DNA of 64,000 bases, taken from positions 1-64,000 of the forward strand of contig JALUTY010000013.1 of the NCBI GenBank assembly GCA_027021615.1. Direction: 5' to 3'. Shown in pieces: positions 1 to 64,000 of this stretch. The notes beneath the pieces are model-generated. The model was not told the DNA's origin and did no database searches. It worked only from the letters and a program-made list of their open reading frames with translations. Every line of letters begins with the position of its first letter. Positions within the stretch are counted from its first letter, which is position 1. Made by a program: the position numbers and the translations under genes. This DNA is from a bacterium. Its GTDB lineage: Bacteria; Desulfobacterota; Deferrisomatia; Deferrisomatales; Deferrisomataceae.

Positions 1-3000
1 GGCGAGTAATACCGGTGGCCGTAGTAGACGAGCCCCGTCTCGTCGTCGTGGTACTTGGTCGAGAACCGAAAGGGGTTGTCCGCCGGGCCGGTGGCGTAGG
101 TGATATTGCCGTAGGGGTCGTACTCGTAGTGGGCAACTACCGCTCCGGTGCCGGCGTCCACCAGCTGCCCCACGTTGCCGTTGGCATCGTACAGGTAGCG
201 GTAGCTTGTGAGCCCGTCGGTTGAGAAGACAAGCCCCCCGATGCCGCCGGCGCCCTGCAGGCTGTCGCTGAGGTCCAATCCCCATACGTAGGATCGTTTG
301 GCCTGCCCGTCGGCGTAGCGCTCCTGGATCAGGTTCCAGCCGTCGTAGAGGAAGAGGGTCTCGCCGATGACGGTCCACGACCCTGAGACGTACTGGGAGA
401 CGACCTTTTGGATTCGGCGTCCCAGGTAGTCGTAGAGGAAGGTGACCTTGGTGTCGCCGTTTGCAGGGATGGCGGGCTCGACGGCGATGAGGCGGTTCTC
501 GGCGTTGTAGGTGTAGCGGGTTGTGGTGGTGTCGTCGTCCCACGTGCTGAGGTTGCCGTCGGGGTCGTAGCCCAGCACCACGCTCGTCCCCAGCTGGGCG
601 GTGATCTGCTCGTACTGGTTCAGGGCGTTGGTCGTGTAGATGAGGCTCCGGGTCGCTTCGGCCTCTGGATCCCAGTCTTCGGCGTCCAGCCGGTTGCCGA
701 TGGGATCGTAAGTGTAGGTGCGGTGGTCGGGCAGGAGCTCGATGCCCGATCCGGTGTTCTGGGCGGCATCGAACCACGCCTTCCCCAGGAGCCTGGCGCC
801 CAGGGCCTCGGCAAAGGCCCGGCCGGAGAGCTGCACCGAGGTTCGCTGGGCGAGCTCGTTGTAGGTGTAGTCGTACCGGGCCACCACCGCTCCGCCGGAG
901 GTGTGCTCGACCCGGGTGACCAGGTCCCGCTGGGGCTCGTAGGTGTAGGTGGTCTTCGGGCCGTCGGTGATGGCCTTTTGCTCGATGAGGTCCGAGTCCG
1001 GCACGTAGGTGTAGCTCACGGCTCCGTTCTCGGCCCCCACGCTCCAGGACACCGCGCTCATCCGACCGGTGTCGGGCTCGTACCCGTACGTCACGGCATA
1101 CCCGGTGTCGAGGGCAAAGCCCCTTGTTCGGCCGGCAACGCCCGCGATGTCTTCGTAGGTTCGTGTGAGGGTGGCGCTGTACAGGCCGGTGATCGTCTCG
1201 GCCTGGAGCTGCAGGGTGGCCGGGTCATAGAGGAAGGTGCGAGTGCCCACCGCGTCGGTGATGGTCTCTTGCCGGCCCATCCGGTCATAGGTGAGGGTCA
1301 CGTCCGGCGTGTCGTCGGAGTAGTCGATGGACGTGATCTCTCCCGTTGCCGGATCATAGCCGTAGGTGGTGACGACGGGGTTGCCGGCATCGAGTCGGGC
1401 CCAGGTTCGGGTGGCGAGCTTGCCGCCAGGGCTGTAGGTGTACGTGACGCGGTGGCCTGCGGCGTCCTCCTTGGCCACGAGAAATCCCGTGGCCTCATCG
1501 TAGCACCACCTCGTAATGTCGGCCGGACCCGCATCAGCCGGAAACACGGCCGTGTTCCAGTCCGCTTTGGCGTTCCGGAAGGTGTGCATCTCGACCCGCT
1601 GGCCGAACGCGTCGTAGACGTAGCGCACGGGGTAGGGCACGTCGCCCCACACGTGGGTCACATTACCGAGATCGTCGTAGGCGTAGCGGACGACGCGGCC
1701 CAGGGCGTTCGTTCCCTCGACGAGCCGACCGGTGGCGGGATCGTAGCCGTAGGTGACGGTGCTCCCCGCCGGGTCGGTGACCGAGGCCGTCCGGCCCTGG
1801 GCGTCGTAGGTGGTGAGGGTGGCACCGGTCCGGGGGGCGGTCTCCTGGATGCGCCGGCCGAGACCGTCGTAGACATAGGTTTTCTCCACCCCGGTCTTGC
1901 TGCGCGATGAGATGAGCAAGCCGTTCACAAAGGTCTCCACGGCCTCGTTCGCGGCGTCCGGAAACGAGGTGATCCGGGTGCGCGTTCCCGTGGCGCGGTC
2001 CACGAACACCCGGGTCACGGTTTCGTTGCCGTGGACGTCGAGGGAGAGCGTTTCGCTCACCAACCCGCCCCCGAGCCCGGTGAGCCGGGTGCGCTGCGTG
2101 CTTACGGTGACCGGTGTGCCGGCCCCATCGACCGGGTAGACCCGCTTTTCCGCTTGCCGCCACCAGGCGCCGTCGAGGTAGGTGTAGAAGGTGTCGCGCT
2201 CTTCGATCCGGTCCGTGGAGGCCGGGTCCAAGGTACCGTTGCCGTCCACATCGAGGCCGGTGCGCACCAGGTGGCCCACCTCGTCGTACTCGTACAGGGT
2301 ATCCGCCCGGCCCGGCTCGGTGGTGCGCACCAGCCGGCCGGGGGCGTCGTAGAATCGCTCGCTTACCGCGGTGCCGCCGCCAAAGGCCGGCTTTTCCACC
2401 CGGACCGTGCGGCCCAGGGCATCGGTGGTGGTCTCCTCCCACCGGGAAGAGTCCGGGGCTCCGGTGTAGACCCGGGTCCACCGCGTGCCGTCGGGGTTCA
2501 CTCCGTAGGCGTAGTATCGGGCCACTGTGCCGGTGCCGGTGATGCTCTTCACCCGGCCGTCGAGGTAGCGCTCGGTGATCTCGGTGGCCCCGCCGGGGCG
2601 GGTAACCACGGTGATCCGGCCCCCCTCGTCGTATTCGTAGGTGGTCGTGAGCCCCGCAGGATCCGTGACGGACCACACCCGGCCGGCCGGGTCGTACTGG
2701 GTGATCGTCGCTTGGCTCAGGATGCCGTCAGTGCGCGTTTCCGAGACGACCCGACCTTCGGCGTCGTAGCCATAGGTGGTGGTGAGCGTGCCGTTGGCCG
2801 CGTAGCGGGTGGCCTCAAGCACCCGGCCCAGGTCGTCTTGCGTGTACTCGGTGCGGGTCCCGTCCGCGTCGGTGTCGGAGGCCTTGCCGCAGCAGGCCCA
2901 CGTGCTCTCGACCGCCGTGCCGTCGGACCTTCGGGTGGAGAGCAGGCGGCCGAAGGCGTCACGGGTGTACACGACCCACCCGATCCGCTCCTCGCCGGCG

Positions 3001-5663
3001 TCGGTGTGGGCCCAGGTCTCCTCCTGCAGGAGGTTCCCGAGCCGGTCGGTGATGCGCACCTCGGTGGTGGTCCGGTAGGCAATGCCCCCCGGGCTCGTGG
3101 CCGTGCCGTGGACGATGGTCTCGCGCAGGTCGGTGCCTTCGCCCGGCGAGAACGTCCCGGGGCCGTCCGCACCGGGGGGCCCGTAGGTGCCGAACTCGTA
3201 CGAGTGGGTCTCCAGCCGCCCGTCCGGACGGAGCACGCTGCGGATCCGGCCCTGCCCTGCCTCGCCGGTGCCGAGGGGATGGTACCTCGTCTCGGTGCGC
3301 TCGTTGGCCGGGTCCCCAAAGGGAGCCCCCGGGAGGCCGGCCCGCTCCACGATCTCGGTACGCCCCTTGGGCCCCGAGGCGTAGACCCGGTAAGTCCGGG
3401 CCACGACCACTCCGGCGATCTCCTCGGTGATCGTGCGGGGCAGCCGGACGGTCTCTGGGTCCTCCGTGTCCGAGGGGGCCACGGGCGTGTACCCGTACCG
3501 GATGGTCCGGGCCAGGGAGGCGTCGGTGCCGGCCGGCGTGTCCATCCAGGGGCGCACCTCCAGGGTCTTGCGGCCCTGGTCGTCGTACTCGTACCGGGCC
3601 CAGGAGCCGTCCGGACGGACCTCGGACGCCAGGAGCCCGCAGCTGCCGGCCGGGCCCGAGGCGCCGTAGTAGCTGTAGGCCGTGGTCAGGGCCAGCCCGT
3701 CGGGGTCCTCCACCCGCTCCACGACCACCTCGCGGGTCTCGGCGCCGCAGGGGATCCGGCGGTACGTGGTCTGCACGTCCGAGGCCACCATCCCCGAGGC
3801 GTCCGTCACGATCACCCGCTCGACCCGATCGGTGCCGCTCTCGGTCTCCCATTGGGTGGTGACCTTCTGCCCGTTGCCCTGGCTCAACGTCCAGGTACTG
3901 CTCGCCTCGTCCCACGCGTACTCGTTCACCCGAACCACTCCGCCCCGGTCCTCGGTGATGCGAAGCCGGTGGTACGTGCTCTCCGAGCGGTCCGGGTTCT
4001 CGACGCGCCAGATGACAAAGGGGACGGCCCCCGGTGCCACCCCGTAGATCCCGCCTGCCGCCTCGCTCCGGTCCTCCGGACGGTAGAACCGAAGCTCGTA
4101 GGTGAACGAGTCGATCCCCACGATGTCCACAAAGGTTTCCGGGGCCACCACCTGGCGCACCCCGGCGGCGTCGCGTACGATTTCCACCTGGCCAAGGGTC
4201 GAGACGCTCAGGACGGAGGGGGTCGCGTTGGCAGGGTCTGGCGCCGGGGCCCGCAGGAAAATGTCGCCCGCCTTTTGCCCCCCGGGTGCCTTTCCGAGAC
4301 CGAAGCGCGCCTCGATGCTCGAGATCTGGAACCATCCGGTTCCCGGCGCCGCGCAGGTGCCCGACCCGCACGCGCCGCAGCCCACCTCCACATCGCCCTC
4401 CAGCAGGAAGCTCGGATCCGTGGGGCTCGTCACCCGGATGGTGAGCCACCCCGCGCCCGTGACGTCCGAGATGACGGCCGTGCCCCCTGCGCCCGGCGTC
4501 AGCACGGCCCCGGGGTTGCCCGCCGCTCCCGGCTTGGGGCCGATGGACCAGGTGAGCTGGAGCCCCGAAGGCGGGGGCTCGATGCGCACCCGCACGTCTT
4601 GGCCCGGGGTGATGGGGTTCGCGTCCACGTACAGGGCGTAGCTCGGGGCGGGGGCGGCGAGGTTCTCAAGGAAGATCTCCCGGCAGTCTCCGGTCCAGTA
4701 GTAGTAGTGCCCCGGCGTGCACGTGTCGCTCTCCTCGCTCCACGCGACCCATCCACGCCGGTACGCCTCCGGCATCCAAACGGCATCGGCCGTCGTTTGG
4801 ACGGAGATCCCGTCCCAGAGATGGATCCCCTGGGCGTCCCGCCACACGACCACACCCGTGTGGCTGTCGACCCGGATCCCCCCAACGTATCCGCTCACCG
4901 CCCCCACCGCTTCGACGTCGCCCCCGGCCCAGGAGTACAGGGTGCCCCCGGAGACCCACGCCAAACGGCCGTTGTCGAGGCCCACCGGCGTGCCGGGATC
5001 CGGGGGCAGCCCGCTGCCGACGCCGGCCGCGTAGGTGGACGTGGCCTCTCCCGGCCTCCGGTAGGTGATCGTCCAACCGCCCGTCTCATAGCGGACCGCC
5101 CCCGCCCCGAGGTCGTCGAGGGCGTGCAAGACGTCCTGGGTGAACTCCCCGGTCTCGCTCCATACCTGGTAGGAACCCGCCGTGGTGTCCCAGGCCACCA
5201 TCCCGTCGTGGTTCAGAATGACCGACGGCGGGGAAGAGCGCCTCGTTCCGACGAGCCGGGTCGTGACCCCGTCCCAGTAGTAGATGCCATAATCCGAGTC
5301 GAGCGCGCTGTCGATCCGCCGGCTGTACGCGATGGTTCCATCGTAGAGGGCGGGTTTGTGGGCCTCCCGGGGCACGTACCCGGGGTCGGCCACCCGCACC
5401 GCGTCGTTGCCTGTGATCTGCTGCCGCACCCCCCCTGCCAGGTAGCACACGTCGTCCTCGAAGCACGGCAGCCGCCCCGAGATCCACGAGCCGTTGCACA
5501 GGTCCGGGAGCTGGCACACCCAGGCCACGTTTCCGTCGTACACCGAGGGCTCCACGTCCCGAAGCTCGTCGTGGGTCACCTGGATCGCCCCAGAGGCCCC
5601 GGAAGCGACCCCGTAAATCGACCACGTCACGAGCACCGCCCACACGACTCTCGTCCACCCCAT
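1..5663 (-). CDS. RHS/YD-repeat secreted protein (partial; C-terminus beyond left edge)
   Basis: One frame stays open from the ATG at 5663 to the window edge, giving at least 1887 residues with no stop. The N-terminus has a Sec-type signal peptide (hydrophobic run, then ASGASG). Residues ~25-330 contain repeated short motifs of the type WDG/YDG...AW, resembling a TolB-like beta-propeller. From about residue 650 onward there are dozens of RHS/YD repeats (for example YGYDAEGRVVSETR and YEYDEGGRITVVTR). The last visible residues match the conserved RHS core (NPFRFSTKYHDDETGLVYYG, then HRYYSP). In this family the core is followed by a variable C-terminal tip, often a toxin, which lies outside the window. 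The gene before it (5737-6807) is on the same strand 73 bp away. Function beyond 'secreted RHS shell' is not assignable here. Confidence 0.9.
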   Translation of the reverse strand, partial: MGWTRVVWAVLVTWSIYGVASGASGAIQVTHDELRDVEPSVYDGNVAWVCQLPDLCNGSWISGRLPCFEDDVCYLAGGVRQQITGNDAVRVADPGYVPREAHKPALYDGTIAYSRRIDSALDSDYGIYYWDGVTTRLVGTRRSSPPSVILNHDGMVAWDTTAGSYQVWSETGEFTQDVLHALDDLGAGAVRYETGGWTITYRRPGEATSTYAAGVGSGLPPDPGTPVGLDNGRLAWVSGGTLYSWAGGDVEAVGAVSGYVGGIRVDSHTGVVVWRDAQGIHLWDGISVQTTADAVWMPEAYRRGWVAWSEESDTCTPGHYYYWTGDCREIFLENLAAPAPSYALYVDANPITPGQDVRVRIEPPPSGLQLTWSIGPKPGAAGNPGAVLTPGAGGTAVISDVTGAGWLTIRVTSPTDPSFLLEGDVEVGCGACGSGTCAAPGTGWFQISSIEARFGLGKAPGGQKAGDIFLRAPAPDPANATPSVLSVSTLGQVEIVRDAAGVRQVVAPETFVDIVGIDSFTYELRFYRPEDRSEAAGGIYGVAPGAVPFVIWRVENPDRSESTYHRLRITEDRGGVVRVNEYAWDEASSTWTLSQGNGQKVTTQWETESGTDRVERVIVTDASGMVASDVQTTYRRIPCGAETREVVVERVEDPDGLALTTAYSYYGASGPAGSCGLLASEVRPDGSWARYEYDDQGRKTLEVRPWMDTPAGTDASLARTIRYGYTPVAPSDTEDPETVRLPRTITEEIAGVVVARTYRVYASGPKGRTEIVERAGLPGAPFGDPANERTETRYHPLGTGEAGQGRIRSVLRPDGRLETHSYEFGTYGPPGADGPGTFSPGEGTDLRETIVHGTATSPGGIAYRTTTEVRITDRLGNLLQEETWAHTDAGEERIGWVVYTRDAFGRLLSTRRSDGTAVESTWACCGKASDTDADGTRTEYTQDDLGRVLEATRYAANGTLTTTYGYDAEGRVVSETRTDGILSQATITQYDPAGRVWSVTDPAGLTTTYEYDEGGRITVVTRPGGATEITERYLDGRVKSITGTGTVARYYAYGVNPDGTRWTRVYTGAPDSSRWEETTTDALGRTVRVEKPAFGGGTAVSERFYDAPGRLVRTTEPGRADTLYEYDEVGHLVRTGLDVDGNGTLDPASTDRIEERDTFYTYLDGAWWRQAEKRVYPVDGAGTPVTVSTQRTRLTGLGGGLVSETLSLDVHGNETVTRVFVDRATGTRTRITSFPDAANEAVETFVNGLLISSRSKTGVEKTYVYDGLGRRIQETAPRTGATLTTYDAQGRTASVTDPAGSTVTYGYDPATGRLVEGTNALGRVVRYAYDDLGNVTHVWGDVPYPVRYVYDAFGQRVEMHTFRNAKADWNTAVFPADAGPADITRWCYDEATGFLVAKEDAAGHRVTYTYSPGGKLATRTWARLDAGNPVVTTYGYDPATGEITSIDYSDDTPDVTLTYDRMGRQETITDAVGTRTFLYDPATLQLQAETITGLYSATLTRTYEDIAGVAGRTRGFALDTGYAVTYGYEPDTGRMSAVSWSVGAENGAVSYTYVPDSDLIEQKAITDGPKTTYTYEPQRDLVTRVEHTSGGAVVARYDYTYNELAQRTSVQLSGRAFAEALGARLLGKAWFDAAQNTGSGIELLPDHRTYTYDPIGNRLDAEDWDPEAEATRSLIYTTNALNQYEQITAQLGTSVVLGYDPDGNLSTWDDDTTTTRYTYNAENRLIAVEPAIPANGDTKVTFLYDYLGRRIQKVVSQYVSGSWTVIGETLFLYDGWNLIQERYADGQAKRSYVWGLDLSDSLQGAGGIGGLVFSTDGLTSYRYLYDANGNVGQLVDAGTGAVVAHYEYDPYGNITYATGPADNPFRFSTKYHDDETGLVYYGHRYYS

Positions 5664-5736
5664 GTCCCCCTCCTTTCACTCCCCCTGCCCCCACCCGCCG
5701 AAGCGGTGCCTGGCCCTTCTCAGCCACAGGGCTCCC

Positions 5737-6807
5737 TCAGGGGCCTCGCCCCACGAACGCCTCCGCCTCAACCACCTGCCCCCGCCCGTCGTACCCGTAC
5801 CTCACCCGCACCACCGGAACATCGGAGGGGTCCAAGGGATCCGTGCCCACGCGGTGCTCCACGTGGTTCGATACGCCGTCCCCGTCGCTGTCGGTCCCCT
5901 GGGTGCTCGCGCAGCCTATGGGGTCCACCCCGGCGCCGGGAGGCGTCCCCGGGCAAAGATCCGCAGCGTCCGCCACGCCGTCGCCGTCTTCGTCCCATTG
6001 CACGGTGATCACGGTCGAGGCGGTGAGGCCGGAGTTGAAAGCCGTGATCGTGGCGGTTCCTTCCCCCACCGCCGTGACCATGCCCTCGGAACTCACCTCG
6101 GCCACCGTCGGCACGTCGGACCGGTATGTCGTGCCTTCCGCCGAAGCGGTGAGGTCCCGATCCTCCCCACCCACGTAGTGGCCCGTGACCGCAAGCCGCA
6201 AGGTCTCTCCCAGGACCCCGAGAACCGCCGTAGGTGGGGCCACGGAAAGCCCCACCAAGCACCCCTCGTCCACGAGCCCGTCGCAGTCGTCGTCGATGCC
6301 GTTGCCGCACACCTCCTCGGCCTTGGGGTGGGCCTTGTGGCAGCCCCTTGCGCACGAGGGCCTCCCCCGTCGCCCGGGCTTGCGCCGGCATCGAGATGGC
6401 GCTCGCCTCCTGCACCTCGGTCGTAAAAAGCGATCCGGTAGGAAACCGTTTACCCACCACCTCTGCATCGGTGCCAACCAAGCTCTTCCGATTCCCGGCA
6501 CCCTGCGCGGGGCGCTCCCTCCTCGCCACCCTCCCTGCCGGCATGGTTCATCCCCATCGGGGAACGGAACGGTGCGGGGGTACCCCCACCCCTCGTGCTC
6601 CGTTCCGAAGGCCGGACCGAGCGCCTCCGAACCCCCACGCTTTGGGCCCTGGCGCAAGACGGTCGGCCCCCTGGTTTCCGGGAACCCAAGCAACCCGTAC
6701 CCGTCCGTCGCACCGGCAGCGCTCAGCACCGAGACAGGGAGGAAGGCCGTGATCAGGAGGGGCAGGAGGACGGGGAAGACGCAACGTGGGGAGGGGGATG
6801 GGCGCAT
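5737..6807 (-). CDS. Secreted protein with MopE-like, Big2 Ig-like and TSP3 calcium-binding motifs
   Basis: The ATG at 6807 is chosen because it follows GGAGG with 6-nt spacing and starts a signal peptide (RCVFPVLLPLLITAFLPVSVL). The 356-residue product ends with recognisable modules. They are a MopE-like segment (EEVCGNGIDDDCDGLVDEGC), a Big2-type Ig domain ending in GEGTATITAFNSG, TSP3 repeats (DEDGDGVADAADLCPGTPP, DSDGDGVSNHVEHRVGTDP) and a final YD-like stretch (VRYGYDGRGQVVEAEAF). That last motif is the start of an RHS repeat, so this is probably a surface protein related to the downstream RHS gene. The middle, about residues 60-145, is Arg/Gly/Pro-rich and reads like an out-of-frame stretch. 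Another minus frame over 6350-6540 looks more protein-like, so a frameshift or sequencing error is possible. Confidence 0.6.
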   Translation of the reverse strand: MRPSPSPRCVFPVLLPLLITAFLPVSVLSAAGATDGYGLLGFPETRGPTVLRQGPKRGGSEALGPAFGTEHEGWGYPRTVPFPDGDEPCRQGGWRGGSAPRRVPGIGRAWLAPMQRWWVNGFLPDRFLRPRCRRRAPSRCRRKPGRRGRPSCARGCHKAHPKAEEVCGNGIDDDCDGLVDEGCLVGLSVAPPTAVLGVLGETLRLAVTGHYVGGEDRDLTASAEGTTYRSDVPTVAEVSSEGMVTAVGEGTATITAFNSGLTASTVITVQWDEDGDGVADAADLCPGTPPGAGVDPIGCASTQGTDSDGDGVSNHVEHRVGTDPLDPSDVPVVRVRYGYDGRGQVVEAEAFVGRGP

Positions 6808-7029
6808 CTCGGTCCTCCGAACCCAAGGGAGATGAGCAAGGGGGGCCTTCCTGGGCACAAGGCTGTGCCCAAGTCTGCGCCAATCTTTAACACAGCATAG
6901 ATGGAAGTGAATCACCCGAAAGGATGAAAAAGCGCTCGTGAGCCTGCAGCTTTTCCGACCTGGGCAGCGCCCTGGGAACCTTCGTGGCCTTCGGGTGGCT
7001 CAAGAACCTGGTGGGGTGAGCGGCAGGGG

Positions 7030-7857
7030 TCAGGCCGGCCGCTGGATCACGATGCGGTCCGCCAGGGTGTCGAAGAAATGGTACCCCGAGCCGCCCGCGG
7101 CCAGAACGTCGAGGAACTCGTCGGTCCTGCGGACCCAGACGCCGCCCACCACGCGCACCCCCCGCTCGAAGAGGGGGTCGGGCACCATGCTGGCCGTGGG
7201 CCCCATGACCGCGATCTCGGCCCCGGGCCGGGCAACCGCCAGGATCTCCTCCAGGGTGTGGTTCACCAGGGTCACCCCGGTCACCACCAGCACGTCCGCC
7301 CGGGCCAGCACGTCGCGGGCGTCGGCGGCCGGCACGTAATGGGGGAGTTCGTCGGGCTTCAGCGTGCGGGGATCCTGCTCCACCACCCACCAGGTGCCGT
7401 CCCGTTGTTTGAGGCGCCGCAGCACCGGCACGAACGCGCCCACCACGGCCACCGAGGCTCCGGCAGGCATGCGGATCACGTCCTGGGCGTCCTTGCCGCT
7501 CTCGATCGTGTAGGGGAGGAGGTGGGAGGCCCGGGCCCACCAGCTCGCGCTCAGGGCGTTCAGGGTGGCGATCGCCACAGCCGCCTTGATCGGCTCCCCG
7601 GACTCCAGGGCCTCGATCACCTCCCAAACCCCCGTGCCCCGGACGTTCACCGGGTCGAAGGTGCGCCCCGCCGACGTGGGGCAACACACGGCCTGGGGGA
7701 TCTCTTTCACCGGGGTGTAGCACACCCCGCCCGACCCGTCCGACAGCCGCACGCCGGTGAAGAACAGCCCCACCACCACGCGCTCCACCCGCAGATCCCG
7801 GCCGGCCGGCCCCAGCCGCTCCTCCAGAAGAGATGCGGCCTCTGCAAGAATTCCCAT
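7030..7857 (-). CDS. DUF364 (DUF4213-DUF364) Rossmann-like protein
   Basis: 275 residues. The start at 7857 is preceded by AGGAGGAGATCTC, a strong Shine-Dalgarno, rather than the longer in-frame start at 7902. The N-terminal ~90 residues (MGILAEAASLLEERLGPAG, VVVGLFFTGVRLSDG, GGVCYTP) match the DUF4213-type cap. The C-terminal half carries the glycine-rich DUF364 core (SVAVVGAFVPVLRRLK, then VLVVTGVTLVNHTLEEIL and EIAVMGPTASMVPDPLFERG). The family is described as a putative heavy-metal chelation or Rossmann-like protein, often near metal or cofactor genes; its reaction is unknown. It is monocistronic, with its own promoter and a leader of about 170 nt. Confidence 0.8.
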   Translation of the reverse strand: MGILAEAASLLEERLGPAGRDLRVERVVVGLFFTGVRLSDGSGGVCYTPVKEIPQAVCCPTSAGRTFDPVNVRGTGVWEVIEALESGEPIKAAVAIATLNALSASWWARASHLLPYTIESGKDAQDVIRMPAGASVAVVGAFVPVLRRLKQRDGTWWVVEQDPRTLKPDELPHYVPAADARDVLARADVLVVTGVTLVNHTLEEILAVARPGAEIAVMGPTASMVPDPLFERGVRVVGGVWVRRTDEFLDVLAAGGSGYHFFDTLADRIVIQRPA

Positions 7858-8027
7858 GAGATCTCCTCCTCTTTTTGATCCCCCATCTCTCCGTGAGCTC
7901 ACCGGTTCCCATCCCCAAAGCCCCTCTCCCGTCGTACGGACGACCCGGCCCCGCCCCCAAGGACTTCCCCCCCTTCGGCAGGGCTATCACGGCATCGGCT
8001 CGACAGAGACGCGAGAGCCATTCCGGT
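7858..8027 (-). promoter_or_regulatory. Long structured 5' leader of the DUF364 gene
   Basis: About 170 nt lie between the predicted transcription start and the DUF364 ATG. On the minus strand it holds a GGCTC...GAGCC hairpin (7997-8019) followed by a second small stem (CCCT...AGGG, about 7970-7983) and G-rich segments. It contains no open frame with an RBS. Length and inverted repeats suggest a cis-regulatory RNA, but I could not match it to a named riboswitch class. Confidence 0.3.
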
Positions 8028-8032
8028 TTTTC

Positions 8033-8061
8033 ATCTATCCACGGGGGGCCACCGTTGTCAA
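8033..8061 (-). promoter_or_regulatory. Sigma-70 promoter for the DUF364 gene
   Basis: On the minus strand TTGACA (8056-8061) is followed after exactly 17 nt by ATAGAT (8033-8038). This is a consensus -35 and a good -10, pointing toward the DUF364 gene. Confidence 0.5.
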
Positions 8062-8196
8062 CGGGGGCTCCCATAAGCCGGGGCTCGCCTTGCCCGCTGC
8101 TCGGGCCGTCACCTGCCGCCGCGTCAAGATCTCCTTCCGGCAGGCCGATGAATCGAATTGGGGGCGTAAACCCATGACAGCGGTGAAGACTGGCTT

Positions 8197-8421
8197 ATGG
8201 ATATCCCAACCTCCCCCACTCGGATCCGGGACCGACTTGCTCTGCTGGCAGCGGTGTTCGCCCTTCTGTGGAACGCGCCCTTGTTGAAGGCCGCGTTCCG
8301 GTGGGGCCCCGTGGCTGCCGTCGTGTACTTGTTTGGGGTGTGGGCCGCGTTCGTCCTCCTCGCGGGCTGGGCCGCGGCCGGCCGGGGGACCCGGAGCCGG
8401 GGCGGAGGAGCCGATGTTTAG
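8197..8421 (+). CDS. Small two-helix membrane protein coupled to the histidine kinase
   Basis: 74 residues with two hydrophobic segments (LALLAAVFALLWNAPLL and VAAVVYLFGVWAAFVLLAGWA) and an Arg-rich tail. Its stop overlaps the start of the downstream kinase by 8 nt, indicating translational coupling. In Pseudomonas a small protein, CbrX, is similarly placed and translationally coupled ahead of the SSS-type kinase CbrA. The position matches, but I cannot demonstrate homology from sequence alone. The upstream region lacks a strong Shine-Dalgarno, so the exact start is uncertain. Confidence 0.6.
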   Translation: MDIPTSPTRIRDRLALLAAVFALLWNAPLLKAAFRWGPVAAVVYLFGVWAAFVLLAGWAAAGRGTRSRGGGADV

Positions 8422-11400
8422 CCCCGGCTCGATCCTTCTTGTGTTCGTGGCCTACATGGCCGGCCTGTTCCTCCTGGCCGTCCTGGTGGAACGGGGGGGT
8501 CCCTGGGGCCGGCGGTTCGCCCGCAGCCCGCACGTCTACGCCCTTTCCCTGGCCGTGTACTGCACGAGCTGGACCTTCTATGGCAGCGTGGGCAAGGCGG
8601 CGACCTCGGGGCTCCTGTTCCTCCCCATCTACCTGGGCCCCACCCTCGCCTTCGGTGCCGGGTGGCTGCTGCTGCACCGGATGGTCCGGCTCAAGCAACG
8701 GCATCGGATCACCACGGTGGCGGACTTCCTGGCCGTCCGGTACGGAAAGTCTCCCGGCGTGGCCGCAACGGTGACCGTGGCCGCCCTGTTGGGAGTCGCA
8801 CCCTACATCGCCCTGCAGCTCAAAGCGGTTCTCACCACGTTCCGGTTGCTCACGGCCGACGCTGCCGCCGGGGTGGAGCACCACGTGGCCCCCTTGACGG
8901 TGGTCGTCCTGTGCCTGTTCTCGATCCTGTTCGGCGCCCGGCACCTGGACGCCACGGAGCGCCATCCGGGCCTGGTGGCGGCCGTGTCCGTGGAGTGCCT
9001 GGTGAAGCTCGTGGCGTTTCTCACCGCGGGGGTTTTCGTGACCTTCGGGCTGTTCGACGGCCTCTCGGACCTGCTCCTCCAAGCCCGGAGGAACGGCGCG
9101 CTGGAGGTGCTGGCCGAGCCGTCCTATCCCTCGTGGGCCGCCTACACCCTCTTGGCGGCGGCCGCGGGCTGGTTCCTTCCCCGCCAGTTCCAGGTGGCCG
9201 TGGTGGAGGCAGCCGAGCCAAGCCACACACGAAAGGCCGCCTGGATCTTCCCCCTCTACATGCTCCTCATCAACCTGTTCGTGATTCCCATCGCCTTGGC
9301 GGGGCGGGCCCTGGGGTACCCTGCCAGCCAAGCGGACACCTTCGTCCTCACCCTTCCCCTGGCCCACGCGGGCCCGGTCTTGTCCCTGTTTGTGGCCGTG
9401 GGCGGGTTCTCGGCGGCAGCCGGCATGATTATGGTGAGCTCCCTGGCCCTGGCCACCATGGCCACAAACCACCTCCTCGTGCCCGCCGCCGGGCTCGTGC
9501 CGGGGCTGGGTTTCCTGAGGGAGCACCTGCTCACCTGCCGGCGGGTCGCCATCGTGGGCGTGGTGCTGCTGGGGTACTGGGTCCAGTCCCACCTGGCCGG
9601 CTCGTACATGCTGGTCAACATCGGCATGATCTCGTTCGTGGCGGTCCTGCAGTTCGCCGTGCCCGGGGTGGTGGGTCTCCTGTGGCGGGGGGCGTCGCGG
9701 ACCGGCGCCCTGGCGGGACTCGGCGCCGGGTATGCCGTCTGGGCGTACACCCTCCTGCTCCCGGCGCTGGCCCGAAGCGGATGGGCACCGGCAGAGGCTT
9801 GGATGACCGCGACGGCAGGGAGGATCTGGGCCCCTGAGGCCATGGCCGGCATCGCGTTCCCCGACGTGTACACCCATGCCGCGTTCTGGACCCTGGTGGC
9901 CAACCTGGGGGGGCTGGTGCTCGGATCCCTGCTTGCCCCTCCCAGCCCGTCGACGCTCTCGGTGGTGGAGGACTTCGTGTCCGACGACGAGGCCGGAGCC
10001 CCTTGGGGGGACGGGCTGGAGGAGGGCCCGGTGGTGTCGGTGGAGGCCAAGAGAGAGCGGATCGAAGCACTGTTTCGCAAGTACTTCGGGGAAATCCAGG
10101 CGCGGGAGCTGGCTGCCCGGTGTCTGGTCCGCGTCGGGCTCGAGGGCCGCACGAGCGCCCCCCTCACCCGGGTCGCAGGGCTCGTGGCCGAGGCGGAGAA
10201 CGTGCTGGCCGGGGGTCTGGGCGCGGCCACGGCCCACCAGGTGGTGGGAGCGGCCCGGATCCTGGACGGGACGGAGCGCCAGGAGCTCACTCGGGTGTAC
10301 TCGCGGCTCTTGGCCGGCCTAGGCCTGGGGCCGGCCCAGCTCCAGCGGCGGATCACCCATTACCGGGCCCGGGCCGACGAGCTCCGGCACCACGCCGAGG
10401 AGCTGATTCAGGCCCTGGCCCAGCGGGACGCCGAGATCGAGGCCCGCACCCGGGCCGAGCACGAGCGCATGCGAGCCTATCAGGCCCAGCAAACCCTCAA
10501 CCGGCTCCTCCGGATCTCGTTCGAGGGGGGCCCCCTTGAGGAGCAGCTCGTCCGATCCCTGGAGATCGTGTTGGAAAGCCCGTGGATGGACCTGCGGCCG
10601 GCTGGGGCCGTGTTCCTCCGGGAGGGCGCCACCCTCCGGCGGGTCGCCGGACGGGGCCTCGCCCCTGAGATTGAGGAACGGTGCGCCAGGGTGCAAGTCG
10701 GAGAGTGCCTGTGCGGGCTGGCCGCCCGGGACGGTCGGATCGTGTGCGGAAGCTCGGCCGGACCGGACCATCTGCCGTCGCCGCACCTCCACGGCCACTT
10801 CATCGTGCCGATCCGCGACGGTGACGAGACCTTAGGAGTCATGTGCCTGTACGCCCACGAAGAAACCCCGCGGACCGAGGCCGAGGAGACCGCATTCCTG
10901 GAGGGCTTGGGAAGCGCCCTGGCGGCCCTGATCCGTCGGGCCCGGGCCGACGAGGCCCTCCGCCGGGCCCACGACGAGCTTGAGATCCGGGTGGAGGAGC
11001 GCACCCGGGAGCTGCGCGAAACCTTGGCCGCCCTAGAGCACGCCCACGCCGAGCTGCAGCAGACCCAGGCCAAGATGGTCCAGCAGGCCAAGCTCGCCTC
11101 CATCGGCCAGCTGGCGGCCGGGGTGGCCCACGAGATCAACAACCCGCTCGGGTTCGTAACCAGCAACTTCAACACGCTACGGGGCTACGCCCAGGATCTG
11201 GAGGCGTTCGTCGAAGCCGTGCGGGCCGAGGCCAGGGGAAAAGGCTGGACCGGGCGTCTAGAGGCCCTGGAGCAGAAGCACGAGGTGGGGTACCTGCTGT
11301 CCGACATGGCCGACATCTTCACCGAGTGTGCCGACGGGTTCGAGCGGATCCGCTCCATCGTGCAGAACCTGCGCAGCTTCTCCCGGATCGACGCCCTGGA

Positions 11401-11899
11401 GCACGCCCCCTACGACCTCAACGAAGGGGTGCGGAGCACCCTGGTGGTGGCCCGCAACGCGTACAAGTACGTGGCCGAGGTGGAGACCGCGCTGGGCCCC
11501 GTGCCGGAGATCGACGCCATCGGCAACGAGATCAACCAGGTCCTGTTGAACCTCGTGGTGAACGCGGCCCAGGCGATCGCCTCCCAGGACCGGGACACCC
11601 CTGGCCGGATCACGGTACGGACCCATGCGGACGACGAAAACGTGTACTGTGAGGTGACCGACGACGGCCCGGGCATCCCGCCGGAGGCCACGGACCGGCT
11701 GTTCGATCCGTTCTTCACGACCAAGCCGCCCGGAGAGGGCACGGGCCTCGGCTTGAACCTGTCCTACGACATCGTCGTGAATCACCACGGCGGAGAGATC
11801 CGGGTGGAGTCCCCTCCCGAGGGGGGCGCCCGGTTCGTGGTGGTGCTCCCCCGCGACCGTTCTGCAGCCGTCCGCCGCGCGGGAGGGCAGGGGTGCTGA
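8414..11899 (+). CDS. SSS-family sensor histidine kinase (CbrA-like) with GAF domain
   Basis: 1161 residues. Residues ~1-530 form a sodium:solute symporter-like module of about 13 membrane helices (AVYCTSWTFYGSVGKAA, HRITTVADFLAVRYGK, PRQFQVAVVEAAEPSH). Then come a linker, a GAF domain (~690-840), a coiled coil (~845-895) and the kinase core. The H-box is LAAGVAHEINNPLGF with phospho-acceptor His906. N, G1 and G2 boxes are NEINQVLLNLVVNAAQAI, DDGPGIP and GEGTGLGLNLS. There is no receiver domain and no adjacent response regulator, so the partner is encoded elsewhere. The architecture resembles CbrA/PutP-fused kinases that couple solute sensing to metabolism; the solute is unknown. The ATG at 8414 is used because it begins the first membrane helix and overlaps the small upstream gene. 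Confidence 0.9.
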   Translation: MFSPGSILLVFVAYMAGLFLLAVLVERGGPWGRRFARSPHVYALSLAVYCTSWTFYGSVGKAATSGLLFLPIYLGPTLAFGAGWLLLHRMVRLKQRHRITTVADFLAVRYGKSPGVAATVTVAALLGVAPYIALQLKAVLTTFRLLTADAAAGVEHHVAPLTVVVLCLFSILFGARHLDATERHPGLVAAVSVECLVKLVAFLTAGVFVTFGLFDGLSDLLLQARRNGALEVLAEPSYPSWAAYTLLAAAAGWFLPRQFQVAVVEAAEPSHTRKAAWIFPLYMLLINLFVIPIALAGRALGYPASQADTFVLTLPLAHAGPVLSLFVAVGGFSAAAGMIMVSSLALATMATNHLLVPAAGLVPGLGFLREHLLTCRRVAIVGVVLLGYWVQSHLAGSYMLVNIGMISFVAVLQFAVPGVVGLLWRGASRTGALAGLGAGYAVWAYTLLLPALARSGWAPAEAWMTATAGRIWAPEAMAGIAFPDVYTHAAFWTLVANLGGLVLGSLLAPPSPSTLSVVEDFVSDDEAGAPWGDGLEEGPVVSVEAKRERIEALFRKYFGEIQARELAARCLVRVGLEGRTSAPLTRVAGLVAEAENVLAGGLGAATAHQVVGAARILDGTERQELTRVYSRLLAGLGLGPAQLQRRITHYRARADELRHHAEELIQALAQRDAEIEARTRAEHERMRAYQAQQTLNRLLRISFEGGPLEEQLVRSLEIVLESPWMDLRPAGAVFLREGATLRRVAGRGLAPEIEERCARVQVGECLCGLAARDGRIVCGSSAGPDHLPSPHLHGHFIVPIRDGDETLGVMCLYAHEETPRTEAEETAFLEGLGSALAALIRRARADEALRRAHDELEIRVEERTRELRETLAALEHAHAELQQTQAKMVQQAKLASIGQLAAGVAHEINNPLGFVTSNFNTLRGYAQDLEAFVEAVRAEARGKGWTGRLEALEQKHEVGYLLSDMADIFTECADGFERIRSIVQNLRSFSRIDALEHAPYDLNEGVRSTLVVARNAYKYVAEVETALGPVPEIDAIGNEINQVLLNLVVNAAQAIASQDRDTPGRITVRTHADDENVYCEVTDDGPGIPPEATDRLFDPFFTTKPPGEGTGLGLNLSYDIVVNHHGGEIRVESPPEGGARFVVVLPRDRSAAVRRAGGQGC

Positions 11900-11908
11900 G
11901 GCGGAGGC

Positions 11909-12511
11909 TCAGTGGCGATACCACCGGAGCCGCTGATGGAAGGGGCTCGTGGAGGGGATGTGGCTCAGGAGAAACTCCATCTGATCGGCCAGCACCCGCC
12001 GCCCCTGCAGGTAGATGTACTCGGCGTGGCTGGGGGTGAACGGCACGGCCAGGAGCTGCATGCCCGCCTCCTCGGGGGTTCGGCCGCTCTTGCGGTGGTT
12101 GCAGCGCTTGCAGGCGGTGACCACGTTGTTCCAGGTATCGGTCCCGCCCCGGCTCAGGGGGGTCACGTGGTCCCGGGAGAGGTTCTTGCGACGAAACCGG
12201 CGACCGCAGTAAAGGCACAGGTGCGCGTCACGGCGGAACAGGGTGGCGTTCGACAACGGCGGGGTGTACCGGGCCATGGCCTTCTTGATCGCCCGCCGGT
12301 CCGAAGCGGTGGCCACGATGGCCTGCACCGCGATGACGGTACGCCTTCCGGTTTGGGCGTTCACCCCGCCCCGCACCCGGTACACGGTACGGCCCAGCGA
12401 GTACACCACGCGCCCCAGGTAGTACAGCCGCACGGCCTCCTGGTAGTCCACCCACTGCAGGGGGACCCCCGCGGCGTCCACCCGCAGCACCTGCTGCTCC
12501 AGGGCCTGCAC
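11909..12511 (-). CDS. HNH endonuclease family protein
   Basis: 200 residues from a GTG start at 12511, chosen because GGGGAGG lies 6 nt upstream; a longer GTG start at 12526 has no RBS. The C-terminal half has the HNH/zinc-ribbon signature CLYCGRRF, then LSRDHVTPLSRGGTDTWNN and CKRCNHRK. Catalytic His and Asn are present. The N-terminal half (PLQWVDYQEAVRLYYLGR) resembles the stand-alone HNH proteins common in deltaproteobacteria, whose role is unknown. It lies 85 bp downstream of meaB on the same strand and is convergent with the kinase gene, 9 bp away. Confidence 0.85.
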   Translation of the reverse strand: MQALEQQVLRVDAAGVPLQWVDYQEAVRLYYLGRVVYSLGRTVYRVRGGVNAQTGRRTVIAVQAIVATASDRRAIKKAMARYTPPLSNATLFRRDAHLCLYCGRRFRRKNLSRDHVTPLSRGGTDTWNNVVTACKRCNHRKSGRTPEEAGMQLLAVPFTPSHAEYIYLQGRRVLADQMEFLLSHIPSTSPFHQRLRWYRH

Positions 12512-12596
12512 GCTCCACCTCCCCACCCGCGCCGGCTCGGCGGGTGTCGCTCCCTTCTATCAGGAGCGCGGGCCCGGAGTCAAAAAGGCTCTGCGG

Positions 12597-13556
12597 CTAC
12601 CGGGGATCCCCGCCGCCCAGGGTCTGGTCGAGCAGGGTCTCGGCAGCGGTGTAGGGGTCAAGCCGTCGGGCCGTGAGATCCACGAGCATGCGGGCATAGT
12701 GGTCCGTGCCCTCCGCAACCCCGAAGATCCGCTCGGCCGCCATCTCCTTGACCAGCTCCCGGAAGAAGTGCATCTGGCGCTTGGCCTTGCGCTCCGCCAG
12801 GATCCCCGTGCGCTCCTGGTGGTCCCGGTGGGTGTAGAAGGCGTCCACCACCTCGGCGATGCCCTCGTTCCGAACCGCCACGGTCTTGAGCACCGGGGGC
12901 CGCCAGGCGTCTTGGTCGTGGGCCGTGCGCATCTCGAGCATGACCTGGAGCTGCTTGACCACCTCGTCCGCACCCGGCCGGTCGGCCTTGTTCACGATGA
13001 ACAGGTCCCCAATCTCCAGGATGCCGGCCTTCATGGCCTGGATGTCGTCGCCCATGCCCGGCAGGCATACCACGGCGGTGGTGTGGGCCATGTCCACGAT
13101 CTCCACCTCGTCCTGGCCCACGCCCACGGTCTCGATCAGAATGACGTCGTAGCCCATGGCGTCCAGCACCAGCACGGCCTCTCCCGTGGCCCGGCTCAGC
13201 CCTCCCAGGTGACCGCGGGTGGCCATGGACCGCACGAACACCCCGGGGTCGGTGGCGTGGCGCTGCATCCGCACCCGGTCCCCCAGGATCGCACCCCCGC
13301 TGAACGGGCTCGAGGGGTCCACGGCCACCACCCCCACCTTGAGATCCCGACGCCGGAGCTCGGTGATGATCCGGTCCACCAGGGTGGACTTGCCCGCGCC
13401 CGGGGGGCCCGTCATGCCTAAGATAAACGCCCGGCCGGTGTGGGGATACAGGGCCTTCAGGTGCTCGATCCCCTGGGGGTCCCCCTCCTCCAGGAGCCGG
13501 ATGAGCCGAGCCCCGGCCAGCTGGTTGCCCCGGAGGGCCTCTTCCACGTAGTTCAT
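12597..13556 (-). CDS. meaB: MeaB-type GTPase, chaperone of B12 acyl-CoA mutase
   Basis: 319 residues of the ArgK/MeaB G3E GTPase family. Walker A is GPPGAGKST (50-58). Other hallmarks are VVAVDPSSPFSGGAILGDR, the switch region FVRSMATRGHLGGLSRAT, ETVGVGQDEVEIVDMAHTT and the base-specificity motif NKADRPGADE. MeaB gates adenosylcobalamin delivery to acyl-CoA mutases and protects or reactivates them with GTP hydrolysis. It is encoded directly behind the small and large mutase subunits on the same strand, which supports that role here. Confidence 0.93.
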   Translation of the reverse strand: MNYVEEALRGNQLAGARLIRLLEEGDPQGIEHLKALYPHTGRAFILGMTGPPGAGKSTLVDRIITELRRRDLKVGVVAVDPSSPFSGGAILGDRVRMQRHATDPGVFVRSMATRGHLGGLSRATGEAVLVLDAMGYDVILIETVGVGQDEVEIVDMAHTTAVVCLPGMGDDIQAMKAGILEIGDLFIVNKADRPGADEVVKQLQVMLEMRTAHDQDAWRPPVLKTVAVRNEGIAEVVDAFYTHRDHQERTGILAERKAKRQMHFFRELVKEMAAERIFGVAEGTDHYARMLVDLTARRLDPYTAAETLLDQTLGGGDPR

Positions 13557-13578
13557 CGCGACGACCTCCGCGGGCGGG

Positions 13579-13974
13579 TCAGCCCACGTTCTCCTTCATG
13601 AACTCGAGCACCTCCTCCAACGGGGTGCCGGGCCGGAACAAGGCCTTCACGCCGGTGGCCAGGAGCGGCGGGATGTCCTCCTCAGGGATAGTACCCCCGC
13701 CGAACACCACCACATCCCCCATGCCTCGCTCCTTCAGGAGCTTCATCACCTCGGGGAACACGTAGTTGTGGGACCCCGACAGCACCGAGATACCGATGGC
13801 ATCCACCGCCTCCTGGAGGGCCGCATTCACAATCTGCTCGGGGCTCTGGTGAAGCCCGGTGTAGATCACTTCGTAGCCGTTTTCTTGAAGGAACCGGGCT
13901 ACCACCTTGGCCCCCCGGTCATGGCCGTCGAGACCCGGCTTGGCAATGAGCACCCGCACCTTTTTCTGCTTCAT
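13579..13974 (-). CDS. Acyl-CoA mutase small (cobalamin-binding) subunit
   Basis: 131 residues starting at the ATG at 13974, which follows AGGAGG with 8-nt spacing. It is a free-standing B12-binding domain. The DxHxxG motif (residues 16-21, His18 as lower cobalt ligand) is in KPGLDGHDRGAKV. The SGSH and GGGTIPEEDIP loops line the nucleotide tail. This small-plus-large split is the organisation of isobutyryl-CoA mutase IcmB/IcmA and of some archaeal and deltaproteobacterial methylmalonyl-CoA mutases. It forms the holoenzyme with the product of 14028-15704. Confidence 0.92.
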   Translation of the reverse strand: MKQKKVRVLIAKPGLDGHDRGAKVVARFLQENGYEVIYTGLHQSPEQIVNAALQEAVDAIGISVLSGSHNYVFPEVMKLLKERGMGDVVVFGGGTIPEEDIPPLLATGVKALFRPGTPLEEVLEFMKENVG

Positions 13975-14027
13975 CGCTGTGTCCTCCTGAAACGGGCCCC
14001 CGGAGGCCCGGTATGTCCCGCCCCCGG

Positions 14028-15704
14028 TCAGAAGACCGCCGGGTCCTCGTAGGCGCCGAACACGTCCACCAGGGCGTCGCAGATCTCGCCCAGCAGGGCG
14101 TACTCGCGCACCGCCTCGAGGATGGGGTAGAGCAGGTTGTCCCCGGCCCGGGCGGTGTCGCGGATCTCCTGCAGGCAACGCTCCACCTTGGCGTTGTCGC
14201 GGTTGCGCTTGGTGTCCTCGATGCGGGCGATCTGGGCCCGCTCCACCGCGTCGTCGATCTTGAGGATCGGGATCGGCTTCTCCTCGCCCATTTGGTACTT
14301 GTTGACCCCCACGATCACCTTCCGGCCCTCCTCCACGGCCTTCTGGAACTCCATGGAGGCCCGCATGATCTCGTCCTGGGGGTAGCCCTGCTCCACCGCC
14401 GTGATCATGCCGCCCAGGTCGTCGATCTTGCGGATGTACTCCTCGGCCTGGCGCTCCATCTCGTTGGTGAGGGCCTCCACGAAGTACGACCCGGCCAGCG
14501 GGTCCACCGTGTTCGCGGCCCCGGTCTCGTGGGCGATGATCTGCTGGGTCCTGAGGGCCACGGTCACCGCCTCCTCGGTGGGCAGGGCCTCGGCCTCGTC
14601 AAACGAGTTGGTGTGGAGGCTCTGGGTGCCACCCAGCACTGCGGACAAAGCCTCGAACGCGGTGCGCACGATGTTGTTCAGGGGCTGCTGGGCCGTGAGG
14701 CTGACCCCTGCGGTCTGGGTGTGGAACCGCAGCCACAGGGCCTTGAGGTTCGTGGCGCCGAACCGCTCCTTCATGATCCGGGCCCACATGCGCCGGGCCG
14801 CCCGGAACTTGGCGATCTCCTCGAAGAAGTCCATGTGGGCGTCGAAGAAAAAGCTGAGCATCGGCCCGAACGCGTTCACGTCGAGCCCCCGCTCCACCGC
14901 GGCCTGCACGTAAGCGATGCCGTCGGCCAGGGTGAACGCCAGCTCCTGCTGGGCAGTGCTTCCAGCCTCGCGGATGTGGTAACCCGAGATGGACACCGGG
15001 TGCCACTTGGGCACGTTCTTCATGCAGAACTCCATGGTGTCCACCAGGAGCCGCACGCTCTCCCGGGGCGGCCAGATGAACGACTTCTGGGCGAAGAACT
15101 CTTTGAGGGGATCGTTCTGCACCGTGCCGCCCACCTTGTCCCAGCCCACCCCCTGCTTCTCGGCCACCACCAGGTACATGGCCAAGAGCACCGGGGCCGG
15201 GTGGTTGATGGTCATGGAGGTGGTCACCTGGTCCAGGGGGATCCCGTCGAACAGTATCTCCATGTCCCGGAGGCTGTCGATGGCCACCCCGCACTTGCCC
15301 ACCTCGCCCCGGGCCAGGGGATGGTCGGAGTTGACCCCTTTGAGGGTGGGGTAGTGGAACGCCACCGACAGCCCGGTCTGGCCGTTCTCCAGCAGGAATT
15401 TGTAGCGCTGGTTCGTCTCCTCGGCCGTGCCGAACCCGGAGAACTGACGCATGGTCCACAGCCGGCCCCGGTACATGGTGGTCTGCACCCCCCGGGTGAA
15501 CGGGTACTCGCCCGGGTAGCCCAGATCCTTCAGGTACTCCAGCTCCGGCACGTCGGCCGGGGTATACAGCCGTTGGATCGGGATCTCGGAGAGGCTGCGG
15601 AACTCCTCCTGCCGCTCGGGCCAGCGGGCCGTGGCCTCGGCCACCTTGTGGGCCCACCGCTCGTTCTCTTTTCGGATCGCCTCCAGGTTCTGGTTGTCCG
15701 CCAT
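14028..15704 (-). CDS. Acyl-CoA mutase large subunit, isobutyryl-CoA mutase-like
   Basis: 558 residues, a TIM-barrel catalytic subunit of the methylmalonyl-CoA mutase family without a fused B12 domain. Family motifs include [40 protein letters not shown] and [20 protein letters not shown]. At the two positions that dictate substrate (Tyr89 and Arg207 in Propionibacterium methylmalonyl-CoA mutase) this protein has Phe88 and Gln206, the pair typical of isobutyryl-CoA mutase. The Arg that holds the methylmalonyl carboxylate is therefore missing. I infer isobutyryl-CoA/butyryl-CoA, or another non-carboxylated acyl-CoA, as substrate. Automatic annotation would probably say methylmalonyl-CoA mutase. 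It is co-directional with the small subunit, MeaB and an upstream acyl-CoA dehydrogenase. Confidence 0.88.
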
Positions 15705-15729
15705 CGCAACACTCCTTGGTTTTGGCGAA

Positions 15730-15753
15730 AAGGCTGGAAGGCTAGAAGGCTGC
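15730..15753. repeat. Octamer tandem repeat (3 units)
   Basis: Three consecutive 8-bp units AAGGCTGG, AAGGCTAG and AAGGCTGC in the 55-bp gap between the acyl-CoA dehydrogenase and the mutase large subunit. The same octamer family recurs at 17000-17031. Confidence 0.6.
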
Positions 15754-15759
15754 CCAGAT

Positions 15760-16899
<1,140 letters not shown>

Positions 16900-17116
16900 G
16901 GTCTCTCCCCGTGCCCGGTCGGGCAAAACGCACTTTACGTCAACTGTCAAACTAACCCCAAAAGAAACATGGGGCCGTAGGCCCGTTTTGGGGGGCTCAA
17001 AGGCTAGAAAGCTAGAAGGCCAAAAAGCGAAGAACCTCTTTTCCCCACGGTGGTTGCCGGCACCCCCAGAGGGGCAAGGGGCCTATTTTATCGCCGGGTC
17101 AACAGCGTCGGCGCCC
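16900..17116. other. Intergenic region with tandem TTGAC motifs and an octamer repeat
   Basis: 217 bp between the NapC-like cytochrome gene and the acyl-CoA dehydrogenase. Next to the dehydrogenase start the minus strand reads TTGACAGTTGACGTAAAG (16933-16950), two tandem TTGAC motifs that could be a -35 and/or operator for the mutase operon. No convincing -10 was found. Octamers related to AAGGCTAG repeat at 17000-17031. Confidence 0.4.
17000..17031. repeat. Octamer tandem repeat (4 degenerate units)
   Basis: Units AAGGCTAG, AAAGCTAG, AAGGCCAA and AAAGCGAA, each 8 bp, related to the repeat at 15730-15753. Confidence 0.5.
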
Positions 17117-17731
17117 CTACAGGACCTGGGCCCCCGGCTCCGTCAGCTGCTGGTAGTGGCACCGGCGGCAGTTGTCCTTGTTGCGGTCCTTGCGGTGGCA
17201 GTCGCCGGTGAAGCAGCCGTACATCCGCGGCCGCCAGGTGGGCACCTCGGCCTTGTCGTGGGCGATGGACCGGTGGCAGTCCAGGCAGCCCAGGTCCAGG
17301 GGCCGGCCTTGGGGGTCCGTGCCGGTCAGGTGCACCTTGTGGTTGATGCGGATCAGCTTGCGGTTCTCCTTCTCCCGGGTGCGGATGTCGGAGTGGCAGC
17401 CCTCGCACCGGGCCTCGACCCGATCCTCGAAGGCGGCATACTTCTCGGGGATCAGGCGATCTCGCACGTACCCGAACACGTTCAGGGACTCCGGAAGCTC
17501 GGCGTGCTGGGCGTGGCACTGGTAGCAGGTGACCCGGTCGGCCGGGTGTCCCTGGCTCTGCTTCCACAGCCCGGTCAGCACCGGGTGACAGGTGGCACAC
17601 CGGTTCGGGGAGGTGTTGACCCACCGGGCCCCGGCGACGAACAGCCCCGCCCCGGCCAGGACCACCACGGCCAGGAAACCGGCCCAGCCCCCGCGGCTCA
17701 TGCCCTTGGCTCGCTCGATCCACCAACCCAT
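17117..17731 (-). CDS. NapC/NirT-type membrane-anchored multihaem cytochrome c
   Basis: 204 residues with one N-terminal anchor helix (WAGFLAVVVLAGAGLFVAGA), followed by a periplasmic domain with haem motifs CATCH, CYQCH, CEGCH, CLDCH and CRRCH. There is also a CFTGDCH site that fits a CX4CH haem motif. This makes five standard motifs and possibly six haems. NapC/NirT proteins pass electrons between membrane quinol and periplasmic redox partners. It is the last gene of the respiratory cluster, 51 bp after the molybdopterin-family subunit. RBS is GGGAG, 9 nt before the ATG. Confidence 0.88.
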   Translation of the reverse strand: MGWWIERAKGMSRGGWAGFLAVVVLAGAGLFVAGARWVNTSPNRCATCHPVLTGLWKQSQGHPADRVTCYQCHAQHAELPESLNVFGYVRDRLIPEKYAAFEDRVEARCEGCHSDIRTREKENRKLIRINHKVHLTGTDPQGRPLDLGCLDCHRSIAHDKAEVPTWRPRMYGCFTGDCHRKDRNKDNCRRCHYQQLTEPGAQVL

Positions 17732-17782
17732 GATTCGTTCTCCCTGTTCGGAACCGCTCTCGAAATGAGAGATCGTTGCTGA

Positions 17783-19948
17783 CTACGCGGGGGCCACCGT
17801 GATCCGCAGGGCCTTCCACGCCTGGGCCCCATGGGTGTCCGTGGCGAACGGAGACAGCTCGGCTACTGAGACGCCGGGGCCGTGTACCGCCCACCACGGC
17901 CGGTCGTCCTGCCGGGGCGGATGGCCGTACCCCCACGCCAGCGCAGCGACCCGGGGATGGATCCCCCGCACCAGCTGCACCCGGACCCTCGCCTCGCCCA
18001 CCTCGGTGCGCACCACCGCCTCGGAGCCGTCCCCCAACCCCAGGGCGGCCGCCGCCTTCGGGTGAAGCAGCAACGGGTTCTCCGGGTGGAGCTCGCCGGC
18101 CCGAGCCGACCGCGGGAACGCCGGGTCCGTCTCGGGATGCCGTACCACCACCAGGGCGAAGTGCTCCCCCTCCAGCCGCTTCAGATCCCTGGGCACCTGG
18201 TGCTTCAGCCGGTGGGTGACCTCCAGGGTGCGGGAGGGGGTGGGGTACCCGTGGGTCGCGGCCCATGGGTACCCGACCCGGCGGGCCCGCCACACCCCCC
18301 TGGCGGCCAGGGCCCGGAATCCCCCGTCCGCGACCAAAGGTGGGAGAGTGTCGCATAGGTAACGCACGTAGGTCCCCGTGTCCGGGTAGGGGAACGCCTC
18401 GGCGAGCCCGCCCCCGAGCCGGCGCCCCACCGCCAGCAGCAGGTCGCCCAGCTGCCGGGCCCCGCCCACGGGACCGTTCCTCGGCCCTTCGAACAGGCCG
18501 TCGGGGGCCGTGTCGGGCCCGCGCAGCCACTCAGGCTCGGCCCTGCCCCGGGGCGCCGGCTGCTGCAGGGCCACCCAGGCCCTGCCGTCACCGTCGTACC
18601 CGCCCACCAGGTTCCAGAGCTCCAGGTCGCTGGCCGCCGGCAGAACCAGGTCGGCCACCCGGGCGGTCTCGGTGAGATGAGTGTCGAACGCCACCACCAG
18701 CCCGATCCGGTCCTCCTCGGCGAACGCCCGGTGCACCGAACGGCTCCGGGGACTTTCGTACACCGGGTTCGACCGGTAGGCCAGGTAGAGGCCGACCCCC
18801 TCGTTGCCGGCCAGCAGGTCCTTCACGGCCCGGGTCCGCGGCAGGGTCGGCTCGAACGCCGGCACCCACCCCAGGGGGTGGGTCAGCCTCAGCCCGGCCG
18901 CCTCGGGGTCCCCCTGGGACGCGTTCAGCACCGCTGCCGTGGCCTCCAGGGCCTCGGCCTGGGGGGTACCGGCCGAGTCCACCCAACACAGGGACGGCGC
19001 CCCGGCCCGGAACACCTGGGCCAGCCGCACCAGGGTCAGGGCCGACAGGCCCGACGCGGCCTCCACCAGGTCCACGGAGTAGGGCACCAGGGACGCGAGG
19101 ATCTTCTCCGGCTCGACCCCCACCCTCTGGGCGAACCCCCCGGCCTCGTACCCGCCCTGGGTCAGGAGCACCCGTAGGATCCCCAGGAGCACGAGGCACT
19201 CCGAGCCGGGCCGGATCGGGATCCACTCGTCGGCCACGCTGCCGGTGGCGCCCTCGAAGGAGCCCAGGCTGATGACCCGCCCTCCGCGGGCCCGAAGCTC
19301 GGCCAGCCCCCGGGCCCACCGGCCGAAGGCCGGGCCCTGGTCCCAGGGCCGGGCCCCCACCAGCACCAAGGTGCGCACCCGCGACAGGTCGGGCGGAGCC
19401 AGGGGAAGCCCGTACACCTGGCGCTGGGCCTCCCGGGCGCTCCAGACCGCGCTCTCGGGCCCCCCGACCCGACGGGTCACCCCCAGCCGCTCCAGCATTG
19501 CACCGGCCAGGGGGTCGGGCCGGCCCACATCCACGTAAGCCCGGTCGGGCGCGTCGGCCAGGGCCTGGGCCACGGCCTCTACGGCCTCGCCCCACGAGAT
19601 CTCCTCGAACTCGCCCGAACCCCGCGGGCCCTTGCGCCGCAGGGGCCGGGTCAAGCGGTTCGGGTCCCAGAAGGACTCCAGGGCCCCGAACGCCCGGGGG
19701 CAGATGCCGGACAGGGACCCGGCCTCGGGGTTGGGCAGCACCTGCACCGGAAGGCCCCCGTTCCGGAACACCCGAACGGCGCAGGTGCCGCCGCAGGCGG
19801 TGCACGCCGTGGCCACCGGGTCCCGGAATTTGCGCAGGCTCCGGTGGGCCGGGGCGGGCAGGGCCCCGGCCGCCGGCCCGGCCAGGGCCAGGCCGGCCGC
19901 GCCAGCGCCGCTCCACTCCAGGAACTGCCTTCGGGTCAGACCTGCCAT
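17783..19948 (-). CDS. Molybdopterin oxidoreductase-family subunit with Tat signal (possibly Mo-free)
   Basis: 721 residues from the ATG at 19948, preceded by GGGGAGGACGCC. The Tat signal is LTRRQFLEWSG followed by a hydrophobic Ala/Gly run, so the protein is exported folded. A [4Fe-4S] site is formed by Cys49, Cys52, Cys56 and Cys83 (CTACGGTC...GIC). The remainder follows the CISM/DMSO-reductase fold (EEISWGEAVEAVAQAL, LVLVGARPWDQGPAFGRWA, C-terminal molydopterin-dinucleotide-binding-like domain). Between Cys83 and about residue 260 there is no Cys, so the usual Cys/Sec metal ligand is absent; Ser remains possible. Some relatives that work in quinone-linked complexes (QrcB) carry no molybdenum. 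With NrfD and the FeS subunit it probably forms a Psr/Qrc-like complex. The substrate, if any, is unknown. Confidence 0.85.
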   Translation of the reverse strand: MAGLTRRQFLEWSGAGAAGLALAGPAAGALPAPAHRSLRKFRDPVATACTACGGTCAVRVFRNGGLPVQVLPNPEAGSLSGICPRAFGALESFWDPNRLTRPLRRKGPRGSGEFEEISWGEAVEAVAQALADAPDRAYVDVGRPDPLAGAMLERLGVTRRVGGPESAVWSAREAQRQVYGLPLAPPDLSRVRTLVLVGARPWDQGPAFGRWARGLAELRARGGRVISLGSFEGATGSVADEWIPIRPGSECLVLLGILRVLLTQGGYEAGGFAQRVGVEPEKILASLVPYSVDLVEAASGLSALTLVRLAQVFRAGAPSLCWVDSAGTPQAEALEATAAVLNASQGDPEAAGLRLTHPLGWVPAFEPTLPRTRAVKDLLAGNEGVGLYLAYRSNPVYESPRSRSVHRAFAEEDRIGLVVAFDTHLTETARVADLVLPAASDLELWNLVGGYDGDGRAWVALQQPAPRGRAEPEWLRGPDTAPDGLFEGPRNGPVGGARQLGDLLLAVGRRLGGGLAEAFPYPDTGTYVRYLCDTLPPLVADGGFRALAARGVWRARRVGYPWAATHGYPTPSRTLEVTHRLKHQVPRDLKRLEGEHFALVVVRHPETDPAFPRSARAGELHPENPLLLHPKAAAALGLGDGSEAVVRTEVGEARVRVQLVRGIHPRVAALAWGYGHPPRQDDRPWWAVHGPGVSVAELSPFATDTHGAQAWKALRITVAPA

Positions 19949-19961
19949 GGCGTCCTCCCCA

Positions 19962-20870
19962 TCACAGGAGCGGGATGAACTCGCCGCCGAGCACCACGTT
20001 GCACCGCATGGCGAAGATTCCCACCATGACCAGCACGGCGGCGAACCCATAGACCATCACGTTGCGGGTGCGGGTGTTGGCCACGAGCACCAGCGGCACC
20101 ACCTTGCCCATCAGGGTCTCCACCCCGATGAAGGTGGGCGCGAACGTCCCGGTCAGCAGCAACCGCGCCGCCTCCATGGACTCGGCCTCGCCGAAGTAGT
20201 GGACGCTCAGGTCGGAAAAGCTCAGGAACAGGTCGAACACCAGGAGCCACAGCAGCATCTTGCCCAGGCCGAACACCACCTCGGTGTTCACCTTGCGCTC
20301 CTTCCCGAAGAACCGGTCCTTGATGATGGTGACCAGGATCATCATGGCCACCCCGCTCACCATGGCCGAGGTCAGGAACAGGATCGGCATCATGCTGGTG
20401 CGCCACAGGGCGTGGGCCTTTGCGAAGCTCAGGATGAACCCGGTGTACCCGTGCACCATGATGGCCAGGGGGATCCCGATCAGCCCGAAGATCTTGGTGA
20501 GCTTGGCGTTGCCCCGGAACATGAAAAACCCGTAGATGATACAGTTGATCGGGTACAGGGTTAGCAGGAACGACCCCCAGGAGATGGGGCTGGTGCCGTT
20601 GAGGTATACGAACAGGTGCCAGGCCCGGAGCGGCCGGCCCGAGTGCAGCAGCAGGAACATCGGCGCCGCGATCAGGAGCAGGGTTGCCAGCACCACGCCC
20701 ACCTTGCCCAGGGGCTTGTACTTCTCCATGCCGAACCCGTAGGCCAGGGTGGAGATGATGAACGACCCCGCGGAGAGCCCGGTCAGGTAGAAATAGATGG
20801 CGATGGCCAGGCCGAACGCCTCCCGCGGGGGGACGGCGTGGGGGATGGTGTACAGCAGGCTCATGTCCAT
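19962..20870 (-). CDS. NrfD/PsrC-type integral membrane quinone-binding subunit
   Basis: 302 residues with about eight to nine membrane helices. Motifs typical of NrfD/PsrC include FGLAIAIYFYLTGLSAGSF in the first helix, LHSGRPLRAWHLF and GTSPISWGSFLLTLYP. The family exchanges electrons with menaquinone at the periplasmic side and passes them to an FeS partner. It starts 3 bp after the FeS gene stop and ends 13 bp before the molybdopterin-family gene, so the three are tightly coupled. Confidence 0.92.
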   Translation of the reverse strand: MDMSLLYTIPHAVPPREAFGLAIAIYFYLTGLSAGSFIISTLAYGFGMEKYKPLGKVGVVLATLLLIAAPMFLLLHSGRPLRAWHLFVYLNGTSPISWGSFLLTLYPINCIIYGFFMFRGNAKLTKIFGLIGIPLAIMVHGYTGFILSFAKAHALWRTSMMPILFLTSAMVSGVAMMILVTIIKDRFFGKERKVNTEVVFGLGKMLLWLLVFDLFLSFSDLSVHYFGEAESMEAARLLLTGTFAPTFIGVETLMGKVVPLVLVANTRTRNVMVYGFAAVLVMVGIFAMRCNVVLGGEFIPLL

Positions 20871-20873
20871 GGC

Positions 20874-21467
20874 TCACTCCTCCCCGCCGGCTTCCACCAG
20901 CCGGGCCGCCTCGTCGTCCAGGCCGATGTAGAACACCATGGGCCCGTTTCCGGTCTCGGGTTTCAGCACCGCCGTGGGCACCCGGGCCAGGATCCGGGAG
21001 ATCTCGCTCTCAGGATCGGTCAGGTCGCCGAACACCATGGCCCGGGTGGGGCACGATGCCACGCAGGCCGGGGGTCCGAACCCGTCGCGCACCCGGGGCC
21101 AGCACCAGTCGCACTTCTGGGCCACCTTGCGCTCGGGGTGGATGAACCGCACCGAGTAGGGGCATGCCGCCATGCAGTACCGGCACCCGATGCATCGGTG
21201 TGGGTCGATGTACACGATGCCGTTGGGCAGGCTGTAGGTGGCCCGCACGGGACACACCCGGGTGCACGCCGGCTTCTCGCACTGGTTGCACAGGATCGGC
21301 ACGAAGTGACGCCGCACCTTCGGGTACACGCCCTTCTCCACCTCTTTCACCCAGGTGCGGTACACGCCCAGGGGCACGTCGTTCTCGGCCTTGCAGGCCA
21401 CCTGGCAGGTGCGGCACCCGATGCACCGCCGAAGGTCGATCAGAAAACCGTATCGGGTCTTCGCCAT
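20874..21467 (-). CDS. Four-cluster ferredoxin-like FeS subunit (NrfC/PsrB/DmsB type)
   Basis: 197 residues with four Cys sets for [4Fe-4S] clusters: CIGCRTCQVAC, CNQCEKPACTRVCP, CIGCRYCMAACPY and CDWCW followed by ACVASCP. There is no signal peptide; such subunits are usually carried out with the Tat-exported catalytic partner. It connects NrfD to the molybdopterin-family subunit. The ATG at 21467 begins MAKTRYGFLIDLRRCIGC, the conserved family start. Confidence 0.92.
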   Translation of the reverse strand: MAKTRYGFLIDLRRCIGCRTCQVACKAENDVPLGVYRTWVKEVEKGVYPKVRRHFVPILCNQCEKPACTRVCPVRATYSLPNGIVYIDPHRCIGCRYCMAACPYSVRFIHPERKVAQKCDWCWPRVRDGFGPPACVASCPTRAMVFGDLTDPESEISRILARVPTAVLKPETGNGPMVFYIGLDDEAARLVEAGGEE

Positions 21468-21491
21468 GGGACCGTTTCCTCCCGCAAGGCC

Positions 21492-22439
21492 TCAGCCGTC
21501 GTCCCGGCGAAAGAGGCTGGTGAAACCCCAGAACACCGCGATGAGCACCCCCCCCGCCACCGCCACCCAGAACCCGGCCTCATAGAGCCAGGAGAGGGCC
21601 CAGGCCAGGGGCTGGTCGCCGGAGTCGGGTCGGACGTGGAGGGTGGCCCACTCCCGGCCCTTTCCCTTGGCCACCCGGTGGCAGATGGGGCAGGCCTGGC
21701 CCGTGACCGTTTTCTCGCCGTGGGCCGCCTCACCCTGGTGACACGAGGCGCACTCGGTCACGTCGTACCGGTTGATCAGGTCGCCCTTGCCGTGGGCCCC
21801 GATCCGGAACCGGGCGAGCCAGACCCCCGCCCGGCCCGTCTCCAGGCGGTCGGCGTGGCACCGGCCGCAGGTGGCGGCCAGGTTGGCCCGGTTCACGGTC
21901 GAGGCCGGATCGTCGGGCTTTCGGATCCGGTGGGCCGTGTGGCAGTCGGTGCAGAACGGAGCCTTCTCGTCCCCCCGGGCGAAAGCCTGGCCGTGCTTCG
22001 TCTTGAGCCACCCCTCCGCCTTGCGGGCCTCCTCGGGCGGGGGCTTGATGCCCTTGGCCTCGAGCCAGGCCAGGGCGTCCGGCGGGTAGGCATCGGCCGG
22101 TGGGCTCTTGGCGTGGCAGGCCCGGCAGTCCACCTTAGGGTAACCCGTGCGGGGGTGGAAGTTGGGGTCCGCGTCCCGGTGGCAGTCGATGCACTCCACC
22201 CCCTTCTGGCCGTGGGTGGAGAGCACGAACTCCCCGGCGTCCACGTACAGGTTGCGCAGGGCCCCGTCGGCCCCCCCGGCCGAGAACCCGGGCACCCCGT
22301 GACAGTTCTTCAGGCACTTGTCGTTGGTGTAGGGCTTCTCGATCTTCTTCTCCGGGGGCTGGAACCCCGGGGCCATCTCCCCGGCTCGGGCCGCGGGGCC
22401 GAGGGCCAGAAGCACGGCAACGATCACGGCTCGCTTCAT
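21492..22439 (-). CDS. Membrane-anchored seven-haem cytochrome c
   Basis: 315 residues from the ATG at 22439 after GGAGGAGAAGCC. A signal peptide (RAVIVAVLLALGPAARA) is followed by a periplasmic domain with haem motifs CLKNCH (unusual CX3CH), CIDCH, CRACH, CTDCH, CGRCH, CASCH and CPICH. A C-terminal membrane helix follows (FWVAVAGGVLIAVFWGF). It is probably the electron-exchange subunit linking the NrfD complex to soluble periplasmic cytochromes, analogous by context to QrcA or similar subunits. It lies 20 bp after the ETF:quinone oxidoreductase-like gene and 24 bp before the FeS subunit. Confidence 0.9.
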   Translation of the reverse strand: MKRAVIVAVLLALGPAARAGEMAPGFQPPEKKIEKPYTNDKCLKNCHGVPGFSAGGADGALRNLYVDAGEFVLSTHGQKGVECIDCHRDADPNFHPRTGYPKVDCRACHAKSPPADAYPPDALAWLEAKGIKPPPEEARKAEGWLKTKHGQAFARGDEKAPFCTDCHTAHRIRKPDDPASTVNRANLAATCGRCHADRLETGRAGVWLARFRIGAHGKGDLINRYDVTECASCHQGEAAHGEKTVTGQACPICHRVAKGKGREWATLHVRPDSGDQPLAWALSWLYEAGFWVAVAGGVLIAVFWGFTSLFRRDDG

Positions 22440-22459
22440 GGCTTCTCCTCCCCGGCCTT

Positions 22460-24406
22460 CTAGGCGGTCACCCGTTCGAGGATCTCGGCGATGTCGAGCA
22501 CCTGGACCTCCTCTTCCTTCTTCTGGGCCTTGACCCCGTCGGTGAGCATGGTCAGGCAGAACGGGCAGGCCGCGCCGATCAGGTCCGCGCCGGTGGCCAA
22601 GGCCTCCTCGGCCCGCACGTTGTTGATCCGGGTGCCCTCCTCCTCCATCCACATCCGGCCGCCGCCGGCGCCGCAGCAGAAGTTCTCGGTGCCCGAGCGG
22701 GGCATCTCGGCGAGCTCCAGCCCCTGTACCGAGCCGAGCAGGCGCCGGGGCTCGGCCACGATGTCGGCGTAGCGCGACAGATAGCACGAGTCGTGGAAGG
22801 TGAGGCGACCCGGCAGGTCCCGCACGGTGCGGAGCCGCCCCTGGGTCATCAGCTCCAGCAGAAACTGGCTGTGGTGGACCACCTCGTAGCTCCCGCCGAA
22901 CTGGGGGTACTCCTTGGACAGGGTCTTCAGGCAGTGGGGGCAGCTGGCCAGGATCTTCTTCACGCCCAAGGCGTCCATGGCCGCGATGTTCTCGGCCACC
23001 AGGGTCTGGTACAGGTACTCGTTGCCCGAGGCCCGAGCCGGGTCGCCGCAGCACTTCTCCTGGGTGCCGAGCACGCCGTAGGACACCCCGGCCCGGTCCA
23101 GCAGCCGGCACACCGACGCCACCACCCGCTGGTACCGGTCGTCGTAGGCGCCGGCGCAGCCCACCCACAGCAGCACCTCGAACTCGGGGTTCTCCTCCTC
23201 GGTGAGGATCCGGGGGCTCACCTTGCGGCGGGTCATCCAGTCGTTCCGGGCAGACCACCCCACGCCCCAGGGGTTGAAATTGTTCTCCAGGTTCTTGTTG
23301 AGGGTCACCAGCTCCTGGGGCATCTGGCCCTCCATCAGCACCAGGTACCGGCGCATGTCCACGATCTTGTCCACGTGCTCGATCATCATCGGGCACGTCT
23401 CCATGCAGTGCCGGCAGGTGGTGCAGGCCCAGATGTCGTCGTGGCTCACACCGCCGCCCTCGATCATGGGTTGCTCGAACGCGTCACCCTGTCCCTTGCG
23501 CAGGCAGGGGGCCTTGGCGATCCAGTGGGCCCGGAGGTCCTGGATGACCTTCTTGGGGCTCAGGCTCTTGCCCGTGTTGTAGGCCGGGCACCGGGCCTGG
23601 CACCGGCCGCACCGAACACAGGCCTCCAGGTCCAGCAACTGCTTCCGGGTGAACTGCTCCACCTGGCCCACGCCGTACACCTCGGCGGTCTCGATGTCGA
23701 TCGGCCGGAACGCGCCCTTGGGCCCCAGGTTGCGCAGGAAGATGTTGGCCACCCCGAACGGGATGTGACCCAGCTTTCCGTAGGGCAGGCTGGCCAGGGT
23801 GAACAGCACCAGGTAGAGATGGAGCCGCCAGAAGAGCTCGACGAGCACCAACCGCCAGGGTTCGGGCAGCAGGTGCAGGGGGATGGCCAGGGCGAACCCG
23901 ATCGGGTTCCACAGGTACTCGAACCCGGACAGAAGGCTCAGCCGGCTCGCCTCGGTGAGGAACCCGGTGACGAAGATCGCCATGAGCAAAATCAGGGCCC
24001 ACCGGTCCTCGGGCCGGTTGTCCAGACGGTCGGGCTGCTCGCCGTACCGGCGCTGGTACAGCCGCACGGTTCCGAACAGGCCGAACCCCGCCACCAGGTC
24101 CAGGGCGAGACCCAGGGGCCGTGCCAGCACCGGCGGCAGGGCGAACGCCACCTGGACCACCACGATCACGGTCAGGGGGATGACGAAGGCGTAGAACAGG
24201 TACAGGTGGTGGCGGCCCTCGGGTTGGTCCCGTAGGATCCGATCGTGGCGGAGCACCGCCCGACACACCCCGCCGATCCGGGCCCGCAGGTCACCGGAGC
24301 GGGCCTCGGGTTGCCCCAAGGCGATCCGACGCGCCTTGGCCACGATCCCGCCCGCGGCCACCGCAACCGCCAACAGGATCAACGCGAAATCGAGCCCATT
24401 GACCAT
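22460..24406 (-). CDS. ETF:(methyl)menaquinone oxidoreductase-like membrane FeS protein (NarI-HdrD fusion)
   Basis: 648 residues from the ATG at 24406. Residues 1-~210 hold about six membrane helices with the NarI/DUF224 type N-terminus. Two [4Fe-4S] motifs follow at Cys263-Cys273 (CVRCGRCQARCP) and Cys328-Cys338 (CTTCRHCMETCP). Then two CCG domains follow: CAGAYDD...KCCGDPAR...ASCPHC and SCYLSRY...NFCCGAGGG...AACPFC. This architecture matches the EMO proteins that take electrons from EtfAB and reduce (methyl)menaquinone during acyl-CoA oxidation in Geobacter and syntrophs. The neighbouring etfAB and acyl-CoA dehydrogenase genes support that role. It is the first gene of the six-gene respiratory unit. 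Confidence 0.9.
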   Translation of the reverse strand: MVNGLDFALILLAVAVAAGGIVAKARRIALGQPEARSGDLRARIGGVCRAVLRHDRILRDQPEGRHHLYLFYAFVIPLTVIVVVQVAFALPPVLARPLGLALDLVAGFGLFGTVRLYQRRYGEQPDRLDNRPEDRWALILLMAIFVTGFLTEASRLSLLSGFEYLWNPIGFALAIPLHLLPEPWRLVLVELFWRLHLYLVLFTLASLPYGKLGHIPFGVANIFLRNLGPKGAFRPIDIETAEVYGVGQVEQFTRKQLLDLEACVRCGRCQARCPAYNTGKSLSPKKVIQDLRAHWIAKAPCLRKGQGDAFEQPMIEGGGVSHDDIWACTTCRHCMETCPMMIEHVDKIVDMRRYLVLMEGQMPQELVTLNKNLENNFNPWGVGWSARNDWMTRRKVSPRILTEEENPEFEVLLWVGCAGAYDDRYQRVVASVCRLLDRAGVSYGVLGTQEKCCGDPARASGNEYLYQTLVAENIAAMDALGVKKILASCPHCLKTLSKEYPQFGGSYEVVHHSQFLLELMTQGRLRTVRDLPGRLTFHDSCYLSRYADIVAEPRRLLGSVQGLELAEMPRSGTENFCCGAGGGRMWMEEEGTRINNVRAEEALATGADLIGAACPFCLTMLTDGVKAQKKEEEVQVLDIAEILERVTA

Positions 24407-24430
24407 GGTCTTTCCTTCCATATAACTTCG

Positions 24431-24469
24431 GTCGTTGGTCGTCAGTCGTTGGTCGTCGGTCGAAAGTCG
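24431..24469. repeat. Heptamer tandem repeat (5.5 units)
   Basis: Consecutive 7-bp units GTCGTTG, GTCGTCA, GTCGTTG, GTCGTCG and GTCGAAA, then GTCG. Lies immediately upstream of the ETF:quinone oxidoreductase-like gene. Confidence 0.75.
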
Positions 24470-25005
24470 CCTCGACATCGGAGCCGGGGGGCATGGGGTC
24501 TGCCGGAAAGGCGGGCGCGGCCCCTATGCTCGCCGCGCAGAGCCTCCGGCGCCCGGACCGCGGAAGGGTACCCCTTGCACGCACCCGTGATGAAACCAAC
24601 TCCCGTGTCCTGTGCCTGCGCGGCGAATCTCAACGCTCGGCTTCGCGCCCGGCCGGAAGTAGATCCCGTGCCCCGCCGCCGGCTGTGGTCCCGGGATCAG
24701 GGAACGTTACCTTCCCCGTTGTAGGGCCCCGCAGGGGCCTGATGGAGCTTCCCAGTGACTTCCCCTAGAGGGCTCGAAAACCTCCAAGATCTCCAAGCAT
24801 TCCAAACGTAACCGCGCCCCTTTGACGTCCCCTCACGGTCTCGGGGGCATGGGGTCTGCTGGAGAGCCCGTCCGCCTAGCCCGCAGGTCCCCAAAACTTT
24901 AGCGAGGCTCCGCCTCAGACCGTCGAGGCATGGGGAGCCGGCTCTGGGGAACTGCGCCCCCGCGCAAAAACTTGACGCATGTGCAACGAATCTCGCCCCC
25001 AAGAT

Positions 25006-25040
25006 CTCTAGTCTCTAGTTTCTAGTCTCTAGCTTCTACA
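25006..25040. repeat. Heptamer tandem repeat (5 units)
   Basis: Consecutive 7-bp units CTCTAGT, CTCTAGT, TTCTAGT, CTCTAGC and TTCTACA. The unit sequence differs from that at 24431-24469, but the period is the same. Confidence 0.75.
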
Positions 25041-25095
25041 AAACAGCGCATGGAAGGGTGCAAGTCACCTTTTCCAGGGGCGGCAGGAACACACG

Positions 25096-25134
25096 GCGGG
25101 CACCGCAGGGCCCCCAAGGCCCTACGGTGCCCGC
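25096..25134 (-). terminator. Strong hairpin downstream of etfA
   Basis: A near-perfect inverted repeat, GCGGGCACCGCAGGGCC with GGCCCTACGGTGCCCGC, around a 5-nt loop. It starts 14 nt after the etfA stop. No T-run follows on the minus strand, so it may be a 3'-end stabiliser or a weak terminator. Confidence 0.6.
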
Positions 25135-25148
25135 TTCATTCCGCTGGG

Positions 25149-26126
25149 TCAGGAGGCCCGGGCGGCCTGGACCTTCTCGATGAGCTTGGGCACGGCCTTG
25201 AACAGGTCGTCCACCAGCCCGTAGTCGGCCACCTCGAAGATCGGGGCCTCCTCGTCCTTGTTGATCGCCACGATCACCTTGGCGTCCTTCATGCCGGCCA
25301 CGTGCTGGATGGCGCCGCTGATGCCGCAGGCGATGTACAGGTCGGGGGCCACGATCTTTCCGGTCTGGCCCACCTGCAGGTCGTTGGGCAGGAGCCCCTC
25401 GTCCACCACGGCCCGGCTGGCGCCCAGGGCCGCGCCCAGGGCGTCGGCCAGCTGCTCGATCAGCTTCACGCCCTCGGCGTCCTTCACGCCCCGGCCGGCC
25501 GACACCACCACCTTGGCCTCGGTGAGCTCGGGCCGCTCGGACTTGGTGAGCTGGTACTCCACGAACTTGGCCTTCAGGCCGCCGGCGTCCACGTTGACCG
25601 GGGCCTCGGCCACGGCCGCGGAACCCGCGCCAGGGGTGGCCGCGTCAAAGGCCGTCTCCCGGACCGTCAGGCAGTGGATGGGCGTGTCGATCACCACCCG
25701 GGCGATGGCGTTGCCCGCATACATGGGCCGCAGGTACACGATGCCCTCGTCGCCCTTCTCGAACCCGATCGCGTCGCTCACCATGCCGGCGTCCAGCAGG
25801 CCCGCCAGCCGGGGCATCAGGTCCTTGCCCGTGGTGGTGGCCGCCGCGAGCACCGCGGTGTAGCCCTTCTCATTCACCAGGTCCGCGGCGGCCTGGGCGT
25901 GGGCCTCCGCCGTGTACTCGGCCACCGCCTCGGCCTCGCTCCACAGCACGTTGGCCGCGCCGAGGTCCTTGAGCCGCTCGGCGCCGGCCTGGGCGCCCTT
26001 GCCCAACAGCAGGATGTCGAACTCGGTCCCCAGGAGCTCGGCCAGCTGCTTGGCCGCCGTCACCGCCGGAAAGGTGGCGTGCCGGACCTCCCCTTCGCGC
26101 ATCTCCGCAATCAACAGAATCGCCAT
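25149..26126 (-). CDS. etfA: Electron transfer flavoprotein alpha subunit
   Basis: 325 residues. The C-terminal FAD domain has VVSAGRGVKDAEGVKLIEQL and the FAD signature VGQTGKIVAPDLYIACGISG followed by AIQHVAGMKDAKVIVAIN. With EtfB it carries electrons from acyl-CoA dehydrogenases (26926-28071 and 15760-16899) to the membrane oxidoreductase at 22460-24406. It is the last gene of the beta-oxidation operon, 18 bp after etfB, and is followed by a hairpin. Confidence 0.96.
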   Translation of the reverse strand: MAILLIAEMREGEVRHATFPAVTAAKQLAELLGTEFDILLLGKGAQAGAERLKDLGAANVLWSEAEAVAEYTAEAHAQAAADLVNEKGYTAVLAAATTTGKDLMPRLAGLLDAGMVSDAIGFEKGDEGIVYLRPMYAGNAIARVVIDTPIHCLTVRETAFDAATPGAGSAAVAEAPVNVDAGGLKAKFVEYQLTKSERPELTEAKVVVSAGRGVKDAEGVKLIEQLADALGAALGASRAVVDEGLLPNDLQVGQTGKIVAPDLYIACGISGAIQHVAGMKDAKVIVAINKDEEAPIFEVADYGLVDDLFKAVPKLIEKVQAARAS

Positions 26127-26144
26127 CGGTTCTCCTCCCTGGCC

Positions 26145-26894
26145 CTACAGGACCTTGGCCTCGTTGACCAGCTTGTCCACCAGTTCGTCCACGCTCGCGA
26201 CCTTCTGCCCGGCCTTGCGCGGTGGCGGCTCGCTGAGCCCCAGCACGCGGGCCCGGTTCTTGGGCTCGGCGCCCAGGTCGGCGGGCGTGACCTTCTTCAC
26301 CTCCTTCTTCTTGGCCTTCATGATGGCCGGGAGGCTCGCGTACCGGGGCTGGTTCAGCCGTAGGTCCGCCGTGATCACGGCCGGCAGCTCCACCTCCTTC
26401 ACCTCGAGGCCGCCGTCGATCTCCCGCTGGACCACGGCCTTGCCGTCCTGGAGCTCCACCTTGTAGGCGAAGCAGGCCTGGGCCAGGCCCAGCTTGGCCG
26501 CCAGCATCTGGGCCGCCTGGTTGTTGTCGGTGTCCACCGACTGCTTGCCCAGGATCACCAGGTCGGGGTTCTCCTGCTTGAACACGGCGGCCAGGATGTC
26601 GGCGATGCCCGAGCTCTCGTAGCACTCGCCGCCCAGGTCCACCAGGTAGGCCCGGTGGGCGCCCAGGGCCAGGCCGGCCCGCAGGGTCTCCTCGTTCTCG
26701 GGGCCGCCGATCGACACCAGGAACACCTCGCCCCCGGACTTCTCGGTGATCCGGACCGCCTCCTCAATGGCGTACTCGTCGAAGGGGTTCACCAGAAAGT
26801 TCACGCCCTCGGTCTCGATCCCCGTGCCGTCCTTCTTGAGCCGGACCTTCACGTCGGGGTTCGGGACCCGCCGAACCGGCACCATGATCTTCAT
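26145..26894 (-). CDS. etfB: Electron transfer flavoprotein beta subunit
   Basis: 249 residues: PDVKVRLKKDGTGIETEG, NPFDEYAIEEAVRI, GAHRAYLVDLGGECYESSGI and the AMP-binding region VILGKQSVDTDNNQAAQMLA, then GLAQACFAYKVEL. It heterodimerises with EtfA, encoded immediately downstream. No quinone-bifurcating partner (CarE- or FixC-like) is encoded next to it, so it probably serves the ordinary acyl-CoA dehydrogenase to quinone route. Confidence 0.96.
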   Translation of the reverse strand: MKIMVPVRRVPNPDVKVRLKKDGTGIETEGVNFLVNPFDEYAIEEAVRITEKSGGEVFLVSIGGPENEETLRAGLALGAHRAYLVDLGGECYESSGIADILAAVFKQENPDLVILGKQSVDTDNNQAAQMLAAKLGLAQACFAYKVELQDGKAVVQREIDGGLEVKEVELPAVITADLRLNQPRYASLPAIMKAKKKEVKKVTPADLGAEPKNRARVLGLSEPPPRKAGQKVASVDELVDKLVNEAKVL

Positions 26895-26925
26895 CGTCGT
26901 ACCTCCTTTGGTCGGGTGGATGCCG

Positions 26926-28071
<1,146 letters not shown>

Positions 28072-28111
28072 CGGGGAAACTCCTCCGGAATCGGAAAAGG
28101 GGGAACCAACC

Positions 28112-28897
28112 TCACCGTCCCTGGAACGCGGCCTTGCGCTTCTCCAGGAACGCCGCCATGCCCTCCTTCTGGTCCTCGGTGGCGAAGCACAGGCCGAACA
28201 CGTCGCTCTCGAGCACGCAGGCGTTGTCCAGGTCCAGGTCCTGACCCCGCTGCACGGCCTCCTTGGCCAGCCGCACCGCCACCGGCCCCTTGGACGCCAC
28301 GGTCCGGGCCTGGGCCAGGGCCTCGTCCATCAGGGACTCGGCCGGCACCACGTGGTTCACCAGCCCGATCTCTTTGGCCTCGGCCGCCTTCACCTGCCGG
28401 CCGGTGGTCACCAGCTCCATGGCCCGGGCCTTGCCCACGATCCGGGTGAGCCGCTGGGTCCCTCCGAACCCCGGGGTCACGCCCAGGTTCACCTCGGGCT
28501 GGCCGAACACGGCCTTCTCGCTCGCCACGATCCAGTCGCACGCCATGGCCAGCTCGCACCCCCCGCCCAGGCAGTACCCGTTGACCACCGCGATCACCGG
28601 CACCGGCAGGTCCTCCAGCCGGCGGAACACCTTCTGGCCCTTGAGGGCGAACGCCTTGGCCTCGGCCGCCGTGAGCGAGCGCATCTGGCTGATGTCGGCC
28701 CCGGCCACGAACGCCTTGTCGCCGGCGCCGGTGACCAGCAGGGCCCGGGCGCCGGGGTCGGCCTCCACCTCCCGCAGGGCCGCCTCGATCTCGTCGAGGG
28801 TCTCGGCGTTCAGGGCGTTCAGGGCCTTGGGACGGTTGATGGTCAGGCGGTAGATGCCGGGCTCCACCTGCTCCAGGATCACGTTCTCGTACGCCAT
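28112..28897 (-). CDS. Enoyl-CoA hydratase (crotonase)
   Basis: 261 residues, usual family length. The oxyanion-hole segment is AFVAGADISQMRSL. Both catalytic glutamates are present: Glu115 in YCLGGGCELAMACD and Glu135 in FGQPEVNLGVTPGFGGTQRL. It hydrates crotonyl-CoA to 3-hydroxybutyryl-CoA in beta-oxidation. It lies 12 bp after the 3-hydroxyacyl-CoA dehydrogenase gene and 40 bp before the dehydrogenase. Confidence 0.94.
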   Translation of the reverse strand: MAYENVILEQVEPGIYRLTINRPKALNALNAETLDEIEAALREVEADPGARALLVTGAGDKAFVAGADISQMRSLTAAEAKAFALKGQKVFRRLEDLPVPVIAVVNGYCLGGGCELAMACDWIVASEKAVFGQPEVNLGVTPGFGGTQRLTRIVGKARAMELVTTGRQVKAAEAKEIGLVNHVVPAESLMDEALAQARTVASKGPVAVRLAKEAVQRGQDLDLDNACVLESDVFGLCFATEDQKEGMAAFLEKRKAAFQGR

Positions 28898-28909
28898 GGC
28901 CGTCCTCCT

Positions 28910-29773
28910 CTACCCGGAGTAGTCGTAGAAACCCTTGCCGGTCTTCCGGCCCAGGGTGCCCGCATCCACCATCTTCTTCAGCAGCGGGCAGGGCCGGTAC
29001 TTGGAGTCGCCGAACCCCTCGTAGAGCACCTCCATGATCGACAGGCACACGTCCAGGCCGATCAGGTCGGCCAGCTCCAGGGGCCCCATGGGGTGGTTCA
29101 TGCCCAGCTTCATCACGGTGTCGATGGCCTCGGGCGAGGCAACCCCCTCGTACAGGGTGAAGATGGCCTCGTTGATCATGGGCAGCAGGATCCGGTTCGA
29201 CACGAACCCGGGGCTGTCGTTCACGCACACCGGCACCTTGCCCAGGTTTTTGGACAGCTCCTCCACCACCTGGTAGGTCTCGTCCGAGGTCTGTAGGCCC
29301 CGGATGATCTCGATCAGCTTCATGACCGGCACGGGGTTCATGAAGTGCATGCCGATCACCTTGCCCGGCCGGCCGGTGACCTTGCCGATCTTGGTGATGG
29401 AGATGGACGAGGTGTTGGAGGCGAGGATCGCCTCGGGCTTGGTGATGCGATCGAGGTCCTCGAAGATCTTGAGCTTGATGTCCAGGTTCTCGGTGGCCGC
29501 CTCCACGGCCACGTCCACGTCGGCCAGGGCCTCGAGGGACGTGGTGCCCTGGATCCGGCCCAGGATCTCGTCCTTCCGGGCCGCCTCCAGCTTGCCCTTG
29601 GACACCATGCGGTCCAGGTTTTTGGTGATGGCGGCGATGCCGCGCTGCACGAACTCGTCCGAGATGTCGCGCAGCACCACCGGGTATCCCGCGGCCGCGA
29701 ACACCTGCGCGATGCCGTGGCCCATGGTGCCGGCCCCCAGGACCCCCACCTTCTTCACGTCGCTCACCTGCAT
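28910..29773 (-). CDS. 3-hydroxybutyryl-CoA dehydrogenase
   Basis: 287 residues of the short Hbd type. The NAD-binding motif near the N-terminus is [20 protein letters not shown]. The catalytic region is [20 protein letters not shown], and the dimerisation domain includes [17 protein letters not shown] and [20 protein letters not shown]. It oxidises (S)-3-hydroxybutyryl-CoA to acetoacetyl-CoA. It sits in the operon between thiolase and crotonase. Confidence 0.95.
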
Positions 29774-29831
29774 GGCTCTCTCCTCCCTTCTCGATGCGCT
29801 CCGTCGGGTTGCGCGTCCCCTCGCTGCTTGG

Positions 29832-31019
29832 CTAGCCCCGCTCCACCACCATGGCCACCGCCCCGCCGCCGCCCAGACACAGGGTGGCGAGCCCCAGCCG
29901 GCCGCCCCGGGCCTGGAGGGCGTAGAGCAAGGTGGTCAGGATCCGGGCGCCGCTCGCGCCGATGGGGTGGCCCAGGGCGATGGCGCCGCCGTTCACGTTG
30001 ACCCGGTCCCAGTCCCAGCCCAGCTCCTTGCCGTCGGCCAGGCACTGGGACGCGAACGCCTCGTTGGCCTCGATCAGGTCGAAGTCATCGATGGCGTACC
30101 CGCCCTTGTCCATGACCCTGCGCACCGCGTCGATGGGCGCGAAGAACACGTCCTTGGGGTCCCGGTGCGCCGCCGCATAGTGACGGATCGTGGCGAGCAC
30201 CGGCAACCCCTCGCGCTCGGCCAGCTCCCGGCTCGTCACCACCACGGCACTGGCGCCGTCGGTCAGCCCCGGGGCGTTGCCGGCCGTGACCATGCCCCCC
30301 TTCTCGAAGGCCGGCCGCAGCTTGGCCAGGATCTCCACCGTGGTGCCCGGCTTGACCGGCTCGTCCGTGTCGAACCGCTTGGGGTCCCCCTTGCGCTGGG
30401 GAACCTCCACCGCCACGATCTCGTCGCGGAACGCGCCCGTTTCGATGGCCCGGGCCGCCTTCTGCTGGCTCTGGGCCGCGAACGCGTCCAGCTCCTCCCG
30501 GGTGAGCCCGGCCTCCCGGGCCGTGTACTCGGCCAGGTTGCCCATGTGCACGTCGTTGAACGCGCACCACAGGCCGTCGTGGACCATGGCGTCCTCGGTG
30601 GGGAAGTTGCCCAACCGCACCCCCCCCCGCAGGTTGCGCTGGAGGTGGGGGGCGTTGGACATGCTCTCCATGCCGCCGGCCACCACCACGTCGGCATCCC
30701 CCAGGGCCACGGCCTGGGCGGCCAGCATCACGGCCTTCAGGCCCGATCCGCACACCTTGTTGATGGTGAACGCATTCACGGTCGAGGCCAGCCCACCCTT
30801 GAGGGCCGCCTGGCGCGCCGGGTTCTGGCCCACCCCGGCCTGGAGCACGTTCCCCATGATGCACTCGTCCACCCGGTCGGGGGAGAGGTCCGCGCGCCGC
30901 ACGGCCTCCCCCACCGCCACCCCGCCCAGATCGGTCACCTTCAGGGGCTGGAGCGACCCGAGGTACCCCCCGATGGGGGTACGACACGCGGAAACGATCA
31001 CAACGTCACGAACGGACAT
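29832..31019 (-). CDS. Acetyl-CoA acetyltransferase (thiolase)
   Basis: 395 residues from the ATG at 31019, with GGGAGG 9 nt upstream; a TTG at 31028 overlaps that RBS and is unlikely. The nucleophile is Cys90 in [11 protein letters not shown]. The other catalytic residues lie in [15 protein letters not shown] (His) and [12 protein letters not shown] (Cys). It cleaves acetoacetyl-CoA with CoA, or runs the reverse condensation. It is the first enzyme gene after the regulator in the operon. Confidence 0.95.
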
Positions 31020-31059
31020 GGTGGGCAACCTCCCAATCGCAGTTTGCGGGCCTCACCTC

Positions 31060-31638
31060 TCAGTTTCGGTTGGCCTCGTACAGGACCGCCAAGAACCGCG
31101 CCCGGTCTCCCACCCGGATCCTGTGGGGAAGCTGGGCGTTGTAGTACAGGCTGTCGCCGGGGCCCAGGTCGAACCGCTGCCCCCCGTACTCCACCTGGAT
31201 CCGCCCCTCCAGCACGTGCACGAACTCCTCGCCCTCGTACGGGAGCTCTTTGAGAGAGAATTCACAGGGCTCGTCGCACGTGAGGAGGATCGGGCTCATG
31301 CTCCGCCCCTCGTAACCGTACGCCAGGTCCCGGTACGGCAGGGTGTGGGGCAGCTCGTTCCGGTACACCAGGGCCTCTTTTCCGGCCCGGGTCAACACGT
31401 AGTCGGTGTGCTCCTCGGCCTCCTGATGGAAGAAGTACCCGATCTTCACCCCCAGGGCCTCGGCAAAGTTCCACAGAGTCGAGATGGACGGCGACACCAG
31501 GTTGTTCTCCACCTGGCTCAACAGGGCCGGGCTGAACCCCGTCTTCGCAGCCAGGTCCTTCAGGGTCATCCCTCGCTGCAGACGAAGCTCCTTGATCTTC
31601 CCCCCCAGATTGAGCTTTTCCAGGACCTCCTTCTTCAT
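31060..31638 (-). CDS. XRE-family transcriptional regulator with cupin sensor domain
   Basis: 192 residues. An HTH_3 domain (~11-65) has IKELRLQRGMTLKDLAAKTG and PALLSQVENNLVSPSISTLW. A C-terminal cupin (~115-185) has EFVHVLEGRIQVEYGG, PGDSLYYNAQLPHRI and RFLAVLYEA. XRE-cupin proteins often control the operon they head by sensing a small metabolite. This one is 40 bp upstream of thiolase on the same strand, so it probably regulates the beta-oxidation operon and itself. A 15-bp palindrome overlaps its predicted -10. Confidence 0.93.
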   Translation of the reverse strand: MKKEVLEKLNLGGKIKELRLQRGMTLKDLAAKTGFSPALLSQVENNLVSPSISTLWNFAEALGVKIGYFFHQEAEEHTDYVLTRAGKEALVYRNELPHTLPYRDLAYGYEGRSMSPILLTCDEPCEFSLKELPYEGEEFVHVLEGRIQVEYGGQRFDLGPGDSLYYNAQLPHRIRVGDRARFLAVLYEANRN

Positions 31639-31672
31639 ACGCTCGCGTCCACCCCGCCCCGCTTAAGAGTTG

Positions 31673-31709
31673 CTGAATCGGATTCAGTCCTGCTAAAGGC
31701 GGCCGTCAA
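31673..31709 (-). promoter_or_regulatory. Promoter and palindromic operator of the beta-oxidation operon
   Basis: On the minus strand TTGACG (31704-31709) lies 17 nt from TGAATC (31681-31686), a plausible -35/-10 pair. The -10 is embedded in the perfect 15-bp palindrome CTGAATCGGATTCAG (31673-31687), about 35 bp before the regulator ATG. This is a classic place for an autorepressor site. Confidence 0.5.
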
Positions 31710-32145
31710 CCTAGAGCAAACGAACCCTACGGGTCAAGAGGTTTTCTGCCGTCCCGCAGGCCTCCGGGGCCGGAGGCCGCCTCCGCGGAAACCTGCCAAA
31801 CACGGCGCAGAAAAATCAAACAAGCTCCGGGCCCCAGCCGAAGCATTTTCTTATGTATTGCAATACATTACTCACCAAAAGCATCGTGTCATGAATACGC
31901 GTTCAAGCCCAAAACCATTGAGGGTCGAGAAAAAAACTTTGTTTGCATCTTTCCGGCACCACTCCCCCCTTGCCGATGCTCGGGGGGTGGACAAAAATGA
32001 ATATAAAGTGCGGAGCACGGTCCATCCCCTTACTCGGGCCTCGCCCGAGGGCCGGGGTCACGAGCCGCACCGGAACGGCCGATCCGTAAGGGAGACCCGA
32101 AGCGGTCGGCGAAGGATCCGATGGGGCGGCAAAGGAGTGGGAACC
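31710..32145. other. Divergent intergenic region with a 16-bp palindrome
   Basis: About 430 bp between the XRE-cupin promoter and the plus-strand AAA+ gene, with an AT-rich island at about 31830-32010 that is unlike its surroundings. It contains the perfect palindrome ATGTATTGCAATACAT (31853-31868), a GC hairpin near 31760-31785, and ATATAAAG (32001-32008), a possible -10 for the AAA+ gene. No coding frame is credible. Confidence 0.45.
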
Positions 32146-33444
32146 ATGAAGGTATCGGTGAACACGGTGCTCCGGTACAGCGAACCCCTCGATCGGTTCG
32201 TGAGGGTCCGCTCCTTCACGGAGACGGAGACCCAGCGGCTCCTGGGGGGGGCCCGGTTCCGGAACCGGGGCGAGTATGTGCGGTTCCTTCTGGGTCTGTG
32301 CATCCCGGAGTTTCCCGCCGAGATCCTTCCCCGTCTCCTGGAGCGCGGACCCGAGGGGGAGGAGCGGCGTCGGATCGAGGATGCCCTATACCAGCTGTGC
32401 GTGGACGTGAATCCCCACCTTGACATTACGCGGGTCTCGGTGCCCGTGACCGAGGGAGAGGCGGAGACCCACCTCTACCTGGTGGAGCCCCGGCAGGAGG
32501 AGGCACCGGAAGATGCGGAGCGGGTGCTCCGGCTGGAGGAGCTCTTGGAACGGCGGGTGGTGGGGCAGCGCGAGGCCGTGGAGAAGCTGGCCCGGGTGCT
32601 GCGACGGGCCGCGGCAGGCTTGAAGGACCCGGACCGTCCCGTGGGCAGCTTCTTCTTCCTGGGCCAGACCGGGGTGGGCAAAACCGAGCTCGCCAAGGCC
32701 CTGGTTCGGGTGCTCTACCCGGGCGAGGATCGGCTCGTGAGGGTGGACTGCAGCGAGTACGCCCAGTCCCACGAGTACGCCAAGCTGATCGGGGCGCCCC
32801 CGGGGTACATCGGCCACGGCGAGGGGGGTTACCTGACCGACGCGGTGATGACCCGGGGCTCGTGCGTGGTCCTGTTCGACGAGATCGAGAAAGCCCACCC
32901 CAAGCTCCATCAGCTTCTCTTGCAGGTGCTCGACGAGGGCATCCTCACCGACAGCAAGGGCCGAAAGGTCTCATTTCGGGATGCCGTTATCATCATGACC
33001 AGCAACGTGGGCAGCCGGGAGGTGGAGGAACTCGACCGGCGAGCGGGCTTCGGGGTGTGCACCGGCGGGGGGGAGGTGGAGAGCGAGAGCCTCAAGGCGC
33101 TGCGGGCGGAGTTCCCCCCGGAGTTCGTGAACCGCATCGATGAGGTGATCGTGTTTCGCCCCCTGAGCCGGGAGGACTCCCTCCGGATCTGCGAGCTCAT
33201 CCTCAAGGAGGTGGAGGGGTACCTCGAGCCCCGACGGCTCGCGATCGACTTCGATCCGGAGGTGAAGGAGTTCCTCGTGGAGGAGGGCACCGACCCGCGG
33301 TACGGGGCTCGGCCGCTGCGGCGCACCATCCGGCGCTACGTGCTCGATCCCCTGGCCACGGAGCTGCTTTCGGGCAAGTTCCGCCCCCCCGCTCGCATTC
33401 GGACTCATCTGCGCCGGCGGAAGGTGTGGTTCGAAGCCGCATAA
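32146..33444 (+). CDS. Single-ring Clp/HSP100-like AAA+ ATPase
   Basis: 432 residues from the ATG at 32146 after AAAGGAG. Residues 1-~125 are an uncharacterised N-terminal domain (SFTETETQRLLGGARFRNRG, LDITRVSVPVTEGEAETHLY). The rest resembles the second AAA+ module of ClpA/ClpB/ClpC. Walker A is GQTGVGKT (173-180), pore loop GAPPGYIGHGEGG, Walker B VVLFDEIEKAH (Asp245, Glu246), sensor 1 IIMTSNVGS and arginine finger region PPEFVNRIDEVIVF. A C-terminal D2-small domain follows (DPRYGARPLRRTIRRYV). The first AAA+ ring and the Clp N-domain are absent. AGFGV after sensor 1 sits where ClpP-binding IGF/IGL loops occur but is not a clear match. Role as unfoldase or disaggregase is inferred. Confidence 0.85.
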   Translation: MKVSVNTVLRYSEPLDRFVRVRSFTETETQRLLGGARFRNRGEYVRFLLGLCIPEFPAEILPRLLERGPEGEERRRIEDALYQLCVDVNPHLDITRVSVPVTEGEAETHLYLVEPRQEEAPEDAERVLRLEELLERRVVGQREAVEKLARVLRRAAAGLKDPDRPVGSFFFLGQTGVGKTELAKALVRVLYPGEDRLVRVDCSEYAQSHEYAKLIGAPPGYIGHGEGGYLTDAVMTRGSCVVLFDEIEKAHPKLHQLLLQVLDEGILTDSKGRKVSFRDAVIIMTSNVGSREVEELDRRAGFGVCTGGGEVESESLKALRAEFPPEFVNRIDEVIVFRPLSREDSLRICELILKEVEGYLEPRRLAIDFDPEVKEFLVEEGTDPRYGARPLRRTIRRYVLDPLATELLSGKFRPPARIRTHLRRRKVWFEAA

Positions 33445-33810
33445 AAAAGATTCAATGCTTCCAAAAAACTTTTTTTCGGAGCACTTGACACCTCGGGACG
33501 AGGGGGGCATAGTTTTTTCATCTGAGCTTGGAAAATTCGGTTGGGGAAGTCGGGATCGCGATTGCTCTTTGCCCCCCCGGAGAGCTGCCCCCGGCTTCCC
33601 CTTTTGTTTTACTCCCCCCTTTTTAAAACATTTCTGTATCTCTGCACCCCCATACGTCACATAATTGTCACAGACATCCTTCCCTTCCCTCGCCCAACGA
33701 CGGGGGGCCCTCCAGAGCGGCCGGATTCTCCCCCCTTTTCATCCGGGCACACGCCTTGCTTTCGGCCCTCCCCCTGCCAGCCCCTTTCGCACCGAAGCAA
33801 GGAGGAACCG
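33445..33810. other. Intergenic region upstream of amt
   Basis: 366 bp with no gene. After the AAA+ stop there is an A6/T7 inverted repeat (33462-33481), a possible terminator. Further on, GTTTTA...TAAAAC (about 33606-33630) forms a second inverted repeat. A candidate sigma-54 site lies at 33551-33566. Confidence 0.4.
33551..33566 (+). promoter_or_regulatory. Candidate sigma-54 promoter for amt-glnD-glnB
   Basis: CGGGATCGCGATTGCT has GG at 33552-33553 and GC at 33564-33565 with the required 12-nt offset. The -12 element TTGCT is perfect, but the -24 element matches only in GG. It lies 245 bp upstream of the amt ATG. Confidence 0.25.
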
Positions 33811-35087
33811 ATGCGTTTTGCCTGCCCCTTCCGGGCCGCTGCCCCGGCCCTTGCCCTGCTCCTCGTCGTCGGCCCGGCATGGGCCGGGACCGGCCCCAAC
33901 CCCGGCGACACCGCCTGGCTCCTCGCGAGCTCCGCCCTGGTGCTCCTTATGGTGCCGGGCCTCGCCCTGTTCTACGGTGGAATGGTTCGGGCCAAGAACA
34001 TCCTCTCCACCTTGATGCTCAGTTTCATCGCCATGGGCGTGATCGCGGTCCAGTGGGTCGTGGCCGGGTACTCCCTGTCGTTCGGCGGCTCTCCCGGTCC
34101 TTGGATCGGGGGCCTGGACCGGTTGTTCCTCTCGGGGCTCACCCCCGAGACTCTATCCGGCACGGTGCCCACCCTGGCCTTTGCCGTGTTCCAAGGGATG
34201 TTCGCCATTATCACACCGGCACTCATCAGCGGAGCCCTCGTCGAGCGGGTCAAGTTCGGCGCCTACACCTTGTTCATTGTCCTGTGGGCGTTCCTGGTGT
34301 ACGACCCCCTGGCCCACTGGGTGTGGGGCGAGGGCGGGTGGCTGCTCCGGATGGGAGCCCTGGACTTTGCCGGAGGAACCGTGGTGCACGTCTCATCGGG
34401 CGTGTCGGCCTTGGCCGCGATCCTGGTGCTCGGCAAACGTCGGGGGTACCCCACCGAGCGATTCATCCCCCACAACCTGACCATGACCCTGCTGGGGGCG
34501 GGGCTCCTGTGGTTCGGTTGGTTCGGGTTCAACGCCGGCAGCGCCCTGGCGGCCAACGGGACCGCGGTGCTGGCCTTCGTTTCCACCAACACGGCGGCCG
34601 CTGCCGGCATGCTCGGGTGGCTCGCGGCCGAGAAGGTCCGGTTCGGCAGGCCCAGCGCCCTGGGCGCCGCGTCGGGCCTGGTGGCCGGGCTCGTCGCGAT
34701 CACGCCGGGGGCCGGGTTCATCACGCCGGGCTGGGCCATCGTGGTGGGAGGGCTGGCCGGGCTCATCTGCTTCCGCGCCGTGTGCCTCAAAGAACGGCTC
34801 GGCTACGACGACGCCTTGGACGTGTTCGGGGTCCACGGCGTGGGCGGCGCCTGGGGAGCTCTGGCCACCGGCATTTTCGCCACGGTGGGTGCGGGCAGTC
34901 TAATCACCGGGGACCTTCGGCAGTTCGGGGTTCAGGTGGTCGGGGTGGTGGCGGCCGCGGTGTATGCGTTCGTGGTCACCTGGGTCCTGTGTCGGGTCTT
35001 GGACGCCACCATCGGCCTGAGGGTCAGCCCCGAGGACGAGCTCGTGGGGCTGGACCAGACGGCCCATGGCGAGGTGGGTTACTCCCT

Positions 35088-35091
<4 letters not shown>
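33811..35091 (+). CDS. amt: Ammonium transporter
   Basis: 426 residues from the ATG at 33811 after AAGGAGGAACCG. A signal peptide (ALALLLVVGPAWA) is followed by 11 membrane helices. Signatures are LALFYGGMVRAKNILST, DFAGGTVVHVSSGVSALAA (first pore His) and GVHGVGGAWGALATGIFA (second pore His). It conducts ammonium/ammonia and is normally gated by a PII protein, which is encoded two genes downstream. The glnD start overlaps its stop by 4 nt. Confidence 0.96.
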
Positions 35092-37843
<2,752 letters not shown>

Positions 37844-37867
37844 CACACAGCTGGATCCGCCCGCCTC

Positions 37868-39085
37868 TCACCGGCCAGCCAGTCCCACGGCCCTCCGGTA
37901 GTAGCTCGTGCCCGCGGTGTCGGACAGGAGACCCGAGACCTCCCGCTCGGCCGGGGTCTGCTCCAGGTAGAGCCGGTGCAGGTAGCCGGCGGCGGCCATG
38001 TCGCCCACCAGCATGTACCCGTTGATCCGCCCGTCCTTCAGGTACACCCGCCGGAACCGGTCGGCGTCCTGCCAGGTGAGGGGCTCCCCCTCGAACCGGC
38101 CGGCCGAGACCACCGGGAAGTCCACGTGCTTGCGGAGCACGTTGGCGTCGACCGAGCCGGGGTACGCGCCCTCGCCCCTCACCAGGTGCCGGGCCGCCAC
38201 CCGGGCCTGCTCCACGGCGTTGGGGAACAGGGCGTACAGGCCGGGCCGGCCGTCCACGGCGTGGGGCGTGACCGCCACGTCCCCGGCCGCGTAGACCCGG
38301 GGGTCGAACCGCAGGGCCTCGTCCACCGCGACCCCCTGGTCGGCCCCGGTGAGGGGCCCCGACTCGGGGGTCACGCCGGTGGCGACGATCAGAAGGGGGG
38401 TCTCGATCCAGGTGCCGTCGGTCAGGTCCACCGACGCGAGCGCCCCGTCCCGGGCGTTGACGGCGGTGACCCGGGTCTCGAGGCGCACCTCGATGCCGGT
38501 GCGCTCGGCCAGGAGCCGGGTGGCGAACTTGCCCCCCTCCTCGTCGGTCATCCGGGACAGGAGCCGGTTGTTCCGGTGCACCACGGTGACCTGGAGGCCC
38601 CGGTGCCACAGGGCCAGGGCCGCGTCCACGCCGATGAACCCGCCGCCGAAGATCACCGCCCGGCGGACGCCCGTCTCCCGGATGTGCCGGTCGATGGCCG
38701 TGAGGTCGCTCAGGGTCTTGAACCCGAACACGCCGTGTACCCCGAGCCACGAGGGCTCGGGGTACCGGTCCTTCGAGCCCGGAGCGTAGAGCAGCCGGTC
38801 GAAGGTCTCCACCGCTCCGGAGGCGGTGCGCACCTTGCCGTCGTCCACCTCCACCACGGGGTCCCCCAGGCGGGGCGTCACCCCGAGCCGGTCGTAGAAG
38901 TCGGCGCCCTTCCAGTAGGCCGTCTCGAGGGGGTCGCCGGCCAGGAAGAACGGCATGACGCACGGGGAGTAGGGCGGGAAGCCCTCCGCCGAGATCATGA
39001 CGATCTCGCCCCGGAACCCTTCGTTCCGGAGGGTTTCCACGAACTCGGCGGCGGCCACCCCCGCCCCCACGGTGACGACCTTCAC
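37868..39085 (-). CDS. FAD-dependent NAD(P) oxidoreductase of the CO dehydrogenase cluster
   Basis: 405 residues from a GTG at 39085 that overlaps the cooF stop (GTGA). The FAD dinucleotide fold is VTVGAGVAAAEFVETLR. The NAD(P) fold is AVIFGGGFIGVDAALALWHR. The flavin C-terminal motif is VYAAGDVAVTPHAVDGR. The Cys-containing stretch PYSPCVMPFFLAGD resembles CoA-disulfide reductase/NADH oxidase relatives. CooS-CooF-FNOR operons are known, and in them this flavoprotein is thought to move CO-derived electrons to NAD(P)+. That is the favoured role here, from context and not from a specific motif. Confidence 0.87.
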   Translation of the reverse strand: MKVVTVGAGVAAAEFVETLRNEGFRGEIVMISAEGFPPYSPCVMPFFLAGDPLETAYWKGADFYDRLGVTPRLGDPVVEVDDGKVRTASGAVETFDRLLYAPGSKDRYPEPSWLGVHGVFGFKTLSDLTAIDRHIRETGVRRAVIFGGGFIGVDAALALWHRGLQVTVVHRNNRLLSRMTDEEGGKFATRLLAERTGIEVRLETRVTAVNARDGALASVDLTDGTWIETPLLIVATGVTPESGPLTGADQGVAVDEALRFDPRVYAAGDVAVTPHAVDGRPGLYALFPNAVEQARVAARHLVRGEGAYPGSVDANVLRKHVDFPVVSAGRFEGEPLTWQDADRFRRVYLKDGRINGYMLVGDMAAAGYLHRLYLEQTPAEREVSGLLSDTAGTSYYRRAVGLAGR

Positions 39086-39678
39086 GGCGCCGGCTCCCCG
39101 CGCCGGGCGAACTCCTTGCGCCGGAGCTCGCGGTACAGGGCGAAGGTGTCGGGCAGGGCGCGCTCGCCGAGCAGGTACTCCCGCAGGTTGCGTGTCGCCC
39201 GGTCCCGGCGCACCTCCTCGTGCTCGCGGAACGCCAGGGCGCCCGAGTGGCACGCCTCCACGCAGGCCGGAAGCCGCCCCTCCCGGACCCGGTGGGAGCA
39301 CAGGTCGCACTTGAACGCGGTCTCCCGGCCGCCGGGGGACGCGTGGGTCACCTTGAACGCGATGGCGTCGAACGGGCACACCATGGCGCACATGCCGCAC
39401 GCCTTGCACCGGGCCTGGTCCAGGATCACCGCGCCGGTGACCGGGTCGCGGGAGATGGCCCCGGCCGGGCACGCGGCCATGCACCAGGCCGGGTCGCAGT
39501 GCCGGCACGACACCGGGAACGCCTCGTGCTCCACGGCGAGCACCCGCACGTTGACCTGGGTCCGGCCGTCCCCCACCAGGTCCGCGAGGCTCCGGCTGGG
39601 ATGGTGCTCCACCGCGCACGCGATCTCGCACCCCTTGCACGCCACGCAACGCGTGTAGTCCACGAAGATCTTTCTCAT
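39082..39678 (-). CDS. cooF: CooF-like four-cluster ferredoxin
   Basis: 198 residues from the ATG at 39678 after GGGGAGGGAGCC. Four [4Fe-4S] Cys sets: CVACKGCEIAC, CRHCDPAWCMAACP, CKACGMCAMVCP and CDLCSHRVREGRLPACVEAC. It is the electron acceptor of CooS and would hand electrons to the downstream FAD/NAD(P) oxidoreductase. It starts 14 bp after the cooS stop. Confidence 0.9.
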   Translation of the reverse strand: MRKIFVDYTRCVACKGCEIACAVEHHPSRSLADLVGDGRTQVNVRVLAVEHEAFPVSCRHCDPAWCMAACPAGAISRDPVTGAVILDQARCKACGMCAMVCPFDAIAFKVTHASPGGRETAFKCDLCSHRVREGRLPACVEACHSGALAFREHEEVRRDRATRNLREYLLGERALPDTFALYRELRRKEFARRGEPAP

Positions 39679-39692
39679 GGCTCCCTCCCCGC

Positions 39693-41606
39693 TCACAGGC
39701 CGAGCCCGGCGCGCTTCTCGGCGATGATGGCCTCCATCCGGTCCGCGGCGGCCTTGGGATCTTCTTCCACGAAGAAGTAGCCGCCGAGCACCCCCTTGGC
39801 GTCCTCGGTCAGGATCTTGGTGACCGCGGGGCTGCCGAGGACCGGGGGCACGGGCCACAGGTGCACCGGCACCCCGGTGCCCACGAAGTAGGTGCCGATG
39901 GCCACGGCCTTCTCGGTGGTCCACTCGGGGGCCGAGCCCACCAGGGGCAGGGCGTCCACGTCCACGCCCAGGTGGTCGGCCAGGGCCCCGGCCAGCACGA
40001 GCATGCGCGAGCAGTCCACGCACGAGCCCATGTGGATCACCGGCGGGATGCCGAGCTGCTCGCACACCGCCTTGAGGCCCGGGCCGGCCTGCTCCCGAGT
40101 GGAGAGCTGCATCAGGCCGGCCTTGGCCGCCGCGATGGCCCAGCACCCGGTGCCGATCACCAGGATGTCCCGGGCGATCAGCTCGGCCGTGAGCTCCCGG
40201 TGGAACGAGTCCTGGCGCACCTTGACGTTGTTGCACCCCACGACGCCCACCACCCCCTTGATCGCGCCGTCGGCGATCACCTTGACCAGGGGCGCCACCG
40301 TGCCGCCCAGGGCCTTGAGGATCTCCTCCACGCTGAACCCCACCACGGCCTCCTCGGAGTGGGGCGGGATGTACACGCGGCCCCGGTTGCGGGCCTCGAA
40401 CGCGTCGATGGCGGTCTCCACGATCCGGCGGGCCACCGCGTCGGCCCGGTGTTCCTCGAACTGGATGTGGAGGGCCCCCGGGATCTTGGTCTGCTCGCTG
40501 GTGGTGATGAGCTTGGTGTGGTAGCAGGCCGCGAGGTCGGCCAGGGCCGGGTAGATGCACTGGACGTCCACCACCATGGCCTCCACCGCGCCGGTCATGA
40601 TCACGAGCTCGCTGTGGAGCTCGTTGCCGGCCACGTTCACCCCCTGGCGCATGAGCACCTCGTTGCCGGTGCAGCACAGGCCGGCCACGTTGATCCCCTT
40701 GGCCCCCTTGTCCCGGGCCCGCTGCTGCATCTCGTCCGACAGGGCGTGCTCCACCACCTTCTCCGACAGGATGGGCTCGTGGCCGTGGACGATGAGGTTG
40801 ACCATGTCCTCCTCGAGCACCCCCAGGTTCGCCCGCACGGTCTTGACCCGGGGGGTGCCGAACAGCACGTCCTGGAGCTCGGTGGCGATGAGGGACCCGC
40901 CCCACCCGTCGGCCAGGGAGCACCGCACCGACTGGAGCACCAGGGACAGGGGGTCGGCGTCGCACCCGAAGTGGGTGCGGTGGAGGATGTCCACCGACTC
41001 GCGGTCGATGCCCCGGGGCAGGAGCCCGTACCTGGCGCCGGTGGACGCCAGCAGGTCGTCCTCGAGCTTTTTGAGCCGCTCGAACCGCTTGGCCGGCATG
41101 TACGCCTCGAGGAACGCGATGGGCGCGTCGTCCTGCTTGCCGAAGCAGTGGAGCGCCGCGTCGGCCACGTCCCTGGCGACGTCCGGGAACGACCGGCCCT
41201 CGACCGCGATCCCGAGCTTCGCGGCCACCGCGGTGAGCTTCTCGGTGTCGGTGATCCGGTAGTCGGTCACCGTGCCCTCGGCCACCTCCTTGAGGGTGAG
41301 GGCCACCTTGCGGCCGTGGTCCGAGTGGGCCGACGCGCCCACCGCGGCCATGCGGGTCAGGTTCCGGGCCACGATGGTGTCGGCCGTGGCCCCGCACACC
41401 CCCCGGGTGGGGCCGTCGCCCACCGGGTCGATCCGGCACGGGCCCATGACGCAGATCCGGCAGCAGGTGCCGAGCTGGCCGTAGCCGCACTGGGGCTGCT
41501 GCTTCTCCAGCCGTTCCCACACGGAGTCCAGGCGGTCGCGCTCCGCGATCTCCAGCATCTCCACGCCGGCGGGGTCCGCGCTTCTCATTGGTGCCTTTCG
41601 CTCCAT
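39693..41606 (-). CDS. cooS: Ni-Fe carbon monoxide dehydrogenase catalytic subunit
   Basis: 637 residues from the ATG at 41606 after GAGGAGGTGACACC. N-terminal cysteines for the B and D clusters are in QCGYGQLGTCCRICVMGPCR. C-cluster ligands are visible in VHGHEPILSEKV (His), AGLCCTGNE, VVDVQCIYP, VVGCNNVKV, GTGCWAIAAAK and MGSCVDCSRM. It interconverts CO plus water and CO2. No acetyl-CoA synthase or CODH/ACS corrinoid genes lie nearby, so this is a monofunctional CODH. CooC/CooT/CooJ nickel-insertion genes are not in this window. Confidence 0.96.
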   Translation of the reverse strand: MERKAPMRSADPAGVEMLEIAERDRLDSVWERLEKQQPQCGYGQLGTCCRICVMGPCRIDPVGDGPTRGVCGATADTIVARNLTRMAAVGASAHSDHGRKVALTLKEVAEGTVTDYRITDTEKLTAVAAKLGIAVEGRSFPDVARDVADAALHCFGKQDDAPIAFLEAYMPAKRFERLKKLEDDLLASTGARYGLLPRGIDRESVDILHRTHFGCDADPLSLVLQSVRCSLADGWGGSLIATELQDVLFGTPRVKTVRANLGVLEEDMVNLIVHGHEPILSEKVVEHALSDEMQQRARDKGAKGINVAGLCCTGNEVLMRQGVNVAGNELHSELVIMTGAVEAMVVDVQCIYPALADLAACYHTKLITTSEQTKIPGALHIQFEEHRADAVARRIVETAIDAFEARNRGRVYIPPHSEEAVVGFSVEEILKALGGTVAPLVKVIADGAIKGVVGVVGCNNVKVRQDSFHRELTAELIARDILVIGTGCWAIAAAKAGLMQLSTREQAGPGLKAVCEQLGIPPVIHMGSCVDCSRMLVLAGALADHLGVDVDALPLVGSAPEWTTEKAVAIGTYFVGTGVPVHLWPVPPVLGSPAVTKILTEDAKGVLGGYFFVEEDPKAAADRMEAIIAEKRAGLGL

Positions 41607-41704
41607 GGTGTCACCTCCTCGTGCGGGTTCCGTCGGGCAGGCCGGGGAAGATCAAACCCCGTTCTGGGGACCGCTTCAAGGCCGCACTGGCCACCTGCGC
41701 CCAC

Positions 41705-41735
41705 GGCTGGTGAGGGGCCGCCAGGGGTTGGTGAG
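41705..41735. promoter_or_regulatory. Direct repeats spaced 21 bp upstream of cooS (candidate LytTR operator)
   Basis: GGCTGGTGAG (41705-41714) and GGTTGGTGAG (41726-41735) are direct repeats (9 of 10 identical) offset by exactly 21 bp, two helical turns. They lie about 100-130 bp upstream of the cooS ATG. LytTR proteins typically bind pairs of about 9-bp direct repeats with this spacing, and a LytTR regulator is encoded next door. Confidence 0.5.
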
Positions 41736-41750
41736 CGGCGGCGGCCGGCC

Positions 41751-42458
41751 TCAGCGAAGGCCCAGGCGGGAGAACAGCTCCGGCGCCCGGGCCCGGCTCA
41801 CGGGCAAAGGCAGGTCGCTGCCCCGCATGAGCAGGGTGTAGCCGCTGGAGCCGCGCACCACCTTGCGGACCCGGGCCAGGTTGGCGATGTAGCTGCGGTG
41901 GATCCGGTAGAACCGGTCGGAGGGGAGGCGCTCCTCCACGAAGCCCAGGGAGAAGTCGCAGAAGTACTCGCCCTCGGGGGTGTGCACCCGGGAGTAGATG
42001 TTGTCGGCCCGTAGGAACAGCACCTCGTCGGGGTCCAGCAGGTGGATCTCGCGGCCCGAGCTCACCGGGATCTTGACGAACGTGTGCTCCCGGTCGGCCA
42101 CGAACGGGGTGATGTCGTACACCAGCATGCAGTTGAGGGCGTCGGACATGCCCCGGTCCAGCAGGGGGATCAGCTTCAGGAACAGGTAGCGGTCGTCCCG
42201 GCCGTCGCCGATGCGCTTGAACGAGAACGGCACCTGGCGGCTCGAGTCCTTCATCAGCCGGTACATCTGCCGGATGCGCTCCCGGCCGGCCTCGTCGTGG
42301 AACCGCATGATGTCGCCCGAGAACACGTCGTCGCTTGTGATCCCGGCGAAGATCATCAGGAACGCCCGGTTGATGTAGCGCACCGTGAACCGGTCGTCGA
42401 ACAGCACGATCCCGGGGTCGGTGTTCTCGATCAGGCTCAGAAGGCTGTGTCGCTCCAT
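41751..42458 (-). CDS. RcoM-like PAS-LytTR transcriptional regulator (putative CO sensor)
   Basis: 235 residues from the ATG at 42458. Residues ~1-115 are a PAS domain (NTDPGIVLFDDRFTVRYIN, then CMLVYDITPF). Residues ~130-232 are a LytTR DNA-binding domain (EIHLLDPDEVLFLRADNIYS, DRFYRIHRSYIANLARVRKV, LPVSRARAPEL). This two-domain plan is that of RcoM, the haem-PAS CO-responsive regulator. His54 in IMRFHDEAGRERI aligns with the RcoM proximal haem ligand His74. I see no clear equivalent of RcoM Met104. It lies directly upstream of cooS on the same strand, with 21-bp-spaced direct repeats between them. CO sensing is inferred from architecture and position. Confidence 0.8.
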   Translation of the reverse strand: MERHSLLSLIENTDPGIVLFDDRFTVRYINRAFLMIFAGITSDDVFSGDIMRFHDEAGRERIRQMYRLMKDSSRQVPFSFKRIGDGRDDRYLFLKLIPLLDRGMSDALNCMLVYDITPFVADREHTFVKIPVSSGREIHLLDPDEVLFLRADNIYSRVHTPEGEYFCDFSLGFVEERLPSDRFYRIHRSYIANLARVRKVVRGSSGYTLLMRGSDLPLPVSRARAPELFSRLGLR

Positions 42459-42633
42459 GGGTCCACCCGGGGCGCGGGAAGGGGGCCGGATAGGCTGGGG
42501 CACGCCCCTCCCCGGGCCCCCACCGGCGGCGCCCACGGGGCCGGCCGTCCGGGCAGGGAACCCTGGGGAAGGGGAGCCGAGAGGAATCATACCGCGGCAG
42601 GGGCGCGCTACAAAGCGGGAAAGGGGTCCCCCC

Positions 42634-43812
42634 TCAAGCCCCCGGCCGCCGGGGGGCCGGCACCGCCAGGAGCAGGGCGGCGGCGGCCAGGGCCAGGGCC
42701 GCACCGGTGGCGAACGCCGCGGGTGCGCCGAAGGCCTTCCAGAGGAGGCCGAACCCCAGGCTCGCCGGCAGGGCGGCCAGGCCCACGGCACCGTGGTACA
42801 GGCCGTAGGCCCGGCCCCGCAGCCCCCGGGGGGCGAGGTCCGCGGCCCATGCTCGCTCGGCCGGCTCGGCGAGCCCGAAGTAGGCCCCGTAGGCCAGGAA
42901 CAGGGTCACCAGCACGGCCGGGGCCTCGGCCAGGGCGAACCCGGCGTACACGGCCGCGTACAGGGCCCAGGCTCCGAGGAGCGCCGGCCTGCGGCCGGCC
43001 CGGTCCGCGAGGCGCCCGCCCAGGAGGTTCGCCCCCATTTTCACCGCGTGGTGGGCCGACCACAAGAGGGCCACCCCGGCCGCCGGCACCCCCACGTCCG
43101 TCAGGCGCAGCAGTAGGAACGCGTCGGTGGAGTTGCCCAGGGTGAACACCACCAGGGCCGCGAGGAGCCGGCCGAACCCCGGCTCCATGGACCCGGCCAC
43201 CCCCGGCTCGGCAGGGGGGCGGGGAGCGGGGGCCGCCGGCTCCCGCACCCCCTTCACGATCACCAGGATCACCGCGGCCGCGGGCACGGCCGCGAGCAGG
43301 AACACCCCCCGTAGGGGCATCCCCAGGGCCAACAGCCCGGCCGCCGCCACCGGGCCGGCCACGGCGCCGGCGTGGTCCATGGCCCGGTGGAACCCGAAGG
43401 CCCGGCCCCGCCGGGCCGGGTCCACCGTGTCGGCGATCAGGGCGTCCCGGGGCGAGGTCCGGACCCCCTTGCCCACCCGGTCGGCGAACCGCAGGCCCAG
43501 CACCCCCACCCACGACGTGGCGAGCCCGATCAGGGGCCGGGCCGCCCCCGCCGCGGCGTACCCGGCCAGCACCAGGGGCTTGCGGCGCCGGACCCGGTCG
43601 GACCAGTAGCCGGACACCACCTTGAGGACCGAGGCCGTGGCCTCGGCCACCCCCTCGATCACCCCCAGGGCGGCTGCCCCGGCCCCCAGCACCCCGGTCA
43701 GGAACACCGGGAGCAGGGGATAGATCATCTCGCTCGACAGGTCGGTGAGCAGGCTCACCCACCCCAGGGCGATCACGGTGCGAGGGAGGCGGCTCGGGCT
43801 CGGTCGTGTCAT
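42634..43812 (-). CDS. MFS transporter
   Basis: 392 residues with about 12 membrane helices. Motifs are TVIALGWVSLLTDLSSEMIY in helix 1, VIEGVAEATASVLKVVSGYW and the MFS signature LRFADRVGKGVRTSPRDALI. The latter is typical of the bacterial MFS subgroup of unknown substrate that is common in deltaproteobacteria. The ATG at 43812 lacks a strong RBS; a TTG 18 nt upstream is an alternative. It is 175 bp upstream of the PAS-LytTR gene on the same strand, and no functional link is evident. Confidence 0.88.
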   Translation of the reverse strand: MTRPSPSRLPRTVIALGWVSLLTDLSSEMIYPLLPVFLTGVLGAGAAALGVIEGVAEATASVLKVVSGYWSDRVRRRKPLVLAGYAAAGAARPLIGLATSWVGVLGLRFADRVGKGVRTSPRDALIADTVDPARRGRAFGFHRAMDHAGAVAGPVAAAGLLALGMPLRGVFLLAAVPAAAVILVIVKGVREPAAPAPRPPAEPGVAGSMEPGFGRLLAALVVFTLGNSTDAFLLLRLTDVGVPAAGVALLWSAHHAVKMGANLLGGRLADRAGRRPALLGAWALYAAVYAGFALAEAPAVLVTLFLAYGAYFGLAEPAERAWAADLAPRGLRGRAYGLYHGAVGLAALPASLGFGLLWKAFGAPAAFATGAALALAAAALLLAVPAPRRPGA

Positions 43813-44351
43813 GGGGGCGGGCCGAGGCAAGGGTCGGGGAGCGGGTAGCAGAACCCCAGCCGGAGGAGGGGGGCAGGGCCCCCGTCGGGCGCACCGCAGG
43901 GCAAGGGGTCATTGAAGACCCGGGGGGCCATGCCCGGCGCTGGGGATGATGACCAAAACGTTATGACGATCTCGCGTGCATGCATAAATGTATAGTATGG
44001 CGCTATTCGATTCATTTTTGTCCCACAAACCACTCCCACCCTCTTCCCGCCCCTCCACCCCCCGGACAGATTCAAAATACATTTCAAACAGTTATGCGAG
44101 AGCATCCCCACCTCCTCCCCCTGGCACACCTTTTGAGTAGACCCACCCCTGAGTTCGCCAGGCCCTGCGCACCCTCTCGAACCGACTCCGCATGGCGCCG
44201 GGGCCGAGCCCGCGGCAGGCGTTCGCGTCCGGGGGGCCCCGGAGGGAAACCGAGGCCAGAGGTTGGCCCAGTCCAGGGCCCGCCACCCGCTGCCGGCCAC
44301 GGGGTGCATACCCCGCCGGGCCGACAGCCATAGAGGAGAAGGAGGAAACCG
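43813..44351. other. Divergent intergenic region upstream of the urea operon
   Basis: 539 bp with no credible gene. An AT-rich patch at about 43950-44100 contains TGCATGCA (43977-43984) and TATAGT (43991-43996). A sigma-54-like site is at 44121-44137. A GC-rich leader of about 200 nt with several inverted repeats precedes the urtA ATG. Confidence 0.45.
44121..44137 (+). promoter_or_regulatory. Candidate sigma-54 promoter for urtABCDE-ureDABCEFG
   Basis: CTGGCACACCTTTTGAG has a perfect -24 element (CTGGCAC) and TTGA in place of TTGC at -12, with GG and GA offset by 12 nt. Nitrogen-regulated control of a urea operon is biologically expected. Confidence 0.4.
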
Positions 44352-45659
44352 ATGCGGCAAGGGAGAAAACGTCTAAGAACCATGATCGCCACGGCGGCAC
44401 TCGGCGCACTTCTGACCGCGCCCTCTTATGGTGCCGCAGAGGAGGAGGTCATCAAGGTCGGCATCCTGCATTCCCTGTCCGGGACCATGGCCATCAGCGA
44501 GACCTCCCTGAAGGACGTCGCGCTGATGGCCATAGAGGAGATCAACGAGTCGGGGGGGCTGCTGGGAAAGAAGATCAAGCCCATTGTGGTGGACCCAGCA
44601 TCCAACTGGCCCCTGTTCGCAGAGAAGGCCCGCGAGCTGATCGAAAAGCATAAGGTTGCGGTCGTGTTCGGCTGCTGGACCTCGGTGTCCAGAAAGTCTG
44701 TACTCCCTGTGTTTGAAGAGCTCAACGCCCTCCTGTTTTACCCCGTGCAGTATGAAGGGGAAGAGTGCTCCTACAACGTCTTCTACACCGGGGCTGCCCC
44801 CAACCAGCAAGCGATCCCGGCTGTTGAGTACCTCATGAGCGAGGAGGGCGGTGGCGCAAAACGGTTCGTGCTACTCGGCACCGACTATGTGTATCCGCGT
44901 ACCACCAACAAGATCCTTCGCGCTTTCCTGCACCAGAAAGGCGTCAGTGACGACGACATCATGGAGATCTACACCCCTTTCGGGCACAGCGACTATCAAA
45001 CCATCGTCGCAAACATCAAAAGGTTCGCAGCAGCAAAACCGACAGCCGTCATCTCTACCATCAACGGCGACTCGAATGTGCCCTTTTACAAGGAGCTGGC
45101 AAACCAGGGGGTTCGGGCCGAGGATATCCCTGTCATCGCCTTTTCTGTGGGTGAAGAAGAGCTGCGGGGCATCGACACGGCGCCCCTCGTGGGTCACCTG
45201 GCGGCCTGGAACTACTTCATGTCCATCGACACCCCCGAGAACCGGGAGTTCGTAAAGAAGTGGAAGGCGTACGTCAAGAAGCACAACCTCCCCGGCGGCG
45301 ACAAACGGGTGACGAACGATCCGATGGAGGCCACCTACATCGGGATCAAGATGTGGGCCCAGGCCGTGCTCCAAGCAGGGACCACGGATGTGGACGCGGT
45401 CAGGCAGGCCATGGGCTATCAGACGTTCAAGGCACCTTCTGGGTATGAGATCCGGATGGACCCGAAGAACCACCATCTCCATAAGCCGGTCTTCATCGGC
45501 GAGATCCGAGAGGACGGCCAGTTCGACATCGTGTGGCAGACCGACGGCCCCATCCGTGCGGAACCCTGGAGCCCGTACCTACCCGACAGCGCCAAAAAGG
45601 TAGCCGACTGGACCTATCCATGGGTGTGCGGCAACTGCACCGAACCGAGATACAAATAA
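44352..45659 (+). CDS. urtA: Urea ABC transporter substrate-binding protein
   Basis: 435 residues from the ATG at 44352 after GGAGGAAACCG. A signal peptide (TMIATAALGALLTAPSYG) precedes a type-1 periplasmic-binding fold of the AmiC/UrtA family. Hallmarks are VGILHSLSGTMAISETSLKD, VFGCWTSVSRKSVLPVFEE, LLFYPVQYEGEECSYNVFY and NDPMEATYIGIKMWAQAV. It captures urea for UrtBCDE and is the first gene of a 12-gene urea uptake and hydrolysis operon. Confidence 0.96.
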   Translation: MRQGRKRLRTMIATAALGALLTAPSYGAAEEEVIKVGILHSLSGTMAISETSLKDVALMAIEEINESGGLLGKKIKPIVVDPASNWPLFAEKARELIEKHKVAVVFGCWTSVSRKSVLPVFEELNALLFYPVQYEGEECSYNVFYTGAAPNQQAIPAVEYLMSEEGGGAKRFVLLGTDYVYPRTTNKILRAFLHQKGVSDDDIMEIYTPFGHSDYQTIVANIKRFAAAKPTAVISTINGDSNVPFYKELANQGVRAEDIPVIAFSVGEEELRGIDTAPLVGHLAAWNYFMSIDTPENREFVKKWKAYVKKHNLPGGDKRVTNDPMEATYIGIKMWAQAVLQAGTTDVDAVRQAMGYQTFKAPSGYEIRMDPKNHHLHKPVFIGEIREDGQFDIVWQTDGPIRAEPWSPYLPDSAKKVADWTYPWVCGNCTEPRYK

Positions 45660-45664
45660 ACCGA

Positions 45665-45703
45665 CTCCGGCGCCCCCGGCTTTCCTGGCGGGGGGCGCCG
45701 GAG
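45665..45703 (+). promoter_or_regulatory. Intercistronic stem-loop between urtA and urtB
   Basis: CTCCGGCGCCCCC (45665-45677) and GGGGGCGCCGGAG (45691-45703) form a perfect 13-bp stem with a 13-nt loop, 5 nt after the urtA stop. No T-run follows. Such hairpins commonly stabilise the upstream message so that the binding protein is made in excess of the permease. Confidence 0.65.
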
Positions 45704-45724
45704 ACAGACCCGGTACAGAGGACC

Positions 45725-47362
45725 ATGTCCCTCAACAGAATCGCATCCATGGGCCTCCTCGCCCTGATCATCTCTCTCGCGTGCCTCGGCAACAGCACGG
45801 CAAGCGCTGCGGGCCTCAAGGAAGCTTTGCAGGGGTTGGGGGCAAAGAGCCGGAGGACCATTCTGCGTTCGATCAAGGTGCTGGGGGCCCTGGGAGACCC
45901 CGCCGCCCTCCCGGCCCTCGAGGCCCTCCGCGACAGGAAGCTTCGTGTCGACGAGCAGGGGCGGGTGTTGATACTCGACGGTGGCGGGGCCTTCGCCCGA
46001 GACATTGTGACCGGCGAGCGGGTGGCGGTTGGGAGCGGACGCCTACGTTCGCCCGTGATCAACAACCGGGTCCGCCGGGTGCTGCTGCCGGTCATCGCGA
46101 GGCTCCAGCTCTCCTCCTCCAGCCCCGAGGTCCGGTTGGCTGCTGCAAGGGAGCTGGCCAAACGACCTCGTCCGGACGCTGCGGGGGCCATCCGGGCCGC
46201 GCTGGAGGCCGAGCGGGACGACGAGGTACGGCAGGCGTTGCAGCTGGCCTTAGCCCAGATCGAGATCGACAGCCAGGACCCTCGCCGTCGGCTCTCTGCC
46301 GTCCGGACGCTCGGGGCTTCTGCCGATGCGAACGTCAGGGAGAGGCTGCGGCGGATGCTCCAGACGAACGAAGCCGGCGAGTTCACCATGGAGCCAAACC
46401 CAGAGGTGCGCGCCGCGGCCGCCGATGCGATCCGCACCATCGAACGGAGGCTGGCCCTCGTCTCTCTCTCCCGCAACCTGTTCTATGGGGTGAGCCTCGG
46501 CAGCGTGCTGCTTCTGGCAGCATTGGGGCTGGCCATCACCTTCGGCCTGATGGGCGTGATCAACATGGCCCACGGTGAGATGCTCATGCTGGGAGCCTAC
46601 GCCACCTTCGTGACCCAGAACCTGTTCCGCACCTACCTGCCGGGGTGGTTCGACTGGTACCTCGTGGCCGCCGTGCCGATGGCCTTCGGCGTGTCGGCCG
46701 TGATGGGAATGGTCCTAGAGCGGTGCATTCTTCGCCACCTTTACGGGCGACCCCTGGAGACCCTGCTGGCGACGTGGGGGATCAGCCTTCTCCTGATCCA
46801 GACGGTACGGTTGGTGTTCGGGGCCCAGAACGTGGAGGTTGCCAGCCCGACGTGGATGTCGGGGGGGACAGAGGTGATGCAAGGGCTCGTGCTGACCCAC
46901 AACCGCGTCGCCATCGTCCTGTTCGTCTTCTTTGCCGTGGCCCTCGTGTGGGTGCTTCTCCGCCGCACCCCGCTCGGTCTGAGGGTGCGCGCCGTCACCC
47001 AGAACCGATCCATGGCCGCGTGCATGGGGGTCTCGGTGTCACGGGTGGACATGTGGACGTTTGGGCTCGGCTCCGGCATCGCGGGGCTGGGCGGGGTGGC
47101 CCTGTCCCAGATCGGCAACGTGGGCCCGGAACTCGGCCAGGCGTACATCGTGGACTCTTTCATGGTGGTCGTGTTGGGGGGGGTGGGGAAGATCGCGGGC
47201 ACCGTGTGGGGGGCTCTCTGCCTGGGCGTGGTGAACAAGTTCTTAGAGCCGTACACGGGCGCCGTGCTCGGGAAGATCCTGGTGCTGGCGTTCATTATCC
47301 TGTTCATCCAGAAGCGGCCCCAGGGGATGTTCGCCCTGAAGGGTCGAACGGCCGAAGGCTGA
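45725..47362 (+). CDS. urtB: Urea ABC transporter permease UrtB
   Basis: 545 residues from the ATG at 45725 with AGAGGA just upstream. A signal peptide is followed by an extended periplasmic helical domain (about residues 25-250; EVRLAAARELAKRP, PEVRAAAADAIRTIE look HEAT-like), as in other UrtB proteins. Then comes a LivH-type permease with about eight helices (AITFGLMGVINMAHGEMLML, RAVTQNRSMAACMGVSVSRV). With UrtC it forms the membrane channel. Confidence 0.95.
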   Translation: MSLNRIASMGLLALIISLACLGNSTASAAGLKEALQGLGAKSRRTILRSIKVLGALGDPAALPALEALRDRKLRVDEQGRVLILDGGGAFARDIVTGERVAVGSGRLRSPVINNRVRRVLLPVIARLQLSSSSPEVRLAAARELAKRPRPDAAGAIRAALEAERDDEVRQALQLALAQIEIDSQDPRRRLSAVRTLGASADANVRERLRRMLQTNEAGEFTMEPNPEVRAAAADAIRTIERRLALVSLSRNLFYGVSLGSVLLLAALGLAITFGLMGVINMAHGEMLMLGAYATFVTQNLFRTYLPGWFDWYLVAAVPMAFGVSAVMGMVLERCILRHLYGRPLETLLATWGISLLLIQTVRLVFGAQNVEVASPTWMSGGTEVMQGLVLTHNRVAIVLFVFFAVALVWVLLRRTPLGLRVRAVTQNRSMAACMGVSVSRVDMWTFGLGSGIAGLGGVALSQIGNVGPELGQAYIVDSFMVVVLGGVGKIAGTVWGALCLGVVNKFLEPYTGAVLGKILVLAFIILFIQKRPQGMFALKGRTAEG

Positions 47363-47363
47363 C

Positions 47364-48485
47364 ATGATGGGATCACGGTTCGATCGCCTAGCGGGCATGC
47401 ACTCACGGCGGGGCTGGCTCGTTACGGCCCTCGTCGCCGCCGTCGGCATCGTCGGGGTTCCCGTGCTCAACCTCGTGCCGCCGCCGGGTACATGGCTCCA
47501 CGTTCCCGACTACATGGTCATGCTCCTTGGCAAGTTCCTCTGCTACGCCATGGTGGCCCTGGCAATGGACCTCATCTGGGGGTTCACGGGAATCCTGAGC
47601 CTCGGGCACGGGGTGTTCTTCGCCCTGGGCGGGTACGCCATGGGGATGCATCTCATGCGCGCCATGGCGGGGGAAGGGGTCTACCGGAGCAACCTGCCGG
47701 ACTTCATGGTGTTCCTCGATTGGAAGGAGCTGCCCTGGTTCTGGTACGGGTTCGACCGGTTCTGGTTTGCCCTGCTCATGGCGGTTCTGGTGCCGGCCCT
47801 GCTGGCCTATGTCTTCGGCTACTTCGCGTTCCGCTCCAGGATCAAGGGGGTCTACTTCTCGATCATCACCCAAGCGATGACCTACGCCCTCATGCTCCTG
47901 TTCTTCCGGAACGAGACAGGCTTTGGGGGGAACAACGGCCTCACCGACTTCAAGCGAATCCTGGGATTTTCCCTTCAGGCCCCCTCCACCAAGCTGGGCC
48001 TCTACATCGTTACCGCCGTGCTCCTCCTGCTCACGTACCTCCTATGCCGGTACATCGTCACCTCCAAGCTCGGCCGGGTGCTCGCTGCCATACGCGACGC
48101 CGAGAGCCGGGTCATGTTCTCCGGATACAACCCGCTCCACTACAAGCTCTTTGTCTGGACCCTGTCGGCGGTCCTGTGTGGGCTCGCCGGAGCCCTGTAC
48201 GTTCCCCAGGTGGGCATCATCAACCCCAGCGAAATGCAGCCCGCCGGATCCATCGAGATGGCGATATGGGTTGCCGTGGGCGGTAGAGGGACCCTTGTCG
48301 GGGCCTTGGTCGGCGCGATGCTGGTCAACGGGATCAAGAGCTGGTTCACCGTCGTCTCCCCCGAGCTGTGGCTGTACGTTCTCGGCGCGCTGTTCATCGG
48401 CGTAACCCTTTTCTTTCCCGAAGGGGCTGCCGCACTTCTGAACCGTTTTCCCAAGGGAAAGGGCTCATGCACGTCGAACCGGTAA
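47364..48485 (+). CDS. urtC: Urea ABC transporter permease UrtC
   Basis: 373 residues, a LivM-type permease. Motifs are AMDLIWGFTGILSLGHGVFF, SIITQAMTYALMLLFFRN, FGGNNGLTDFKRILGF and RDAESRVMFSGYNPLHYKLF. Starts right after urtB (ATGATG; 47364 or 47367). The urtD start lies inside its 3' end, a 19-nt overlap. Confidence 0.95.
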   Translation: MMGSRFDRLAGMHSRRGWLVTALVAAVGIVGVPVLNLVPPPGTWLHVPDYMVMLLGKFLCYAMVALAMDLIWGFTGILSLGHGVFFALGGYAMGMHLMRAMAGEGVYRSNLPDFMVFLDWKELPWFWYGFDRFWFALLMAVLVPALLAYVFGYFAFRSRIKGVYFSIITQAMTYALMLLFFRNETGFGGNNGLTDFKRILGFSLQAPSTKLGLYIVTAVLLLLTYLLCRYIVTSKLGRVLAAIRDAESRVMFSGYNPLHYKLFVWTLSAVLCGLAGALYVPQVGIINPSEMQPAGSIEMAIWVAVGGRGTLVGALVGAMLVNGIKSWFTVVSPELWLYVLGALFIGVTLFFPEGAAALLNRFPKGKGSCTSNR

Positions 48486-49300
48486 GCAGGGGGCCGCGAT
48501 GCCACGGCCTCGAGCCCAAGGGACGAGCCCCCTCGTCCCCCAGGGAAGGCCCGGACACGAGCCATGGCGTCATCCTCTATGTGGAGGGTCTGACGGTCAG
48601 CTTCGACGGGTTCAAGGCCCTCGACGATCTGAACCTCTACATCGAGGACGGTGAGCTGCGGTGCATCATCGGGCCCAATGGAGCCGGCAAGACCACTCTC
48701 ATGGACGTGATCACGGGGAAGACACGCCCGGACGCCGGCACCGTGTTTTTTGGGCAGTCCGTGGACCTCACCCGGCTCACCGAGACACAGATCGCCCAGG
48801 CGGGGATCGGCCGCAAGTTCCAGACACCCACCGTGTTCGAGCAGCACAGCGTGTTCGAGAACCTCGAGCTCGCCCTCCGGGGGGACAAGGGGGTCTGGCA
48901 CAGCCTGTTCGCTCGGCTGACCGGAGGGGAACGGGAGCGCATCGAACAGGTGCTGGAGCTCGTCGGACTGACCGAAAGCATGCACGTCCGGGCCGGACTG
49001 CTTTCCCACGGCCAGAAACAGTGGCTTGAGATCGGAATGTTACTCGTCCAGGATCCTCGGGTGCTGCTCTTGGACGAGCCGGTGGCCGGCATGACGGCCG
49101 GAGAGACCGACCGCACGGCGGAGCTGCTGACCTCCCTTGCAGGAGAGCGCACCGTCGTGGTGGTGGAGCATGACATGGAGTTCGTTCGCAACATCGCGCG
49201 CAGGGTCACGGTGCTGCACGAGGGTCGGGTGCTCGCCGAGGGCGGCATGGATGCCGTGCAAAACGACCCCCGCGTGATCGAGGTGTACCTGGGGAGCTGA
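48467..49300 (+). CDS. urtD: Urea ABC transporter ATPase UrtD
   Basis: 277 residues from the ATG at 48467 after AAGGGAAAGG. A ~34-residue N-terminal extension precedes the ATPase. Walker A is GPNGAGKTT, Q-loop region GIGRKFQTPTVFEQHSVFEN, signature LSHGQKQWLEIGMLL and Walker B VLLLDEPVAGM, with switch His in VVVEHDMEFV. LivG-type. The signature begins LSHGQ, as is usual in UrtD. Confidence 0.94.
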   Translation: MHVEPVSRGPRCHGLEPKGRAPSSPREGPDTSHGVILYVEGLTVSFDGFKALDDLNLYIEDGELRCIIGPNGAGKTTLMDVITGKTRPDAGTVFFGQSVDLTRLTETQIAQAGIGRKFQTPTVFEQHSVFENLELALRGDKGVWHSLFARLTGGERERIEQVLELVGLTESMHVRAGLLSHGQKQWLEIGMLLVQDPRVLLLDEPVAGMTAGETDRTAELLTSLAGERTVVVVEHDMEFVRNIARRVTVLHEGRVLAEGGMDAVQNDPRVIEVYLGS

Positions 49301-49302
49301 GG

Positions 49303-49998
49303 GTGCTCGAGGTCAGCGGTCTCAATCAGTACTACGGCGGAAGCCATATCCTTTGGGACCTCCGGCTGAGCGTGCCCGAAGGGTCCTGCACCTGCATCGT
49401 GGGGCGCAACGGTGTGGGCAAGACCACTTTTCTCAAAGCGGTGATGGGCCTGCTCCCGATCCGATCCGGCAGCATCGTGTTCGAAGGCCGCGAGCTGTCG
49501 GGGCACCCCCCCGAGATCCGTGCCCGTCTCGGGATCGGGTACGTTCCCCAGGGGCGGGAGGTGTTTCCCCATCTCACGGTGGAGGAGAACCTCCGGGTGG
49601 GGTTGGGTGCGCGCCGGGACGGCCTGCGGGAGATTCCCGACTCCGTTTTCGAGCTATTTCCTGCACTCCGAAAAATGCGGCACCGTCGGGGGGGGGACCT
49701 CTCCGGCGGACAGCAGCAGCAGCTCGCGATTGCGCGGGCGCTCGTGATCGATCCGAAGCTTCTGATCCTGGACGAGCCCACGGAGGGGATCCAACCCAAC
49801 ATCGTCCACGAGATCGGCGACGTGATCATGCATCTGAACCGCGAGGGGAACGTGACCGTGCTATTGGTGGAACAGAAGCTGCCGTTCGCGCGGCGCGTAG
49901 CCCGGGACTTTTTCATCATGGAGAAGGGACGAACCGTGGCGAGTGGTCCGATCGAGAGCCTTGATGAGCATCTGGTCCAACGATATCTCACCGTTTGA
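49303..49998 (+). CDS. urtE: Urea ABC transporter ATPase UrtE
   Basis: 231 residues from a GTG at 49303 with GGGAG 7 nt upstream, 2 nt after the urtD stop. LivF-type ATPase: Walker A GRNGVGKTT, signature LSGGQQQQLAIARAL, Walker B LLILDEPTEGIQPNIV. Completes the urea importer. Its 3' end overlaps the start of ureD. Confidence 0.94.
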   Translation: MLEVSGLNQYYGGSHILWDLRLSVPEGSCTCIVGRNGVGKTTFLKAVMGLLPIRSGSIVFEGRELSGHPPEIRARLGIGYVPQGREVFPHLTVEENLRVGLGARRDGLREIPDSVFELFPALRKMRHRRGGDLSGGQQQQLAIARALVIDPKLLILDEPTEGIQPNIVHEIGDVIMHLNREGNVTVLLVEQKLPFARRVARDFFIMEKGRTVASGPIESLDEHLVQRYLTV

Positions 49999-50905
49999 GG
50001 CCGGAGGGGCGCCAGCGCATCCGGCCGGCGGCGGGCCCATCGGGGAGAAGCCTCCGGCCTTGCGACACGCCTCGGCGGAGACGGGGTGGAAGGGAGAGCT
50101 GGTCCTGGAGTTCGCCCGTGCAGACGGTCGGACGGTCTTGGCTCACAGACACCACCGAGGCCCCCTCCTGGTGCAACGGCCTTTCTACCCCGAGGATGGG
50201 GGTGCCTGCCACGTGTATCTGCTGCACCCGCCCGGCGGGGTGGTGGCTGGGGACCGGCTCCGGGTCCGCATCCGGGCGGGAGAGGGGGCGCACGCACTGA
50301 TCACGACCCCTGCCGCAACCAAGATATACCGGAGCCACGGTCCTCGGGCCAACCAGGGGCACCGGCTCAGGGTAGAACCAGGAGGCATCCTCGAGTGGCT
50401 CCCCCAGGAGACCATTCTGTTCAGCGGGGCCCGCGCCGATCTGCACACCCGCGTCGATCTCATCGGCGACGGGGGGTTTCTGGGGTGGGAGATCCTGTGT
50501 GTGGGGCTCCCCGGGTCTGGGGCTCCTTACGACCAAGGAAGCTGGAGCCAGAGCTTCGAGCTTTGGCGCGACGGCTCGCCCCTGGTGCTGGAACGGACCC
50601 GTTTGGGAAGGGAGCCCCGGCCCTTCCGAGCCCCTTGGGGGTTGGGGGGCTACACGGTAGTGGCGAGCTTGCTCTGCGCCACGAGCCATCCCGAAGCGGT
50701 AGAGCGGGTCCGGGCGGTGCTGGACGCCTCCACGTCGGGGGCAGAGGAGCTGGTCAGCGCCACCCAGCTTCGGGACGCCTTGGTGTGCCGGTATCTCGGG
50801 CACCACGCCGAGAGGGCACGTCGGTGCTTTGTGAGAGTCTGGGAGGTCCTGCGGCCGATCTTTGCGGATCGGCGGGCATGCGCACCTCGCATCTGGAACA
50901 CCTGA
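49964..50905 (+). CDS. ureD: Urease accessory protein UreD
   Basis: 313 residues if the ATG at 49964 is used, overlapping urtE by 35 nt; the start is uncertain, and a GTG at 49943 is an alternative. Family motifs are [43 protein letters not shown] and [14 protein letters not shown]. UreD is the scaffold of the UreDFG nickel-delivery complex. The first ~45 residues are poorly conserved-looking, as is usual. Confidence 0.92.
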
Positions 50906-50952
50906 CCCGTCTCGGCACGGGTCCAGGTAGAGGAGACCCCAAGGAGGCAGCC

Positions 50953-51255
50953 ATGGAGCTTTCCCCCCGCGAGAAGGACAAACTTCTGCTCTTCACCGCC
51001 GCGTTGGTTGCCGAGCGCCGCAAGGCGCGGGGCCTGCGGCTGAACTACCCGGAGGCGGTGGCATACATCTCAGCGGCCATCCTCGAAGGAGCCCGCGAGG
51101 GCCGTAGCGTGGCCGAGCTGATGGACTACGGCACCACCCTGCTCCGCCGCGAGGATGTGATGGACGGAGTGCCCTCGATGATCACCGAGGTGCAGGTGGA
51201 GGCCACCTTCCCCGACGGAACCAAGCTGGTGACGGTCCACGCCCCGATTCGGTGA
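50953..51255 (+). CDS. ureA: Urease gamma subunit
   Basis: 100 residues from the ATG at 50953 after AAGGAGGCAGCC. Standard length and motifs: [40 protein letters not shown] and [20 protein letters not shown]. Part of the (UreABC)3 apo-urease. Confidence 0.97.
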
Positions 51256-51264
51256 GGAGGCCCC

Positions 51265-51578
51265 ATGAAGCCCGGCGAGATCCTGACCCCAGAGGGAACG
51301 GTGATATTGAACGCGGGCCGCAGGACGCGGCCCCTGGTCGTGGTCAACACCGGAGACCGGCCGATCCAGGTGGGCTCCCACTACCACTTCTACGAGGTCA
51401 ACGAGGCGCTGAGGTTCGATCGGCAGGCGGCGCTCGGGTTCCGGCTCAACATCCCCGCGGGCACGGCCGTGCGCTTCGAGCCGGGTCAGCAGAGGGAGGT
51501 GGAGCTGGTCGAGTACGGTGGGGCGCGACGGGTGTACGGGTTCAACGGCAAGGTGATGGGGGCGCTGGAGGACGACCG

Positions 51579-51582
<4 letters not shown>
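51265..51582 (+). CDS. ureB: Urease beta subunit
   Basis: 105 residues. [37 protein letters not shown] and [20 protein letters not shown] are diagnostic. Separate beta and gamma subunits are the usual bacterial arrangement. The last codons overlap the ureC ATG (ATGA). Confidence 0.97.
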
Positions 51583-53282
<1,700 letters not shown>

Positions 53283-53289
53283 GGGCGCC

Positions 53290-53793
53290 ATGCTCCGCGT
53301 GACCCAATGGATGGACGGGCCTGCGAGGCCGGACGCCACCCTCACCTTGCCCTTCGCGCTCCGTCAAAAAAGACGCCAGCGCGCCCACCTGGACAACGGA
53401 GTGGAGGTGGCCCTCGTCTTACCCCGGGGACGGGTGCTGCGCCACGGAGATCTTCTCCAGGCGGAGAACGGCCTGCTGATCCGGGTGCAGGCTGCTGCGG
53501 AGGACGTCTCCACCGCGCACACCGGTGATCCGCTGCTTCTGGCAAGGGCCTGCTATCACCTGGGCAACCGCCACGTTCCCTTGCAGATTCGAAACCGATG
53601 GGTCCGCTACGGGCATGACCACGTGCTGGACGAGCTGGTGGGAAGGCTCGGGCTGAAGGTCATCCGGGAGCGCGCGCCGTTCGAGCCCGAGACCGGCCCC
53701 TACGCATCCCCCCACGCGACGCCCGTCGCCTCCCCCGCGAACGACCACAGCCATGGTGCGCCGAGCCGCCCCGCCCCCCGTGGCAACCGGTAG
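53290..53793 (+). CDS. ureE: Urease accessory protein UreE (nickel chaperone)
   Basis: 167 residues. N-terminal UreE domain (LPFALRQKRRQRAHLDNG, LVLPRGRVLRHGDLLQAENG) and C-terminal metal domain (ACYHLGNRHVPLQI, RYGHDHVLDELVGRLGL) with the conserved metal-binding His at the dimer interface. The C-terminal tail has only a few His (NDHSHG) instead of a His-rich run. Its end overlaps ureF by 41 nt. Confidence 0.95.
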   Translation: MLRVTQWMDGPARPDATLTLPFALRQKRRQRAHLDNGVEVALVLPRGRVLRHGDLLQAENGLLIRVQAAAEDVSTAHTGDPLLLARACYHLGNRHVPLQIRNRWVRYGHDHVLDELVGRLGLKVIRERAPFEPETGPYASPHATPVASPANDHSHGAPSRPAPRGNR

Positions 53794-54475
53794 CTCGGAA
53801 CGGCTCGGCACGGCGAGCCTGCTCCGGCTGATGCAGCTCACAAGCCCTGCCCTGCCCATCGGGACCTATGCCTACTCGCAGGGGCTCGAGTGGGCGGTGG
53901 CGGCAGGCTGGGTGAAAACCGAGAGCGAGACCTCCGACTGGGTCCTCGGGCTTCTCACCCGCTCCCTGTCACGGACGGATGTGCCCATCTTCGCACGCCT
54001 CTATCGGGCCTGGGCCGAGGCGGACCCTTCGACGCTCTCGTACTGGAGCCGCTTCCTGCACGCGACCCGCGACACCAGCGAGCTCCAGGCGGAGGACCGG
54101 GACGTCGGGGGAGCGCTGGCCCGCTTGCTGGGCCTCCTCGGCATCGGCGAGGCCGAGGGCTGGATCGCCCACCCCCATGCCACCTTCGCCACCCTGTTCT
54201 CCCTGGCGACCGTCCACTGGGAGATCCCCCTGGCCGATGCGGCTGCGGGGTATCTGTGGGCCTGGGCAGAGGCCCAGGTGGCGGCAGCGGTCAAGCTGAT
54301 TCCCTTGGGCCAGACGGCCGGCCAAAGGATCCTGTCCCGTGCCATAGAGGTCATTCCGGAAGCCGTACGGTTCGGCCTGACCCTGAAGGACGACGAGATC
54401 GGATGCCTGTGGCCGGGCCTGGCCATGGCCAGCGCGCTCCACGAAGTCCAGTACTCACGGTTGTTTCGCTCTTGA
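53753..54475 (+). CDS. ureF: Urease accessory protein UreF
   Basis: 240 residues. [20 protein letters not shown] is the UreF signature; [20 protein letters not shown] and [20 protein letters not shown] also match. UreF bridges UreD and UreG. The start at 53753 lies inside ureE, so the N-terminal ~20 residues are least certain. Confidence 0.94.
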
Positions 54476-54500
54476 GCACCCATACGACGGAGGCCTGACA

Positions 54501-55142
54501 ATGAGCACGCACAAGCAGCCCCTACGCCTGGGCATCGGGGGGCCGGTCGGGTCCGGGAAGACCGCCCTGATCGAAGCGATATGCAAAAGGCTGCGCGGCA
54601 GCCACCAGGTCGCGGTGGTCACGAACGACATCTACACACGGGAGGACGCCCAGTTCCTCATCCGCAACCGGGTGCTGCCCGAGGAACGCATCATCGGCGT
54701 CGAGACGGGAGGATGCCCCCACACGGCGATCCGGGAGGACGCCTCCATGAACCTTGCTGCGGTGGACCAGCTCATCCAACGGCTTCCTGACCTGGACCTG
54801 ATCCTGGTGGAGAGTGGCGGGGACAACCTCAGCGCGACCTTCAGCCCGGAGCTGGTGGACCTGACGATCTACGTGATCGACGTCGCCGCAGGCGACAAGA
54901 TCCCGCGAAAGGGAGGGCCGGGGATCACGAAGTCCGATCTACTAGTGATCAACAAGGTCGACCTCGCCCCTCACGTCGGTGCTTCGTTAGAAGTAATGGA
55001 GCGCGACACGCTCCGGATGAGAGGGGATAGGCCGTTCGTTTTCACGAATCTCAAGACAGGGGAAGGGGTGGACACCGTGGTTCAGTTCATCGCGCACGAG
55101 GGGATGCTTGGCCAGCTCCCCCCGGCAGGGGCGAGGGCCTGA
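54501..55142 (+). CDS. ureG: Urease accessory GTPase UreG
   Basis: 213 residues. P-loop [33 protein letters not shown] (nickel-binding CPH motif), [19 protein letters not shown] and base-recognition [11 protein letters not shown]. It couples GTP hydrolysis to nickel insertion. It is the last gene of the urea operon and has no ureH/ureJ neighbour. Confidence 0.97.
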
Positions 55143-55150
55143 AACGCCGT

Positions 55151-55190
55151 GGGCCGCTCAAAACGGGTCAACACCGGAACGGAGCGGCCC
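55151..55190 (+). terminator. Possible hairpin after ureG
   Basis: GGGCCGCTC (55151-55159) pairs with GAGCGGCCC (55182-55190) 8 nt after the ureG stop. It has a 22-nt loop and no U-run, so termination is uncertain. Confidence 0.3.
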
Positions 55191-55226
55191 CGGTCTCGTG
55201 GGGCCCAAGGGGGCCAATGCCCCCCT

Positions 55227-55254
55227 TTGACACCACCGAACGATGCGGTAGCGT
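55227..55254 (+). promoter_or_regulatory. Possible sigma-70 promoter for the acyl-CoA synthetase pair
   Basis: TTGACA (55227-55232), a 16-nt spacer, then TAGCGT (55249-55254), 67 bp before the ATG at 55322. Consensus -35 with a weak -10. Confidence 0.35.
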
Positions 55255-55321
55255 ACCCTCTTCGCCCCACCGCGGCGAGCCGGCCCGCTCCCCGAGACCG
55301 CGCAGCCCCTGCGAGGAGACG

Positions 55322-56692
55322 ATGGACCTCTCTCGCCTGTTCCAACCGCAATCGATCGCCGTCTACGGCGTGTCGCTCACCAACCCGTTCCACCCGGCCA
55401 ACGTGATCTACCACAAGAACCACCTGCGCTACCGCACGGCCACCTACGCCATCAACCCAAAGGGCGGGGATCTGTACGGCGAGCCCGTCTACCGGAGCAT
55501 CCGCGAGGTTCCTGGGGCCGTGGACGTGGCGGTGATCGGGATCCGGGCCGAAAGAGTTCCGGACGCGCTCCGCGAGTGCCTCGCAGAAGGGGTCAAGGGT
55601 GCCATCGTGATCTCCGGTGGGTTTGCCGAAGTCGGGCGCCAGGACCTCCAGAACGAGGTCGCACACATCAGCCGCGCCAACGACGTGCCGGTGATCGGAC
55701 CGAACTGCCTCGGTGTGTTCTCGCCCCCAGTTCTGGACACCTTCTTCTTGCCCCCCGAGAGGCTGATCGAGATCCGCCCCGGGGGCATCTCCCTCGTCAG
55801 CCAGAGCGGGGGCATTCTGGTGGACCTCATGATCAAGCTGACCCAGGAGGGCGCCGGCATCGCACGGGGAGTCAGCATCGGGAACCGGGCAGCCCTCGAC
55901 GAGGTGGATCTGGCCCGGTTCTTCCTCGACGACCCTGCCACCACGGTCATCGGCCTCTACCTCGAGGGGTTCCGTCCGGGCCGCGGCCGTGAGTTCGCGG
56001 ACCTTCTGGAACGGGCCGCCAAGCCGGTGGTGTTCATGAAGGCGGGCAGGTCCCCGGGCGGGTCCCGGGCCGTGGCGTCCCACACCGCCTCCGTGGCCGG
56101 AGACTATCGGGTGCTCCACGACATCCTCGGGCATGCCGGCGCCCTGGAAGCGAGGGACGAGGCGGAGTTCGTGGCGTTTTGCGAGGCGCTCTCCTCGACG
56201 CGTTCGCCGCGGGGCTTCCGCAACCTCTGCATCGTCACCGCGAGCGGCGGCCATGGGGCCATGGCGTCGGACGAGTGCCAGGAGGCGGGCCTCGTGCTGC
56301 CGACGATTCCGGCCGGGGACGGGGATCGCCTGCGGGACGAGCTCTCGCCGAGCATCCGGGACATCGCCTCGGTGGGGAACCCCGTCGACCTGACCGGCTC
56401 GGCCACGGATCGCGACATCCTCGCCTCCCTGCGTTTCCTGCTGGGGCGGCAGTACGTGGACGGCATCATCCTGCTCCTGCTGCCCTACCTGCCGGCCATT
56501 ACCCCCGACGTGGGCGCGCGGGCGGCCCAGATCGCCCGCGAGACCGGCAAGACCATCGTGGCCTACGTGCCCCACATCGACAAGTACGGGATCTTCATCG
56601 AAGGCTTCCAGGCCAACGGCATCCCGGTCTCCCACACCGTGCAGGGGGCCGTGCACATGGCGAAGGCCATCGCCAGGAGGGCTCACCCGTGA
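55322..56692 (+). CDS. ADP-forming acyl-CoA synthetase, alpha-type subunit
   Basis: 456 residues from the ATG at 55322 after GAGGAGACG. It has a CoA-binding Rossmann domain (SIAVYGVSLTNPFHPANVIY, FAEVGRQDLQ, VPVIGPNCLGVF) and succinyl-CoA-ligase-like domains (ISLVSQSGGILVDLM). The phosphohistidine site is His254 in RAVASHTASVAGDYR. This is the alpha half of NDP-forming acetyl/acyl-CoA synthetase, making a carboxylic acid plus ATP from acyl-CoA, ADP and phosphate, or the reverse. The substrate is not predictable. The partner is encoded immediately downstream. Confidence 0.9.
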   Translation: MDLSRLFQPQSIAVYGVSLTNPFHPANVIYHKNHLRYRTATYAINPKGGDLYGEPVYRSIREVPGAVDVAVIGIRAERVPDALRECLAEGVKGAIVISGGFAEVGRQDLQNEVAHISRANDVPVIGPNCLGVFSPPVLDTFFLPPERLIEIRPGGISLVSQSGGILVDLMIKLTQEGAGIARGVSIGNRAALDEVDLARFFLDDPATTVIGLYLEGFRPGRGREFADLLERAAKPVVFMKAGRSPGGSRAVASHTASVAGDYRVLHDILGHAGALEARDEAEFVAFCEALSSTRSPRGFRNLCIVTASGGHGAMASDECQEAGLVLPTIPAGDGDRLRDELSPSIRDIASVGNPVDLTGSATDRDILASLRFLLGRQYVDGIILLLLPYLPAITPDVGARAAQIARETGKTIVAYVPHIDKYGIFIEGFQANGIPVSHTVQGAVHMAKAIARRAHP

Positions 56693-57372
56693 AGCCGCAA
56701 ACCGCCGCCATCTTGGAGAGCTGCGCCTCGGCCGGCTGGGTGGTCGAACCCCTTGCCCGGAGGATCCTCACCGAATACGGGCTTCCCGTGACCCAGTGGG
56801 CGTGGGCCCGCGACCTCGAGAACGCGCTCGAGGCCGCCGCCGAGGTCGGCTATCCCCTGGTCGTGAAGGTCGTCTCCCCGAGGGTGATCCACAAGTCCGA
56901 CGTGGGCGGGGTGATCGTGGGGGTGGAGGACGAGCAGGGGGTGCGGGAAGCGTACCGCCGCATGGCCCGGCTTCCCGGCTTCGAGGGCGTGCTCCTCGAC
57001 GAGGTGGCCGACGGCCTCGAGCTCATCGTGGGGGCCAAGCACGACCCCCAGTTCGGCCCCGTGGTTCTCACCGGCATCGGCGGCACGGCCGTGGAGATCT
57101 ACCAGGACGTGGCCATCCGCATGGCCCCGATGTCACCAGACGACGCCGAGTCCGCCCTCGACTCGCTTCGGGCCCGGAAGCTCCTGGAAGGATTTCGGGG
57201 CGCGCCCCCAGTGCAGCGGGAGAGCCTCGTGGACCTCCTCGTTCGGTTCTCCGAGATGGCCCACGACCTCGGCCCCGCCGTCGACTCCATCGACCTCAAC
57301 CCCGTCTTCTGCGGCCCGGAACGGTGCGTCATCGCCGACGCCCGCATCATGCTCCCTCGGAACCAGGGATAA
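56689..57372 (+). CDS. ADP-forming acyl-CoA synthetase, beta-type (ATP-grasp) subunit
   Basis: 227 residues from a GTG at 56689 overlapping the alpha stop (GTGA). ATP-grasp_5 motifs are LTEYGLPVTQWAWARDLENA, YPLVVKVVSPRVIHKSDVGG, ELIVGAKHDPQFGPVVLTGI, GTAVEIYQDVAIRMAPM and SIDLNPVFCGPERCVIADAR. Together with 55322-56692 it makes a split two-subunit ADP-forming enzyme, which could conserve energy or activate acids for the beta-oxidation genes elsewhere in the window. Confidence 0.92.
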   Translation: MKPQTAAILESCASAGWVVEPLARRILTEYGLPVTQWAWARDLENALEAAAEVGYPLVVKVVSPRVIHKSDVGGVIVGVEDEQGVREAYRRMARLPGFEGVLLDEVADGLELIVGAKHDPQFGPVVLTGIGGTAVEIYQDVAIRMAPMSPDDAESALDSLRARKLLEGFRGAPPVQRESLVDLLVRFSEMAHDLGPAVDSIDLNPVFCGPERCVIADARIMLPRNQG

Positions 57373-57485
57373 GAAGCCAGAGAAAGCTTCAATCTCGCCC
57401 CGGGCGGCGGAACAACCCGATCCCGTGGCGTGCGGTGCTCCGGAGCACGAAAAGCTCCATGGGGCCACCTGGGTGACACAAATTC

Positions 57486-57521
57486 CTTGCAAATCAGGAA
57501 CTGATCCTCCATATTTGCAAG
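57486..57521. repeat. Inverted repeat abutting the DUF4143 ATPase start
   Basis: CTTGCAAAT (57486-57494) and ATTTGCAAG (57513-57521) are perfect 9-bp arms separated by 18 bp. The right arm ends 1 nt before the ATG at 57523. Likely an operator or an mRNA hairpin covering the start. Confidence 0.6.
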
Positions 57522-57522
57522 C

Positions 57523-58707
57523 ATGATCCAACGACGCCTCCTTCCGGCGGTGCTCCGCCGGCTCCAGGACACCCCTGCCGTCGTCCTCCTCGGTCCCCGC
57601 CAGGCGGGAAAGACGACCCTTGCGCTCACCGTGGCGGAGGCGATGGAGGCGGTGTACCTGGATCTGGAGTCGGAGCAGGACCGGGCCAAGCTCATGGAGG
57701 CCGAGCGATACCTCCCCACCCTGTTCGGCCGGCTGGCGATTCTCGACGAGGTCCACCGCGCCCCGGGCCTCTTTCCGGTGTTGCGGGGGCTCATCGACCG
57801 GGCGAGGCGGCAAGGCCACCGGGAAGGCTTGTATCTCCTTCTGGGCTCCGCATCCCTGGATCTGCTCCGCCAATCGGGGGAGAGCCTGGCGGGAAGGGTG
57901 TCGTACCTGGAGCTGAGACCGTTCGACGTCCTCGAGGTGATGGGCGCGGGGGAGCCGGATCCCGTGGATCCCTTGTGGCTCCGGGGCGGGTTCCCCGAGA
58001 GTTTCCTCGCACGGGACGACGCCAAGAGCTTTCAGTGGCGCCTGGACTTCGTGCGCACCTACCTCGAAAGAGACGTGCCCCAGTTCGGCCGGAGGATCCC
58101 GGCGGAAACCCTGCGGCGATTCTGGACGATGCTCGCCCACCTCCAGGGTTCCCCGCTGAACGCCTCCGAACTCGCCCGAAGCCTGGGAGTGTCCTCGAAA
58201 ACGGTGTCGGCCTACGTGGACCTCCTGGCCGATCTCCTTCTCGTGCGTCGCCTCCCTCCGTGGCACGCGAATGTCCGAAAACGCCTGGCGAAGACTCCAA
58301 AGGTATACGTGAGGGACAGCGGCCTGGTGCACGCCCTGCTCGGGCTCCGGAGTCTGGACGCCCTGCTGGGTCACCCGATCGCCGGCCGGAGCTGGGAGGG
58401 ATTCGTGGTGGAGAATCTCTTGGCGGTCGCCCCCGAAGGGGTCGAGGGATTCTACTACCGGACGGCCGGGGGGGCCGAAATCGATCTTCTACTTCGGTTT
58501 CCTGGGGGCCCCCTTTGGGCCGTGGAGATCAAGCGGAGCCTCACACCCAAACCCGCCCGCGGGTTTCACTCGGCCTGCTCGGACCTCGAGCCGCAGCGGC
58601 GGTTCGTCGTGTACCCGGGAAGCGAGCCCTATCCGCTTTCCGGCGGCGTCTGGGCCGCGCCGCTCCCCTTTCTCGCCAGAGAGCTGGCCGATCAGGCCGC
58701 CCCCTGA
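57523..58707 (+). CDS. AAA_14/DUF4143 ATPase with C-terminal nuclease-like domain
   Basis: 394 residues. Walker A is LGPRQAGKTTL, Walker B RLAILDEVHRAPGL, and arginine-containing sensor LLGSASLDLLRQSGESLAGR. A winged-helix segment follows (NASELARSLGVSSKTVSAYV) and then DUF4143 with a PD-(D/E)XK-like end (GGAEIDLLLRFPGG, WAVEIKRS). The family is widespread, patchily distributed and of unknown role. No RBS is evident upstream; the inverted repeat occupies that space. Confidence 0.9.
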   Translation: MIQRRLLPAVLRRLQDTPAVVLLGPRQAGKTTLALTVAEAMEAVYLDLESEQDRAKLMEAERYLPTLFGRLAILDEVHRAPGLFPVLRGLIDRARRQGHREGLYLLLGSASLDLLRQSGESLAGRVSYLELRPFDVLEVMGAGEPDPVDPLWLRGGFPESFLARDDAKSFQWRLDFVRTYLERDVPQFGRRIPAETLRRFWTMLAHLQGSPLNASELARSLGVSSKTVSAYVDLLADLLLVRRLPPWHANVRKRLAKTPKVYVRDSGLVHALLGLRSLDALLGHPIAGRSWEGFVVENLLAVAPEGVEGFYYRTAGGAEIDLLLRFPGGPLWAVEIKRSLTPKPARGFHSACSDLEPQRRFVVYPGSEPYPLSGGVWAAPLPFLARELADQAAP

Positions 58708-59053
58708 AAAACGCATGCCGGGGGCAGACGAGTTCCCCGCCTCCCAGGGTCCCCCCGGACGCCCTCGCCGAAGGTACCCCTTCCTCGATCCCCAGCAGGA
58801 AACTCGCCAGCCCCACCTCCCGGATGCTTGCAGAGCCGAGAACGAGCTCATTGGACTCGCTCCCGAGCAGGAGGCGCGTTCGTTCTGGGGTCCTCTCCGG
58901 AGCACCGGCCGCCCTTTCGCTCCCCCCAAAAGCTTCGCTTTCAACCCATGTCCCGAACTCACCGGTGGAGCGGACAGCGGGGGTTGGCCGGAGGGGGGCT
59001 GGGTGATACAGTGCCTTGGTGACTTGGTGCATCCCGCTTGCCAGGAGGGAAGC
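58708..59053. other. Intergenic region containing a copy of a 34-bp repeat
   Basis: 346 bp without a credible gene. It holds repeat copy A (58930-58963), whose partner truncates the fic gene at 59929-59962. The plus strand has an RBS (AGGAGGG) for the RHH gene at its right end. Confidence 0.5.
58930..58963. repeat. 34-bp dispersed repeat, copy A
   Basis: Begins AAAGCTTCG and ends TCCCGAACTCAC. Identical at 28 of 34 positions to copy B at 59929-59962, in the same orientation about 1 kb away. Confidence 0.6.
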
Positions 59054-59311
59054 ATGCCTCGCCTCACGATCACCCTGTCCGAGGAACGGCACCGAGCCCT
59101 CAAGGAAGCCGCCCTCCGGCGGGGCAAGACGATCCGGCAGATCATCGAAGAGAGTCTGGAGCACTACGGCATCAAAACCCGTAAGGAGGCCGCCGACCTG
59201 GTGGCGCGGGCCCGGGCCCGGGCGGGCCTTACGGAGGCGGAGGCCCTGAGCCGGGCCGTCGAGGAGACACGCCGGGAGCGCGGCTATGGCGCGGCCCCCC
59301 GCGGTGATTGA
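59054..59311 (+). CDS. Ribbon-helix-helix antitoxin
   Basis: 85 residues from the ATG at 59054, with AGGAGGG 5 nt upstream. MPRLTITLSEERHRALKEAA and RRGKTIRQIIEESLEHYGI form a CopG/Arc-type ribbon-helix-helix. A charged C-terminal tail (ARARAGLTEAEALSRAVEET) would wrap the toxin. It overlaps the PIN-domain gene by 26 nt, the typical antitoxin-toxin coupling, and probably represses the pair. Confidence 0.85.
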   Translation: MPRLTITLSEERHRALKEAALRRGKTIRQIIEESLEHYGIKTRKEAADLVARARARAGLTEAEALSRAVEETRRERGYGAAPRGD

Positions 59312-59717
59312 CACCAACGTGGTGGTGAGCGGCCTGCTCACCGGCGAACCCACGGCCCCCACCTGCCGGATCCTGAACGCCATGTTGGCCGGGAGGTTCT
59401 TCTATCTGCTCACCGAGGACCTGTTGGCCGAATACCGCCGGGTGCTCCTCCGGCCGCGGATCCAGGTCCTCCACGGCCTTTCCGGAGACGAGGTGGACAC
59501 CGTCCTGCTCGACATCGCGGCCAACGGGGGCTTTCGCACCCCCGTTCCCCCTCCGGAGCCTCCACCCGACCCGGGCGACCAGCATCTCTGGGATCTGCTG
59601 GCCGCCGAGCCGGGTGCCGTGCTGGTAACGGGAGACGGAAACCTCCTGGAACGCCCGCCGGCCTTTGCCCGCCTGCTTACCCCTGCCGCCTTCGCTCGGC
59701 TGTGGGGGATCGCCTGA
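59286..59717 (+). CDS. PIN-domain ribonuclease toxin
   Basis: 143 residues of the COG1569/PIN_3 type. The acidic catalytic residues are in PAVIDTNVVVSGLL, LTEDLLAEYRRVLLRPR, DPGDQHLWDLLAAEPG and VTGDGNLLE. PIN toxins cleave RNA and are neutralised by the coupled antitoxin. All expected acidic residues are present. Confidence 0.88.
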   Translation: MARPPAVIDTNVVVSGLLTGEPTAPTCRILNAMLAGRFFYLLTEDLLAEYRRVLLRPRIQVLHGLSGDEVDTVLLDIAANGGFRTPVPPPEPPPDPGDQHLWDLLAAEPGAVLVTGDGNLLERPPAFARLLTPAAFARLWGIA

Positions 59718-59928
59718 GCCCCCCTACGTTCCCCTCGAATCTCGGCGATCGCCTCAAACCGGCCGAAGATCCCCTCCGGTGTGGGCCAAGCCCCAAAGAC
59801 CGAGGGAGAGCAGCGGTCCCCAGCCGCTCCGCGTAGGAGAAGCTCCACTACGCAGCCGGGGTCACAGGACCCCCGGCTGAGTCCCGACGAACCTCCTCGC
59901 TCGCCTCCGCGATCCGCCTCTGTCCGAG

Positions 59929-59962
59929 AAAGCTTCGTTTTAGACCAACGTCCCGGACTCAC
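59929..59962. repeat. 34-bp dispersed repeat, copy B (end of fic)
   Basis: Begins AAAGCTTCG and ends TCCCGGACTCAC. The fic reading frame runs into this repeat and stops inside it (TAA at 59940-59942). A shorter 11-bp match (GAGAAAGCTTC) also occurs near 57380. Confidence 0.6.
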
Positions 59963-60575
59963 GCAGACGCGACGTCCGGCCGTTGCCGTCCAGGAAGGGA
60001 TGGATGTGAACGAGCTGGAACTGGGCGATGCCGCTCACGAGGACCGGATGGGTCTCCCGTTCGTGGTTCAGCCACTCCACCAGTTCCGCCATCAGGATCG
60101 GCACTTCGTGGGCCGGCGGCGGCGTGTAGATCGTCTCGCCGGTGGCGGAGTTGACCACGTAGTTCTGGATCTTGCGGTATTCGCCCGGTGCGGCAGCACC
60201 GCCACGCACCCCCTCCACCAGCCGCTTGTGGATCTCGCGGATCAACCCTTCCGTGATCGGTGGGCCGCTGGACAGGTATTCCGAGACGAAATCGAACGCC
60301 CGTCGGTAGTTCAGAAGCTCCCGCACATCGTCGGGGTCGGCTTCCGGTACCGTCTCGCCGGCCATCAGGCGTTCAGCCTGGTCGAGGGTCAGCTGCGTCC
60401 CCTCGATGTGCGTCGTGTGATGGGCCTCGAGCACCAGCGCCCGCTCACCCATCTCCCGGATCCAGTCCTCCGAGAGGGTGGCGGCTTCCAGGAAACCGCG
60501 CACCCGCTCGATCCGCGTCAGGCCCTCGGTGATGCGGTTCGTGATCGTGAACCGGGGCTGGAAGCTTTGTGTCAT
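59940..60575 (-). CDS. Fic-domain protein, C-terminally truncated
   Basis: 211 residues. A class II-type inhibitory motif TTHIEG (54-59) precedes the Fic core. [10 protein letters not shown] and [13 protein letters not shown] form the usual target-dock flap, and the complete catalytic motif [12 protein letters not shown] is at His192-Arg203. The protein then ends eight residues later (RESGTLV), whereas relatives run to about 350-380 residues with further helices and a winged helix. The end is encoded by a dispersed repeat, so the gene looks broken there. The start overlaps the DUF4236 gene stop (ATGA). AMP-transferase activity is possible in principle but doubtful. Confidence 0.75.
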
Positions 60576-61093
60576 GTTCTATCACCACCTTGCGGTGTGA
60601 CGGCCGCGATGCCCAACCGGGCCGCCACGTCCTCGTAGTCCGGCGCCTCGGCGTAGAGCTTCTCGAACTCGCTGCGCGCTCTCCGATGCTGGCCCAGGGC
60701 CTCGTACACCAGGGCCTCCTCGTCGTCGGGCGTGACGAGCCGCTTGAAGAAGCCCAGGGTCAGGCGGTCCTCCGGACGGACCACTGGAGCGGTCGGAGCC
60801 GGTGCCGAAGCCCTCCCCCTGGCGCCCGACCGCCCGGAGGAAAGAGTGGTCGTGTAGAAGAGCCCCGTGCCGGGGAGCCCCACCGTGACGCGCTTGCCCC
60901 TCGGGCCGATGGTGAACTTGGCCCCGCGCGGCCCGAACGAGAGAGAGCCGCCCGACTTGCTCAGGTTGACTCGGGCCATCCATGGTCCTCGCCCTACGGG
61001 CATATCTTCGGCATGTCCAATTCCGTTCTCCTGCGGAATTGTCAGGGTCACGCCCGGTGCGATCCGGATCCGGCTCCAGAAGCGGAAGAGCAT
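60572..61093 (-). CDS. DUF4236-domain protein with an in-frame insertion
   Basis: 173 residues from the ATG at 61093 (GAGG 7 nt upstream), 2 nt after the stop of the large membrane protein. DUF4236 motifs are split: [15 protein letters not shown] (4-18), then, after about 25 extra residues, [20 protein letters not shown] and [17 protein letters not shown]. The insertion contains an AATTCCG/CGGAATT inverted repeat in the DNA. A Pro/Ala linker and a helical tail with TPR-like look follow ([19 protein letters not shown]). Role of DUF4236 is unknown. Confidence 0.75.
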
Positions 61094-61095
61094 TC

Positions 61096-63426
61096 TTAAG
61101 CCTCAATCCTCGTTTCTGGAAACAGAAGGTTCGCGATGTCTTCCAAGAGAGAACGTAGTTTCTCGTGATCGACCTGGCTCATAGCATTTTCGATGTGTGA
61201 GACCCCGTGAGTTTCTCTGTAGAGCGTTGCCGATCGTCGTCGTATATCTCGAGCCGCCCGGTCCCGGATCTCCTGAGTCGGAGCACCTTCCTCTTCCAGC
61301 CGTTTCGAGATTGTAGCTTTCAATTTATCGCACTTTTCGATGTCATCCATGAAAACAACTAATGTGGCCAATCCGTACATCGCGCGTTCGAAAATTGCCC
61401 ACCTACTCTGATATTTACCAGCTTTGAAGGCCCATGACAGGAGAAGATCACAAATCTTATCCGAAACCTCGATGCAATTGCGTTGGTAGGCATCCATTGC
61501 GGCCTTAAACAAAGTTTCTGTCACCTGGAAGTTCTCAACGAAGACTACCGTCTCTTGATCGTCGGGGATCCAAGACAACACTGAAACGAGCCACAGTGCG
61601 TGTTTTCGAAGCCTCTCGCGGGTGCGATCATCGCATGCAGGCGCATTCGAAATTGCCAAAAGGATCTTAGTTATGTTCGCAATCCAATGAATCATGTCGA
61701 GTGTGAAATAAGATTTTTTCTCTATGGCCAACAGAAGAAGTTCCTTCTCTGCCTGAAATAAACGATCTGCCCATTTCTCTATATTTCCTATAATCGTCTG
61801 CGCCTGCTCATCATTTTCTTTGGCTTTGACAAGCGCGTTGACAAGGTTAGCCAACCAAGCTTGTAGCGTCTGGGTGCCCATACCAGAATAGTATGGCGCT
61901 AAACAACTGCTATGGATGCTCGGCAACGGTGTTTCCGGAACATCGAGGAATAGCTTAGCGACAGTAGCAACACTTTTCTTTAGCTCGCCCACAGCAAATC
62001 GAATGTCTTGTGAGTTCACCAGGATAAGATCGAAGGTTAGTTTAGCTAGTTGCTCAACACCTGTTAACGTTATAGGGCGGTAGTCTTCTTTATAGGCCCC
62101 GGCAAGTGCGACTAATGCGATGTTATCTGTAATTGTGGTAATATCATCCACATTCGCATGGACAAGAAAGCTTTGGGCCGACTTACCCATTAACCGCAAG
62201 CCCTCCATAATCACATCCGGCATGTCGTGAGGCACAACAGACCGCACGGCTTTCGAAAGATACCCTGCGGCGAGCTGTGCGTGTGTCTTGGACGCATATT
62301 TGTCTGCGTAGTCGATTTTCAAGTACACAAGAACAAGCTGCGCAAGAGTCTTGAAAGTTTGCTCTATCAGTTGTTCATCGCCTCGAGATAACCCAACACG
62401 TACGTTCTGCCGCAGATGTTCTAAGGTTTCGTCAATAAATACATCGGTGGCTAGGGGGTTGTAGAAAAACGGGTCGATCGAAAAAAACGTTTTCCGCTTG
62501 ACTTCTACATACGCTGCATTGATTTGCACAATTACGCTTAGTGCAGCGGCTGAAACCTCGTGATCTCCTTGTTCGGCAAACCGTCGTGCGAATGACACCG
62601 CATGCAGGATTGCCTGACGAGCACCATCAGTCCAGTGAGGATTGAGTTGGAAGAATGCTAAACGGGGGAGGTACTGCTCAACATCAAGGAGTGGAGTTTG
62701 CTTAGATATTGTTTCCGCACGAGACTCCAAGAGAGGTGCCACACGATGTGCTCGACGATCCCAATTCCGCATTTCCCTGCGCGCGTTATCAACCAAAATA
62801 ACAAGTTGCTGTAGTGGGTTAATAAGAGAGATGGCGCGTCGGTAGGCATACAGGAAAAGGAGAAGAATCAGGAGCGCACCCCAACCGGCTCCCATTGTGG
62901 CAATAACAAGCCACGGCCATGACTTCCCTGGAATGATAGACAAAACGGTAACAGCAATCGCCAGGAGAAATGTGCACGTAAAAGCCCCAAGCAATCTCCT
63001 ATCCGAACTGAGCTTCCTAAACAGCCCATGAGGCATGCGCTCTACATTGACCTGCATGGCGAACATCACAAGCGAGAAGGCTATCGCGGTAGCACCAATC
63101 AATGCACCTCCCAAAGTCAGGAGCAACAAGCGGAGCCCTGACAGCCTTTCGTTGGCCGCAAAGTATGGTTCCAACGCACCTTGGACCGTTGGAGCCCAAT
63201 AAACGCTGACCCCTATCAGAAGAAGCAAGACAAGCGATCCAGCAATAGCACCATGACGCGACTTCAGGTCGGCAAGGCTATAGCTAACCCAATAGGTGCG
63301 GGACCATAGCAAAGCAGTACCTCTGCGAATTGCCTTCTTAGCACGCCCGACATAAAGGCGCATGCTGGACGGAAAATGATCTACACGATCCTGGAGGAAT
63401 CTACCAACCCGTTTCACCAGCGACAC
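61096..63426 (-). CDS. Large four-helix membrane protein of unknown function (AT-richer, probably acquired)
   Basis: 776 residues. Four predicted membrane helices lie within residues ~60-195 (AIAGSLVLLLLIGVSVYWA; LRLLLLTLGGALIGATAIAF; FTCTFLLAIAVTVLSII; WGALLILLLFLYAY). They are followed by about 580 residues of soluble, mostly alpha-helical sequence. The layout resembles DUF2254-like proteins, but I cannot assign a family firmly. Base composition is visibly AT-richer than the rest of the window, with AGA/TTA/ATA codons that neighbours avoid, implying recent transfer. It heads a coupled unit with the DUF4236 and fic genes. Confidence 0.8.
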   Translation of the reverse strand: MSLVKRVGRFLQDRVDHFPSSMRLYVGRAKKAIRRGTALLWSRTYWVSYSLADLKSRHGAIAGSLVLLLLIGVSVYWAPTVQGALEPYFAANERLSGLRLLLLTLGGALIGATAIAFSLVMFAMQVNVERMPHGLFRKLSSDRRLLGAFTCTFLLAIAVTVLSIIPGKSWPWLVIATMGAGWGALLILLLFLYAYRRAISLINPLQQLVILVDNARREMRNWDRRAHRVAPLLESRAETISKQTPLLDVEQYLPRLAFFQLNPHWTDGARQAILHAVSFARRFAEQGDHEVSAAALSVIVQINAAYVEVKRKTFFSIDPFFYNPLATDVFIDETLEHLRQNVRVGLSRGDEQLIEQTFKTLAQLVLVYLKIDYADKYASKTHAQLAAGYLSKAVRSVVPHDMPDVIMEGLRLMGKSAQSFLVHANVDDITTITDNIALVALAGAYKEDYRPITLTGVEQLAKLTFDLILVNSQDIRFAVGELKKSVATVAKLFLDVPETPLPSIHSSCLAPYYSGMGTQTLQAWLANLVNALVKAKENDEQAQTIIGNIEKWADRLFQAEKELLLLAIEKKSYFTLDMIHWIANITKILLAISNAPACDDRTRERLRKHALWLVSVLSWIPDDQETVVFVENFQVTETLFKAAMDAYQRNCIEVSDKICDLLLSWAFKAGKYQSRWAIFERAMYGLATLVVFMDDIEKCDKLKATISKRLEEEGAPTQEIRDRAARDIRRRSATLYRETHGVSHIENAMSQVDHEKLRSLLEDIANLLFPETRIEA

Positions 63427-63492
63427 AGCCCTCTAACTGATTTCTATTGTAAGCGACTATACTATTGTTTTCGATGTGCAACTCACGGTTGA

Positions 63493-63774
63493 TCAAGAAT
63501 GCGGCTGATTGAAAACGTATCTAGCATCGACAAGAACATCTCCATCGTCACTATCCGCTCCCCTTCGTCGCTGATTGCGAACCGTGCGGAGCACGATCAG
63601 GTCTTCCTCAAAGCCGTGCCGTAGCACATCGGGCCGCCCGGAGATCGCGAGCAGGTGTTTTCCGGCGGAGCGTATGCCTTTCTTAGCCGATTCAAGGGAA
63701 TGGGCGCCCCCCGACAGGGCGACGTCGGTGGGCCGTTTGCTCAGACAAACATCGCCCCCTCGGCCACTCCACGG
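63493..63774 (-). pseudogene. Gene remnant, about 93 codons
   Basis: A minus frame open from a stop at 63775-63777 to a TGA at 63493 reads like genuine protein (KRPTDVALSGGAHSLESAKK, then GRPDVLRHGFEEDLIVLRTV). It lacks any ATG/GTG/TTG start with an RBS near its upstream end. It is probably the 3' remnant of a gene disrupted near the accessory region. Family unknown. Confidence 0.35.
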
Positions 63775-63865
63775 TTAGACACACAGCGTGACAAGTGCCC
63801 ACAGATTCTCCCGAGAACGCGCTGGAATTCTCGATTTGTCACTCTGAAACTCCGAAACTCAGGCA

Positions 63866-64000
63866 CTACAGCGCGAGGTAATACTTTCGAACCTTCTCCG
63901 CCATGAGCCTGCGGCGCCGGTCCAGGAACTCCTCGTAGCGCTCCGTGGTCAGAAGATCCAGGTCCAGTGGAATGCAGTTCATCCGCAGGTTCTCCTCCAG
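63866..64000 (-). CDS. C-terminal end of an unidentified protein (partial)
   Basis: The last 44 codons of a minus-strand gene that continues past the right edge. The tail (LRMNCIPLDLDLLTTERYEE, then FLDRRRRLMAEKVRKYY) resembles the C-terminal ends of restriction- or DUF262-type proteins seen in mobile regions, but the piece is too short for assignment. Confidence 0.55.
   Translation of the reverse strand: MEENLRMNCIPLDLDLLTTERYEEFLDRRRRLMAEKVRKYYLAL

Follow-up and report, generated by a model that had tools for sequence, protein, structure and literature searches.

RcoM-type regulators and CO dehydrogenase genes

In the characterised RcoM proteins, a His and a Met ligate the Fe(II) haem, and CO replaces the Met (PMC9670170). 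RcoM binds CO very tightly and releases it slowly, properties that have been connected with its unusual haem pocket, and RcoM is under development as a scavenger of CO (PMC11160397). The published RcoM operator consists of three TTCNNGCA direct repeats (PMC11347149). The pairing of rcoM with the anaerobic CO dehydrogenase gene cooS has been described for Geobacter, Pelobacter, Deferribacter and Rubrivivax, along with a "highly similar" cluster lacking cooC in Deferrisoma camini (PMC4703632). Further reports place rcoM beside cooS in Deferribacter (PMC6896113) and among the coo genes in Rubrivivax (PMC4257681).

We analysed a stretch of 64,000 nucleotides (hereafter, the window; positions 1 to 64,000 of contig JALUTY010000013.1, assembly GCA_027021615.1) from a member of the Deferrisomataceae. 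It encodes an RcoM-like regulator followed by cooS, a cooF-like gene and FNOR (Table 1), an order that fits the D. camini cluster as described in PMC4703632. The arrangement rcoM-cooS-(cooC)-cooF-FNOR is also that of GSU2099, the RcoM of Geobacter sulfurreducens; cooC is absent from the window's regulator-cooS-cooF-FNOR cluster, as it is from that of D. camini. The GSU2099 and D. camini proteins, compared here by published description and not by sequence, are probably of the same kind as the window's regulator. The initial annotation had noted that anaerobic cooS clusters are more often under the control of CooA. However, the literature already contains this setting, including the lookalike D. 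camini cluster (PMC4703632), and rcoM beside an anaerobic cooS is therefore an established arrangement and not a new one. A literature search, whose scope did not extend to the primary RcoM papers, found no haem-, CO- or DNA-binding results for RcoM-like proteins without the Met; the primary RcoM literature may already mention such homologues.

Table 1. Features of the regulator and CO dehydrogenase locus, in window coordinates
Feature	Position	Strand	Details
FNOR, FAD-dependent NAD(P) oxidoreductase, 405 aa	37868..39085	-	GTG start overlaps the cooF end; Pyr_redox_2, E = 5.2e-44
cooF-like ferredoxin, 198 aa	39082..39678	-	CxxCxxC-type iron-sulphur cysteine clusters; ORF, place, motifs, cluster in PMC4703632
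cooS, anaerobic Ni-containing CO dehydrogenase catalytic subunit, 637 aa	39693..41606	-	TIGR01702, 725 bits (cutoff 478)
Candidate LytTR operator upstream of cooS	41687..41735	-	CTCACCA 41735-41729 and CTCACCA 41714-41708, 21 bp apart, then GGTGGCCAG 41695-41687
RcoM-like regulator, 235 aa	41751..42458	-	PAS at about 6-120, LytTR DNA-binding domain at about 124-235; ORF, Pfam, AlphaFold2 model, alignment
Possible promoter of the regulator gene	42583..42613	-	TTGTAG-N16-TATGAT; suggested by conservation only

A PAS-LytTR regulator adjoining an anaerobic CO dehydrogenase

The initial annotation had placed the regulator gene at 41751-42458, an interval that holds; the coding strand is the minus strand (42458..41751), while the plus-strand frame contains a stop. 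Third-position GC over its 235 codons is 0.97, against 0.98 in cooS, and dN/dS ranges from 0.09 to 0.37 in comparisons with four relatives. The regulator is therefore a genuine coding gene under purifying selection, and it is the only one of RcoM-like type found by a search of the window's genome.

A Pfam search assigned residues 137-232 to LytTR (PF04397; E = 1.5e-21, 76.8 bits against a cutoff of 22.6). PAS_4 and PAS_9 matched weakly at 11-118 (E of about 4e-4, under the Pfam cutoffs), and the NCBIfam sensory_box profile scored 27.0 bits, exceeding its cutoff of 22.9. The AlphaFold2 model shows a PAS fold joined to a LytTR fold (mean pLDDT 87, pTM 0.81). In a Foldseek search with this model, the LytTR structure 3d6w ranked first, followed by many PAS domains, including those of LOV proteins, EcDOS and FixL. 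Together, these profile and structural matches bear out the PAS plus LytTR architecture first proposed from the sequence. Flavin-binding LOV domains fitted the model at least as closely as haem-PAS domains did, so the PAS fold is no proof of haem. According to the fold search and general knowledge, the haem-PAS proteins FixL and EcDOS resemble the regulator in the PAS fold and in having a haem-binding His near helix F, but that His lies elsewhere in the helix, and their outputs are a kinase and a diesterase. PDB entries matching RcoM by sequence were limited to the LytTR domain.

CooA is likewise a one-component CO sensor acting over anaerobic CO oxidation genes, but it has a CRP/FNR fold and is unrelated. 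The Pfam search found neither a cNMP-binding nor a Crp HTH domain in the regulator, which thus does not have the fold of CooA. When the window's genome was searched with a CooA probe, it returned only CRP-family proteins of about 30% identity, which does not amount to evidence for CooA.

Downstream of the regulator, on the same strand and after a gap of 144 bp, lies cooS, whose TIGR01702 score is well above the cutoff (Table 1); the claim that the regulator adjoins an anaerobic CO dehydrogenase thus stands. Besides the regulator-linked cooS, the genome contains two more, making three in all: a second within an FNOR-cooF-cooS cluster and a third within a CODH/acetyl-CoA synthase cluster. The second, stand-alone cluster (L082, G000:C30, 309-4329) has no RcoM-like regulator beside it. 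The third (L083, G000:C45, 3854-14196) includes a CooC-like ATPase, and its association with acetyl-CoA synthase suggests that the organism may possess the Wood-Ljungdahl pathway. Nitrogen genes, named by eye from their translations, flank the CO cluster of the window at 33541-37846 and 44352-50905. One flank has genes for an ammonium transporter, a GlnD-like protein and a GlnB-like PII protein, and the opposite flank has urea transporter genes and a urease accessory gene.

The axial His is conserved and the distal Met is replaced

Residues were compared across 22 aligned sequences. Of these, 21 are homologues belonging to the window's phylum, the regulator itself among them; the other is the RcoM of Paraburkholderia aromaticivorans (L032), which is encoded beside aerobic coxMSL genes and served as the reference. 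Database sequences were used for all residue comparisons. L032 is about 78% identical to the RcoM-1 sequence that was used only as a search probe. His54 of the regulator aligns with RcoM His74, in agreement with the initial annotation, and every one of the 22 homologues has it; the genes of 17 of these adjoin cooS. The outcome that the initial annotation had named as refuting, a lack of His54 conservation in close relatives encoded beside cooS, was therefore looked for and did not occur. Only three other PAS columns (G16, V18 and N30) are invariant in this alignment. Five ordinary PAS domains of the same phylum lack a His in the His54 column, although one of them (L026) has a His a residue away.

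The residue in the Met104 column of RcoM is not Met in the regulator, as the first reading of the sequence had proposed; it is Phe80. No Met occurs within residues 70-102, so a misalignment of strand G cannot hide one. Across the alignment, Met is found in this column in 5 of the 22 sequences (the Paraburkholderia L032, G219, G336, G311 and G159), and Phe, Ile or Leu in the remaining 17. In the AlphaFold2 model, His54 directly precedes helix F (56-71), and Phe80 is within strand G (78-83). The model of a Met-bearing relative, of lower confidence (pLDDT 76), has His47 and Met73 in matching places and a tighter G-H turn.

The regulator thus resembles RcoM-1 and RcoM-2 of Paraburkholderia xenovorans, as well as L032, in its one-component PAS plus LytTR organisation, its axial His column and the CO dehydrogenase genes adjoining it. 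It differs from them in carrying Phe80 in the Met104 column, in lacking Cys94 and in having a longer G-H loop, and is only 24-25% identical to them. The presumed target also differs, being an aerobic Mo-CODH in Paraburkholderia and an anaerobic Ni-CODH here.

A clade of RcoM-like proteins without the distal Met

The 17 Met-less homologues come from six families of one phylum. In an unrooted maximum-likelihood tree, a single branch with 99/97 support separates them from the five Met-bearing sequences. The split persisted on removal of strand G (97/93) and in an analysis of only the PAS domain (95), whereas the LytTR domain alone did not resolve it (31). The Paraburkholderia protein has a long branch and lies on the opposite side of the split from the window's regulator. 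By alignment and phylogeny, the missing Met marks a whole clade of mostly cooS-linked RcoM-like proteins and is not the quirk of a single gene. The altered distal ligand noted in the initial annotation is, therefore, correct as regards the absence of Met, but it is not particular to this protein. Compared with the Met-ligated RcoM group, the regulator shares the domains, the His and the adjacency to CO dehydrogenase genes, and it departs from that group in lacking the Met, in its position on the tree and in the operator.

In the Met-less set, cooS adjoins 15 of the 17 regulator genes, in five gene orders: rcoM-cooS-cooF-FNOR, rcoM-cooF-cooS, rcoM-cooS-cooC-like, cooS-rcoM, and cooS with rcoM 1.3 kb further on. 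This diversity indicates that the link between regulator and cooS has outlived rearrangement. The two homologues without cooS beside them belong to G003 and G396. G003, a genome of the same family as the window's, carries a 90%-identical copy of the regulator (L035, 6938-7645) next to genes that, judged by eye, look like those of CRISPR type III. Its dN/dS of 0.22-0.37 looks like purifying selection, and the sole cooS of the genome is partial and located at a contig edge. Possibly this copy acts on a gene at another locus; alternatively, the metagenome-assembled genome may be incomplete.

Two of the five Met-bearing homologues (G219 and G336) are also encoded beside cooS. They share with the window's regulator the order rcoM-cooS-cooF-FNOR, the domains and the His, but they lie across the dividing branch of the tree and keep the Met. 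Because the Met is kept beside cooS and in the same gene order, we rejected the idea that its loss accompanies a switch from an aerobic to an anaerobic CO dehydrogenase. At the scale of the phylum, cooS was detected in 246 of the 395 sampled genomes and a full-length RcoM-like regulator in only 19, so RcoM-type control is a minority choice.

Proposed mode of action and alternative explanations

Given its domain order, axial His and neighbouring genes, the regulator likely works like RcoM. Our preferred reading, to which we assign a probability of about two in three, is that of a one-component haem-PAS CO sensor that would activate cooS-cooF-FNOR as RcoM does, with a non-Met distal side and, in the simplest case, a five-coordinate Fe(II) haem. 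In the PAS domain, a b-type haem would be bound by His54, where helix F begins. Binding of CO to the ferrous haem iron would cause a change that passes to the LytTR domain, which would then bind direct repeats upstream of cooS and switch the gene on. Both the His54-bound haem and CO-triggered LytTR binding near cooS are expected from the analogy with RcoM (PMC9670170). The predicted departure concerns the distal pocket, where Phe80 (sister lineages have Ile or Leu) occupies the place at which the RcoM strand offers Met104, with the invariant Lys81 next to it. The resting state would then most likely be five-coordinate Fe(II), as in FixL, or would involve another sixth ligand, but not the six-coordinate His/Met arrangement. 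The simplest prediction, given a hydrophobic residue in this place, is five-coordinate Fe(II). The distal side of FixL is non-ligating.

It is unlikely that the haem is instead six-coordinate, with Lys81, or Met65 of helix F, replacing Met104 as the ligand displaced by CO. Both residues are specific to the clade without Met104, since Lys81 is present in 17/17 Met-less and 0/5 Met-bearing homologues, and Met65 in 16/17 and 0/5, respectively. However, Lys81 follows Phe80 in strand G, where strand alternation should make it face away from the Met104 side (although a one-residue register shift is possible), while Met65 sits on the His-side helix and is replaced by Ile in G095. Lysine is, moreover, a rare haem ligand in gas sensors.

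We regard it as quite unlikely that the PAS domain senses something else, such as a flavin or redox state, a metabolite, NO or O2, with His54 playing a structural role and the CO genes still under the control of the regulator. Some of the top fold matches are LOV and flavin PAS structures, and His is common near this site in PAS domains generally (the 'HPED' motif, one residue off in the control L026); both points are consistent with such a sensor. Against it, His54 is exactly aligned with the proven haem ligand of a homologue with the same domain order, and several lineages show the RcoM-like gene linked to CO dehydrogenase. It is highly improbable that the protein is an ordinary RcoM whose Met is supplied elsewhere, with strand G misaligned, for although its G-H loop is longer than in Met-bearing relatives and imposes alignment gaps, no shift within strands G or H brings a Met into place, and the same Met-less pattern recurs in all 17 sequences.

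The Met-less, cooS-linked clade could represent a second design by which anaerobes sense CO with a haem-PAS domain. The sixth position of the ferrous haem would then be empty or filled by a residue that is not known to play such a part in CO sensors, the invariant Lys81. We advance this broader proposal tentatively, at less than even odds. Were it true, the CO affinity, oxygen behaviour and switching mechanism of the second design would differ from those of RcoM. A natural clade that has the His and the CO dehydrogenase link but not the Met, next to Met-bearing relatives with the same gene order, provides a ready comparison, which could show whether the Met serves in ligand switching, CO affinity or oxygen tolerance.

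Candidate promoter and operator sequences

Upstream of the regulator gene, the GGTATGATTCC block of the possible promoter is identical in four relatives, in one of which the rest of the region has diverged; in this alignment, a TATGAT block upstream of the gene is identical in four relatives. In the gap before cooS, the pair of CTCACCA repeats and a third, looser copy are shared with two congeners. The probability of finding such a candidate by chance is 0.43 in this genome and 0.10 and 0.04 in two congeners, values not low enough to claim an operator, and these repeats are put forward as a lead only.

We also scanned the regions upstream of 22 gene starts for the RcoM operator pattern, defined as three TTCNNGCA direct repeats at a spacing of about 21 bp. 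The triplet was found only in the control, upstream of the Paraburkholderia cox cluster (P = 0.01), and not upstream of the window's cluster. An unsupervised scan for triplet repeats gave weak values in the window's genus, P = 0.003 for the cooS of G083 and P = 0.000 for G176, although the latter resembles an A/T-rich run. In the rcoM-cooS gap of L040 and L041, three TTTATCCA-like units spaced by about 20-21 bp are kept between two congeners (P = 0.003 and 0.16). From their sequence and spacing, these units are a possible operator of the Met-less clade.
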